Below, one piece after another: positions 1 through 38,069 of a stretch of DNA of 38,069 nt. Positions within the stretch are counted from its first letter, which is position 1; each line of letters begins with the position of its first letter. The notes below the pieces were generated by a model. That model was not told the DNA's origin. It saw only the letters and a program-made list of their open reading frames with translations, and ran no database searches. This DNA comes from Verrucomicrobiia bacterium (lineage in GTDB: Bacteria > Verrucomicrobiota > Verrucomicrobiia > Limisphaerales > JAOAIM01), in NCBI GenBank assembly GCA_026414705.1, contig JAOAIM010000009.1:1-38069 (forward strand). The letters are read 5' to 3'. The position numbers and the translations under genes were made by a program.

Positions 1-12
1 CGCCGGCTCTGT

Positions 13-870
13 TCACTTCACAAATTCCAACCAGCCCAACGATGACGGCACGTGAAAATCCGGCTCGGCGGTCCTGGGGTTCACCCAACTGATCCATTCC
101 TCGACCGGCGACGCACCGGGGGGCGAGCGCCCCAGAGTGTGAATGCCCGACGCCGCGGCCGCGCGTCCGCTCCGGTCATGGCTGAACTCCGCGCGATAAA
201 GGCCGACCCGAATTTTCACACCGGGCTGCGGCATCGGAAAACCCAGCCCAGCCAGTTCGCGGAGCGGAATCCGACCCTCGACCTCGTAACCGTGCATGTG
301 CGTGGTCGCCCGGGTCTCCAGCCCGCGAAATCTCCAGTCCATTTCAAAGCGCCGATAAAACCGCGCGCGGTAGTCGAGCACGCGACCGCGTGAATCTATC
401 TCGGCACAGTAGTAATCGCGCATTTTTCCGTCGCGGCTGAGGTAAATTTCGACGCGGTCCTCGAAGACGCTGTCCAACTCGTCACGCCAGTGCTCCAGCG
501 CCACGATGTCGGCATCCTGCACGCGGAAAGTGAAGTAAAGATGCTCGTTGTCCCAAAGCGCGCGGAATTCGGTGAGCGGCGCCGGCGCGGCTTTCCAGGG
601 GAAGGAGAAACGGTTCTCGACGGCGGCCTGCGCCCAGGCGGGTTCATCGGCACGACCGTCCACGCGAATCTGACCGGGCGGAACCCAACGCGCAGCGTAG
701 GTCTGGTCGCTGGCGGTCAGTTGTTCCGGGCCGACGTAAGCCGGCACGGACGGCGCGGGCCGGCCGCTGCCGCCTCGCGTTGTGCAGCCTGCCACCGTTG
801 CGAGCACGGCGCTGACGGCAACAACCTCAATCGTTCTCCACCACGCGCGGCGTTTCCGCTCACGGTTCAT
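13..870 (-). CDS. CBM9-like domain lipoprotein
   Basis: The 285-residue product begins with a basic, arginine-rich stretch, a hydrophobic segment and a lipobox (V-A-G-C, Cys29), so it should be a lipid-anchored exported protein. From about residue 68 it has the pattern of family 9-like carbohydrate-binding (DOMON-type beta-sandwich) domains: DGRADEPAW, then an ALWDNEHLYFTFRVQD strand pair, an acidic EDRVEIYLS segment and a closing WVNPRTAEPDFH region. Such proteins in Verrucomicrobiota and Planctomycetota are usually linked to glycan binding or degradation, but no catalytic domain is visible and the ligand is unknown. It lies downstream of gatB on the same strand with a 52-bp gap. The ATG is followed at once by the basic n-region, which supports this start. 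Confidence 0.8.
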   Translation of the reverse strand: MNRERKRRAWWRTIEVVAVSAVLATVAGCTTRGGSGRPAPSVPAYVGPEQLTASDQTYAARWVPPGQIRVDGRADEPAWAQAAVENRFSFPWKAAPAPLTEFRALWDNEHLYFTFRVQDADIVALEHWRDELDSVFEDRVEIYLSRDGKMRDYYCAEIDSRGRVLDYRARFYRRFEMDWRFRGLETRATTHMHGYEVEGRIPLRELAGLGFPMPQPGVKIRVGLYRAEFSHDRSGRAAAASGIHTLGRSPPGASPVEEWISWVNPRTAEPDFHVPSSLGWLEFVK

Positions 871-922
871 TTTGCGCTGCGGGTTGCGGGCTGAAGTCGG
901 CGCTGCCGGACAGGCGGGCGCC

Positions 923-2347
923 TCAGCCCTTGAGTTTTCGTTCCAAAATTTCGCCCACGAGCACCGGGTTCGCCCTGCCCTTGCTGAGCTTCATCACCTG
1001 GCCCTTGAGGAAGTTCAGCGCGGCGGCTTTGCCCGAGCGAAAATCGTTCGCAGGTCCGGGATGCGCGGCGATGACCTCATCACAGAACTTTTCGATGGCC
1101 GCCGTGTCGCTCACCTGGGCGAGGCCCTTTTCCTGAACGATGAGAGCGGGCGAACGACCCGTATCGAACATTTCGGCAAAGACCTGTTGGGCGGCGGAAC
1201 TGCTGATGGTGCGGTTCTCGACCAGTGCGACCAGTTCGAGCAACGACTCGGGCGGGAATTTCAGGTCGTCAAGGCTCGTGCCGGTTTCGGCGAGTCGGGC
1301 CTGCAGGTTGTTGAGGAGCCAGTTGGCGATGGCCTTGGGGTTTTTTGCGCCACGGGCCAGCCGCTCAAAGTAGTTGCACAGGGGCACGTTGCTTTTGAAC
1401 ACCTCGGCGTCGCCGGCGGGCAGGCCGTAATCGCGCATGAGCCGTTGCTTGCGCGCCAGCGGCAGCTCGATGAGGCGCGCGCGCACCTGGGCGAGCCATG
1501 CTTCGGAGGGCGCAACCGGCATCAAATCCGGGTCGGGAAAATAGCGATAGTCGTGCGCGTATTCCTTGGTGCGCATCTCCTCGGTGACGCCGGCGACGTC
1601 ATCCCAGCGGCGAGTGGACTGGGTGAGCGTGCCGCCGCTGCGGAGCACCTCGATCTGCCGGGCGATTTCGTATTCGAGCGCGCGGCGCACGCCGGAAAAG
1701 CTGTTCATGTTTTTGATTTCGATCTTCGCGCCCAGTTCGCGCGAGCCTTTCGGGCGCACGCTCACGTTGACGTCGCAGCGCACCATGCCCTTTTCCATGT
1801 CGCAATCGCTCACGCCGCCCTGCACGAGGATTTCTTTGAGCGCGTTGAGGTATTCGTAGGCCATGTCCGCGCTGGTGATGTCCGGCTCGGAAACAATTTC
1901 CATCAAGGGCACGCCCGCGCGGTTGAAGTCCACGCCGCTGGTGCGCTCGAAATGAAAGCTCTTGCCCACGTCCTCCTCCAGATGCGCGCGGGTGATGCGC
2001 ACGCGCGCGACCCCGCCATTGAACTCGAACTCGACGAAGCCGTTTACGGTCGAGGGCAGGTCGTATTGCGTGATCTGGTAGTTCTTGGGCATGTCCGGGT
2101 AAAAATAGTTTTTCCGGTCGAACTTGGCACGGGGCGGGATTTGGCAGTTCAGCAAGAGACCGGCGAGCGCGGTCAGACGCAGCGCCTCCTCGTTGGGCAC
2201 GGGCAACACGCCCGGCAGGCCCAGGCACACGGGGCAGACGTTGGTGTTGGGGGGCGCGCCGAACTCGTTCGGGCAGGCGCACCACATCTTCGAACGGGTC
2301 TTGAGCTGCACGTGCGTTTCCAGGCCGATGACCGCTTCGTATTCCAT
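923..2347 (-). CDS. gatB: Asp-tRNA(Asn)/Glu-tRNA(Gln) amidotransferase subunit B
   Basis: GatB is the tRNA-binding, kinase-type subunit of the GatCAB amidotransferase, which converts mischarged Glu-tRNA(Gln) and Asp-tRNA(Asn) to the correct aminoacyl-tRNA. The 474-residue product starts MEYEAVIGLETHVQL and carries the family's zinc-site region (CACPNEFGAPPN...VCPVCLGLPG), DRKNYFYPDMPKNYQITQ, and the GVPLMEIVSEPD motif. It ends with a YqeY-like tail domain (SKGRANPVLVGEILERKLKG). Length is normal for the family. An in-frame extension to 2386 exists, but the ATG at 2347 sits exactly where GatB proteins begin. gatA and gatC are not in the window, so the subunits are scattered in this genome. Its presence implies an indirect route to Gln-tRNA or Asn-tRNA. 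Confidence 0.97.
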   Translation of the reverse strand: MEYEAVIGLETHVQLKTRSKMWCACPNEFGAPPNTNVCPVCLGLPGVLPVPNEEALRLTALAGLLLNCQIPPRAKFDRKNYFYPDMPKNYQITQYDLPSTVNGFVEFEFNGGVARVRITRAHLEEDVGKSFHFERTSGVDFNRAGVPLMEIVSEPDITSADMAYEYLNALKEILVQGGVSDCDMEKGMVRCDVNVSVRPKGSRELGAKIEIKNMNSFSGVRRALEYEIARQIEVLRSGGTLTQSTRRWDDVAGVTEEMRTKEYAHDYRYFPDPDLMPVAPSEAWLAQVRARLIELPLARKQRLMRDYGLPAGDAEVFKSNVPLCNYFERLARGAKNPKAIANWLLNNLQARLAETGTSLDDLKFPPESLLELVALVENRTISSSAAQQVFAEMFDTGRSPALIVQEKGLAQVSDTAAIEKFCDEVIAAHPGPANDFRSGKAAALNFLKGQVMKLSKGRANPVLVGEILERKLKG

Positions 2348-2432
2348 ACGCGGCGCAAGTCTAGCGGCGTCGGCGCGATGAAACACGGCTTTTCAGACGC
2401 CGGAGCTTTCCGAGAGCGCGCTGCGGGCACGC

Positions 2433-3791
2433 TCAGGTGCGTCGGGCGTAGGGCAGTTTCCAGGGTTCGCGGTAGGTGGCGCCGACGAGCTTGTCCGCTT
2501 CCGGGCTGTTGGGCACGCGTTCGTTGGCGGCGTCCCAGACGATTTTTTGCCCGGAGCGAAAGGCGATGTTGCCCAGATGCGCGACGGTGGAGACGTGATG
2601 GGCAAGTTCGAGGTTGAGCACCGGTTGCTGACGGGTTTTGACGCAATCGAGGAAGTTGCGGATATGAGCGGGGCGCGGGTCGCCGCTGCCGGGATGTTTT
2701 TCCGGTTCGAGAGAGGCTTTGCGCTTTTCGATGAGCAGCTCCCAGCCGGAGTCATTGAGCACAATCGTGCCCTCGGTGCCGCTCCACGAAACGCCCCAGG
2801 GCCGTCCGTTCAGGCCCACGCCCAGACCGCTTTTGTGCTCCCAGATCAGCATGAAATCCGGAAACTCATACACGGCGGTTTGCGAATCGGGCGTTTCCTG
2901 CACCGGGTCGAGCACAAACGTGCCGCCGCTGGAGCAGACCGTTTTCGGCGGAACGCGGTCCATGCCCATGAGCGCCATGTTGATCAGGTGCACGCCCCAG
3001 TCGGTCATCAACCCGCCCGCGTAATCCCAGAACCAGCGGAAGTTGAAATGAAAGCGATTCGGATTGAACGGTCGCTTCGGCGCCGGGCCCAGCCACAGGT
3101 CGTAATCCACACCCGCAGGCGGTTCGCCGTCCGGCTCGCGCTTGAGCGTGGGCAACCAATCCAACCACGCCCAGGCGCGCACCAGACTCACCTTGCCGAG
3201 CTTGCCCGATTTGACGAACTCCGCCGCCTCGATGATGTGCCGACAACTTTTCCATTGCGACCCCATCTGGACCACGCGCCGATGTCTTTGCGCAGCGGTC
3301 AGCATGGCCCGCCCTTCGTCAATCGTCGTAGCCAGCGGTTTCTCCACATACACGTCCTTGCCCGCCTGACACGCGAGCACGGTGGGTAGCGCGTGCCAGT
3401 GATCCGGCGTCGCCACGATGACCGCGTCCACGTCGGCCCGGTCGAGCACGCGTCGAAAGTCTTTGACCGTTTCTGGTGCTTTGCGGCCCTTGCTGGTGCA
3501 GACCTCCACTCCCCTGGCGAGCATCCCCTCGTCCACGTCGCAAATTACGACACATTCCACTTCCGGGTTGCCCAGAAAGGTCGCCAGGTTGCCACGACCC
3601 ATGCCGCCCGAACCGATGAGGCCGACTCGAATTTTCTCACTGGGGGGCGGTTCGCCCGCGCGCGCCCGGCGCACAAACGGAAACATCACACTGCCAGCCA
3701 CCGGCACGACCGCGGCCGCAAGCGTGGATTTTTGAAGAAACGAACGCCGTGTCACCCGCGGGGCGCCCCTGGATTGGTTGTTCGGATTCAT
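2433..3791 (-). CDS. Tat-exported Gfo/Idh/MocA family oxidoreductase
   Basis: The 452-residue product opens with a twin-arginine signal (VTRRSFLQKS at about residues 13-22, then a hydrophobic segment and an A-x-A-like end), followed by an NAD(P)-binding Rossmann fold (GLIGSGGMGRGN near residues 58-68) and the family's EKP motif (residues 150-152, VYVEKPLATT). The C-terminal half has the substrate-binding alpha/beta domain with WFWDYAGGLMTDWGVHLIN, typical of the many secreted members in Verrucomicrobiota and Planctomycetota. These act on sugars or inositols with a tightly bound dinucleotide, which would explain folded export through Tat. The substrate cannot be read from sequence. The ATG at 3791 is chosen because it places the twin-arginine motif near the N terminus; an upstream in-frame extension to 3920 looks non-coding. 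Confidence 0.9.
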   Translation of the reverse strand: MNPNNQSRGAPRVTRRSFLQKSTLAAAVVPVAGSVMFPFVRRARAGEPPPSEKIRVGLIGSGGMGRGNLATFLGNPEVECVVICDVDEGMLARGVEVCTSKGRKAPETVKDFRRVLDRADVDAVIVATPDHWHALPTVLACQAGKDVYVEKPLATTIDEGRAMLTAAQRHRRVVQMGSQWKSCRHIIEAAEFVKSGKLGKVSLVRAWAWLDWLPTLKREPDGEPPAGVDYDLWLGPAPKRPFNPNRFHFNFRWFWDYAGGLMTDWGVHLINMALMGMDRVPPKTVCSSGGTFVLDPVQETPDSQTAVYEFPDFMLIWEHKSGLGVGLNGRPWGVSWSGTEGTIVLNDSGWELLIEKRKASLEPEKHPGSGDPRPAHIRNFLDCVKTRQQPVLNLELAHHVSTVAHLGNIAFRSGQKIVWDAANERVPNSPEADKLVGATYREPWKLPYARRT

Positions 3792-3929
3792 GCCCGAAGC
3801 ATACCCCCGCGCCGCGACAGGGCAACGGCGCTTTGCACCCTCGTTGTTCAAGCAGATTCCCCAACGACCGTGCCGGGTGCTCGCGCCCGAAACCGATGCC
3901 GGCCCGTCTCCATGCTGCAAAACGGCGTG

Positions 3930-5195
3930 TCACCCGCTGCGCGAAGCCGATACGCGCCACATCAGAAGCGCTCCCACGGTGAACAACACCGCGCTGTAGG
4001 CAAAGGCCACCGACGTGCCAAACGCTGTCCAGAGCGCCCCCACCGCCACGCTGGAGACGCAATCGCCCACGCCGTTGACCGTGGCCAGCACGCCGAAGCC
4101 CATGCCGTGATGCTCGGCATCCACCAATTCCGCGCACAGCGCGTCCTCGAGCGTTTCCTCCATGCCCACATAAATGCCGCCCAACGCGAACACGGCCGCG
4201 AGCGTCCAGACGTTGGCCGGCAGCACGATCACGCACGCCGCCATCACCGCCGCCAGCCCGTAGCCCGCTGCCAGCAACGGGGCCTTGGGGAAACGATCAG
4301 CCAGCCAGCCCGCCAACCACGCGAAGCCCGCGTAGCAAACATTGTGCAGCACATAAAGCCCGGCCGCGACCGTCGCCGCACCGGTCACGCCCAGCGCCGG
4401 CGCGAGCTTTTGCGCCGCCAGCAAAATCAGCATCGAATGCGCGAAATCGCCCAGACCGAACAGGCCCACCGCGACCACGAATCGGCGATACCTCGGCGGC
4501 AACAGCCGCAACCGCGCGCCGAAGGACAAGTGCGGCACCGGCGTGCGCGTCTGCTCCCGCACCGCAAACGCGATCAGCCCCGCCGCGATCAAACCCGGAA
4601 CGAGCGTCAGCGCAAACAGCATCCGGAAATCGTGATGGAGCAACGGCAGCAGCGCCATCGCCGTGGCCGGGCCCACGATCGCGCCCATCGTGTCCATCAT
4701 CCGCTCCAACCCGAAGGCGCGGCCGTAGGTTTGCGGGGTAACCGCACCGGCCAGCAACGCCTTGCGCACCGGCGTGCGCACGCCGCGTCCCAGCCACGCC
4801 GTCGCCCGCGCCACCAACACGTGCCACGCCGCTGTCGCCAGGCCGAAAGCCGCCGTCGCCACACTGGTCAGCAGGTAGCCCGCAACGGCAATCGGTTTGC
4901 GCCGCCGCAACTTGTCGGTGTAGTAGCCCGACGCCATCTTGGCGAACGACGACAAACCGTCGGAGACCCCCTCGATGACGCCCAACCACGCGGCGGCCAC
5001 GCCCATCGTGGCCAAAAACGCCGGCAGCACCGTGGTGGCGATCTCGTGCGCCCAATCACTGAAAAAGCTCGCCAGCCCGATGCCCAGCACGGTGCGATTG
5101 AGCCAGCGGGTCGGTGCGGTTGAATTCGCCGGCGCGTGAGAACCATCCGCGTTCACAGCGGACCGGATTCTCAATGAAACCCCGGGCAATGACAA
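3930..5195 (-). CDS. MFS transporter
   Basis: The product of up to 421 residues is a polytopic membrane protein with about 12 hydrophobic segments. It carries major-facilitator landmarks: a loop 2-3 motif variant (GYYTDKLRRRKPI), a second-half equivalent (GWLADRFPKAPL), and GRGVRTPVRKALLAG after TM4, which is characteristic of a drug/sugar-like MFS subgroup. A conserved acidic segment (GGIYVGMEETLEDALCAELV) follows TM9. Substrate is unknown. The longest frame uses a TTG at 5195; a GTG at 5156 is an equally plausible start, and no ATG precedes the first membrane segment. It is transcribed away from the acyltransferase gene at 5619, with an otherwise empty 420-bp gap between them, and lies 138 bp upstream of the Gfo/Idh/MocA gene. 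Confidence 0.85.
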   Translation of the reverse strand: MSLPGVSLRIRSAVNADGSHAPANSTAPTRWLNRTVLGIGLASFFSDWAHEIATTVLPAFLATMGVAAAWLGVIEGVSDGLSSFAKMASGYYTDKLRRRKPIAVAGYLLTSVATAAFGLATAAWHVLVARATAWLGRGVRTPVRKALLAGAVTPQTYGRAFGLERMMDTMGAIVGPATAMALLPLLHHDFRMLFALTLVPGLIAAGLIAFAVREQTRTPVPHLSFGARLRLLPPRYRRFVVAVGLFGLGDFAHSMLILLAAQKLAPALGVTGAATVAAGLYVLHNVCYAGFAWLAGWLADRFPKAPLLAAGYGLAAVMAACVIVLPANVWTLAAVFALGGIYVGMEETLEDALCAELVDAEHHGMGFGVLATVNGVGDCVSSVAVGALWTAFGTSVAFAYSAVLFTVGALLMWRVSASRSG

Positions 5196-5618
5196 TTCAG
5201 CGCCGCGCAGCGACGAACTCGCCGGCCCGGTCGGGGAGATGCCCCCGCAGGCCTCCAGCCCGATGCCAGGCTCAGAGATGCTCCGAGGCGGTCACGGTTC
5301 GGGAATCTTCAGTGGAGGACAAACGGCGCGCACCGTGCGGCTTTTGAGGTCGCGACCTCGGGGAACGGGCGCGACCTTGACCTTGCCGTTGAGGGGATCA
5401 GTCAAACCGCGTGATGGCCGCCCTCGCGCGCCAGGAAACAGCCCTGCCTCCGCAACTGACGCTCAAGGTCCGGCCGCCTTACCGCGCGGTCAGTTCCGGT
5501 CCTTCACGCACCGCACCGCGACCCGCCCGCCTTTTGCTCGCGATGCGCGCGCAATTGACGGCATTCGCGCCCGCCGTCAAGCTGGGCACGGCGCGCGGCT
5601 CTCGCCCGGGCGCCGGCT
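5196..5618. other. Divergent intergenic region, no gene seen
   Basis: This 423-bp gap separates the divergent MFS and N-acyltransferase genes. Reading frames in it lack recognisable protein features. The only clear structure is a perfect 14-bp palindrome, GAGGTCGCGACCTC, at 5346-5359, listed separately. Promoters for both flanking genes should lie here, but no convincing -35/-10 pair was found by eye. Confidence 0.6.
5346..5359. promoter_or_regulatory. Perfect 14-bp palindrome, possible operator
   Basis: GAGGTCGCGACCTC is an exact inverted repeat with no spacer, sitting in the divergent promoter region between the MFS transporter and the putative ceramide synthase gene. Such symmetric sites often bind dimeric repressors. 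There is no regulator gene next to it, and in GC-rich DNA some such palindromes arise by chance, so this is a candidate only. Confidence 0.3.
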
Positions 5619-6752
5619 ATGAGTTCGCGTCTCCGGCTAGTGGCGTTGCCGCGCCAGCGCGCGGCGATCAAACGCTTCCTCAAAGTCGCCCACCACCTCT
5701 ATCGCAATGACCCGCACTGGGTCGCGCCGTTGTTGGCCGACGCCCTTCAGGTTTTCTCGGATGCGAATCCGTGGTTCGCTCACGCGGAAATGCAGTTGTG
5801 GGTCGCCGAACGCGACAGCCGGGACATCGGGCGCATTGCCGCCATTGTGGACCATCATCACAACCATCGGCATGGCGACGCCGCGGCCTTTTTCGGGTTT
5901 TACGAGTGCGATGAGGATGCGGAGGCGAGCCGTGCGCTGTTTGATGCGGTGTTTGAGTGGGCGCGGGCGCGCGGCCTCAAGCGCGTGCTCGGCCCCATGA
6001 ACCCCAGCACCAACGACGAATGCGGCCTTTTGATCGAAGGCTTCGGGCAGCGGCCCACCTTCATGATGCCTTACAACCCGCCGTGGTATCCGGCGCAGGT
6101 GCAAACAGCCGGTTTTCAAAAAGCCAAAGACCTCCTGGCCTTTCACGTGGACGTGGCCAGCGCGCCGTTGGACCGGCTCAACCGACTGGCCACCCGCACG
6201 CGCGAGCGTTATCCGAACGTGCGTTTTACGCCGGTGCGGCGTCGCACGCTGGCGCAGGACCTCGCCAAAATCAAAGAGGTCTATAACGCCGCGTGGGAGG
6301 ACAACTGGGCGTTCACGCCGATGACCGACGCCGAAATGGATTTCATGGCCTCGCGGCTCAAGCCCTTGCTGGTTGAGGGGCTGGTTTGGCTGGCGGAAAC
6401 CGATAACGAAACGGTGGGCTTCATGCTCGCGCTGCCGGATTTCAACGAGGCGTTGCAACCGCTCCGCGGGCGGCTGTTCACCCCGCACCTGCTCAAAGCC
6501 CTGCCTTATCTGCTCCGGCGCAAGTTCCCCAAACGCTGCCGCGTCGTGACGTTGGGCACGAAAAAATCCTGGCGCGGGCGCGGTCTGGAAGCCGTGATGC
6601 TCAGCGAGGGCTTTCGCGTCGGCATCGGCATCGGCTTTACCGAAGCGGAGGCGTCGTGGGTGCTGGAGGACAACACCATGATGGTGCGGTTCATGGAAAT
6701 CTTCGGCGCGCGCGTTTACCGGCGCTACCGCATCTACGAACGCTCGCTCTGA
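5619..6752 (+). CDS. bcerS: GNAT-fold N-acyltransferase, putative bacterial ceramide synthase
   Basis: The 377-residue protein belongs to a GNAT-fold family often mislabelled 'dATP pyrophosphohydrolase'. It shows the family's hallmarks: YRNDPHWVAPLLAD near the N terminus, FFGFYECDED, VLGPMNPSTNDECGLLIEGF, MMPYNPPWYP, and a second GNAT half with LVWLAETDNETVGFMLALPDFNEAL and GTKKSWRGRGLEAVML. To my knowledge the Caulobacter bacterial ceramide synthase belongs to this group, where it N-acylates 3-ketosphinganine with a long-chain acyl donor. The assignment rests on that resemblance and on the neighbours: serine palmitoyltransferase, a reductase and an Aur1-like enzyme converge on it from the other strand. 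Its 3' end overlaps the PAP2 gene's 3' end by 19 nt. The specific ceramide activity is inferred; the GNAT-family call is firm. Confidence 0.75.
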   Translation: MSSRLRLVALPRQRAAIKRFLKVAHHLYRNDPHWVAPLLADALQVFSDANPWFAHAEMQLWVAERDSRDIGRIAAIVDHHHNHRHGDAAAFFGFYECDEDAEASRALFDAVFEWARARGLKRVLGPMNPSTNDECGLLIEGFGQRPTFMMPYNPPWYPAQVQTAGFQKAKDLLAFHVDVASAPLDRLNRLATRTRERYPNVRFTPVRRRTLAQDLAKIKEVYNAAWEDNWAFTPMTDAEMDFMASRLKPLLVEGLVWLAETDNETVGFMLALPDFNEALQPLRGRLFTPHLLKALPYLLRRKFPKRCRVVTLGTKKSWRGRGLEAVMLSEGFRVGIGIGFTEAEASWVLEDNTMMVRFMEIFGARVYRRYRIYERSL

Positions 6753-7738
6753 ACGGGCGGCGTGGCTGCCGCCGCTGCCGCTGCGGCATCGGGTGCGGGC
6801 GCTGACGCGGCGAGCGGTTCGCGTTCCAATTTCCAGTAGAGCCGGTTGGCCAGCGGAATCAGCACCACCGCCGTCAGCACGCCCGCCAGCACGTCCACCA
6901 CGTAGTGGTAGCGGCAATAAACCGTTGACGCGCACAAGAGCACCACCGTGACCGCGTGCACATGTCGGATGCGCGGCAGATACCGGCGGGAGAAATACAG
7001 CGTGCAAATCGCCACCGCCACGTGGCTGCTGGGCAGCGCCGCGCCCGGCGCCTCAAACACCTTGTAAATCCACGCCATGATCTTGAAAAACACGCCCGCC
7101 TTGACCGCGTCCGGATACACGTCGGTGACCGCCAGCGCCTGCAGGTCGTCCGGCAGGTGATAGCCCTCAATCTCGCGGAAGAACACCCGCGGCCCGATCA
7201 CCGGCACCACGCAATAAATCGCGTAGCACATGTAGAACAGAAACGACACCACCGACACGTAGTGAAAGAACTGCCGCCGATCGCGCAAAAACAACGCCAG
7301 CCCGACGCCTGAAATCATCACGTAATACGAGAAGTAGGCCGCGTAGAACAACTCGCTCACCGGCAGCCACGGCAACCACGCCATGAACAACACGCTCGGC
7401 TGGCAGCCAAACAGCGCCTGCTCCCAGCGGATCACCATCGGGTCGAGGTATTCCGTGAAAAAAATCCGGTTCACCGCGCCGGTCTCCCGAAAAAATCCGG
7501 TGTAGAGCAGCACCGGATAAAAATGGCGCAGGAAATTCAAGACCGGTTGCGCCGGCCGCCGCGCGTGCGCCTCGATCAACGTGTGGATGAGCATTGCCGC
7601 CACGACGTGCGCCGTCACCAGCCACGCCCAGATCGGGATCGTGTCGTTGTGAAAGAGCAAGATCACCGAGCCGACCAGCGCGTTGTAGCCCTGCGTCGCA
7701 AAATCCACGAACCGGTAATGGCGAAACAGCGTCTTCAT
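6734..7738 (-). CDS. PAP2-superfamily (Aur1-like) integral membrane enzyme, putative sphingolipid headgroup transferase
   Basis: The 334-residue membrane protein has about six hydrophobic segments and the two C-terminal PAP2 signature pieces ALPSSHVAVA (Ser/His at 238-239) and YCRYHYVVDVLAG (Arg276, His278, Asp282). The classical first motif KX6RP is not evident. That, together with the SYYVMISG and YCVVPVIGPR segments, resembles the Aur1/inositolphosphotransferase branch (PAP2_3) rather than soluble-type phosphatases. In the lipid context it could transfer a phospho-headgroup to ceramide or dephosphorylate a lipid intermediate. The start at 7738 lies 7 bp after the reductase stop, indicating translational coupling; an upstream in-frame extension overlapping that gene is rejected. 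The C terminus is an Ala/Pro-rich tail that runs into the 3' end of the convergent acyltransferase gene. Confidence 0.8.
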   Translation of the reverse strand: MKTLFRHYRFVDFATQGYNALVGSVILLFHNDTIPIWAWLVTAHVVAAMLIHTLIEAHARRPAQPVLNFLRHFYPVLLYTGFFRETGAVNRIFFTEYLDPMVIRWEQALFGCQPSVLFMAWLPWLPVSELFYAAYFSYYVMISGVGLALFLRDRRQFFHYVSVVSFLFYMCYAIYCVVPVIGPRVFFREIEGYHLPDDLQALAVTDVYPDAVKAGVFFKIMAWIYKVFEAPGAALPSSHVAVAICTLYFSRRYLPRIRHVHAVTVVLLCASTVYCRYHYVVDVLAGVLTAVVLIPLANRLYWKLEREPLAASAPAPDAAAAAAAATPPVQSERS

Positions 7739-7745
7739 CCCGCGC

Positions 7746-8729
7746 TCAGACCCAGCCCTCCGCCCGATACCGCGCCAGCGTCTCGGCGATGCCCGCCCGC
7801 AACGTCGTTTGGCAAACCAGCCCCAACTCCTCGCGCAGCCGCGTCGCGTCGCACACCCAGCCCGGCGCCGACAGCTCGGCATACTTCCAACGGCTCAACA
7901 CGCTCGCCCGACCGCGCACACGCGAAACGGCCTCCCCCACGGCGCACACCGGCCAGAGCATCGCCACGGGCAGCGGCAGCCGCAGCGTCCAAACGTTCAT
8001 CTGCGAGGCGATTTCTCGCGCCAGCTCGCCGCTCGTCACCACTTCGGGCGCAGCGACAAAAAACGTTTTGCCCGCCGCCCCCGGGTGCGTGAGGCACGTC
8101 ACCGCCACTGCGGCCAAATCCCGCACAAACACCAGGCTCAACGGCTGGCGACCGCCGCCAAACTGCGGCAGCAGATGTGCCCGCACCGCGCGAAACAGGC
8201 GCAAAAACTCGCCATCCCGCGGACCATAGACACCCGGCGGACGCAGAATCACGAACGGCACGCCGCAACGCTCCCGCACCTCGTTTTCTGCGGCGAGCTT
8301 GCTCCGGCCGTAAACCGACACCGGTCGCGGCGGGTCGTTTTCGCGTGCGGGTGACTGCGGCGTGGCCGGGCCGTGCGCCGAGAGGCTGGAGATGTGCACG
8401 AGTCGTTGAATCTGCCCGCCGCGACGGTTGATCGCCTCGACCACGTTCCGCGTGCCGGTTTGATTGACGGCGAAAAAATCCTCGTCGCGCAGCGCCCGCA
8501 CCGCGCCCGCGCAATGGAGCACGTGCGAGACGCCTTCCAGGGCGGCGTCCAGGCTTGCGGGATCGCGGATGCTGCCCGGGCGTACCTCCACCTGGTTGAG
8601 CCGATGCTCGATGAACCGTCGCGGGCTTTCGGGCCGCAGCAGCACGGCGGTCGGCAACCGCTCCTCGCACAACCGGTCGAGAATGTGGCTGCCCACAAAA
8701 CCGCTGGCGCCCGTGAGGAGGATTTTCAT
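7746..8729 (-). CDS. cerR: NAD(P)-dependent epimerase/reductase, putative 3-ketoceramide reductase
   Basis: The 327-residue product is an extended short-chain dehydrogenase/reductase. It has a cofactor loop TGASGFVGS (residues 6-14), a Ser115-Ser116 segment, a catalytic Y140xxxK144 pair (YGRSK), then LRPPGVYGPRD and a C-terminal substrate domain. In Caulobacter a related epimerase-like protein, CerR, reduces the 3-keto group during ceramide synthesis. The present gene lies between a serine palmitoyltransferase gene (81 bp upstream) and the PAP2 gene (7 bp downstream), which supports the same role here. Without that context it would be called only NAD-dependent epimerase/dehydratase; a nucleotide-sugar or 3-beta-hydroxysteroid-type substrate cannot be excluded by sequence alone. 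Confidence 0.8.
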   Translation of the reverse strand: MKILLTGASGFVGSHILDRLCEERLPTAVLLRPESPRRFIEHRLNQVEVRPGSIRDPASLDAALEGVSHVLHCAGAVRALRDEDFFAVNQTGTRNVVEAINRRGGQIQRLVHISSLSAHGPATPQSPARENDPPRPVSVYGRSKLAAENEVRERCGVPFVILRPPGVYGPRDGEFLRLFRAVRAHLLPQFGGGRQPLSLVFVRDLAAVAVTCLTHPGAAGKTFFVAAPEVVTSGELAREIASQMNVWTLRLPLPVAMLWPVCAVGEAVSRVRGRASVLSRWKYAELSAPGWVCDATRLREELGLVCQTTLRAGIAETLARYRAEGWV

Positions 8730-8810
8730 TCGGCGACCCTGTGCGATCCGGCATCACCCTGACGCGGCGCCGTCGGGTGACGCGCGTGTGGCGACCGACA
8801 ACCCGGCGGC

Positions 8811-10184
8811 TCACGCGCTGCCGGAAATCAGCCCCAGTTCGCGGCCCACTTTCGCCAGTTTCTCCAGCGCAAAGTCAATTTGCGCGTCGGTGTGCGTCGC
8901 CATGAGGCTGATGCGGATGAGTTCGCGGCCGGGCGCGACGGCGGGTGGCACGACCGGGTTGACAAACACGCCCTCCTCTTCGAGCCGTTTGGTCATGCGG
9001 AACGCGGTGAGCAAATCGCCGCAATAGACCGGCAGCACCGGGGTTTCGGAGTCGCCCAGGTTGAAGCCCAGTGAGAGCAGGCCCTCCTTCATGCGGCGCG
9101 TGTTCTGCCAGAGTCGTTGGATGCGCTCCGGCTCGCTGATCATGATCTCCAGCGCGGCCAGCACGGCGGCGGCGTTCGCGGGACTCATGCTCGCGCTGAA
9201 AATCAGCGCGCGCGACTGGTGCTTCAGAAAATCAATCGTTGCCGCGTCTCCCGCAATGAATCCGCCCAGGCTCGCGAGCGACTTGCTGAAGGTGCCCATG
9301 ATCAGGTGCACCTGGTCGGTCAGCCCAAAGTGGCTGGGCGTGCCCGCGCCGTTTTCGCCCAGCACGCCGATCGCGTGCGCGTCGTCCACCATCACGGCCG
9401 CCCGATGCTTCTGCGCAATGCGGCACAGTTCGGGCAACTGCACAATGTCGCCCTCCATGCTGAAGACCCCGTCCACCACGATGAGCTTGCCCGCGTCCGG
9501 CTCCAAGGTGCTCAGTCGCCGTTCCAGCGCGGCCATGTCACGATGCGCGAACCGGATGAACTCGCCCGGGGCCAACATGCAGCCGTCCACGATGCTCGCG
9601 TGGTCGCTTTTGTCCGCGAGCACATAATCGCCGCGTCCCACCAGCGCGCTGATGACGCCGAGGTTGACCTGAAACCCGGTGCTGTAAAGCAGCACGGCCT
9701 CTTTCTTGACCAGCCGCGCCAGCGCCTGTTCCAGTTCGATGTGAATCTGGAGCGTGCCGTTGAGGAAGCGCGAGCCGGCACAGCCCGTGCCGTAGCGTTT
9801 CACCGCCGCGATCGCAGCCTCCTTGACCTTGGGATGATTCGTCAGGCCCAGGTAACTGTTCGAGCCGAGCATCAGCACCTTGCGCCCGTTGATGATCACC
9901 TCGGTGTCCTGCGCCGAGGAGATCATGCGAAAATACGGGTAAAGCCCGGCGGCGCGCGCCCGGGCCGGAGCGGTGAAGTCCCGCACCTTTTGGAAAATTG
10001 GCAAATCCGGCGGCAACGTGCGCTCGGCCAGTGCCGCTTCAAACCCGTCCACGGCCGCGTCGTAGTTGGCCGACGGGATGGGCCGGAGCGGACGGCGACG
10101 CGGCGTGGGTGGGGGCGCTTCCGCAGCGGGCTTGGACTCGTTGGGGGCGGAGTCGCGGCTCCGGGAAAACGAAAATCGTTTCAT
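8811..10184 (-). CDS. spt: Serine palmitoyltransferase (alpha-oxoamine synthase family)
   Basis: A PLP-dependent alpha-oxoamine synthase of 457 residues. Key features are [12 protein letters not shown] (about 107-118), [14 protein letters not shown] (131-144), DHAS with PLP-stacking His195, [20 protein letters not shown] with Asp267 and His270, and the Schiff-base lysine Lys301 in [16 protein letters not shown]. The phrases [13 protein letters not shown] and GTFSKS..S.GGFIAG fit the serine palmitoyltransferase side of the family better than KBL, BioF or HemA. It would condense serine with an acyl thioester to 3-ketosphinganine, the first sphingolipid step. The first 60 or so residues are a Ser/Pro/Arg-rich extension not normal for bacterial members. 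The frame stays open to 10388 with other possible starts (for instance ATG 10367); 10184 is preferred because the upstream part looks unconserved. No acyl carrier protein gene lies nearby. Confidence 0.88.
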
Positions 10185-10502
10185 GGATGGAAAGCGGCTC
10201 GGGCGCCGCGCGGCGTGGAAGGAAGCCAGCCAGCCGCGCGCCCGCGAATTGGCCCACTGGTCGGAAATCGCCAGCATCAGCCGGGCGAACAGGGCGCCGG
10301 CGCGACGGTTACGCTTCTGACCCGCGAGATTCAGCCAGCTCATTCGTTTGAGTGCCTTGAGCCTCATTTTTTGCCGCCAACCCGTCAAGCCGTTTGTAAA
10401 CCAAAACGATCTGTCCGCGCTTCAACGCTGAAAGCTCCCGGACGCCAAACGGCCCCTTCAGGGCGTTTGCCTCTCCGCTCAAACATTCGATACCGTCGCG
10501 CC
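10185..10502. other. Divergent gap between spt and the antitoxin gene
   Basis: About 318 bp separate the preferred spt start from the antitoxin gene. The minus-strand frame remains open to 10388, so part of this stretch may be an N-terminal spt extension rich in Arg and Trp. No RNA gene, repeat or convincing promoter was seen. Confidence 0.45.
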
Positions 10503-10763
10503 ATGATCGAATGCACCGTCAATGACGCCCCGACCAACTTTCACGAGTTGCTGAAGCGCGTCGCCCACGGCGAGACAGTGCGAATTCGGGATCACGGCCA
10601 ACCCATCGCGCGCATGGTGCGGGACGTGGAGTTTTTGCCCGGACCAGACTTCGCAGCGATTTTCGACGGATACCAACCCGACACCCTCGATCTCGCGGCG
10701 GCCGAGGAAATCGCCGAGAACCTGCGGCTTCTGGAGGCAACGTATGCCCCGCTGGCTCATTGA
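10503..10763 (+). CDS. Type II antitoxin, Phd/YefM (VapB-like) family
   Basis: The 86-residue protein starts MIECTVNDAPTNFHELLKRV and continues AHGETVRIRDHGQPIARMV, the classic Phd/YefM DNA-binding fold in which such antitoxins autorepress their operon. The C-terminal part (LDLAAAEEIAENLRLLEAT) is the acidic, helical toxin-binding region. Its stop codon overlaps the start of the toxin reading frame at 10744 by 20 nt, the usual arrangement of vapBC-type pairs. The gene itself looks intact, but its toxin partner is broken (see next feature), so it is now probably a solitary antitoxin. Confidence 0.85.
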   Translation: MIECTVNDAPTNFHELLKRVAHGETVRIRDHGQPIARMVRDVEFLPGPDFAAIFDGYQPDTLDLAAAEEIAENLRLLEATYAPLAH

Positions 10764-10863
10764 TACGGATGGGTTCATCGAGGGCGAACGGGGCAACCCG
10801 GCGTTTGACCGGTGGCAACGCGAAACGTAAAGGACTTCGAGCCGGTGGGTTGTCCTTGTGCCG
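10744..10863 (+). pseudogene. VapC-type PIN toxin, internally deleted remnant
   Basis: The frame from 10744 reads MPRWLIDTDGFIEGERGNPAF, the N terminus of a PIN-domain VapC toxin including the first catalytic aspartate region (LIDTD), but it stops at 10828-10830 after 28 residues. Immediately overlapping it in another frame, from 10812, is ATRNVKDFEPVGCP, the typical C-terminal end of a VapC toxin. The central part, roughly 80-90 residues with the remaining acidic catalytic residues, is missing, with the junction near 10808-10820. The gene is therefore a decayed toxin produced by an internal deletion. The exact 3' limit is uncertain because the frame runs on without a clear family end. Confidence 0.8.
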
Positions 10864-10906
10864 ATGTCTTGGCCCGATGGCGTTGGCCGGCTCGAGCTTT
10901 CAATCT

Positions 10907-12538
10907 TCAACCCTCGCCGTTTTGGAATGCGAGCCGAACATCCCGCTCATTCACAAACGCCAGCGCGCCGGTTGGGCAATGCAGCACGCATTCGGCGGCG
11001 ACTTTTTGCAGCCCGCGCTCGATCGCCTCGTTGAACGGCACGCCCACGCGCACGTCGAAGCCGCGCCCGATGAACGTCAGCCCCAGCGGCTCGCGCGCCT
11101 GCTCGGTCAGCTTCACGCAAATCCCGCACAAAATGCACTTGCCCGGCTCGAACAGCACCCCGCCCGGATGCTCGCGTTGCTCAAACGTCCGCCGCTCGGA
11201 GCGGAACCGATTCGCGTCCGCGCCATAGACCTGCGCCCAGTGCTGCAACAGGCATTCGCCGGAGGACCGGCAGTCGCAATGCAGACAGCGCGACGCCTCC
11301 AACGCGGCTTCCTGCGGCGTGTGGCCCAGGCAACGGTCGCAGGGCGTGACGCGGTGGGCCGCGTTGGCGTGGCGCAGGAATTCGCGCAACTCGCCCGGCT
11401 GCAACCGGCCCATCACGCTGGAAAACGGCTTCTCCGGCCGCCGCGGAGTGCGCCCATCCAGGAACGCGCTCACGGCCGCCGCGACGGCGTGACCCTCGGC
11501 CATCGCGCGCACGAGCTGGCGCACGGGCCGCACGGCACTGCCGGCGGCAAACACCTTCGGCAGGCGCGTCTGACCGCTGTTGGGGTCCACCTCGATTCCG
11601 CCCGCGCCAAACGGCACGCCGATGCGCGCCGCCTCTTCTGCCGAAAGTTCGCCCACCGCCAGCACCGCGTCGAACGCCCGCGTCAATCCCTCCAGCGTCA
11701 ACTCGCGGCCCAGTTCGACGCCGTTCTCAAAGCGCACGCCCAGCCGCGTCAGTTGTTCCAGTTCCGCGTCGAGCACGGGCCGGGGCAGTTCGGTTTCGGG
11801 CACCGCGCGCAGCGAGCCACCCGGTTGCGCGTGTCGGTCGGCGACGACAACCGCGTGCCCTTCGCGGGCGAGCCGATGCGCCGCCGCCAGGCCCGCCGGC
11901 CCCGCGCCCACGATGACCACCGATTTGCCACTGGGCGGCTTGCGCGGCGGGACCCGGGGCGAGCGCGGCGCACCTGTGGTCGCGTCAGCCCCCCGCAAGC
12001 CCAGCTCCCAATCCGCCACGAACCGTTCCATGTCGCGAATGGCGGCGGGATTGTCCCAGGCGGCGCGGCGGCAACCCTGTTCGCACGGGTGATGACACAG
12101 CCGTCCGAGCACCGCTGCCAGCGGCAACGCGCGCCGAACCTCGGTCGCCGCCTCCTCGAGCCGCCCGGCCTGGATTGCCCGCAGCATGGCCGGCACGTTC
12201 AACTCCAGCGGACACAACCGGTGACACGGCGAGAGGCAATCGCCCACGTGATCGCTGAAGAGCAGCTCGAGCGCGGTGCGGCGCGCCTCGTGCACTTCTG
12301 AGGTTTCGCTTTCCACGACCATGCCGGGCGTGACCTTCGTGCCGCACGAGGGCACGAGTCGTCCGTTGATTTTGACCAGGCACACCAGACACGTCGTCAG
12401 CGGCCCGCACTCTTCGAGGTAGCAGAGCGTGGGGATTTCGATGCCCGCGCGTCGCGCCGCTGCCAGCACGGTCTCGCCCTCGGCGACCTGGACCGCCCGC
12501 CCGTCAATGGTGATGGAAAACGTCACGCTCACGAGCAT
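10907..12538 (-). CDS. NuoG/GltD hybrid iron-sulfur flavoprotein lacking the NAD(P)H domain
   Basis: The 543-residue product has an N-terminal NuoG/HydA-type [2Fe-2S] ferredoxin domain (Cys39, 50, 53, 65), then a GltD/DPYD-type Fe-S helical domain (C101..C105..C109P, later CHHPCEQGC at 149-156, IRDMERFVADWE). An FAD Rossmann motif follows (VVIVGAGPAGLAAAHRLA, 207-224). The C-terminal part is ferredoxin-like, with CDRC, CLHCDC, KCILCGIC (468-474) and CVLHCPTGAL (517-526), again as in NuoG. In GltD proteins a second GxGxxG NADPH domain of some 130-150 residues sits between the two FAD-domain halves. Here FDAVLAVGE (289-297) runs almost directly to KVFAAGSAV (328-336), so that domain is absent. 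It is the last gene of the operon after the HydC-HydB fusion and probably exchanges electrons with it through Fe-S clusters. An upstream extension to 12946 is rejected: it is repeat-derived and overlaps the previous gene. Confidence 0.8.
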   Translation of the reverse strand: MLVSVTFSITIDGRAVQVAEGETVLAAARRAGIEIPTLCYLEECGPLTTCLVCLVKINGRLVPSCGTKVTPGMVVESETSEVHEARRTALELLFSDHVGDCLSPCHRLCPLELNVPAMLRAIQAGRLEEAATEVRRALPLAAVLGRLCHHPCEQGCRRAAWDNPAAIRDMERFVADWELGLRGADATTGAPRSPRVPPRKPPSGKSVVIVGAGPAGLAAAHRLAREGHAVVVADRHAQPGGSLRAVPETELPRPVLDAELEQLTRLGVRFENGVELGRELTLEGLTRAFDAVLAVGELSAEEAARIGVPFGAGGIEVDPNSGQTRLPKVFAAGSAVRPVRQLVRAMAEGHAVAAAVSAFLDGRTPRRPEKPFSSVMGRLQPGELREFLRHANAAHRVTPCDRCLGHTPQEAALEASRCLHCDCRSSGECLLQHWAQVYGADANRFRSERRTFEQREHPGGVLFEPGKCILCGICVKLTEQAREPLGLTFIGRGFDVRVGVPFNEAIERGLQKVAAECVLHCPTGALAFVNERDVRLAFQNGEG

Positions 12539-12722
12539 TGCTCCTGGAACAGGCGGAAGCGCGAAGCGGCCAACGCGCAACGCGCAACCAAACCGGATGG
12601 CAAATGGAGAACGGTGCAAATGCACGGGCGCGGCCTTCCACAACAACGGCCCTGGCAAGCCCCGGTTCGACGGGTTTGGCTCGTCGGCACCTCTGCGTCG
12701 CTGCGTTGAAAAAAGGTTTCCA
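12539..12722. other. Intra-operon gap with a short intergenic repeat
   Basis: This 184-bp gap lies between the HydC-HydB gene and the flavoprotein gene and holds no gene. Near its upstream end (12688-12716) is CTCTGCGTCGCTGCGTTGAA, which resembles a word-like interspersed repeat ('ctctgcgtctctgcgttgaaa') that I recall from many Verrucomicrobiota genomes. That recollection cannot be confirmed from one window. Confidence 0.45.
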
Positions 12723-15368
12723 TCATGCGACCTCCACGGCGTTGTGCGGGCAGACGCGGCGACAGGTATCGCAGCGGGTGCATTTGGCGTCGTCAATCGC
12801 GTGCCGCGCGTAGGGCGTGAGCGGGATGGCGTTGACCGGACAGTGCTGGGCGCAAAGCGTGCAGCCGGTGCAGGCGTCGGTGATCGTGTAGTGGATGAGC
12901 GCGGTGCATCGGCGCGCCGGGCAACGGCCCTGCACGTGCGCTTCATATTCGTCTCGGAAATACCGGAGCGTCGTCAGCACCGGGTTGGGCGCGGTTTTGC
13001 CCAGGCCGCACAGGCTGCCGGCGCTGACCTGGTGGGCGAGGCGCTCCAGCTCATCCAGGTGTGCGCGCGTTGCCCGGCCGGTGCAAAGCCGGTCGAGGAT
13101 TTCGAGCATGCGCTTTGTGCCGATGCGGCAGAAGGTGCATTTGCCGCAGGACTGGTTTTGAGTGAAGCGCAGGAAGTAGCGCGCGATGTCCACCATGCAC
13201 GTGCTGTCGTCGAGCACGACCAGCCCGCCGCTGCCCATGATCGCGCCGATGTCGCGCAGGCTCTCGAAATCCACCGGCGTGTCGGCCAGCCGCGCCGGAA
13301 CGCACCCGCCGCTGGGCCCGCCGATTTGCACCGCCTTGAATCGCCGCCCCTCGCCCACGCCGCCGCCGATGTCCTCGACCAGCTCGCGCAACGTCGTGCC
13401 CATCGGTACTTCCACCAGCCCGCCGCGCCGCCCCCGGCCCGCCAGTGCAAACACCTTCGTGCCCCGGCTGGTGGGCGTGCCCAGCGCCGCAAATCGCTCC
13501 GGCCCGTGCCGCACGATCCACGGCACCATCGCCAGCGTCTCGACGTTGTTGATGAGCGTCGGCCGGCCCCACAAACCCTGCTCGGCGGGAAACGGCGGTC
13601 GCAACCGCGGCATGCCGCGCTCGCCCTGCAAGGAGGCGATCAGCGCCGTCTCCTCGCCGCACACAAACGCGCCCGCGCCCTCAAAGAGCGTGAGTTTGAA
13701 CGGCGGCCCGACGCCGAGGAGTTTTTCGCCCAGCCAGCCACGCCGCTCCAGTTCGGCGATCGCCGCCCGCACGCGCCGGACCGCCAGCGGATACTCGCGC
13801 CGCACATAAAAAATTCCCTCGCGCGCCCCGACCGCCAGGGCTGCAATCGCCAGCCCTTCGATCACGCGAAACGGAAACGATTCCAGAACCATCCGGTCCA
13901 TGAACGCGCCCGGATCGCCCTCATCGCCGTTGCAAATGACGTATTTGATCGGGCCGGGCTGACGGGCAACGACGCGCCACTTTTGCGCCGTCGGAAAACC
14001 GGCACCGCCCCGCCCGCGCAACCCCGAACGCTCGATGAGCGCGATGATTTCTTCGGAGGTGAGCGGTGCAGGTTGCTCCCTCTCCCTCAGGGAGAGGGCT
14101 GGGGTGAGGGTGAGAGCTTCGCGCGGGTCGGCGGTTTGGGAGTCTTTGGACTGCATGACGTGTTCTCCCTCACCCTTTCCCTCTCCCGCTGGGAGAGGGG
14201 AAGCGGTTTGGACGCCCGCGGGTTTGTCGGAAGGCGTGGGGCTTTTGGCTACCGGCTCCAGGGCTTGGGTGGGGTTGGACGCGTCGGACTGGTCAGAGCG
14301 TTCGCCCTCACCCTGACCTTTTGCCTCGGCCGGCGCGGGCGTGAGCGTAACGCCCAGACACTTCGCCAGCGCCGCAAAGCCCTCGTGCGCGACGTATTCG
14401 TCGAGGTCGAGCGGATCAAGTTTGCCAAAGTGCTCCGTCGCGATGTGCACCTGACGGCCCAGAAACGCGCGCACGGACGGATCGCGTTTGCTCAGCGAAA
14501 ACCGCTGCACCGCGCGCTCCGGCTCGGGCGCGTCGAACAACAACGCGTCCAGCGCGCGCGTCCAGACCCGCCGCAGCCGCTCGCGCCACCGGCGCGGGCG
14601 CAAGTGTCGCTGCAGCAGCGCGCCCGCCTGTTCGGCCGTCACGCCCGCATAAAACGTCCCGGGCCGACCGGCTTCGGCCACCTCGACCAGCGGCGTGCGA
14701 TGGCACATGCCCACGCAACCGACGCGCTTGACGACGACGTTCGCGCCGCTGGCTGCGGCGACCTCGTTGAGCGCGTGGAACAGCCGGTCGCTGCCCTTGG
14801 CCATGCAGCAGGAGCCGAGGCCGACGTGGATTTCCATTGCACCGTCGCCCGTGCGGCGCGGGTGAAGCGTTTCGGTGCTTTGCGTTGCGGCCGCGCGCGC
14901 CTGCAGTTGCAGAAACTCGCGCAGCACCTCCGGCACACGTTCGGGCGTGTTGTAGCCGAAGGTTTTCTCCCCGATGCACACGGTGGGCGCGAGCGTGCAG
15001 GTGCCCACGCAGGCGACGCGCTCGATGGTGAATCGCCGTTCCGCGTCGGTGTCCGCGCCCTCCGGGATGTTCAAGTGCCGGCGCAGGGCGTCTTCGATCC
15101 GCTCGGCCCCGGCCACGTGACAGGCCGTGCCGTGGCAGACGCGGATGCGGTATTTGCCGGTCGGCGCGAACCGGAACATGTCGTAGAACGACGCCACGCC
15201 GATGAGCCGCGCCGGGGTGATGTCGGTCGTCTCGCACACGTGCCGGAGCGCCTCTTCGGGCAGGTAACCGTAGTGCGCCTGCAACTCCTGGAGAATCGGG
15301 ATGACGGCCTCGGGCTTGCGACCCAGCCGCGCGACGATCTGCTCGGCAATGCTCAGGTCAACGGTCAT
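12723..15368 (-). CDS. HydC-HydB (NuoE-NuoF) fusion, NADH-oxidising flavoprotein with two C-terminal [4Fe-4S] sites
   Basis: One 881-residue protein joins domains that are normally separate subunits. Residues 1-155 are NuoE/HydC, a thioredoxin-like [2Fe-2S] domain (Cys78, 83, 120, 124). Residues 178-260 form a second thioredoxin-like [2Fe-2S] domain (Cys187/188, 218, 222). From about 290 comes NuoF/HydB, with the FMN site GLRGRGGAGFPT (449-460), NGDEGDPGAFMDRM, the NADH-site region GAGAFVCGEETAL, and the [4Fe-4S] ligands SCGKCTFC plus a later CGLG. The C terminus adds a dicluster ferredoxin (CTGCTLCAQHCP and CTRCDTCRRVCP). This layout is that of the diaphorase part of electron-bifurcating hydrogenases and transhydrogenases. 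Residues about 342-435 are a low-complexity insert, largely repeat-encoded, between FAALAKCLG and LTSEEIIAL, which are contiguous in ordinary NuoF. ATG 15368 is chosen because NuoE homology begins there. Confidence 0.88.
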   Translation of the reverse strand: MTVDLSIAEQIVARLGRKPEAVIPILQELQAHYGYLPEEALRHVCETTDITPARLIGVASFYDMFRFAPTGKYRIRVCHGTACHVAGAERIEDALRRHLNIPEGADTDAERRFTIERVACVGTCTLAPTVCIGEKTFGYNTPERVPEVLREFLQLQARAAATQSTETLHPRRTGDGAMEIHVGLGSCCMAKGSDRLFHALNEVAAASGANVVVKRVGCVGMCHRTPLVEVAEAGRPGTFYAGVTAEQAGALLQRHLRPRRWRERLRRVWTRALDALLFDAPEPERAVQRFSLSKRDPSVRAFLGRQVHIATEHFGKLDPLDLDEYVAHEGFAALAKCLGVTLTPAPAEAKGQGEGERSDQSDASNPTQALEPVAKSPTPSDKPAGVQTASPLPAGEGKGEGEHVMQSKDSQTADPREALTLTPALSLREREQPAPLTSEEIIALIERSGLRGRGGAGFPTAQKWRVVARQPGPIKYVICNGDEGDPGAFMDRMVLESFPFRVIEGLAIAALAVGAREGIFYVRREYPLAVRRVRAAIAELERRGWLGEKLLGVGPPFKLTLFEGAGAFVCGEETALIASLQGERGMPRLRPPFPAEQGLWGRPTLINNVETLAMVPWIVRHGPERFAALGTPTSRGTKVFALAGRGRRGGLVEVPMGTTLRELVEDIGGGVGEGRRFKAVQIGGPSGGCVPARLADTPVDFESLRDIGAIMGSGGLVVLDDSTCMVDIARYFLRFTQNQSCGKCTFCRIGTKRMLEILDRLCTGRATRAHLDELERLAHQVSAGSLCGLGKTAPNPVLTTLRYFRDEYEAHVQGRCPARRCTALIHYTITDACTGCTLCAQHCPVNAIPLTPYARHAIDDAKCTRCDTCRRVCPHNAVEVA
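14078..14114 (+). repeat. BIME-like palindromic repeat, copy A (inside the HydC-HydB gene)
   Basis: A perfect 9-bp stem CCCTCTCCC / GGGAGAGGG with a 3-nt loop (14078-14098) is followed by a G-rich tail CTGGGGTGAGGGTGAG (14099-14114). It pairs with an inverted copy at 14165-14199 about 50 bp away. Both are in-frame within the coding sequence and encode the low-complexity linker. Confidence 0.85.
14165..14199 (-). repeat. BIME-like palindromic repeat, copy B (inside the HydC-HydB gene)
   Basis: Inverted relative to copy A: the tail CTCCCTCACCCTTT (14165-14178) precedes the stem CCCTCTCCC-GCT-GGGAGAGGG (14179-14199). On the coding strand it gives PLPAGEGKGEGE. A degenerate third tail lies near 14303-14322 (encoding AKGQGEGE). 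Confidence 0.85.
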
Positions 15369-15396
15369 GCGCTGTTTGACTCTCCAATCAGGCGGA

Positions 15397-17220
15397 TCAG
15401 TCGGATCGCGGTTGGCCCACGCACCAGAGGTTGGTCTGGCCGCGCAAAAACATTCGCCCGTCGGCGAACGCCGGACTGGCGAGGAACTCATCGGCCAGCC
15501 GGCTGCGCGCCAGTTCCTTGAAGGCGCGGGCGGCCTCGACCACAACCGCCTCGCCCTTCAACCCCGGCACGAAGAGCTTCCCGCCCACGATTGCCGGGGA
15601 CGCCTGCACTTCGATCTCCAGCGGCGCTTCCCAGAGCTTTTGCCCGTCGCGCGCCTCAAAACACGTCAGCAGCCCGCCGCTGGTCACGGTGAAGGCCAGT
15701 TCGCCGTTGCTCACCGGGCTGGTCACGTCCGGGGCGTTGTCCGGCGCGCGCCAAACGACGTGGCTGCGCGTGACATCGCCCGCGCCGTCGGGCCGCAACG
15801 CAATCAGTTCGGTGGATGGATTCACTGCGAGCACCAGACCCGCCGCGAACACGGGCGAGGGCGTTACTTCGCCCCCCAACAGGTCGGCGCGCCACAACTC
15901 GCGTCCGTCCTCCGGTGCGTGGCTCATCACCAGTGGCACGGCCAACGTGATGACCTGCGGGCGCCCGGCGGCCTCCACGACGATCGGCGTGGCCCAGGAA
16001 CTGTGCGTGGGCTTGCGTGCCTCCCAGAGCAACCGACCGCTGGCCGGGTCAAACGCCAGCAACTTCGAACCGCCCGGCGCGCCCTCGTCTTGATCGAGTT
16101 GCACGATGAGCCGGCCCGGCCACACAACGGGTGACGCGGCGTGGCCGTAGGCGTTTTTCGGCACGCCAAGGTTTTTGGCCCACACCGGCGCGCCGTCCAA
16201 CGTGAAGGCCGCCAGATCGCCGTTGGCAAACAGCGCGAACACGCGCCGCCCGTCGCACGCGACCGTGGGCGAGGCGAACCCGGTCATTTCGGGAATCTCC
16301 GGTTGAACGGCCGGGCTGCCGGGCACGTTTTCAACCGCGCGTCGCCAGAGCAACGCGCCACTGGTCGCATCGAAACAAAACACCTCGCGCCGCGCCGCGT
16401 CGCCGCCGGACAAAAACACGCGATTGCTCCACACCACGGGCGAACCGTGGCCCGGCGCCGGGACGGGCGTTTTCCAGAGCAGATTCGCGCCGGATGCTGC
16501 GTCCCAGGTCAAGGGCACGTTGGTAAACGCCGAAACGCCGCTGCCGTCCGGCCCGCGAAACCGCGGCCATTGCCAGCGAAATGTTTCCCACGGCAACGCA
16601 TCCGATGCGGTGGCCTCTGCGCCCGAGCCGGCGAGAAGCTTTTCGATTTCGGTGGCGGAGTGCGGTAGCGGCGAACGCGCCGTGAGCGCGAGCGTGGTCA
16701 GTCCGGCGAACACCACACCGCCCACCGCAGCGGCGGCGCGTCGGGCACGGGCGGCTTCACGTCGCGCGCGCAACTCTGCCATCGGGTCGGGCCGGGGCAT
16801 TGGCGGTGGCGTGCGAAGTTTTGCTGCCTGGCGCGCGGCGGCAACCAGCACCGCCAACCCGCCGATCAAGAGCCAACCGCCCGTGCGGTCGAGCACGAGT
16901 CGGCGGCGGTAGCGCTGGCGGAATTCCAGGTCGAGCCGTCGGATTTCCAGCTTGAGATTCTCGTCGTTGGGCGAGGCGCGCAGTTGCGCCTTGAGTTCGA
17001 GCAGGCGGGGCGATTGCCACGGGTCATGCTCCAGCGCGGTGAAGTGGAAGTAGAGCATCGTGCCGCTGACCAGCAGGCAGAAGGCGGCGGCAATGCACGC
17101 GGTCCAGAGCCAGGCCTTCACCAACGGGCGGGGCGATCCGCCGGATGATCGTGCCGGTTGGGACTTTTGCTCGGTTGGAGTCCCCGGTGCGGGCTGCGGC
17201 ATGGCGGTCAGCATCGTCAT
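15397..17220 (-). CDS. Membrane-anchored PQQ-like beta-propeller protein
   Basis: The 607-residue protein has three N-terminal hydrophobic segments (about 36-58, 114-131 and 163-181) separated by charged, helical linkers, then a beta-propeller from about residue 215. The propeller opens with WPRFRGPDGSG and shows repeated PQQ-like strands such as VFCFDATSGALLWRRAV, LLAFDPASGRLLWEARK and LTCFEARDGQKLWEAPL. These W-docking repeats are common in verrucomicrobial 'PQQ-like' proteins, most of which are not proven to bind PQQ, and no catalytic motif of alcohol dehydrogenases is visible. The start at 17220 overlaps the preceding stop in an ATGA, proving translational coupling to the NapH-like gene. 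The propeller is probably periplasmic and membrane-tethered, possibly as a docking or sensing part of the redox complex. Confidence 0.8.
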   Translation of the reverse strand: MTMLTAMPQPAPGTPTEQKSQPARSSGGSPRPLVKAWLWTACIAAAFCLLVSGTMLYFHFTALEHDPWQSPRLLELKAQLRASPNDENLKLEIRRLDLEFRQRYRRRLVLDRTGGWLLIGGLAVLVAAARQAAKLRTPPPMPRPDPMAELRARREAARARRAAAAVGGVVFAGLTTLALTARSPLPHSATEIEKLLAGSGAEATASDALPWETFRWQWPRFRGPDGSGVSAFTNVPLTWDAASGANLLWKTPVPAPGHGSPVVWSNRVFLSGGDAARREVFCFDATSGALLWRRAVENVPGSPAVQPEIPEMTGFASPTVACDGRRVFALFANGDLAAFTLDGAPVWAKNLGVPKNAYGHAASPVVWPGRLIVQLDQDEGAPGGSKLLAFDPASGRLLWEARKPTHSSWATPIVVEAAGRPQVITLAVPLVMSHAPEDGRELWRADLLGGEVTPSPVFAAGLVLAVNPSTELIALRPDGAGDVTRSHVVWRAPDNAPDVTSPVSNGELAFTVTSGGLLTCFEARDGQKLWEAPLEIEVQASPAIVGGKLFVPGLKGEAVVVEAARAFKELARSRLADEFLASPAFADGRMFLRGQTNLWCVGQPRSD

Positions 17221-18668
17221 GCGTTCACCGCTTGGGGTTCGGACGCGGGCCGGGGCGCTTCGGCTGCCGGCATCAGCCCCAGCCGCACCAATTCCTGCGG
17301 GCAGGAACGGAAGCAGCGGGCGCAGGCGAAACACGCGCCGCGGTCGGGTTCAAAGTCGGCGCGGCGCACGTGCACCGAAAGGCTCACGAGCTTGACGCCG
17401 AGCACCAGGCCGACCCAGCCGCCGAAAAGCGCGCATGCGAGCACAAACCGCCCGCGCATTTCCGCCGCCGCTTGCAACAGCCCTTTCGGATCGCGCTCGG
17501 CGCGCTGGAGCGAGAGCGCTTCAGGCGTCATCAGGCCGTGGTCCACGGGCGATTGTTGCTGTTGGAGAAAGCGCTCGGCGAGGGCGACCGTGGGATCGAG
17601 CTTCGCGACGGCCGGGCCGAGGCGATGGCCGATCAGCGCGCCGGCGGCGACCAGCACCGGCAGCAGGCCAAGCAGCGCGGCCAGTCGCCGTCGGTCACCC
17701 CGAACAAACGGCGGCGATGCGACGCCGGGCGAAGGCTCGCGCATCGCGCCGAACGGGCAGGCGTTTTCGCACAGGCGACATTGCGTGCAGGAGTCGGGCG
17801 TCACGCGCACGCGCCACCTGGAGACCAGCGCGGCGAGCCGCAGCAGCGCGCCATACGGACAGGCGAACCGGCAGTAGGGCCGTCCCACCCACAGGCCCAG
17901 CAGCAGCGTCAGCACGCCCAACGCGACCATGAGCGAAGGCCCGTTGAGCCGAAAAATCGGCACAATCGGATCGTAACGGCAGACCGGAAAGCCCGAGCCG
18001 GTCGCGGCGAAACTCAGGCCGAATCCCAGAAACACAAACGGCAACACGCCCAGCGCGTGTTCGAGCCACGCGGGGACTTTGACGGGCTTGACGAGCACCA
18101 GGTCCTGCAACGCGCCGTGCGGGCAGACCGCCGCGCAAAACGCCCGGCCCGCAAACAACGCCACGATCAGCGGCAACGCGAAAAACGCCACGACCGTCAG
18201 CGGCACGGCGTATTCGGGATGGAACAGGGCATAGGCCACGTTTTGCGGCGCGCCGATGGCGCAGACGCAGCCCTTTTTCCAGAAGCCAAACCACGCGACC
18301 GAGAAGATCGAGAGCCAGAACAGGCCGCGGCGGGAACGTTTTTTGTAGATGAGCCAGAGCGCCAGCGCCAGCGCGCCCGCGAGCACGGCCACATCCAGGT
18401 AATGCACCCAGAGCGCGCGGGGTGGCGGGGTGGTGGTGACGGGCAGTTGATGACCGGTCTCGGTGAAGTCCGGAGGGGGGAAGCGTTGTTCCGCCGGCGA
18501 TTCGCCCCCAAGGGCAAACAAGCACAACGTGCTGACCACAAAGGCGGGAACAGGAGCAAAGGAGAAAAGGGGAAAAGGAGCGCAAGCAAGAGCGCGCCTT
18601 CGCGCCTTTTCTCCTTTTCCCCTTTTCCCCTTTTCAAGCGAGCGCCGCATGGGATTCAGTGATGTCAT
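17217..18668 (-). CDS. NapH/NosR-like polytopic [4Fe-4S] membrane protein
   Basis: The 483-residue integral membrane protein carries CVCAIG (134-139), two membrane-loop CX3CP motifs (GRAFCAAVCPHGALQ at 174-188 and GRPYCRFACPYGALL at 262-276), a ferredoxin-type CTQCRLCENACP (294-305) and a C-terminal CFACARCFRSCP (446-457). This is the plan of NapH, NosR and related quinol-linked proteins, which pass electrons between quinone and periplasmic Fe-S partners. No FMN-binding NosR domain is present. Its start overlaps the NapG-like gene stop (ATGA at 18665-18668), and its stop overlaps the next start (17217-17220). Residues 12-39 come from a GA/CT-rich inverted repeat (18558-18633) that has become part of the signal or first hydrophobic segment. 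Direction of electron flow is unknown. Confidence 0.85.
   Translation of the reverse strand: MTSLNPMRRSLEKGKRGKGEKARRRALACAPFPLFSFAPVPAFVVSTLCLFALGGESPAEQRFPPPDFTETGHQLPVTTTPPPRALWVHYLDVAVLAGALALALWLIYKKRSRRGLFWLSIFSVAWFGFWKKGCVCAIGAPQNVAYALFHPEYAVPLTVVAFFALPLIVALFAGRAFCAAVCPHGALQDLVLVKPVKVPAWLEHALGVLPFVFLGFGLSFAATGSGFPVCRYDPIVPIFRLNGPSLMVALGVLTLLLGLWVGRPYCRFACPYGALLRLAALVSRWRVRVTPDSCTQCRLCENACPFGAMREPSPGVASPPFVRGDRRRLAALLGLLPVLVAAGALIGHRLGPAVAKLDPTVALAERFLQQQQSPVDHGLMTPEALSLQRAERDPKGLLQAAAEMRGRFVLACALFGGWVGLVLGVKLVSLSVHVRRADFEPDRGACFACARCFRSCPQELVRLGLMPAAEAPRPASEPQAVNA
18558..18633. repeat. Inverted repeat inside the NapH-like gene
   Basis: The arms at 18558-18580 and 18611-18633 are reverse complements over 23 bp with one mismatch; the perfect core is 18564-18580 against 18611-18627. 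They are purine-rich (A/G) on one side and pyrimidine-rich on the other, with a GC-rich centre (18581-18610). The element is translated in frame as residues of about 12-36 (KGKRGKGEK on one arm, PFPLFSF on the other). Confidence 0.85.
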
Positions 18669-19237
18669 TGCGCGTGGCTGGTTTTCAGCAGGTAAGGCCG
18701 GCTGGCGGGGACGCGCCGGAAGGCATCGCCCGGACACGTCCGCGCAATCGCGCATTCGTTGCAGTTGACGCAGCGGTCGTGGCGGATTTGGAGGAAGAGC
18801 GAACCGTTGCCGAAGCGGGAGCAGCCCTCGACGCATTTGGCGCAGCCGATGCACAGTTCCTCGTCAATCGTGTATTCGTAGTAGGGGTCTTCGATGAACG
18901 TGCGCTGGATGGCGCCGGTGGGGCAAAGCTGGTTTTCGGCGGCGGTGGTCAGTGCGTTGGGCTCCGGCTCGAAGTAGCCCGTGCACAGATTGCAATAGCC
19001 GCAGAGGGCGAAGGCATGGACGCATTTGACCGCCGACTGTTCGAGCACGCACTCGGTGGCGCAGTTGCCGCAATGCAGGCACTTGGCCGGATCAATCTGC
19101 CAGACCCAGCCCTCGCTGCGGCTGCGTCCGGCCAGCGCGCCGCCCAGCGCGCCCAGCGCCGTCATCCCCAGCAGGCGCGCGCCGTGGCGCAGGAACGCGC
19201 GGCGGCTGGTCGGTTCGGATGGGGTCGAGGCGTTCAT
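18665..19237 (-). CDS. NapG-like Tat-exported ferredoxin with four [4Fe-4S] sites
   Basis: The 190-residue product has a twin-arginine signal (SRRAFLRHG, residues 11-19) and a hydrophobic stretch to about residue 36. Sixteen or more cysteines then fall in ferredoxin patterns: CLHCGNCATEC (53-63), C72 with CGYCNLC (79-85) and CPTG (105), CIGCAKCVEGC (129-139), and CVNCNECAIARTCP (156-169). This matches NapG-type periplasmic ferredoxins, which pair with NapH to take electrons from the quinone pool. It is directly followed by the NapH-like gene with a 4-nt ATGA overlap. No periplasmic nitrate reductase or other known terminal reductase is in the window, so the acceptor or donor is unknown. Confidence 0.88.
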   Translation of the reverse strand: MNASTPSEPTSRRAFLRHGARLLGMTALGALGGALAGRSRSEGWVWQIDPAKCLHCGNCATECVLEQSAVKCVHAFALCGYCNLCTGYFEPEPNALTTAAENQLCPTGAIQRTFIEDPYYEYTIDEELCIGCAKCVEGCSRFGNGSLFLQIRHDRCVNCNECAIARTCPGDAFRRVPASRPYLLKTSHAQ

Positions 19238-19313
19238 GGCTCAGGCGGAAACGGACGGGCACTGCCGGAAACCGACGCGGCGATGCAAGCGACCGCGCCC
19301 GCAGGGTTCACCG

Positions 19314-19348
19314 AATCCGTGTCCATCGGTGTTCATCGGTGGTTCAAA
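19314..19348. repeat. Word-like intergenic repeat
   Basis: The 35-bp stretch contains GTGTCCATCGGTGTTCATCG, flanked by AATCC and GTGGTTC, between the NHL and ferredoxin genes. It is built from near-tandem 'TCCATCGGTG/TTCATCGGTG' units and resembles a 'gtgtccatcngtgttcatcngtggtt' repeat that I recall from Verrucomicrobiota and other genomes. Only one copy is present here. Confidence 0.5.
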
Positions 19349-19352
19349 AACC

Positions 19353-20366
19353 TCATGCCCTTCTTTGCATCACGCGCACCTCGGCGGTGACGCGGTCGAG
19401 AATGAAAATCCGGCCCTGCGCGTCGGCCACGGCGTCCAGTCCGCCGCGGCTGCAATCGGACGCGCCGCAGGCTTTCGCGTTGGCCGCAAAGCTCTCGACG
19501 CCCGCCACGACGGATTCGAACTCGCCGGTGGCGCTGTAAACCTTCACGCGCGGGAGGCCTTTTTCGCAGGTCACGTGGCGACCGTCGGGCAACAGCGCCA
19601 GGCTGATGGGATTGCAGCAGCCGGAAAACCCGGTGATGTCCATCGAGGCGCGGCCCCATGCGCCCTCGAAGTCGCCCTCCGGCGTGTAAAGTTCGACGCG
19701 GTGCCGACCCGGATTGGTCACGCGCAACAGGCCGTCGGGTGCGACTTTGACGTCGAAAAACGGGCTGGGCACGATGAAGCCCGGAATGCCGCGCTCCCGG
19801 TTTTTCTCGCCGAGCCGCGCGAGCAATTTGCCGGAGCGATCGTAGCGCAGCAGGACGCGCTGGCCGGCGTCGGCCACGAACACGTCATCGGCGCGCACCG
19901 CCAGCGCGGTGAGCCAGGACTTGCGACCGGGCGCATCCCAGCTCGCGCGGCGCCGCCCGTTGGCATCGAACACCTCGATGTGGTCGCGCAATCCGACGAA
20001 GATCGCGCCGTCTTCAGCCACGGCGACGCATTCCGGCGGCGCGCTCAGGGCAATCTCCAGTCCGCGCTCGCCTGCCGGGCTGACGGCGGTGACGTAGTGG
20101 CCTCCGCAGACAAACAACGTGCCGTCGGGCGCCAGACCCAGCCGTCGTGCCGGTGATTGCGGCGCGGGCCAGCGGGCAACCTCGTGGTGAGTTACCAGAC
20201 GCGGATCGGTTTTTTCGAGACGCGACACGTCGTAGGCGAACGGGTTTCGGGCGCGCGTGGGGGCAGCCGAGGCGCGCTGCGCGGCGATTGCGCTCAAGAG
20301 CGCGAGCGCACCGGCGCTTTGCCCGAGGAACTCGCGTCGCGTGGAGAGACGAAACTCGCGTTTCAT
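19353..20366 (-). CDS. Tat-exported NHL-type beta-propeller with cysteine cluster
   Basis: The 337-residue product starts MKREFRLSTRREFLGQSAG, a twin-arginine signal, and matures near residue 36. The rest consists of NHL/SMP-30-like six-blade repeats (RRLGLAPDGTLFVCGG, LTALAVRADDVFVADAGQ, DVKVAPDGLLRVTNPG, ISLALLPDGRHVTCE, LDAVADAQGRIFILD). Five cysteines group in the C-terminal half (250, 251, 267, 300, 305), an unusual number for an NHL domain and compatible with a bound metal or Fe-S cluster, which would also explain Tat export. The start overlaps the preceding mini-protein stop (ATGA, 20363-20366). The role is unknown; in context it is a periplasmic partner of the NapG/NapH-like module. 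Confidence 0.8.
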   Translation of the reverse strand: MKREFRLSTRREFLGQSAGALALLSAIAAQRASAAPTRARNPFAYDVSRLEKTDPRLVTHHEVARWPAPQSPARRLGLAPDGTLFVCGGHYVTAVSPAGERGLEIALSAPPECVAVAEDGAIFVGLRDHIEVFDANGRRRASWDAPGRKSWLTALAVRADDVFVADAGQRVLLRYDRSGKLLARLGEKNRERGIPGFIVPSPFFDVKVAPDGLLRVTNPGRHRVELYTPEGDFEGAWGRASMDITGFSGCCNPISLALLPDGRHVTCEKGLPRVKVYSATGEFESVVAGVESFAANAKACGASDCSRGGLDAVADAQGRIFILDRVTAEVRVMQRRA

Positions 20367-20608
20367 GGGATTGAGCCGGTTTGTGTCGCCTGTTTGAACG
20401 AGAGGGCCTGGGGCAGGCCGCAGTTGGGCAGCGCGTTGCAACCTCGGCAGATGCCGCGGTTGATGCAGGTCTGGTTGGGCAACGCGCCGCCGCGTCGGCT
20501 TACGAGAGAGGCCGAAGCCGCCGCCAGTCCCGCCAACAGCGCGTATCGCGCCCCGTCGCGCAGGAACTCGCGCCGCGTCGCCGGAGCAGATGGCGATTTC
20601 GCGTTCAT
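20363..20608 (-). CDS. 81-residue Tat-exported mini-protein with CX5CX2CX5C
   Basis: I do not recognise this family. The protein has a clear twin-arginine signal (ATRREFLRDGARY, residues 10-22, then a hydrophobic run to about 35) followed by only about 40 mature residues. These hold four cysteines, Cys48, 54, 57 and 63 (TCINRGICRGCNALPNC). A Tat signal on so small a product suggests that a cofactor is inserted before export; four cysteines would suffice for one Fe-S cluster or a zinc site. It is translationally coupled to the NHL gene (4-nt overlap). ATG 20608 is chosen because it puts the RR motif at residue 12; the open frame further upstream looks non-coding. Confidence 0.75.
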   Translation of the reverse strand: MNAKSPSAPATRREFLRDGARYALLAGLAAASASLVSRRGGALPNQTCINRGICRGCNALPNCGLPQALSFKQATQTGSIP

Positions 20609-20842
20609 GGCATCGGGCCGGGCACACCTCGCGCCCGCGAGGGACACCGGCCAGACTTTACACGCAACGGTGCGCCCGGACGGGCCGCCGGGCTTGTGGC
20701 CTTTTGGCAAAACTTTAACTTTTTTTGCCGGGGCGGGTTTGATTTTGGTCAACCTTCCAAGGGCCGTTTGGACCGCGAAAGACACGACGGCGGCTGACAA
20801 CGGAGGTGTCTGACCGACCCGTGCTCCGCTGCGGCGAAACGC

Positions 20843-22243
20843 TCAGCGGGCTGAAACGTCCAGGCAGACCAGGCGCGTGAGGTCGCGCGCCAGCAGGCGG
20901 TTGCCGGCCAGAGCCATCGGCGCCCAGGACTCGCGTCCGTGGAGCACCCGGGTTTGAGCAAGGTGTTGCCAGCGCGCAGGCGTTGCGGCGATGAGGCTCA
21001 AGCGTCCGGTATCGTTGAGCGCAAACATCACGTCGCCGGCCATCAGGAACGAACCCAGGCCGAAGGTTTCGGCAGGGCCGCTGGCCCAGACGACCTTGCC
21101 GTCGGTTGTCAGGCAGACGAAGCGCCCGTCGGCGCGCACGCCGTAGAGGTGCTCGTCGCGGAAGATGGGGGTGTGCTGCGTGGCGCCGAAAACGGAGGGC
21201 GGCAGTCGGAACAGGGTTTTGAGGGTGAACCGTCCGTTGGCGGGTTCGAGTTGCGCCATCAAACTGCCCGCGTTGTAGCCGCCGGTGAAAAAGATTCGCC
21301 CGCCCGGCAGCGGCAGCGGGGAGGGCACGGTGGCGATGGCGATTTTCCAGTCGCTGGTCTCGAAGAGCAACGCGCCGTCGCGGGCGTCCACGCCCACCAC
21401 GCCGCCGCTGGCGCAGTAGAGGTAAAGGCGGCGTCCGGCGAATTCCATCGGCATGATGGAGGAATGGGTCATTTTCCAACCGCGCGGGTTCGGGGTGCGC
21501 CAGAGCACCTTGCCGGTGGCCGCGTCGAGCGCGATCAGCAGCGCATCGCGTCCGCCCGGGGCCAGGATGAGTTTGCCGTCCTCGATCAATGGGCATTGGC
21601 CGGTATACCAATCCGGCACGGCGGCGCCGAAATCGTGCACGAGGCTGCGGCTCCACTGGAGGGCGCCGCTGATGGCGTCGAGGCAGAGCACGTTGCACTT
21701 GGAATCCAGGCCCACGACCCACCGGTCGGTGAGCGCCGGCACGGTGCGGGTCATGCCGTGGTTGCGCTTGATGAAGTGGGGGTAACTGAAGCGCCACAGT
21801 TCGCGCCCGTCGGCCAGCGAGAGGCAACGCAGGGCGCTGCGGCGTGCGGTGGCGTCGTAGTCCCAGAGATAAACGCGCCCGCGGTGGATGGCGGGCCCGG
21901 CGTAGCCTTCGCCCAGGTCGAGTGACCAGAGGGGACGCGGCGGGGCGCCCTGCCAGTCGCGCGAGAGGCTGTCCGGAGGCGGGGCGATGCCGTCGCGGTT
22001 TGGCCCGCGAAACTGTGGCCATGCGCCGGGCAACTCCTCGGGCCGGGCATCGCTGGCGATGAGTTGACCTGAAGGGATGGGGTTGGCGGCGTGTTCGCCG
22101 GTGGGCGCGGCATCGCGGCCCGGCACACGCATCACCAGACCCGCGTCGGTGCGCGAACTCCACCACCAACCCAGCGCGATGGCTGCCAGCACCGCGGCCA
22201 GTGGCGGCAGGTAGGGCAGGTATTTGTTCCAGTCCCCCCGCAT
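20843..22243 (-). CDS. PQQ-like beta-propeller protein with N-terminal membrane anchor
   Basis: The 466-residue product has one N-terminal hydrophobic segment (YLPPLAAVLAAIALGWWW, about 11-28) that would serve as signal-anchor. A propeller begins near residue 75 with WPQFRGPNRDGI. Repeats such as LRCLSLADGRELWRFS, VLCLDAISGALQWSRS, LIALDAATGKVLWRTP and VVGVDARDGALLFETS are PQQ_2-like blades. It is the first gene of the co-oriented redox run and is divergent from the FAD/Fe-S dehydrogenase (141-bp gap). A 234-bp gap with an A/T-rich patch near 20710-20760 separates it from the Tat mini-protein gene, so the downstream genes could also have their own promoter. Catalysis or PQQ binding is not shown. 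Confidence 0.8.
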   Translation of the reverse strand: MRGDWNKYLPYLPPLAAVLAAIALGWWWSSRTDAGLVMRVPGRDAAPTGEHAANPIPSGQLIASDARPEELPGAWPQFRGPNRDGIAPPPDSLSRDWQGAPPRPLWSLDLGEGYAGPAIHRGRVYLWDYDATARRSALRCLSLADGRELWRFSYPHFIKRNHGMTRTVPALTDRWVVGLDSKCNVLCLDAISGALQWSRSLVHDFGAAVPDWYTGQCPLIEDGKLILAPGGRDALLIALDAATGKVLWRTPNPRGWKMTHSSIMPMEFAGRRLYLYCASGGVVGVDARDGALLFETSDWKIAIATVPSPLPLPGGRIFFTGGYNAGSLMAQLEPANGRFTLKTLFRLPPSVFGATQHTPIFRDEHLYGVRADGRFVCLTTDGKVVWASGPAETFGLGSFLMAGDVMFALNDTGRLSLIAATPARWQHLAQTRVLHGRESWAPMALAGNRLLARDLTRLVCLDVSAR

Positions 22244-22384
22244 TCCCGGAGCGCGAAACTACGGCGGGGCGCGACGGCCCACAATGGTTTTTGCGCGGCG
22301 GGCCGGGCGCGCGCCGGTTACGGATGCGCGCAACGTTTTGCGGGTTGACGGCGCATCGGTTCCGGGATTCAAAGAGTCCGGGCT

Positions 22385-25225
22385 GTGACGCCGACGCAAC
22401 AACACGCGACGCTGGCCGCCGCCAACTGCGAGGTCGCCTTTGACAATCTGACGCGGCAGCTCTACGCCACGGATGCGTCGCACTACCAGATCGAGCCGCT
22501 GGCGGTGGCATTCCCGCGCAACGCGGCGCAGGCCAGTTCGATCATCGTGGCGGCGGCGCAGGCCGGGGTGTCGGTCACGCCACGCGGGGCGGGCACGAGT
22601 TTGACCGGCGGGGCGATTGGCGAGGGGGTGGTGGTGGATTTCTCGCGCTACAACCGGGGGATCAGCGATTTCGACCCGGAACAACGCACCGTGCGCGTGG
22701 GCGCGGGCGTGGTGCTGGATCAACTCAACGATTACCTGCGGCCGATGGGGCTGTGGTTTGCGCCGGACGTGGCGACGAGTTCGCGCGCAACGATCGGCGG
22801 CATGATCGCGAACAATTCGTCCGGGGCGCGGGCGCTCATTTACGGCACCACGGCGGATCACCTGGTGGAGTTGGAAGTGGTGCTGGGCGACGGTCGCGTG
22901 GTGCGGCTGCATCCGGGCAGCCAGCAGTTGCAACGGATCGAGGACATGCTCGAGGACCTGATGTTTCTCAACGCGCTGGCGATTGAGGAACATTTCCCGC
23001 CCGGGTTGGTGAAACGCTGGCCCGGTTACGCCCTGGACCGGCTGCGACGCGACCCGCGCAATCTGGTGCAACTGATCGCCGGCAGCGAGGGCACGCTCGC
23101 GGCCATCACCTCCGCTGTCGTCAAACTCACGCCCACGCCGGATGAAATCGGGCTGGGGTTGCTGTTCTTTGACTCGACGGCGGAGGCCATGCAGGCGGCG
23201 GTGGAGTTGCTGGATTTGAAGCCGGCGGCGGTGGAGCACCTCGACCGGATTTTGCTCGACGAGACGCGGGGCAAACGGGAGTTCCAGGCCGCGCGGGACC
23301 TGCTGGAGCTGGACGCGCAGCCGTGCGAGTCGGTGCTGGCGGTGGAGTTTTACGGCGAGGTGGACGACCGCATCGCGGCGTTTCAGGCGCGGCGGTTGGG
23401 GCGACGCAAGAAGGTTCTGGGCACGCTGGCGGAGATCAACATGGTTTGGGCGCTGCGCAAGGCGGGGCTGTCGTTGCTGACCAGCCGCAAGGGCGACGCC
23501 AAGCCGGTGACGTGCATCGAGGATTGCGCGGTGCGGCCGCGGGATTTGCCGGAGTTTCACCGCGAGTTGCAGCGCATCCTGGAGCGGCTGGGGTTGCAGG
23601 CGTCGTTCTACGGCCACGCGGGCGCGGGGCTGTTGCACGTGCGCCCGGTGCTGGACCTGCATTCGGCCGAAGCGTTGAAAAAGTTCCGGCAGGTGACCGA
23701 GGAGGTGGCCGCGCTGGTGCGGCAGTTCAAGGGTTCGTTTTGCGCCGAGCACGGCGTGGGCCTGGCACGGACGGAGTTTCTCAAAGAGCAGGTGGGCGAG
23801 GCGCTGTATCTGGTGATGCGCCAGATCAAGCGCGCGTTTGACCCGCACAACCTTTTCAACCCGGGCAAGCTCATCGAAGACGGGCGCTACCGGCTCGACA
23901 CCCGTCTGCGTTGGGGCGTGGGCTCGCCGCTGAAACTGCCCTTTGAACCGGTGCTGGCCTACGCGCAGCGCGACGAGTCGTTTGTGCGCCACCTTGAACA
24001 GTGCAACGGCTGTGGCGCGTGCCGGAAAGCCGAGCCGACGATGTGCCCGACCTTCATCGCCACGGGCGAGGAAATCATGTCCACCCGCGGGCGCGCCAAC
24101 GCGATTCGCGCGGCGCTGGAATTGCGCGGGTTGCGCGACGCCGACCCGCTGCGCTCGGCGGAACTGGAAGCGGCGCTGAGCAATTGCCTCGGCTGCAAGG
24201 CGTGCGCAGCGGAGTGCCCGTCGAATGTGAACCTGGCGTTGCTCAAGGCCGAGCTGCAACACGCGCGCATCCGGCGTCACGGGCTGACGTTGCGCGAGCG
24301 GTTGCTCAGCCACGTGGATCGGCTGGGCCGGATCGGCTGCGCGATGCCGACGCTTGCGAACCTGGCGTTGCGATCGTTTTTGGTGCGGCGGGCGCTGTTG
24401 CATCTGGCGGGGATCACGCCGCGTCGGCCGTTGCCGCGCTTTGCGAAACAGCGGTTCGACGAGTGGTTTGCCAAACGGCTGCTGCCGCCGGAGGGAACGA
24501 CCGCGCCGCGCGGGCGGGTGATTCTTTGGGACGACACGTTTGTGCGGTATCACGAGCCGCACATTGGCATGGCGGCGGTGCGCGTGCTGGAGCACGCGGG
24601 ATTTGAGGTCGGGCTGCCGACGGGTCGGAAATGCTGCGGGCGACCGGCCTTCAGCCAGGGCAACCTGGAACTGGCGCGGCAGTTGGGCGAACACAATCTG
24701 GCGTTGCTGGCGGCGCACGAGCCGGAGGCGCCGATTTTGTTTCTGGAGCCGTCGTGTCACGCGATGTTCATCGAGGAATACCGCGAGATGCGGCTGCCGG
24801 AGGCGGAGGCGGTGGCGGCGCGGTGTTTCTTGTTGGAGGCGTTTCTGGACGAATTGTTGCGACTGGATCCGGGCGCGCTGCGGTTTGCGCCCGGGCCGGT
24901 GAACATTGCGATTCACGCGCATTGCCACGCGAAGGCGCTCACGGATGTTTCGTGTCTGCACCGGCTGGCGATGCGGATGCCGGAGCGCAAGGTGACGATG
25001 CTCGACACCGGCTGCTGCGGCATGGCGGGCGCGTTCGGGATGCTTCAGGCCAAATACGAATTGTCGTGCAAGGTGGCCGAGCCGCTGGTGGATCGGATTC
25101 GGGGGTTGCCCTACGGCACGATCGTGGTGGCGACCGGCACGAGTTGTCGGCAGCAGATTGCGCATCTGGTGCCGCTGCGGGCGCGGCACATCGCCGAGGT
25201 GCTGGCCGAGGCAATCGAGCCGTAG
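22385..25225 (+). CDS. FAD-binding and Fe-S (GlcD-GlpC type, YdiJ-like) 2-hydroxyacid dehydrogenase
   Basis: The 946-residue fusion has an N-terminal FAD_binding_4 domain (VTPRGAGTSLTGGAIGEGVV near 60-80, SRATIGGMIANNSSGAR), an FAD-oxidase C-terminal domain (HAGAGLLHVRPVLDL, then CAEHGVGLART) and a ferredoxin-like dicluster (CNGCGACRK from residue 540; CLGCKACAAECP from 601). Two cysteine-rich CCG domains follow (KCCGRPAFSQGN at 750; DTGCCGMAGAFG at 877). This is the architecture of YdiJ-type D-2-hydroxyglutarate or D-lactate dehydrogenases, which oxidise a 2-hydroxyacid and pass electrons to quinone or an electron-transfer protein. Substrate cannot be fixed by eye. The start is GTG 22385. 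It is divergent from the redox operon and might feed the same electron pool, but that link is only positional. Confidence 0.9.
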   Translation: MTPTQQHATLAAANCEVAFDNLTRQLYATDASHYQIEPLAVAFPRNAAQASSIIVAAAQAGVSVTPRGAGTSLTGGAIGEGVVVDFSRYNRGISDFDPEQRTVRVGAGVVLDQLNDYLRPMGLWFAPDVATSSRATIGGMIANNSSGARALIYGTTADHLVELEVVLGDGRVVRLHPGSQQLQRIEDMLEDLMFLNALAIEEHFPPGLVKRWPGYALDRLRRDPRNLVQLIAGSEGTLAAITSAVVKLTPTPDEIGLGLLFFDSTAEAMQAAVELLDLKPAAVEHLDRILLDETRGKREFQAARDLLELDAQPCESVLAVEFYGEVDDRIAAFQARRLGRRKKVLGTLAEINMVWALRKAGLSLLTSRKGDAKPVTCIEDCAVRPRDLPEFHRELQRILERLGLQASFYGHAGAGLLHVRPVLDLHSAEALKKFRQVTEEVAALVRQFKGSFCAEHGVGLARTEFLKEQVGEALYLVMRQIKRAFDPHNLFNPGKLIEDGRYRLDTRLRWGVGSPLKLPFEPVLAYAQRDESFVRHLEQCNGCGACRKAEPTMCPTFIATGEEIMSTRGRANAIRAALELRGLRDADPLRSAELEAALSNCLGCKACAAECPSNVNLALLKAELQHARIRRHGLTLRERLLSHVDRLGRIGCAMPTLANLALRSFLVRRALLHLAGITPRRPLPRFAKQRFDEWFAKRLLPPEGTTAPRGRVILWDDTFVRYHEPHIGMAAVRVLEHAGFEVGLPTGRKCCGRPAFSQGNLELARQLGEHNLALLAAHEPEAPILFLEPSCHAMFIEEYREMRLPEAEAVAARCFLLEAFLDELLRLDPGALRFAPGPVNIAIHAHCHAKALTDVSCLHRLAMRMPERKVTMLDTGCCGMAGAFGMLQAKYELSCKVAEPLVDRIRGLPYGTIVVATGTSCRQQIAHLVPLRARHIAEVLAEAIEP

Positions 25226-25388
25226 CGTGACCGGGGCGTTGGAACGACCGCGCGGCGAGCGAGGGCGTGTCGGGACGGAGAAGGCCGATGCGTTGCGGCG
25301 TCAGCTCCGTGAAGCGGGAGATGGCCGCGTGAGGCCGGGATTGTTTTTGGACGTGAGGAGTGGATCGGGCACGTTGTAGAGTTTGAAC

Positions 25389-25682
25389 ATGACGCGGCAT
25401 TGCTGGAAGTGCGGTCGGGAATACCGTTTGCCGGGCACACCGGGGCGTTCGGAGACGTGCGAGTGCGGGGCGGACCTGAGGGTTTGCCTCAATTGCGTCA
25501 GCTATGACCCCTCGGTGGCGTATCAGTGCCGCGACCGCCGGGCTGAACCGGTGGCGGAGAAGCATCTGGCCAATTATTGCGAGTATTTCGAGTTCGCGCG
25601 GCGGGAGTTCGTGCCGCCGGCCGGCGAAGCGGAACGCACCGCCCGGGCGCGCGAGCAACTGCGCAAGCTGCTCGGCGATTGA
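25389..25682 (+). CDS. Small cysteine-rich zinc-ribbon-like protein
   Basis: A 97-residue protein without a recognised name. It begins TRHCWKCGREYRLPGTPGRSE, followed by TCECGADLRVCLNCVSYD, giving CxxC and CxC knuckles like a zinc ribbon. A second conserved-looking part, CRDRRAEPVAEKHLANYCEYFEF, follows, and it ends with a charged helix. Proteins with a C-x2-C-x2-YD...C(R/E)x2-AE-V...ANxCxYF pattern occur widely in Verrucomicrobiota as hypothetical proteins. An in-frame TTG at 25383 is a less likely start. It stands 163 bp after the dehydrogenase and 211 bp before rplM, apparently as a single gene. Confidence 0.75.
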   Translation: MTRHCWKCGREYRLPGTPGRSETCECGADLRVCLNCVSYDPSVAYQCRDRRAEPVAEKHLANYCEYFEFARREFVPPAGEAERTARAREQLRKLLGD

Positions 25683-25893
25683 GCGGCCCGGGAACAACCC
25701 GGTGGCCGAGGCGGAGGCCGCACGGGCAACGCCCCAAAGCCGGCGCCGGGGGGCTGCGTGGGGCCGGAGTGGACTTGTGATGTTCCGCGCGCGGGCGCGG
25801 ATGGCGATCCCTGAACCCGTGGGCGAAGCCAAATGGCCTGTTGACTTTGGGGCGGTGATTTGAGAGCGTGGGCGGCCCTTGAACGGAACAGGA

Positions 25894-26328
25894 ATGAAAA
25901 CATTTTTGCCCAAAGTGGATTCGCTCCAACCCAGGTGGCACGTGGTGGATGCCGACGGGATGGTGCTGGGCCGGCTGGCCGCCAAAGTGGCGGATTTGTT
26001 GCGCGGCAAACACAAACCGGTTTACACGCCGCACATGGACACCGGAGACTTTGTCATCGTCATCAATGCCGAGAAGGTTCGGCTGACGGGCAAAAAGGAG
26101 ACCGAAAAGCTTTACATGACGTATTCGGGCTGGAAGGGCGGCGAACGGTATCGCAGCGTGGCGGAGATTCGAGCGCGGCATCCGGAGCGGCTCATTGAAC
26201 ACGCGGTGGCCGGGATGTTGCCCAAGAACCGGTTGGGTCGCCGTTTGCGCACCAAGTTGAAAGTTTACAAGGGCCCGCAACATCCTCATGCGGCCCAAAA
26301 ACCCGAACCGTTCAAGATTGCCGCCTGA
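25894..26328 (+). CDS. rplM: Ribosomal protein L13
   Basis: The 144-residue protein has uL13 features: WHVVDADGMVLGRLAAKVADLLRGKHKPVYTPHMDTGDFVIVINAEKV split over two strands, LTGKKETEKLYMTYSGWKGG, and the closing VAGMLPKNRLGRRL and LKVYKGPQHPH. It is a 50S subunit assembly protein. The ATG at 25894 is preceded by GGAACAGGA, a fair ribosome-binding site, and is preferred over the in-frame TTG at 25879. rpsI follows 24 bp later, the usual rplM-rpsI pair. Confidence 0.97.
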   Translation: MKTFLPKVDSLQPRWHVVDADGMVLGRLAAKVADLLRGKHKPVYTPHMDTGDFVIVINAEKVRLTGKKETEKLYMTYSGWKGGERYRSVAEIRARHPERLIEHAVAGMLPKNRLGRRLRTKLKVYKGPQHPHAAQKPEPFKIAA

Positions 26329-26352
26329 TCGGGCGGAAAACCTCCAGTTGCC

Positions 26353-26793
26353 ATGGCTGAAACCATCGTTTCTCAACAGGCTGACACCTCAACGTCCAGC
26401 GCGCGTCCGGCCGAATACCGGGCGACGGGCCGACGCAAAACGGCGGTGGCCCGCGTGCGGTTGCTGCCGGGAACGGGTCGGATCGTCGTCAACGGTCGCC
26501 CGTTTGAGGAATATTTCTCGGTCGAATCGCAACGGGTGCTGGCGACCGAACCGCTGACGGCGACGGGCACAGCCGGCAAGTTTGACGTGCGGGTCAACGT
26601 CACCGGCGGGGGCATCAGCGGTCAGGCCGGAGCGATTCGACACGGGATCGCGCGGGCGTTGCTGGCGTATGACGCGACGTTGCGGGCGACGTTGCGCGCC
26701 GAGGGCTTGTTGACGCGCGATCCGCGCCAGAAAGAGCGAAAGAAATACGGTCAGCCGGGCGCGCGGAAACGTTTCCAATACTCGAAGCGCTGA
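26353..26793 (+). CDS. rpsI: Ribosomal protein S9
   Basis: The 146-residue product has a 20-residue Ser/Thr-rich N-terminal extension, then the uS9 core: [51 protein letters not shown], and the basic tail [18 protein letters not shown] that reaches the ribosomal P site. It forms an operon with rplM and is followed by a strong intrinsic terminator at 26815-26843. Confidence 0.97.
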
Positions 26794-26814
26794 TCTGCAC
26801 GCGGGTTTGCTTCG

Positions 26815-26843
26815 CCCCGCCGGGATGCCCGGCGGGGTTTTTT
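26815..26843 (+). terminator. Intrinsic terminator of rplM-rpsI
   Basis: A perfect 10-bp stem CCCCGCCGGG / CCCGGCGGGG with loop ATG (26815-26837) is followed by six T residues (26838-26843), 21 bp after the rpsI stop codon. Confidence 0.93.
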
Positions 26844-26884
26844 CTTTGCGCCTCAGCCTGTTGCCCGGGCCGGTTACAGGCGGG

Positions 26885-28339
26885 TCACTGAATTTTCAAC
26901 TGGCGCTGGATGCCAAATTTTTCGATGCGCTTGCGCAAGGTGGCGCGGGTGATGCCGAGCAGTTTGGCGGCCTGCACCTGGTTGTTGTTGCAGGCTTTGA
27001 GCGCTTCAACCACCAACTCGCGTTCGACGGCGGGAATGATCTTGAACTGGGGCTGGCGCCGGGCCCACTCGAAGAGTTGTCGGGCCAGCGCGGCGACGTC
27101 TTCGGGCGCGGCAGCGGCGGGGGTGCTCACCGGCAGGTGGGTTGGCACCGCCGCGCGGGCGGTTTCGCCGGTGATTTCGGGCGGCAGGTCGGCCAGCAGA
27201 ATGGCCTCGCCCTTCGCGAGCACGTGCGCGCGGCGGATGACGTTTTCGAGTTCGCGCACGTTGCCCGGCCAGTGATATTTCTGGAGCGCGCGCAGGGCGT
27301 TGGGGGCGATGGCGCGCGGGGTGTGGCCGCCCTCGCGGGCGATTTTTTTCAAGAAGTAGTTGACCAGCAGCGGGATGTCCTCGCGCCGGTCGCGCAACGG
27401 CGGCAGGTGAATCCGCACAACGTTGAGGCGGTAGTAGAGGGCTTCGCGAAACTGCCGGGCGGCGACGGCTTGCTCGAGCGGTTTGTTGGTGGCGGCGATG
27501 ACGCGCACGTCCACCTGAATGGGCTTGTTGCCGCCGACGCGTTCGAAGGTGCCGGACTGAAGCACGCGCAGGATTTTGGTCTGCGTGGCGGGCGTCATGT
27601 CGCCGATCTCGTCGAGGAAAATCGTGCCGCGATGGCATTGCTCGAACTTGCCGATGCGCTGGAGGGTTGCGCCGGTGAAGGCGCCGCGTTCGTGGCCGAA
27701 GAGTTCGCTCTCAAGGAGCGTTTCGGGAATCGCGGCGCAGTTGACGGCCAGAAACGGCTGGGTGCTGCGGCGGCTGTGATGGTAGATGGCGCGGGCGACC
27801 AGTTCCTTGCCGGTGCCGCTTTCGCCGGTGATGAGCACCGTGGCGTCTGAAGCGGCGAGCTGGCCGATGATTTTGAAGACCTGCTGCATCGGCTCGCTGC
27901 GGCCGACGATGCCCAGTTCGTAATCTTCGGATTCCAGCAGGGGTTGGTAGGAGACGACCTGTTTCATGTCGCGCGCGGCCTGGAGCGCGCGGGCGACCAG
28001 TTCCTTGAGCTTGGGCACGTCGAAGGGCTTGAGCACGTAATCGAACGCGCCGAGTTTCATCGCTTCAATGGCGGTCTGAGTCGTGCCGTAGGCGGTCATG
28101 AGAATGACCGGCAGGCGGGCGTCGAGTTCGCGCACGCGCCGGAGGGTTTCCAGGCCGTTGAGCCCGCCCATGCGGATGTCCATGAGCACCAGGTCGGGCC
28201 GTAGCGCCGGGATGAGCCGCAGGGCTTCTTCCCCGCTGGAAGCGGTGGCCACCTCCAGTTCGGGCGACTCAAAGAGTCGGCGGAAGGAGTATTGCACGTC
28301 CGGCTCGTCGTCTATGACCAACAATCGTTGCAATGTCAT
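26885..28339 (-). CDS. Sigma-54-dependent response regulator (NtrC family)
   Basis: The 484-residue protein has the full three-domain plan. A receiver comes first (VIDDEPD acidic pocket, phospho-acceptor Asp in LVLMDIRM, then MTAYGT and KPFD). The AAA+ domain has Walker A GESGTGKE, the sigma-54 contact loop GAFTGA, Walker B TIFLDEIGD, ATNKPLE and an arginine-finger region, ending in WPGNVRELENVI. The Fis-type helix-turn-helix is QVQAAKLLGITRATLRKRIEKFGI. It should activate sigma-54 promoters when phosphorylated. No histidine kinase gene is adjacent, so it is an orphan in this window. ATG 28339 begins MTLQRLLVIDDEPD, exactly at the receiver; the open frame upstream to 28579 is rejected. Confidence 0.93.
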   Translation of the reverse strand: MTLQRLLVIDDEPDVQYSFRRLFESPELEVATASSGEEALRLIPALRPDLVLMDIRMGGLNGLETLRRVRELDARLPVILMTAYGTTQTAIEAMKLGAFDYVLKPFDVPKLKELVARALQAARDMKQVVSYQPLLESEDYELGIVGRSEPMQQVFKIIGQLAASDATVLITGESGTGKELVARAIYHHSRRSTQPFLAVNCAAIPETLLESELFGHERGAFTGATLQRIGKFEQCHRGTIFLDEIGDMTPATQTKILRVLQSGTFERVGGNKPIQVDVRVIAATNKPLEQAVAARQFREALYYRLNVVRIHLPPLRDRREDIPLLVNYFLKKIAREGGHTPRAIAPNALRALQKYHWPGNVRELENVIRRAHVLAKGEAILLADLPPEITGETARAAVPTHLPVSTPAAAAPEDVAALARQLFEWARRQPQFKIIPAVERELVVEALKACNNNQVQAAKLLGITRATLRKRIEKFGIQRQLKIQ

Positions 28340-28577
28340 CGGAGCGACCGGTCGGCAGGATAAGCAGGCCAGCCGGGCGAAACAGTCATTTTTGCGTGCG
28401 CGAACCGGCGGGGCGGGACGTGCCGCTCGGGGGGCCGGTTCAAGGTTGCAAGGGGCGGGGCGTTTGCCGGCAGGGCGCACGGCGTGATCCCCGCGATGAA
28501 TGGGTGGCGCGCCGTGGCGTCCTGCGGGCCTTGAGGTGGGCGTTGCGGTGGGGCAGGGCAGGGGACAGACTGAGGGC

Positions 28578-28787
28578 ATGTCGGCTCAAACGGTGATTGC
28601 CAACGGGCGGGAAGTGGAAGCGGCGCTGCCGTGCACGATTGAGGAATTTTTACGGGCACAAGGATTTCTGCCGCGCAGCGTGGTGGTGGAGCACAACGGC
28701 GAGGCGGTGGCGCCATCGGAGTTTGCGCAGCGGCAGCTTCGGGCGGGTGACCGGCTGGAGATTGTGCGGGTGGTGGCGGGCGGTTGA
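28578..28787 (+). CDS. thiS: Sulfur carrier protein ThiS
   Basis: The 69-residue ubiquitin-like protein starts MSAQTVIANGREVE and ends in the diagnostic diglycine (RLEIVRVVAGG). ThiS carries sulfur as a C-terminal thiocarboxylate for thiazole synthesis in thiamine production. Typical motifs are TIEEFLRAQGF, VVVEHNGEAV and the late GDRLEIVRVV strand. No other thiamine gene (thiG, thiF, thiE) is in the window. The longer frame from 28500 adds residues without homology, so ATG 28578 is used. It is divergent from the response regulator across 238 bp. Confidence 0.9.
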   Translation: MSAQTVIANGREVEAALPCTIEEFLRAQGFLPRSVVVEHNGEAVAPSEFAQRQLRAGDRLEIVRVVAGG

Positions 28788-28835
28788 ACGGTGCGCCGCT
28801 TGTCAGGGCCGGGGTTCTGCCGTTTAATTCGCGCG

Positions 28836-30128
28836 ATGCAAAAGAAGCTGATGGTTTTGTATCGCGTTTTCCTGGGTTTGCTGGCGGTGGCGCTGGTGTG
28901 GTCGGTCTGGGCGTCGCTGGCCCAAGAGAGCACAAATACAGCCGCCCGCACCTCTGTGGAGGTCGCGGGCAAGGAGGCGGGCAAGGAGGTGGGCGCGAGC
29001 GCGGCCGGTGTGACCGCCGGCAGTGAACGCAAAAAATTCCAGACGCCCGAATGGGTCGAGCGGCTCGCCCGGGATTTGCCGTTTCTCCGATACGAATGGC
29101 TGGGCAACGAGTTGTGGAAGTATTTGTTCTCGCTGCTCTACATCTTTCTGGCGTTTTACGTCTCGAAGTTTCTGGATTTTGCGACGCGGGTGTGGCTGAA
29201 GCGTTGGGCGGATCGCACCCAGACGAAGTTCGACGATCTGCTGCTGGAGCTGGTGCGGGGGCCGGTGAAGGTGGTGTCGTTTGTCATTTTCCTGCGCATC
29301 GGGCTGGACGTGTTCGAGTGGCCGGAGGTGGTCGAGAGCGTGCTGGCAAAGGCCTTCACGATTCTGGTGGCGGTGGTGATCACCTACTCGGTGCTGAAGC
29401 TGGTGGACCTGCTGATGGGCTACTGGCGCGAGCGCGCGGCGCAGGAGGATCAGACCTTCAACCAGCAGTTGCTGCCCATCGTGCGCAAGACATTCAAGGC
29501 CTTCGTCATCGTGGTGGCGGCGCTCACCACGCTCAACAATCTGGGCGTGAACATCACGGCGGCGATCGCGTCGCTTTCCATCGGCGGTCTGGCGGTGGGC
29601 CTGGCGGCGCAGGACACGCTGGGGAATTTGTTTGGCGCGGTGGCGGTGTTCGCGGACAAGCCATTCAAGATTGGCGACCGGATTCAGCTCGACAACGTGG
29701 ACGGCACGGTCGAGACGATCGGCTTGCGCAGCACGCGGGTGCGCAATCTCGACGGGCATCTGATCACGGTGCCGAACAAAACGATGGCCAACGCGATCAT
29801 CACCAACATCACGCGCCGCCCGAACATTAAAACCACGATGAACATCGGCATCACCTACAACACGCCGGTGGAACGGGTGAAGCGGGCGCTCGAAATTCTC
29901 AACGAGGTGTATCGCAGCCATCCCAAGACACACGATGTGATCATCAGCTTCAACAAGTTCGAGAGTTCGTCGCTGAACCTGCTGGTGGTGCACTGGTGGA
30001 ACTCCACCGATTTCCGCGAGTATCTGGGCGGGATGCAGGAGTTGAATCTGCAGGTCAAAGCGCGGTTTGACGCTGAGGGCATCGAGTTCGCGTTCCCGAC
30101 GCAAACGGTTTATGTGAAGCAGGACTGA
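28836..30128 (+). CDS. MscS-family small-conductance mechanosensitive channel
   Basis: The 430-residue protein begins with a cleavable-type signal (KKLMVLYRVFLGLLAVALVW...), an exported linker, then several TM helices and the MscS pore and beta-domain: NITAAIASLSIGGLAVGLAAQ, DTLGNLFGAVAVFADKPFKIGDRI, VETIGLRSTRVRNLDGHLITVPN. The Gly/Ala-rich TM3 and the VPNK motif identify the family. It releases solutes under hypo-osmotic stress in the inner membrane. ATG 28836 is used; an upstream in-frame GTG at 28791 is possible but lies against the thiS stop. Confidence 0.92.
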   Translation: MQKKLMVLYRVFLGLLAVALVWSVWASLAQESTNTAARTSVEVAGKEAGKEVGASAAGVTAGSERKKFQTPEWVERLARDLPFLRYEWLGNELWKYLFSLLYIFLAFYVSKFLDFATRVWLKRWADRTQTKFDDLLLELVRGPVKVVSFVIFLRIGLDVFEWPEVVESVLAKAFTILVAVVITYSVLKLVDLLMGYWRERAAQEDQTFNQQLLPIVRKTFKAFVIVVAALTTLNNLGVNITAAIASLSIGGLAVGLAAQDTLGNLFGAVAVFADKPFKIGDRIQLDNVDGTVETIGLRSTRVRNLDGHLITVPNKTMANAIITNITRRPNIKTTMNIGITYNTPVERVKRALEILNEVYRSHPKTHDVIISFNKFESSSLNLLVVHWWNSTDFREYLGGMQELNLQVKARFDAEGIEFAFPTQTVYVKQD

Positions 30129-30144
30129 GGCGCGGGACGCCGGT

Positions 30145-30175
30145 GTCACCACGAAACACACGAAGGACACGAAAC
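30145..30175. repeat. Word-like intergenic repeat (ACGAAACACACGAAGGACAC)
   Basis: The element ACGAAACACACGAAGGACAC, flanked by GTCACC and GAAAC, lies directly after mscS. It has an 'acgaaacacacgaa' near-tandem structure. I recall it as a very common interspersed sequence in Verrucomicrobiota, which cannot be verified from a single copy here. Confidence 0.5.
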
Positions 30176-30323
30176 GAGGTCTGCTGCCTCGCGGTCGGTA
30201 TTTTGCCGGCATCTTGAACCGCGTTTTGGCAGAAGGGCATCGTCCAAATCGTTCCTCGTTCGATTCGACGTTCGATGTTCAGTGTCTGGTGTTCGATGTT
30301 GCACAGAGCGTGCGCAGACGCTT

Positions 30324-30355
30324 CCTCTCCCAGCGGGAGAGGGCTGGGGTGAGGG
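30324..30355 (+). repeat. BIME-like palindromic repeat, copy C
   Basis: An 8-bp stem CCTCTCCC-AGC-GGGAGAGG (30324-30342) is followed by tail CTGGGGTGAGGG (30344-30355), the same order and sequence as copy A at 14078. It is paired with inverted copy D about 40 bp away. Confidence 0.85.
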
Positions 30356-30396
30356 CGAACGCGTCGTGGGCAAAAGGGTATTCAAATGTTTGCGGT

Positions 30397-30436
30397 CCCT
30401 CACCCTCACCCTGTCCCTCTCCCTCGAGGGAGAGGG
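30397..30436 (-). repeat. BIME-like palindromic repeat, copy D
   Basis: The tail CCCTCACCCTCACCCTG (30397-30413) precedes a perfect 22-bp palindrome (30415-30436) centred on CTCGAG with arms CCCTCTCCCTC / GAGGGAGAGGG. Orientation is opposite to copy C, as copy B is to copy A. Confidence 0.85.
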
Positions 30437-30491
30437 AATTGCCCAAGCCGCCATTGGCGAGCTTGTTCGCCCGGTGCTCACGCATGGCCCC

Positions 30492-30527
30492 GTTCAAAGT
30501 TCAAAGTTCAAGGTTCAAAGTTCAGAG
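30492..30527. repeat. Short tandem GTTCAAA repeat
   Basis: About five imperfect 7-8-bp units (GTTCAAA, GTTCAAA, GTTCAAG, GTTCAAA, GTTCAGA) follow one another without spacers. It is a small tandem array, not a CRISPR. Confidence 0.8.
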
Positions 30528-30910
30528 TTTTTGCAGGCTGGCGTCGCGGCTTTGGTTGGACTGCCGACTGCCAGTCGGCGAAATAGCAGATTACCAACCT
30601 GCGCTACGCTCCCACACTTCAACGCTCTAGCCCTCGGCGCGCCCAAAGTTGTTGCGGCCTTTCGGGGCTTGAGAGGACTTGAGGGCCGTCGTGAACCCCG
30701 AGACGTTGCCCCGGGCCAACGTTCCGGTCGGGCCTTCGGCGCTCAAAGCGCGTGGTCGAACACTGTTTTCGTCGGGGCGCCGAAAACGGCACGCGAGACG
30801 CGCACGCGCCCTTTGGGCATTCGATGTTTGATGGGTCGCGGAACGCCTCGTTTTTTTGAGCGCCCGGTGGTGGGAAGGGAAAAGGCCGGCAAAACCCGGG
30901 CAAGCAGTTC

Positions 30911-30947
30911 AAAAAAACAAAAAGGCCGCGCGAACGACCGCGCGGCC
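30911..30947 (-). terminator. Intrinsic terminator of clpC
   Basis: On the minus strand a perfect 9-bp stem GGCCGCGCG / CGCGCGGCC with a 6-nt loop (30924-30947) is followed by a T-rich run (30911-30923, TTTTTGTTTTTTT), about 20 bp past the clpC stop. Confidence 0.93.
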
Positions 30948-30965
30948 CGGGAATCATCGCAAAGC

Positions 30966-33455
<2,490 letters not shown>

Positions 33456-33501
33456 GGCTTCTTCGCTCATACGCGCATCAAATTGCAACGAACGAATGCA
33501 C

Positions 33502-33518
33502 TTGTCCAGTGTTGTCCA
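33502..33518 (-). promoter_or_regulatory. Tandem heptad upstream of clpC, CtsR-box-like geometry
   Basis: On the clpC strand the sequence is TGGACAA-CAC-TGGACAA, two identical heptads in direct orientation with a 3-nt spacer, 47-63 bp before the start codon. Known CtsR operators are directly repeated heptads with a 3-nt spacer (GGTCAAA-nnn-GGTCAAA) that control clpC in Firmicutes. The geometry is the same but the heptad differs. The downstream TGGACA could also be a -35, with CAATTT 17 bp on as a weak -10. Confidence 0.4.
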
Positions 33519-33752
33519 CGGACGCGGTCGCACTCACGACGCCTCAGCCGCGCGCTCGCACCGCACCGCTCACCGAAGTTGGCGGAGGCCGGAACGCGCG
33601 AACGAGCAAGCCGGTTCACGGCCCCCGGGCAAATCCGCGCGGCGACGCGGAAAATGCTTTGCGGACGGCGCACACTGCGTTACCAATGGGCCGTGCGCCG
33701 TCGGGCGTCCGCGATCGCGCGCGCGGCGGCGCGGGGAAAACCTGCAACGGGA

Positions 33753-34943
33753 ATGAATGCCATGAAACCACCACTCGCGCATCTCCGGTTCCTCCTTTGC
33801 GCCATCGGCCTGGGCGCGTCGGTCGCCACGCACGCCAGCGCAGACGGCCTCGACCTCGGCCTGGGCAACCTCTACCGGCTCTCGAATGCCAAATCGCGCT
33901 CGATCAGCCCGGAAAACTTCACCGGCGAAAAGGGCAAGGGCGGCATGGCCACCGAGGGCACGGGCAAACACGCCGCCGCCGAACTGGGCCAGGGCTGGAA
34001 GGTCTCGCCCTCGGTCGTCATCAAAGCCCGCACGACCTTCACGCTCGGCGAGATTCAAGGACCCGGCTGCATCCAGCAAATCTGGATGACGCCCACGGGC
34101 AACTGGCGGCGCTCGATCATCCGCTTTTACTGGGACGACGAACCCGAACCGTCGGTGGAAGTGCCGGTGGGCGATTTCTTCGCGTGTGGTTGGGGGCAGT
34201 ATTGCCAGATCAATTCGCTGGCGGTGTGCGTCAACCCCGGCAGCGCCTTCAACTGCTACTGGCCGATGCCCTTCCGCAAAAAAGCGCGCATCACGATGGA
34301 GAACCTCGACGACCGCGACATGGTGCTCTACTACCAGATCAACTACCAACTCGCCCCGGTCGCCAGGGATGCCGCCTACTTCCACGCCCAGTTCCGTCGC
34401 GAATCGCCGCTCAAACAAAAGGGCCTTTACACCATCCTCGACGGCGTCAAAGGTCGCGGCCACTACGTTGGCACCTACATGGCCTGGGAAGTCCACAGCC
34501 CCGGCTGGTGGGGCGAGGGCGAAATCAAGTTCTACCTGGACGGCGACCGGGAGTTCCCGACGATCTGCGGCACGGGCACGGAGGATTATTTCTGCGGCTC
34601 GTATAACTTCGACACCAAGGGGCCGGACGGCAAAAACCGCTACACGATTTTTTCGACCCCGTACAGCGGCCTGCCGCAGGTGATCCCGCCGGACAAAATT
34701 TACGAGCCGGGCCAGCGCTTCGGGCTGTATCGCTGGCACATCATGGACCCGATCCGCTTCCAGAAAGACCTGCGCGTGACCATTCAGGCGCTCGGCTGGA
34801 AAAAAACCGAGGCCGGCAGCCGCTACCTGCAACTGGAAGACGACATCGCCTCGGTCGCCTACTGGTATCAAACCGAGCCGCACGCGAAATTCCCGCCGCT
34901 GCCCAACCGCGAGCAGTTGAGCTTCGACAAACCCAAACTCTGA
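33753..34943 (+). CDS. GH172 (DUF2961) family glycoside hydrolase, secreted
   Basis: The 396-residue product has a signal peptide (HLRFLLCAIGLGASVATHASA) and the DUF2961 core, now glycoside hydrolase family 172: SISPENFTGEKGKGG, RFYWDDEPEPSVEVPVGDFF, the aromatic tract CNPGSAFNCYWPMPF, ITMENLDD, and the acidic FYLDGDREFPTICGTGTEDYF, which carries candidate catalytic acids. Characterised GH172 members act on D-arabinofuranosyl or fructofuranosyl linkages; the substrate of this one is unknown. ATG 33753 follows AACGGGA; MKPP at 33762 is an alternative. The frame stays open far upstream, antisense to clpC, but that part is not coding. It is followed 119 bp later by the tandem fucosidase on the same strand. 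Confidence 0.88.
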   Translation: MNAMKPPLAHLRFLLCAIGLGASVATHASADGLDLGLGNLYRLSNAKSRSISPENFTGEKGKGGMATEGTGKHAAAELGQGWKVSPSVVIKARTTFTLGEIQGPGCIQQIWMTPTGNWRRSIIRFYWDDEPEPSVEVPVGDFFACGWGQYCQINSLAVCVNPGSAFNCYWPMPFRKKARITMENLDDRDMVLYYQINYQLAPVARDAAYFHAQFRRESPLKQKGLYTILDGVKGRGHYVGTYMAWEVHSPGWWGEGEIKFYLDGDREFPTICGTGTEDYFCGSYNFDTKGPDGKNRYTIFSTPYSGLPQVIPPDKIYEPGQRFGLYRWHIMDPIRFQKDLRVTIQALGWKKTEAGSRYLQLEDDIASVAYWYQTEPHAKFPPLPNREQLSFDKPKL

Positions 34944-35062
34944 ACGCGTTTGGCGCGACCGCAACGGGGTCGGGTTGACACCGGGGTTGCGTTGCGGCTC
35001 AATGCCCGCGCGACAAACGAACCGTCGCTCTCTGTGCCGTGAACCAGCAAATCACGCAAACC

Positions 35063-37681
35063 ATGAACCTGCTCAAAATTGTGCCCGTTTGCGCGCTGAC
35101 GAGCCTCAGCGTGCCAAATCTGACCTCGGCCCCGGCAGCCGACGTGCCGCTCCGGGACTACACCAGGGAATGGCCCGCCGATCGCGCCCGGCGCATGGCC
35201 TGGTTCGAGGAGGCGCGGTTCGGCATGTTCATCCACTGGGGGCTGTACGCCGTGCCGGCCGGTGAGTGGAAAGGCAAAAAAGTTTCCGGCATCGGCGAAT
35301 GGATCATGGAGCACGGCAAAATCCCCGTCTCCGAATACGAAACGCTCGTGCCGCAGTTCAATCCGGTGAAGTTCGACGCCCGCGAATGGGTGCGCATCGC
35401 CAAAAACGCCGGCATGAAATACATCGTCATCACCAGCAAGCATCACGACGGCTTTGGCCTCTGGCCCTCCGAGCTGACCGACTGGTGCATCAAGTCCACT
35501 CCGTTTGGGCGCGACCCGCTCAAGGAACTGGCTGACGCCTGCCGCGAGGCCGGCATTCGCCTCTGCTTCTACTACTCGATCATGGATTGGCATCACCCCG
35601 ACTGGCCCAAACGCCGCCCCTGGCACGACAAGGCCACCGGCCAGCCTGACATGGACCGCTACGTCGCCTACATGAAGGGCCAGCTCAAGGAACTCATCAC
35701 CCGCTACGGGCCGCTGGGCATCTTGTGGTTCGACGGCGAATGGGAAGAACCCTGGACGCACGAACGCGGCGTGGACCTCTACAACTACGTCCGCAGCCTC
35801 CAGCCCGACATCATCATCAACAACCGGGTCGGCAAGGGCCGCAAAGGTATGGACGGCATGGACAAGGAAGGGCGTGGGGTGGGCGATTACGGCACGCCTG
35901 AACAACGCATCCCGCCGACCGGCTTTGGCCCCGGCGTCTATTGGGAATCCTGCATGACCATGAACGACACCTGGGGCTATCGCAAAGACGATCACAACTG
36001 GAAATCTGTCGAGACGCTCGTGCGCAACCTCATTGACTGCGCCAGCAAGGGCGGCAACTACCTGCTCAACGTCGGCCCCACGGCCGAAGGCCTCATCCCG
36101 CAGCCCAGCGTCGAACGCCTCGCCGCCATCGGCCGTTGGATGCAGGCCAATAGCGAAGCCATTTACGGCACGCGGGCCAGCCCCTTTGAAAAACTCGACT
36201 GGGGCCGCTGCACCCAAAAGCCCCACGGCATCGGCACAACGCGTCTTTATCTCCATGTGTTCGATTGGCCCGCCGACGGCCGGCTGGTCGTGCCGCCGCT
36301 CGCCAACAAACCCCTGCGCGCCGCGCTCCTGGCGACCGGCCAGAAGTTGCGCGTCAAGAAGACCGGCAACCAAATCGTCATCACCGTCCCAAAGGAAGCT
36401 CCCGACAAAATCGCCACCGTCATCGCGCTCGACATCCAGGGCGAACCGCTCGTGCCCAAACCCGGCGCGGCGCTCCCGGAAAGCTCCACCCAACGCGACG
36501 CCCGCATGAAACACTGGCGCGACGCGCGTTTCGGCATGTTCGTCCACTGGGGGCCGGTCTCGCTCAAGGGCACCGAGATCGGCTGGTCACGCGGGCGCGA
36601 AATTCCCGTCGAGGAATACGACCGGCTCTACCTCCGGTTCAACCCGACGAACTTCAACGCCCGCGACTGGGCGCGCCTGGCGCGCGACGCCGGGATGAAA
36701 TATCTGGTCTTCACCACCAAGCACCACGACGGCTTTTGCATGTGGAACACCCAACAAACCGATTTCAACATCATGCGCTCGCCATTCGGGCGCGACGTTG
36801 TGGGCGAACTGGCCGCCGCCTGCCGCGCCGAGGGCGTCGCCTTTGGCACCTACCACTCCGTTTGCGACTGGCACCACCCGGATTTCCCGTTGACCAGTCC
36901 CGGCGGCAAGGTGCGCCGCCCATTGAGCAACCTCGACCGCTACGAGCAATACCTCCACGCGCAGGTCACCGAATTGATCCGCAACTACGGTCCGCTCTGG
37001 GTCATGTGGTTCGACGTGCCCCAGGAATTCGACACTGCGCGCGGGCAACGGCTCATTGACCTGTGCCGCTCGCTGCAGCCGGGCATCATCGTCAACAACC
37101 GCAGCGGCGCCCCCGGCGATTACGACACCCCCGAACAACGCATCGGCGGCTACCAGGACACCCGCCCTTGGGAAACCTGCATGACCCTCGGCACCCAGTG
37201 GGCCTGGAAACCCAACGACCGCATCAAATCGCTCGAAGAATGCATTCACAACCTCATCCGCTGCGCCGGCGGCGACGGCAACTTCCTGTTCAACGTTGGC
37301 CCGCGCCCGGACGGTCTCATTGAGCCGGACCAGGCCCAACGCCTGCGCGAGATGGGCGCGTGGCTGCGCCAGTACGGTCGTGCCATCTACGGCACGCGCG
37401 GCGGCCCGTTCAAGCCCACCGACTCGCTCGCCAGCACCCGCCGCGGCAACACCATTTACCTCCACGTGCTCGACTGGAAAACCGACACCCTCCGCCTGCC
37501 ACCCCTGCAGGCGCGCATCCGCGCCACCCGCGTGCTCACCGGCGGCACAGCCGACGTTCAACAGAGCACCCACGGCATCAGCATCCGCGTCGCCCCCGAA
37601 CATCGCCACGACATCGCCACGCTCATCGCGCTCAAGCTCGACCGCTCCGCCATGGACGAGCCGGCCGTGAGCGTGAATTGA
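35063..37681 (+). CDS. Secreted alpha-L-fucosidase with two tandem GH29 catalytic domains
   Basis: The 872-residue product has an N-terminal signal-like segment (MNLLKIVPVCALTSLSVP) and two full GH29 domains, about 30-450 and 475-872. Both repeat the same landmarks: RFGMFIHWG / RFGMFVHWG, MKYIVITSKHHDGFGLW / MKYLVFTTKHHDGFCMW, DWHHPDWP / DWHHPDFP, LWFDGEWE / MWFDVPQE with the candidate nucleophiles Asp224 and Asp651, and NYLLNVGPTAEGLI / NFLFNVGPRPDGLI. Two full catalytic domains in one chain are unusual; GH29 enzymes usually have one, sometimes with beta-sandwich or CBM parts. The halves differ enough that they may have different linkage specificity. It would release fucose outside the cytoplasm, alongside the GH172 gene. 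An upstream GTG at 35039 is a less likely start. Confidence 0.9.
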   Translation: MNLLKIVPVCALTSLSVPNLTSAPAADVPLRDYTREWPADRARRMAWFEEARFGMFIHWGLYAVPAGEWKGKKVSGIGEWIMEHGKIPVSEYETLVPQFNPVKFDAREWVRIAKNAGMKYIVITSKHHDGFGLWPSELTDWCIKSTPFGRDPLKELADACREAGIRLCFYYSIMDWHHPDWPKRRPWHDKATGQPDMDRYVAYMKGQLKELITRYGPLGILWFDGEWEEPWTHERGVDLYNYVRSLQPDIIINNRVGKGRKGMDGMDKEGRGVGDYGTPEQRIPPTGFGPGVYWESCMTMNDTWGYRKDDHNWKSVETLVRNLIDCASKGGNYLLNVGPTAEGLIPQPSVERLAAIGRWMQANSEAIYGTRASPFEKLDWGRCTQKPHGIGTTRLYLHVFDWPADGRLVVPPLANKPLRAALLATGQKLRVKKTGNQIVITVPKEAPDKIATVIALDIQGEPLVPKPGAALPESSTQRDARMKHWRDARFGMFVHWGPVSLKGTEIGWSRGREIPVEEYDRLYLRFNPTNFNARDWARLARDAGMKYLVFTTKHHDGFCMWNTQQTDFNIMRSPFGRDVVGELAAACRAEGVAFGTYHSVCDWHHPDFPLTSPGGKVRRPLSNLDRYEQYLHAQVTELIRNYGPLWVMWFDVPQEFDTARGQRLIDLCRSLQPGIIVNNRSGAPGDYDTPEQRIGGYQDTRPWETCMTLGTQWAWKPNDRIKSLEECIHNLIRCAGGDGNFLFNVGPRPDGLIEPDQAQRLREMGAWLRQYGRAIYGTRGGPFKPTDSLASTRRGNTIYLHVLDWKTDTLRLPPLQARIRATRVLTGGTADVQQSTHGISIRVAPEHRHDIATLIALKLDRSAMDEPAVSVN

Positions 37682-37717
37682 AGGCGCGCGCCTCCGCTTC
37701 CATGAGGCGCTGCCCAT

Positions 37718-37734
37718 GATAGGCTCCGCCTATC
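37718..37734. promoter_or_regulatory. Hairpin/inverted repeat upstream of katG
   Basis: GATAGGCTCCGCCTATC is a perfect 7-bp inverted repeat with a 3-nt centre, 115-131 bp before the katG start. It has no T-tract, so it is not an intrinsic terminator of the fucosidase gene. It may be an operator or a 5'-leader hairpin of katG. Confidence 0.35.
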
Positions 37735-37848
37735 GCGCCAAAAGGAAGAAACTATTTCGGTGCGCGACCGTTTTCCGCTTCACTGAGAGCACGTGAACAC
37801 GGGCCGATGAACGGCCCAAAAACCAGGAACACAACCGAGCCAAAGTTT

Positions 37849-38069
37849 ATGTCTGCAGAAACCAAAGAAGCCAAATGCCCGTTCAACCACGGCGCCGGGT
37901 TCGCCGGCGCAGTCCCGGCCGGCGTCGGCACCACCAACCGCGACTGGTGGCCGCACGCCCTGCCGCTGGAAATCCTTCACCAGCACTCCGAAAAGTCCAA
38001 CCCGATGGGGCGGGACTTCGATTACCGTAAAGAGTTCCAGAGCCTGGATTACTGGGCGCTGAAGAAGGA
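37849..38069 (+). CDS. katG: Catalase-peroxidase KatG, N-terminal part (cut by window end)
   Basis: The first 73 codons read [20 protein letters not shown], then [20 protein letters not shown], and further on [23 protein letters not shown]. This is the characteristic N terminus of bifunctional catalase-peroxidases (CPFNH, the NRDWWP motif, HQHS, DFDYxxEFxxLD). KatG destroys hydrogen peroxide with a haem cofactor. The gene runs off the right edge, so the active-site Trp-Tyr-Met region is not visible. It starts 167 bp after the fucosidase gene and probably has its own promoter. Confidence 0.93.

Follow-up and report, generated by a model that had tools for sequence, protein, structure and literature searches.

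The Bfu family, as outlined in the main text of a review (PMC9304861), joins a conserved BfuBC core for NADH and ferredoxin to a variable BfuA subunit that serves an exchangeable third substrate; the same text predicts membrane-bound Nuo-Bfu and Mbh-Bfu variants and leaves 18 of 57 clades, about a third, without a function. The described systems closest to the locus reported here are StnABC of Sporomusa ovata (PDB 8oh5, PMC10482914) and the NfnABC enzymes (A subunits in 9bov and 9n5u). StnC and the NfnABC A subunits share one order of parts, namely a [2Fe-2S] domain, a GltD Fe-S pair, an FAD domain and a NuoG-like Fe-S part. Two residues of StnC have been singled out: R239, an arginine beside the flavin whose R239A variant shows about 0.03 U/mg, and K170, an unusual lysine near the FAD-adjacent cluster that is strictly conserved in StnC (PMC10482914). 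A GltD module resembling that of the NfnABC A subunit also sits on a membrane complex in anammox bacteria, where Rieske/cytochrome b complexes with NAD(P) reductase subunits (Kustd1483, Kuste4570) likewise have a lysine beside the cluster nearest FAD (PMC12954380).

Our window, the whole stretch of 38,069 nucleotides analysed (contig JAOAIM010000009.1 of a Verrucomicrobiia bacterium), carries a gene set, here lettered Z and A to F, whose features are collected in Table 1. The open reading frame of gene F is genuine: it starts with an ATG at 12538, immediately preceded by an AGGAG Shine-Dalgarno sequence, and ends with a stop codon at 10907-10909. Its product follows the part order of StnC and the NfnABC A subunits, which are its best solved relatives, but differs from them in lacking an NAD(P)H domain, an FdhF-like C-terminal domain, C114 and a counterpart of R239. 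The best family model for F is NCBIfam PRK12814 (putative NADPH-dependent glutamate synthase small subunit, 657 aa), yet the match of 350 bits falls short of its cut-off of 916 bits, and the model describes a protein that bears the NADPH domain.

Table 1. Features of the operon, in positions of the window
Feature	Positions	Strand	Support or remark
Gene F, BfuA/StnC-type subunit with NAD(P)H domain deleted, 543 aa	10907..12538	-	Pfam; solved-structure homologues 9bov_A, 8oh5_C, 9n5u_A; confident AF2 model
F residues 7-79, [2Fe-2S] ferredoxin domain (C39, C50, C53, C65)	12302..12520	-	Pfam Fer2_4 7.4e-18
F residues 103-178, GltD/DPD-type 4Fe-4S domain (ligands C101, C105, C109, C148, C152, C156; E171 at the StnC K170 position)	12005..12232	-	Pfam Fer4_20 8.2e-18; Cys invariant
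F residues 205-297, FAD domain, first half (GxGxxG 211-216, GG 240-241)	11648..11926	-
F residues 298-327, 30-residue linker in place of the NAD(P)H Rossmann domain	11558..11647	-	conserved length; AF2 model
F residues 328-362, FAD domain, second half (FAAGSAV replacing FAGGDAV)	11453..11557	-	alignment of homologues
F residues 411-530, NuoG-like tail, two cluster sites (C418/421/423/429; C468/471/474/521)	10949..11308	-	Cys (nearly) invariant; PDB alignments
Gene E, NuoE-NuoF fusion (BfuC + BfuB core)	12723..15368	-	Pfam 2Fe-2S_thioredx, Complex1_51K, NADH_4Fe-4S, Fer4; predicted start ATG at 15368
Gene D, membrane-anchored PQQ_2-type beta-propeller, about 3 TM helices then propeller	15397..17220	-
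Gene C, NapH-like multi-TM Fe-S protein (two CxxxCP, CxC, two ferredoxin motifs)	17217..18668	-	Pfam Fer4_5
Gene B, Tat-exported polyferredoxin, NapG-like layout, about 4 [4Fe-4S]	18665..19237	-
Gene A, Tat-type or membrane-anchored NHL beta-propeller, conserved GCCNP motif	19353..20366	-	predicted start
Gene Z, PQQ_2-type beta-propeller, usually the operon's first gene	20843..22243	-	Pfam PQQ_2 2.9e-25

An earlier note, made from the letters of this DNA, had claimed that the FAD domain of F has lost its NAD(P)H-binding half, and the sequence, 74 homologues and a structural model all bear this out. FDAVLAVGE occupies residues 289-297 and KVFAAGSAV residues 328-336, the latter exactly where the earlier note had placed it; its GxGxxG was off by one (211-216, not 210-215), and the gap between the two FAD-domain pieces, rightly called short, counts 30 residues and not about 35. 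Nucleotide-binding Pfam models match F over their first ~35 residues only, and the span from residue 297 to residue 328 measures 32 residues in F versus 178-183 in intact homologues. A 30-residue linker stands for a Rossmann domain of ~146 residues. The span is exactly 32 residues in 66 of 75 aligned truncated homologues and 28-40 in the rest. With the same cut in 74 aligned homologues from several phyla, the alignment indicates that the domain loss is neither a chance effect nor a local deletion. An assembly or frameshift artefact was ruled out, the cut being shared by dozens of independent genomes.

The AlphaFold2 model of F built on 75 sequences reached a pLDDT of 93.7 and a pTM of 0.90 (a run on 21 sequences had given a poor C-terminus, with a pLDDT of 68). 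Foldseek aligned its whole chain to NfnABC 9bov_A (TM 0.86), StnC 8oh5_C (0.85) and 9n5u/9n5v_A (0.85), with an rmsd of 3.1 A to 9n5v, and the alignments of F to these subunits fall into separate pieces that skip the NADPH domain of the target. The description of the FAD unit as flanked by NuoG-like Fe-S parts is also upheld. All 543 residues are accounted for in the model, which holds no second Rossmann domain, either at the usual site or elsewhere; the finding that the earlier note had named as fatal to its claim, a complete rearranged NAD(P)H domain elsewhere in the chain, is thus ruled out by the model and Foldseek. We consider it extremely improbable that NADPH is bound by such a rearranged domain or in trans by another protein, since known domains minus the NADPH domain explain the entire chain and the operon yielded no additional conserved gene for nucleotide binding. 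F is not a flavoprotein with two dinucleotide domains (FAD and NADPH) of the GltD/NfnB kind, nor does its GltD module contain the NADP(H)-binding Rossmann domain of the Nfn-Bfu/StnABC NADPH transhydrogenases. A stand-alone NADPH transhydrogenase role, which the earlier note had argued against, is untenable for a protein from which the NAD(P)H domain is gone. F functions as a Bfu A subunit would and falls outside the NADPH transhydrogenase subfamily.

The partner expected of such a subunit is encoded by gene E, which is homologous to StnB/NfnB plus a NuoE and whose closest solved homologues are the B chains of NfnABC and StnABC; unlike in those enzymes, BfuC and BfuB are fused here. The protein comprises a [2Fe-2S] part, an FMN/NADH domain, a 4Fe-4S site, a CPxxxC site and a C-terminal 2x[4Fe-4S] part. 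It has the BfuB core (the NuoF FMN/NADH domain, B1 and the clusters missing from non-bifurcating NuoF) and, in its NuoE part, the BfuC [2Fe-2S] subunit, while F supplies a BfuA with [2Fe-2S] and NuoG-like 4Fe-4S clusters. The cysteines for B1, CPxxxC, the C-terminal 2x[4Fe-4S] part and the BfuC [2Fe-2S] cluster (four Cys) are invariant in 81 homologues. In the N-terminal [2Fe-2S] cluster of BfuB, C247 and C277 are invariant and C281, a probable ligand, is present in 67 of 81; bifurcation by E is not certain, because Ser or Ala replaces C281 in the other 14. Of note, a palindromic dispersed repeat of ~120 bp, with 36-nt arms 81% complementary, lies inside gene E at 14077-14199. It is read in frame within the linker between the [2Fe-2S] and NuoF domains (product '..SPLPAGEGKGEGE..LTLTPALSLREREQ..'), has about 100 matches on both strands in a search of the genome, and is missing from most E homologues. 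A 184-bp single-copy gap (12539-12722) separates E from F in the window; many relatives have the two genes overlapping or directly adjoining.

A search of 146 relatives' genomes found truncated F in about 22, and most of the best 80 public-genome loci have it too. It occurs in Verrucomicrobiota, Planctomycetota, Poribacteria, KSB1/Caldithrix-like bacteria and Armatimonadota/Zipacnadia, and on a few contigs whose bin labels, taken as given, read Actinomycetes or Deltaproteobacteria. Two copies look like pseudogenes or assembly errors, one split over two frames inside the FAD domain (L053 of genome G024, about 8400-9979) and one with a single internal TAG (L014 of G015). Another homologue (L052:7690-9486) has a longer in-frame repeat-like insertion between the Fe-S and FAD domains.

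Across the 75 aligned truncated sequences (32 verrucomicrobial, 43 others) all Fe-S cysteines of F are invariant or nearly so, and C39, C50, C53 and C65 of the [2Fe-2S] domain are invariant. In the window's clade, mean identity to relatives is 62% and 57% for the two FAD halves versus 74% and 71% for the Fe-S parts. Judged by these alignments, the Fe-S wiring of F is strongly constrained and the flavin-ring side is relaxed, above all in the window's clade. In the window's clade the RYGIPxYR motif has gone from the first FAD half. The position of StnC R239, E250 in the window, is Arg in 7 of the 75 and lost in 68. The 'GD' aspartate, which we take to bind the ribityl chain of the flavin in this flavoprotein superfamily, is absent from 32/32 verrucomicrobial sequences; among the 43 others the position holds D in 19 and N in 13. 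Flavin binding by F is uncertain, because Arg239 is lost and the window's clade has no 'GD' aspartate, and the FAD may be a remnant or wholly missing.

One reading would make the FAD domain of the window's clade a cofactor-free scaffold, F being a pure Fe-S wire and flavin residing only in E (as FMN). The losses of R239, RYGIP and the aspartate and the faster divergence of both FAD halves speak for it, as does homologue L054:5886-7583, which tolerates a 43-aa repeat-like insertion ('..AGQASSLPVREASCRPN..WKPALH..') exactly in the NADPH-deletion linker. We nevertheless hold it to be somewhat unlikely, since GxGxxG, Gly296 of the ATG motif and Gly333 are invariant in 75/75, beyond the needs of a mere scaffold, and at the GD position D or N survives in 32 of the 43 non-verrucomicrobial members. 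The invariant dinucleotide-fold glycines suggest that F still binds something, so that its FAD is possibly not inert. Set against the Arg239 and 'GD' counts, both the presence of FAD and its electron exchange with Fe-S centres, which the earlier note had proposed, stay hypothetical.

At the position of StnC K170 (171 in F), the verrucomicrobial sequences have E in 32/32, as does NfnB, and the others K in 43/43; three more divergent members outside the alignment have T, M or S. In the 75 aligned members this non-Cys position beside the cluster nearest FAD is therefore K or E without exception, and that regularity, the invariant dinucleotide fold and the retention of much of the pocket in planctomycete members are what favour a bound FAD working as a redox site. 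Its partner, docking where the NADPH domain used to be, would be a quinone, a disulphide or a cluster of the NapH-like subunit; the likeness invoked is to flavin thioredoxin reductases of the ferredoxin-dependent type, which use ferredoxin (PMC12796991). Such a site is unlikely in our view, as the window's clade has not conserved the residues that face the flavin, and the linker showed no new catalytic residue that is conserved.

The conserved membrane operon, on which the earlier note is silent, is the stronger clue to the electron partner of F. Upstream sequence of 7.5 kb or more is available for 45 public loci; 42 of them have genes A-E upstream of F on the same strand, D is there in 45/45, and Z in most loci with enough flank. 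The A-B-C-D-E-F order extends over Verrucomicrobiota, Planctomycetota, Poribacteria, Armatimonadota/Zipacnadia and others, and in the window C/B and D/C overlap at ATGA-type junctions. The search for further conserved flanking genes gave only a partial FtsX/ABC-transporter association, mainly outside Verrucomicrobia, most other matches being antisense shadow ORFs. An FtsX/MacB-like ABC transporter (ATPase and permease) adjoins the operon in several non-verrucomicrobial phyla (loci L102, L118, L119, L122, L123, L126, L127, L129, L100, L108, L130 and L131). E and F by themselves resemble soluble NfnABC/StnABC, and StnC needs no membrane partner; E and F could then form a soluble enzyme with the membrane and propeller genes as mere neighbours. 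We regard this as very unlikely in the face of the synteny over several phyla, and F, having no NADPH site, would be left without a third substrate.

Genes C and B together recall the NapGH quinol dehydrogenase, in which a multi-TM Fe-S protein with CxxxCP motifs is paired with a Tat-exported polyferredoxin. The cysteines of C are 100% conserved, as are 16-17 cysteines of B, whose RR motif is found in 96-100%. The likeness is one of layout: C scores 40 bits against TIGR02163 napH (cut-off 213), B of the window has no match to the NapG model and one orthologue reaches 23 bits (cut-off 269), no nitrate reductase is present, and a Bfu core is linked instead. Both C and B are thus far below the NCBIfam NapH and NapG cut-offs. 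Co-location of the operon genes does not prove that their products form one complex. Gene A has a near-invariant GCCNP motif and an EKG..R tract across phyla, which could bind metal or form a redox disulphide. The membrane partner also sets the operon apart from Nuo-Bfu and Mbh-Bfu, being NapH/NapG-like with beta-propellers, and from the anammox complexes, in which FAD and the NAD(P) site are modelled intact and the membrane part is Rieske/cytochrome b (PMC12954380). NapH has no match in the main text of the Bfu review (PMC9304861), and a search of the literature within reach found no description of the operon; the gene set is apparently undescribed so far. As far as the main text of that review allows the comparison, it may be among its 18 function-less clades.

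In five verrucomicrobial genomes of one lineage, the F encoded by this same operon retains the NADPH domain, RYGIPxFR and GD. When the E tree is rooted with solved Bfu B chains, the operon forms one clade (100/100), and the intact-F operons group with the window-type Verrucomicrobia (100/99), inside otherwise truncated lineages (AU p = 0.25 for exact nesting of the intact-bearing E within the verrucomicrobial group). On the F tree truncated F forms one clade (100/99) with intact F outside, which disfavours independent repeated deletions of the NADPH domain. Vertical descent of the intact F inside Verrucomicrobia was rejected (AU p = 0.0001), while the E of those operons is verrucomicrobial. 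The simplest reading of the two trees is apparently a single ancestral deletion followed, in one lineage, by replacement of F with an NADPH-competent F, with the caveat that long-branch effects may act on such relaxed sequences. The intact-F operon suggests that NADPH is an optional input to the same machine.

Taken together, the gene set looks as if it wires cytosolic NADH and ferredoxin to Fe-S proteins in and outside the membrane. On balance we favour a Bfu enzyme whose NADPH branch has probably been replaced by a membrane/periplasmic Fe-S partner. Only tentatively, and with slightly more doubt than conviction, do we propose a new Bfu class, a trans-envelope con-/bifurcating machine that would link NADH and ferredoxin to a NapH/NapG-like periplasmic Fe-S chain and beta-propellers, its NADPH port lost ancestrally and regained through a gene swap in a single lineage of Verrucomicrobia. 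The following scheme is inferred as regards the assembly of the complex, the passage of electrons through C and B, the direction they take and the flavin content. F would be the Fe-S adaptor ('A') subunit of a Bfu-family NADH/ferredoxin enzyme and E its FMN-bearing core. The GltD-like module of F would formerly have carried electrons between NADPH and the core, as in StnABC/NfnABC, and a single deletion of its NADPH half, in the ancestor of the operon family, would have turned it into an Fe-S relay. E would bind NAD(H) and ferredoxin, and the cluster chain of F would join the FMN of E to the end of the GltD Fe-S pair, which, NADPH being gone, would meet the cytosolic ferredoxin motifs of C. 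C would exchange electrons, either way, with B outside, the two acting as third redox partner, so that the complex would move electrons between NADH and ferredoxin in the cytosol and an Fe-S/beta-propeller system on the envelope side. The FAD fold of F would be mainly structural; it may hold FAD, but without nicotinamide hydride transfer. Since 2-oxoacid:ferredoxin oxidoreductases, other NuoF homologues and heme-copper oxidases are all encoded in the host genome, a supply of both NADH and ferredoxin is plausible. Outward flow, from NADH and reduced ferredoxin to the envelope, is the more probable direction, because confurcation by Bfu is established for related enzymes and no low-potential dehydrogenase is recognised on the envelope side.

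The operon, seen in several phyla, is a strong candidate partner for Bfu clades that have none assigned, and its occurrence with and without the NADPH port amounts to a natural experiment. If our reading is true, environmental planctomycetes and verrucomicrobia would have a way of powering redox reactions on the envelope side with NADH and ferredoxin from the cytosol, and a flavoprotein module would have outlived the loss of its nucleotide substrate.

Follow-up and report, generated by a model that had tools for sequence, protein, structure and literature searches.

Two GH29 domains in one open reading frame

The window, by which we mean the whole 38,069-nucleotide stretch of Verrucomicrobiia DNA analysed here, carries near its 3′ end a reading frame that stops at position 37681 and is open upstream to a GTG codon at 35039 or an ATG codon at 35063. 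Read from the ATG, the frame encodes 872 amino acids. The features of this region are given below, where types A and D2, like type A′ in later sections, are our own labels for clades of the GH29 family.

33753..34943, + strand: DUF2961 gene directly upstream of the fusion, a possible partner (PF11175, 328.8 bits)
35063..37681, + strand: whole coding frame, 872 amino acids, two GH29 domains
35063..35140, + strand: probable Sec-type signal peptide, residues 1-26, assigned by eye
35153..36157, + strand: GH29 barrel 1, type A (PF01120, 332.8 bits; half-1 model, mean pLDDT 92.3)
35732..35734, + strand: Asp224, predicted nucleophile of half 1, from alignments including 6GN6 Asp186
35900..35902, + strand: Glu280, predicted acid/base of half 1, in GTPEQ; aligns with 6GN6 Glu239 and is invariant in type A
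36158..36448 (limits approximate), + strand: C-terminal β-sandwich of half 1, from the model strands; Fucosidase_C scores 24.3 bits, just below its cut-off of 25.6
36449..36514, + strand: linker into half 2, from a gapless by-eye alignment with the linkers of A+A′ tandems
36485..37378, + strand: GH29 barrel 2, type D2 (PF01120, 282 bits; half-2 model, mean pLDDT 93.8)
37013..37015, + strand: Asp651, predicted nucleophile of half 2, from alignments including 6GN6 Asp186
37133..37135, + strand: Glu691, predicted acid/base of half 2, in DTPEQ; aligns with 6GN6 Glu239 and is invariant in type D2
37379..37645 (limits approximate), + strand: C-terminal β-sandwich of half 2, from the model strands
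37849-38069, + strand: gene start resembling catalase-peroxidase (katG), by eye

A Pfam scan of the fused protein matched PF01120 to two stretches with a total of 609.6 bits against a cut-off of 25.2, and the genome search placed the 332.8-bit and 282-bit matches, each above the same cut-off, in one frame with zero stops between them. NCBIfam returned no family for the whole protein, for half 1, or for half 2. An alignment of the two halves spans 425 columns with 41% identity (E 5e-104), a likeness far beyond chance, and the HWG, KHHDGF, WFD, and NVGP motifs were found at residues 58, 126, 222, and 336 in half 1 and at residues 495, 553, 649, and 744 in half 2. These results bear out an initial annotation of this DNA, which had described two complete GH29 domains in a single polypeptide, all four motifs in both halves, and nucleophiles at Asp224 and Asp651, the numbering that follows from WFD at 222 and 649. 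The same annotation set WFDGEWE in half 1 against WFDVPQE in half 2 as a difference around the nucleophile; the letters are correct, but the divergence is not private to this protein, as each stretch has the usual letters of its own family (consensus WFDGEWE in the type A alignment and WFDVPQ in the type D2 alignment).

Predicted fold and catalytic residues

Each half was folded separately with AlphaFold, and the weakest ten-residue block, which lies in half 1, had an average pLDDT of 55. Both models consist of a (β/α)8 barrel followed by a C-terminal β-sandwich, with Asp224 and Asp651 at the end of the fourth predicted strand in their respective models. In Foldseek searches, the best matches of both halves were GH29 enzymes, and the first match for each was 6GN6, the α-L-fucosidase isoenzyme 1 of Paenibacillus thiaminolyticus, an enzyme that we take to belong to GH29-A. 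TM-scores of the half models ranged from 0.81 to 0.90 against 6GN6 and the listed 9EU entries, whose titles name them as GH29A. Among solved structures 6GN6 stands closest to each half, in sequence as in fold, and has its catalytic Asp and Glu at the same positions; it differs from the window protein in having one catalytic domain per chain and is 41% identical to half 1 and 34% identical to half 2 in the fold alignments. The Bacteroides thetaiotaomicron GH29 fucosidase (2WVV series) has the same fold and is 36% identical to half 1, but it is a single-domain enzyme and only 26-27% identical to half 2.

Counting positions in the sequence alignment, 6GN6 chain positions 207 and 260 face Asp224/Asp651 and Glu280/Glu691, respectively, and the alignment of half 2 to 6GN6 sets the same catalytic stretches opposite each other. 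A passage of one report equates Ser237 of 6GN6 with Thr264 of the Thermotoga maritima enzyme (PMC13103868). Because Ser237 is chain position 258, two before the aligned Glu, the offset is 21, and chain positions 207 and 260 are Asp186 and Glu239, the residues given as the catalytic pair of the 6GN6 enzyme in a passage of PMC10815079. The spacing agrees with that of the T. maritima fucosidase, for which a passage of PMC9548408 gives Asp224 and the acid/base Glu266 as catalytic residues: Thr264 stands two before Glu266, as Ser237 stands two before Glu239. The acid/base assignments come from sequence alignment, not from structure superposition. The Asp and Glu columns were invariant in all 25 rows of the type A alignment (24 relatives chosen from 53 listed) and in all 27 rows of the type D2 alignment (all 26 listed relatives). 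The catalytic residues of half 1 were likewise invariant in a joint 47-row alignment, in which, however, the D2 rows were placed on half-1 columns. Judged from these alignments and models, both halves look catalytically competent. The initial annotation had held that a half lacking activity or conserved acid/base residues would point to a binding role; at the level of sequence neither half is of this kind, and the acid/base Glu is present in both.

Separate ancestry of the two halves

Searches of 320 genomes of the same order found single-domain relatives at up to 76% identity to half 1 and up to 70% identity to half 2. In a tree of 113 domains, a branch with support of 100 separates the halves, and single-domain members stand beside each of them. 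The 113-domain tree puts half 1 in a ten-row clade made up of seven tandem first halves, two single-domain genes (from G109 and G265), and half 1 itself; SH-aLRT support for this clade was 99 in that tree and 95 in a second tree, but bootstrap/SH-aLRT support was only 82/91 in a careful 28-row tree, so that the placement is tentative. Half 2 was placed among single-domain D2 genes in the 113-domain tree and scored 644 bits on the D2 profile, so that profile and tree both assign it to D2 rather than A′. The 80 named relative loci include many from Planctomycetota and Bacteroidota and some from other groups. As each half is closer to single-domain relatives than to the other half, the sequences indicate that the protein is a fusion of two long-diverged GH29 paralogues, A then D2.

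Other proteins with two GH29 domains

A 190-residue junction query, with at most ten or eight candidates scored per genome and a strict E-value in the class-wide search, gave junction-spanning matches in at least 10 of the 320 same-order genomes (window included) and, in a sample of 384 genomes from the class, in at least seven, three of them shared with the same-order ten. By profile score, the second half is of type A′ in all nine other same-order tandems listed. Seven of the nine first halves belong to the type A clade; those of G034 and G012 have A as their highest-scoring profile but lie outside it. In G012 and G264 the second half is not intact (cut or broken). The A+A′ tandems, for example that of Limisphaera sp. 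SKYG106 (L165, the same gene as that of G048), resemble the window protein in their first half, which is 68-77% identical to half 1 in the seven that share its clade, in linker length, and in keeping the catalytic residues in both full halves. They differ from it in the second half, which is A′ where the window has D2, and the seven complete A+A′ tandems extend ~140 residues beyond the second domain, whereas the window protein hardly extends at all.

Among 186 GH29-gene loci, which count some genes twice, we found 18 distinct frames with two GH29 matches of more than 150 residues: nine A+A′, four A′+A′, L154, L155, L220, L229, and the window, which was the only one to combine A with a full D2. 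Each of the 13 tandems with two full domains, the window among them, retains the pocket His, nucleophile Asp, and acid/base Glu at the aligned columns of either half; identity between the two halves is 41-55%, and none is a pair of near copies. An aligned-column check found one half lacking the aligned acid/base residue or the conserved first His in L154, L155, and L229, and by sequence there are thus GH29 pairs with one odd half. In L155 (positions 1221-3548) and L154 it is the aligned acid/base residue that one half lacks, and these odd halves are possibly degenerate or re-purposed. In L229 (4770-8024, Armatimonadetes), a single frame of 1084 residues joins a GH29 domain that by eye bears WVGNEDG with an F5/8 type C domain and a GH29 domain of type A. 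We take the WVGNEDG stretch of its odd half to be GH29-B-like, and if that half is GH29-B its catalytic-column alignment is unreliable; L229 is possibly a fusion of GH29-B to GH29-A. The 1083-residue frame L220 (4662-7913, Planctomycetaceae) contains two D2 domains that share 44% identity and flank a weak F5/8 match. By profile score, L245, L246, L247, and L248, from four genomes of one family of the same class, are A′+A′ tandems of 1049-1152 residues with halves 47-48% identical. These sequences suggest that the joining of unlike GH29 domains happened on more than one occasion.

A passage of PMC10154630 describes GH29 enzymes as usually having one catalytic domain and one or two C-terminal β-sandwich domains. 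For Planctomycetes, passages of PMC4807772 describe fused sulfatase genes and GH29 genes of mixed origin, but no GH29 tandems. Our literature search, which covered few subscription papers, found "GH29-GH29" in no paper and a double GH29 in none of the titles listed. GH29 tandems may well be represented in sequence databases. The components of the window protein are ordinary; its pairing of A with D2 is unusual.

Unfused A and D2 genes and the DUF2961 neighbour

Three other genomes have a type A and a D2 gene as unfused neighbours. In G112 and G111, a D2 open frame directly precedes and overlaps an A frame, an order unlike that of the fusion, and the D2 copies group in another branch of their clade. 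In L167 the order is A and then, immediately, D2. The D2-A pair of G112 stands directly behind a DUF2961 gene, as the fusion does in the window, and this gene is the closest match (79% identity) to the one upstream of the fusion. G111 has a DUF2961 gene, also at 79%, ~3 kb before its D2-A pair, and L200 has one ~2 kb before a D2 gene. DUF2961, the Pfam name, as we understand it, of family GH172, presumably denotes enzymes acting on furanosides. Relatives of the upstream DUF2961 gene at E ≤1e-90 occurred in 68 of the 320 genomes, and when 44 of the 77 other such places were compared with 75 A or D2 places, only G111 and G112 had the two within 5 kb. Types A and D2 themselves co-occurred in 28 genomes, with A in 48 and D2 in 54 of the 320 (window omitted; Fisher p 4e-13), a figure that carries little weight, as it uses only the highest-scoring places and ignores kinship.

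The genome that contains the window has 28 sulfatase matches (two on contig C8 are probably one gene) but no more than three genes with a GH29 match, of which one is weak (34 bits). An L-fucose isomerase C-terminal family match scored 27.4 bits, below its cut-off of 29.3. The sulfatase and sub-threshold isomerase matches do not name a substrate. Among scanned single-domain relatives, the type A protein L039 carries an extra DUF5077-like domain at its C terminus, and the D2 proteins L043 and L044 carry an F5/8 domain there; the Pfam scan of the window protein found neither.

How the fusion arose

In the initial annotation the duplication "looks old", which we read as one GH29 gene duplicated internally and diverged over time. 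The halves are indeed homologous, but their 41% identity falls well short of the 76% and 70% to their nearest single-domain genes, and the fully supported branch places them in separate clades; the duplication is therefore unsupported, we reject it, and we regard it as barely credible. Hardly more probable is an error of assembly or base calling that joined two neighbouring genes. The genome is fragmented into 390 contigs, and unfused A and D2 neighbours do occur; against such an error, the window has a single open frame with no stop and, by eye, nothing like a further signal peptide where half 2 begins, unlike the separate D2 genes compared, its linker matches those of other tandems in length, and third-base G+C is similar in the two halves (0.84 in half 1 and 0.87 in half 2).

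For a genuine fusion of A and D2, the origin would be either replacement of A′ by D2 in an existing A+A′ tandem or a fresh fusion of adjacent A and D2 genes. The linker has the same length in the window and in the A+A′ tandems, but some separate D2 genes begin with a linker-like stretch, and for that reason linker likeness fails to decide between the two. In an AU test, a grouping of the seven A+A′ first halves with G265, apart from the window and G109, was not rejected (p 0.293), and the window may thus lie inside or outside the A+A′ group. Two single-domain genes within the clade of tandem first halves, L144 (G265:C701) and L123 (G109:C505), end just after the first domain; from their sequences, the second half would have been either lost or never gained. 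A wider idea, that GH29 tandems form a scaffold with an exchangeable second domain and that D2 replaced A′ near the conserved barrel entry, we offer tentatively and consider somewhat doubtful.

Proposed function

On balance, we favour the reading that the protein is a secreted exo-α-L-fucosidase with two complementary active sites, formed from fused GH29 paralogues of types A and D2. The probable signal peptide would direct its secretion. Each half would use the usual retaining double displacement, in which the Asp attacks and the Glu gives and takes the proton, and from their ancestry the halves may differ in the linkage or the neighbouring sugar that they accept. One polypeptide could then strip a glycan whose fucose residues occur in differing settings, possibly in concert with the upstream DUF2961 enzyme, and the single chain would let both sites reach the same glycan together. 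Action on different linkages is plausible from the sequences: the difference in specificity is read from the difference in clade alone, and it fits the other full tandems, whose halves are likewise well diverged. Weighing against the favoured reading are the modest identities of the halves to the closest solved enzymes (41% and 34%), the tandems with one odd half, the lack in the window protein of the extra C-terminal domains of scanned single-domain relatives, the restriction of nearby DUF2961 genes to G111 and G112 among the places compared, and the sub-threshold L-fucose isomerase score.

The strongest competitor, which we think unlikely although it deserves a real share of belief, is that both halves act on the same linkages and that the benefit of fusion is limited to higher local concentration, stability, or avidity. 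Of solved GH29 enzymes, 6GN6 is nearest to both halves, and a passage of PMC11189522 describes GH29-A clusters with predicted substrate promiscuity; the fully supported split between the clades of the halves and the low identity (41-55%) within all 13 full-domain tandems argue against it. Much less probable is that one half has lost its activity and now has a binding or structural role. The odd halves of L154, L155, and L229 offer precedents for this arrangement, but in the window protein the motifs stand in both halves and are invariant within their families, and both models have high confidence along almost their whole length. As the main reading, loss of activity in one half was rejected on the catalytic columns.

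For the GH29 family, fused pairs of unlike domains of the kind that we propose here would reveal which fucosidase specificities a single glycan requires in combination, and they would be ready-made two-site tools for defucosylation. If second domains are indeed exchangeable, a two-site fucosidase would have been retuned by the exchange of one whole active site.
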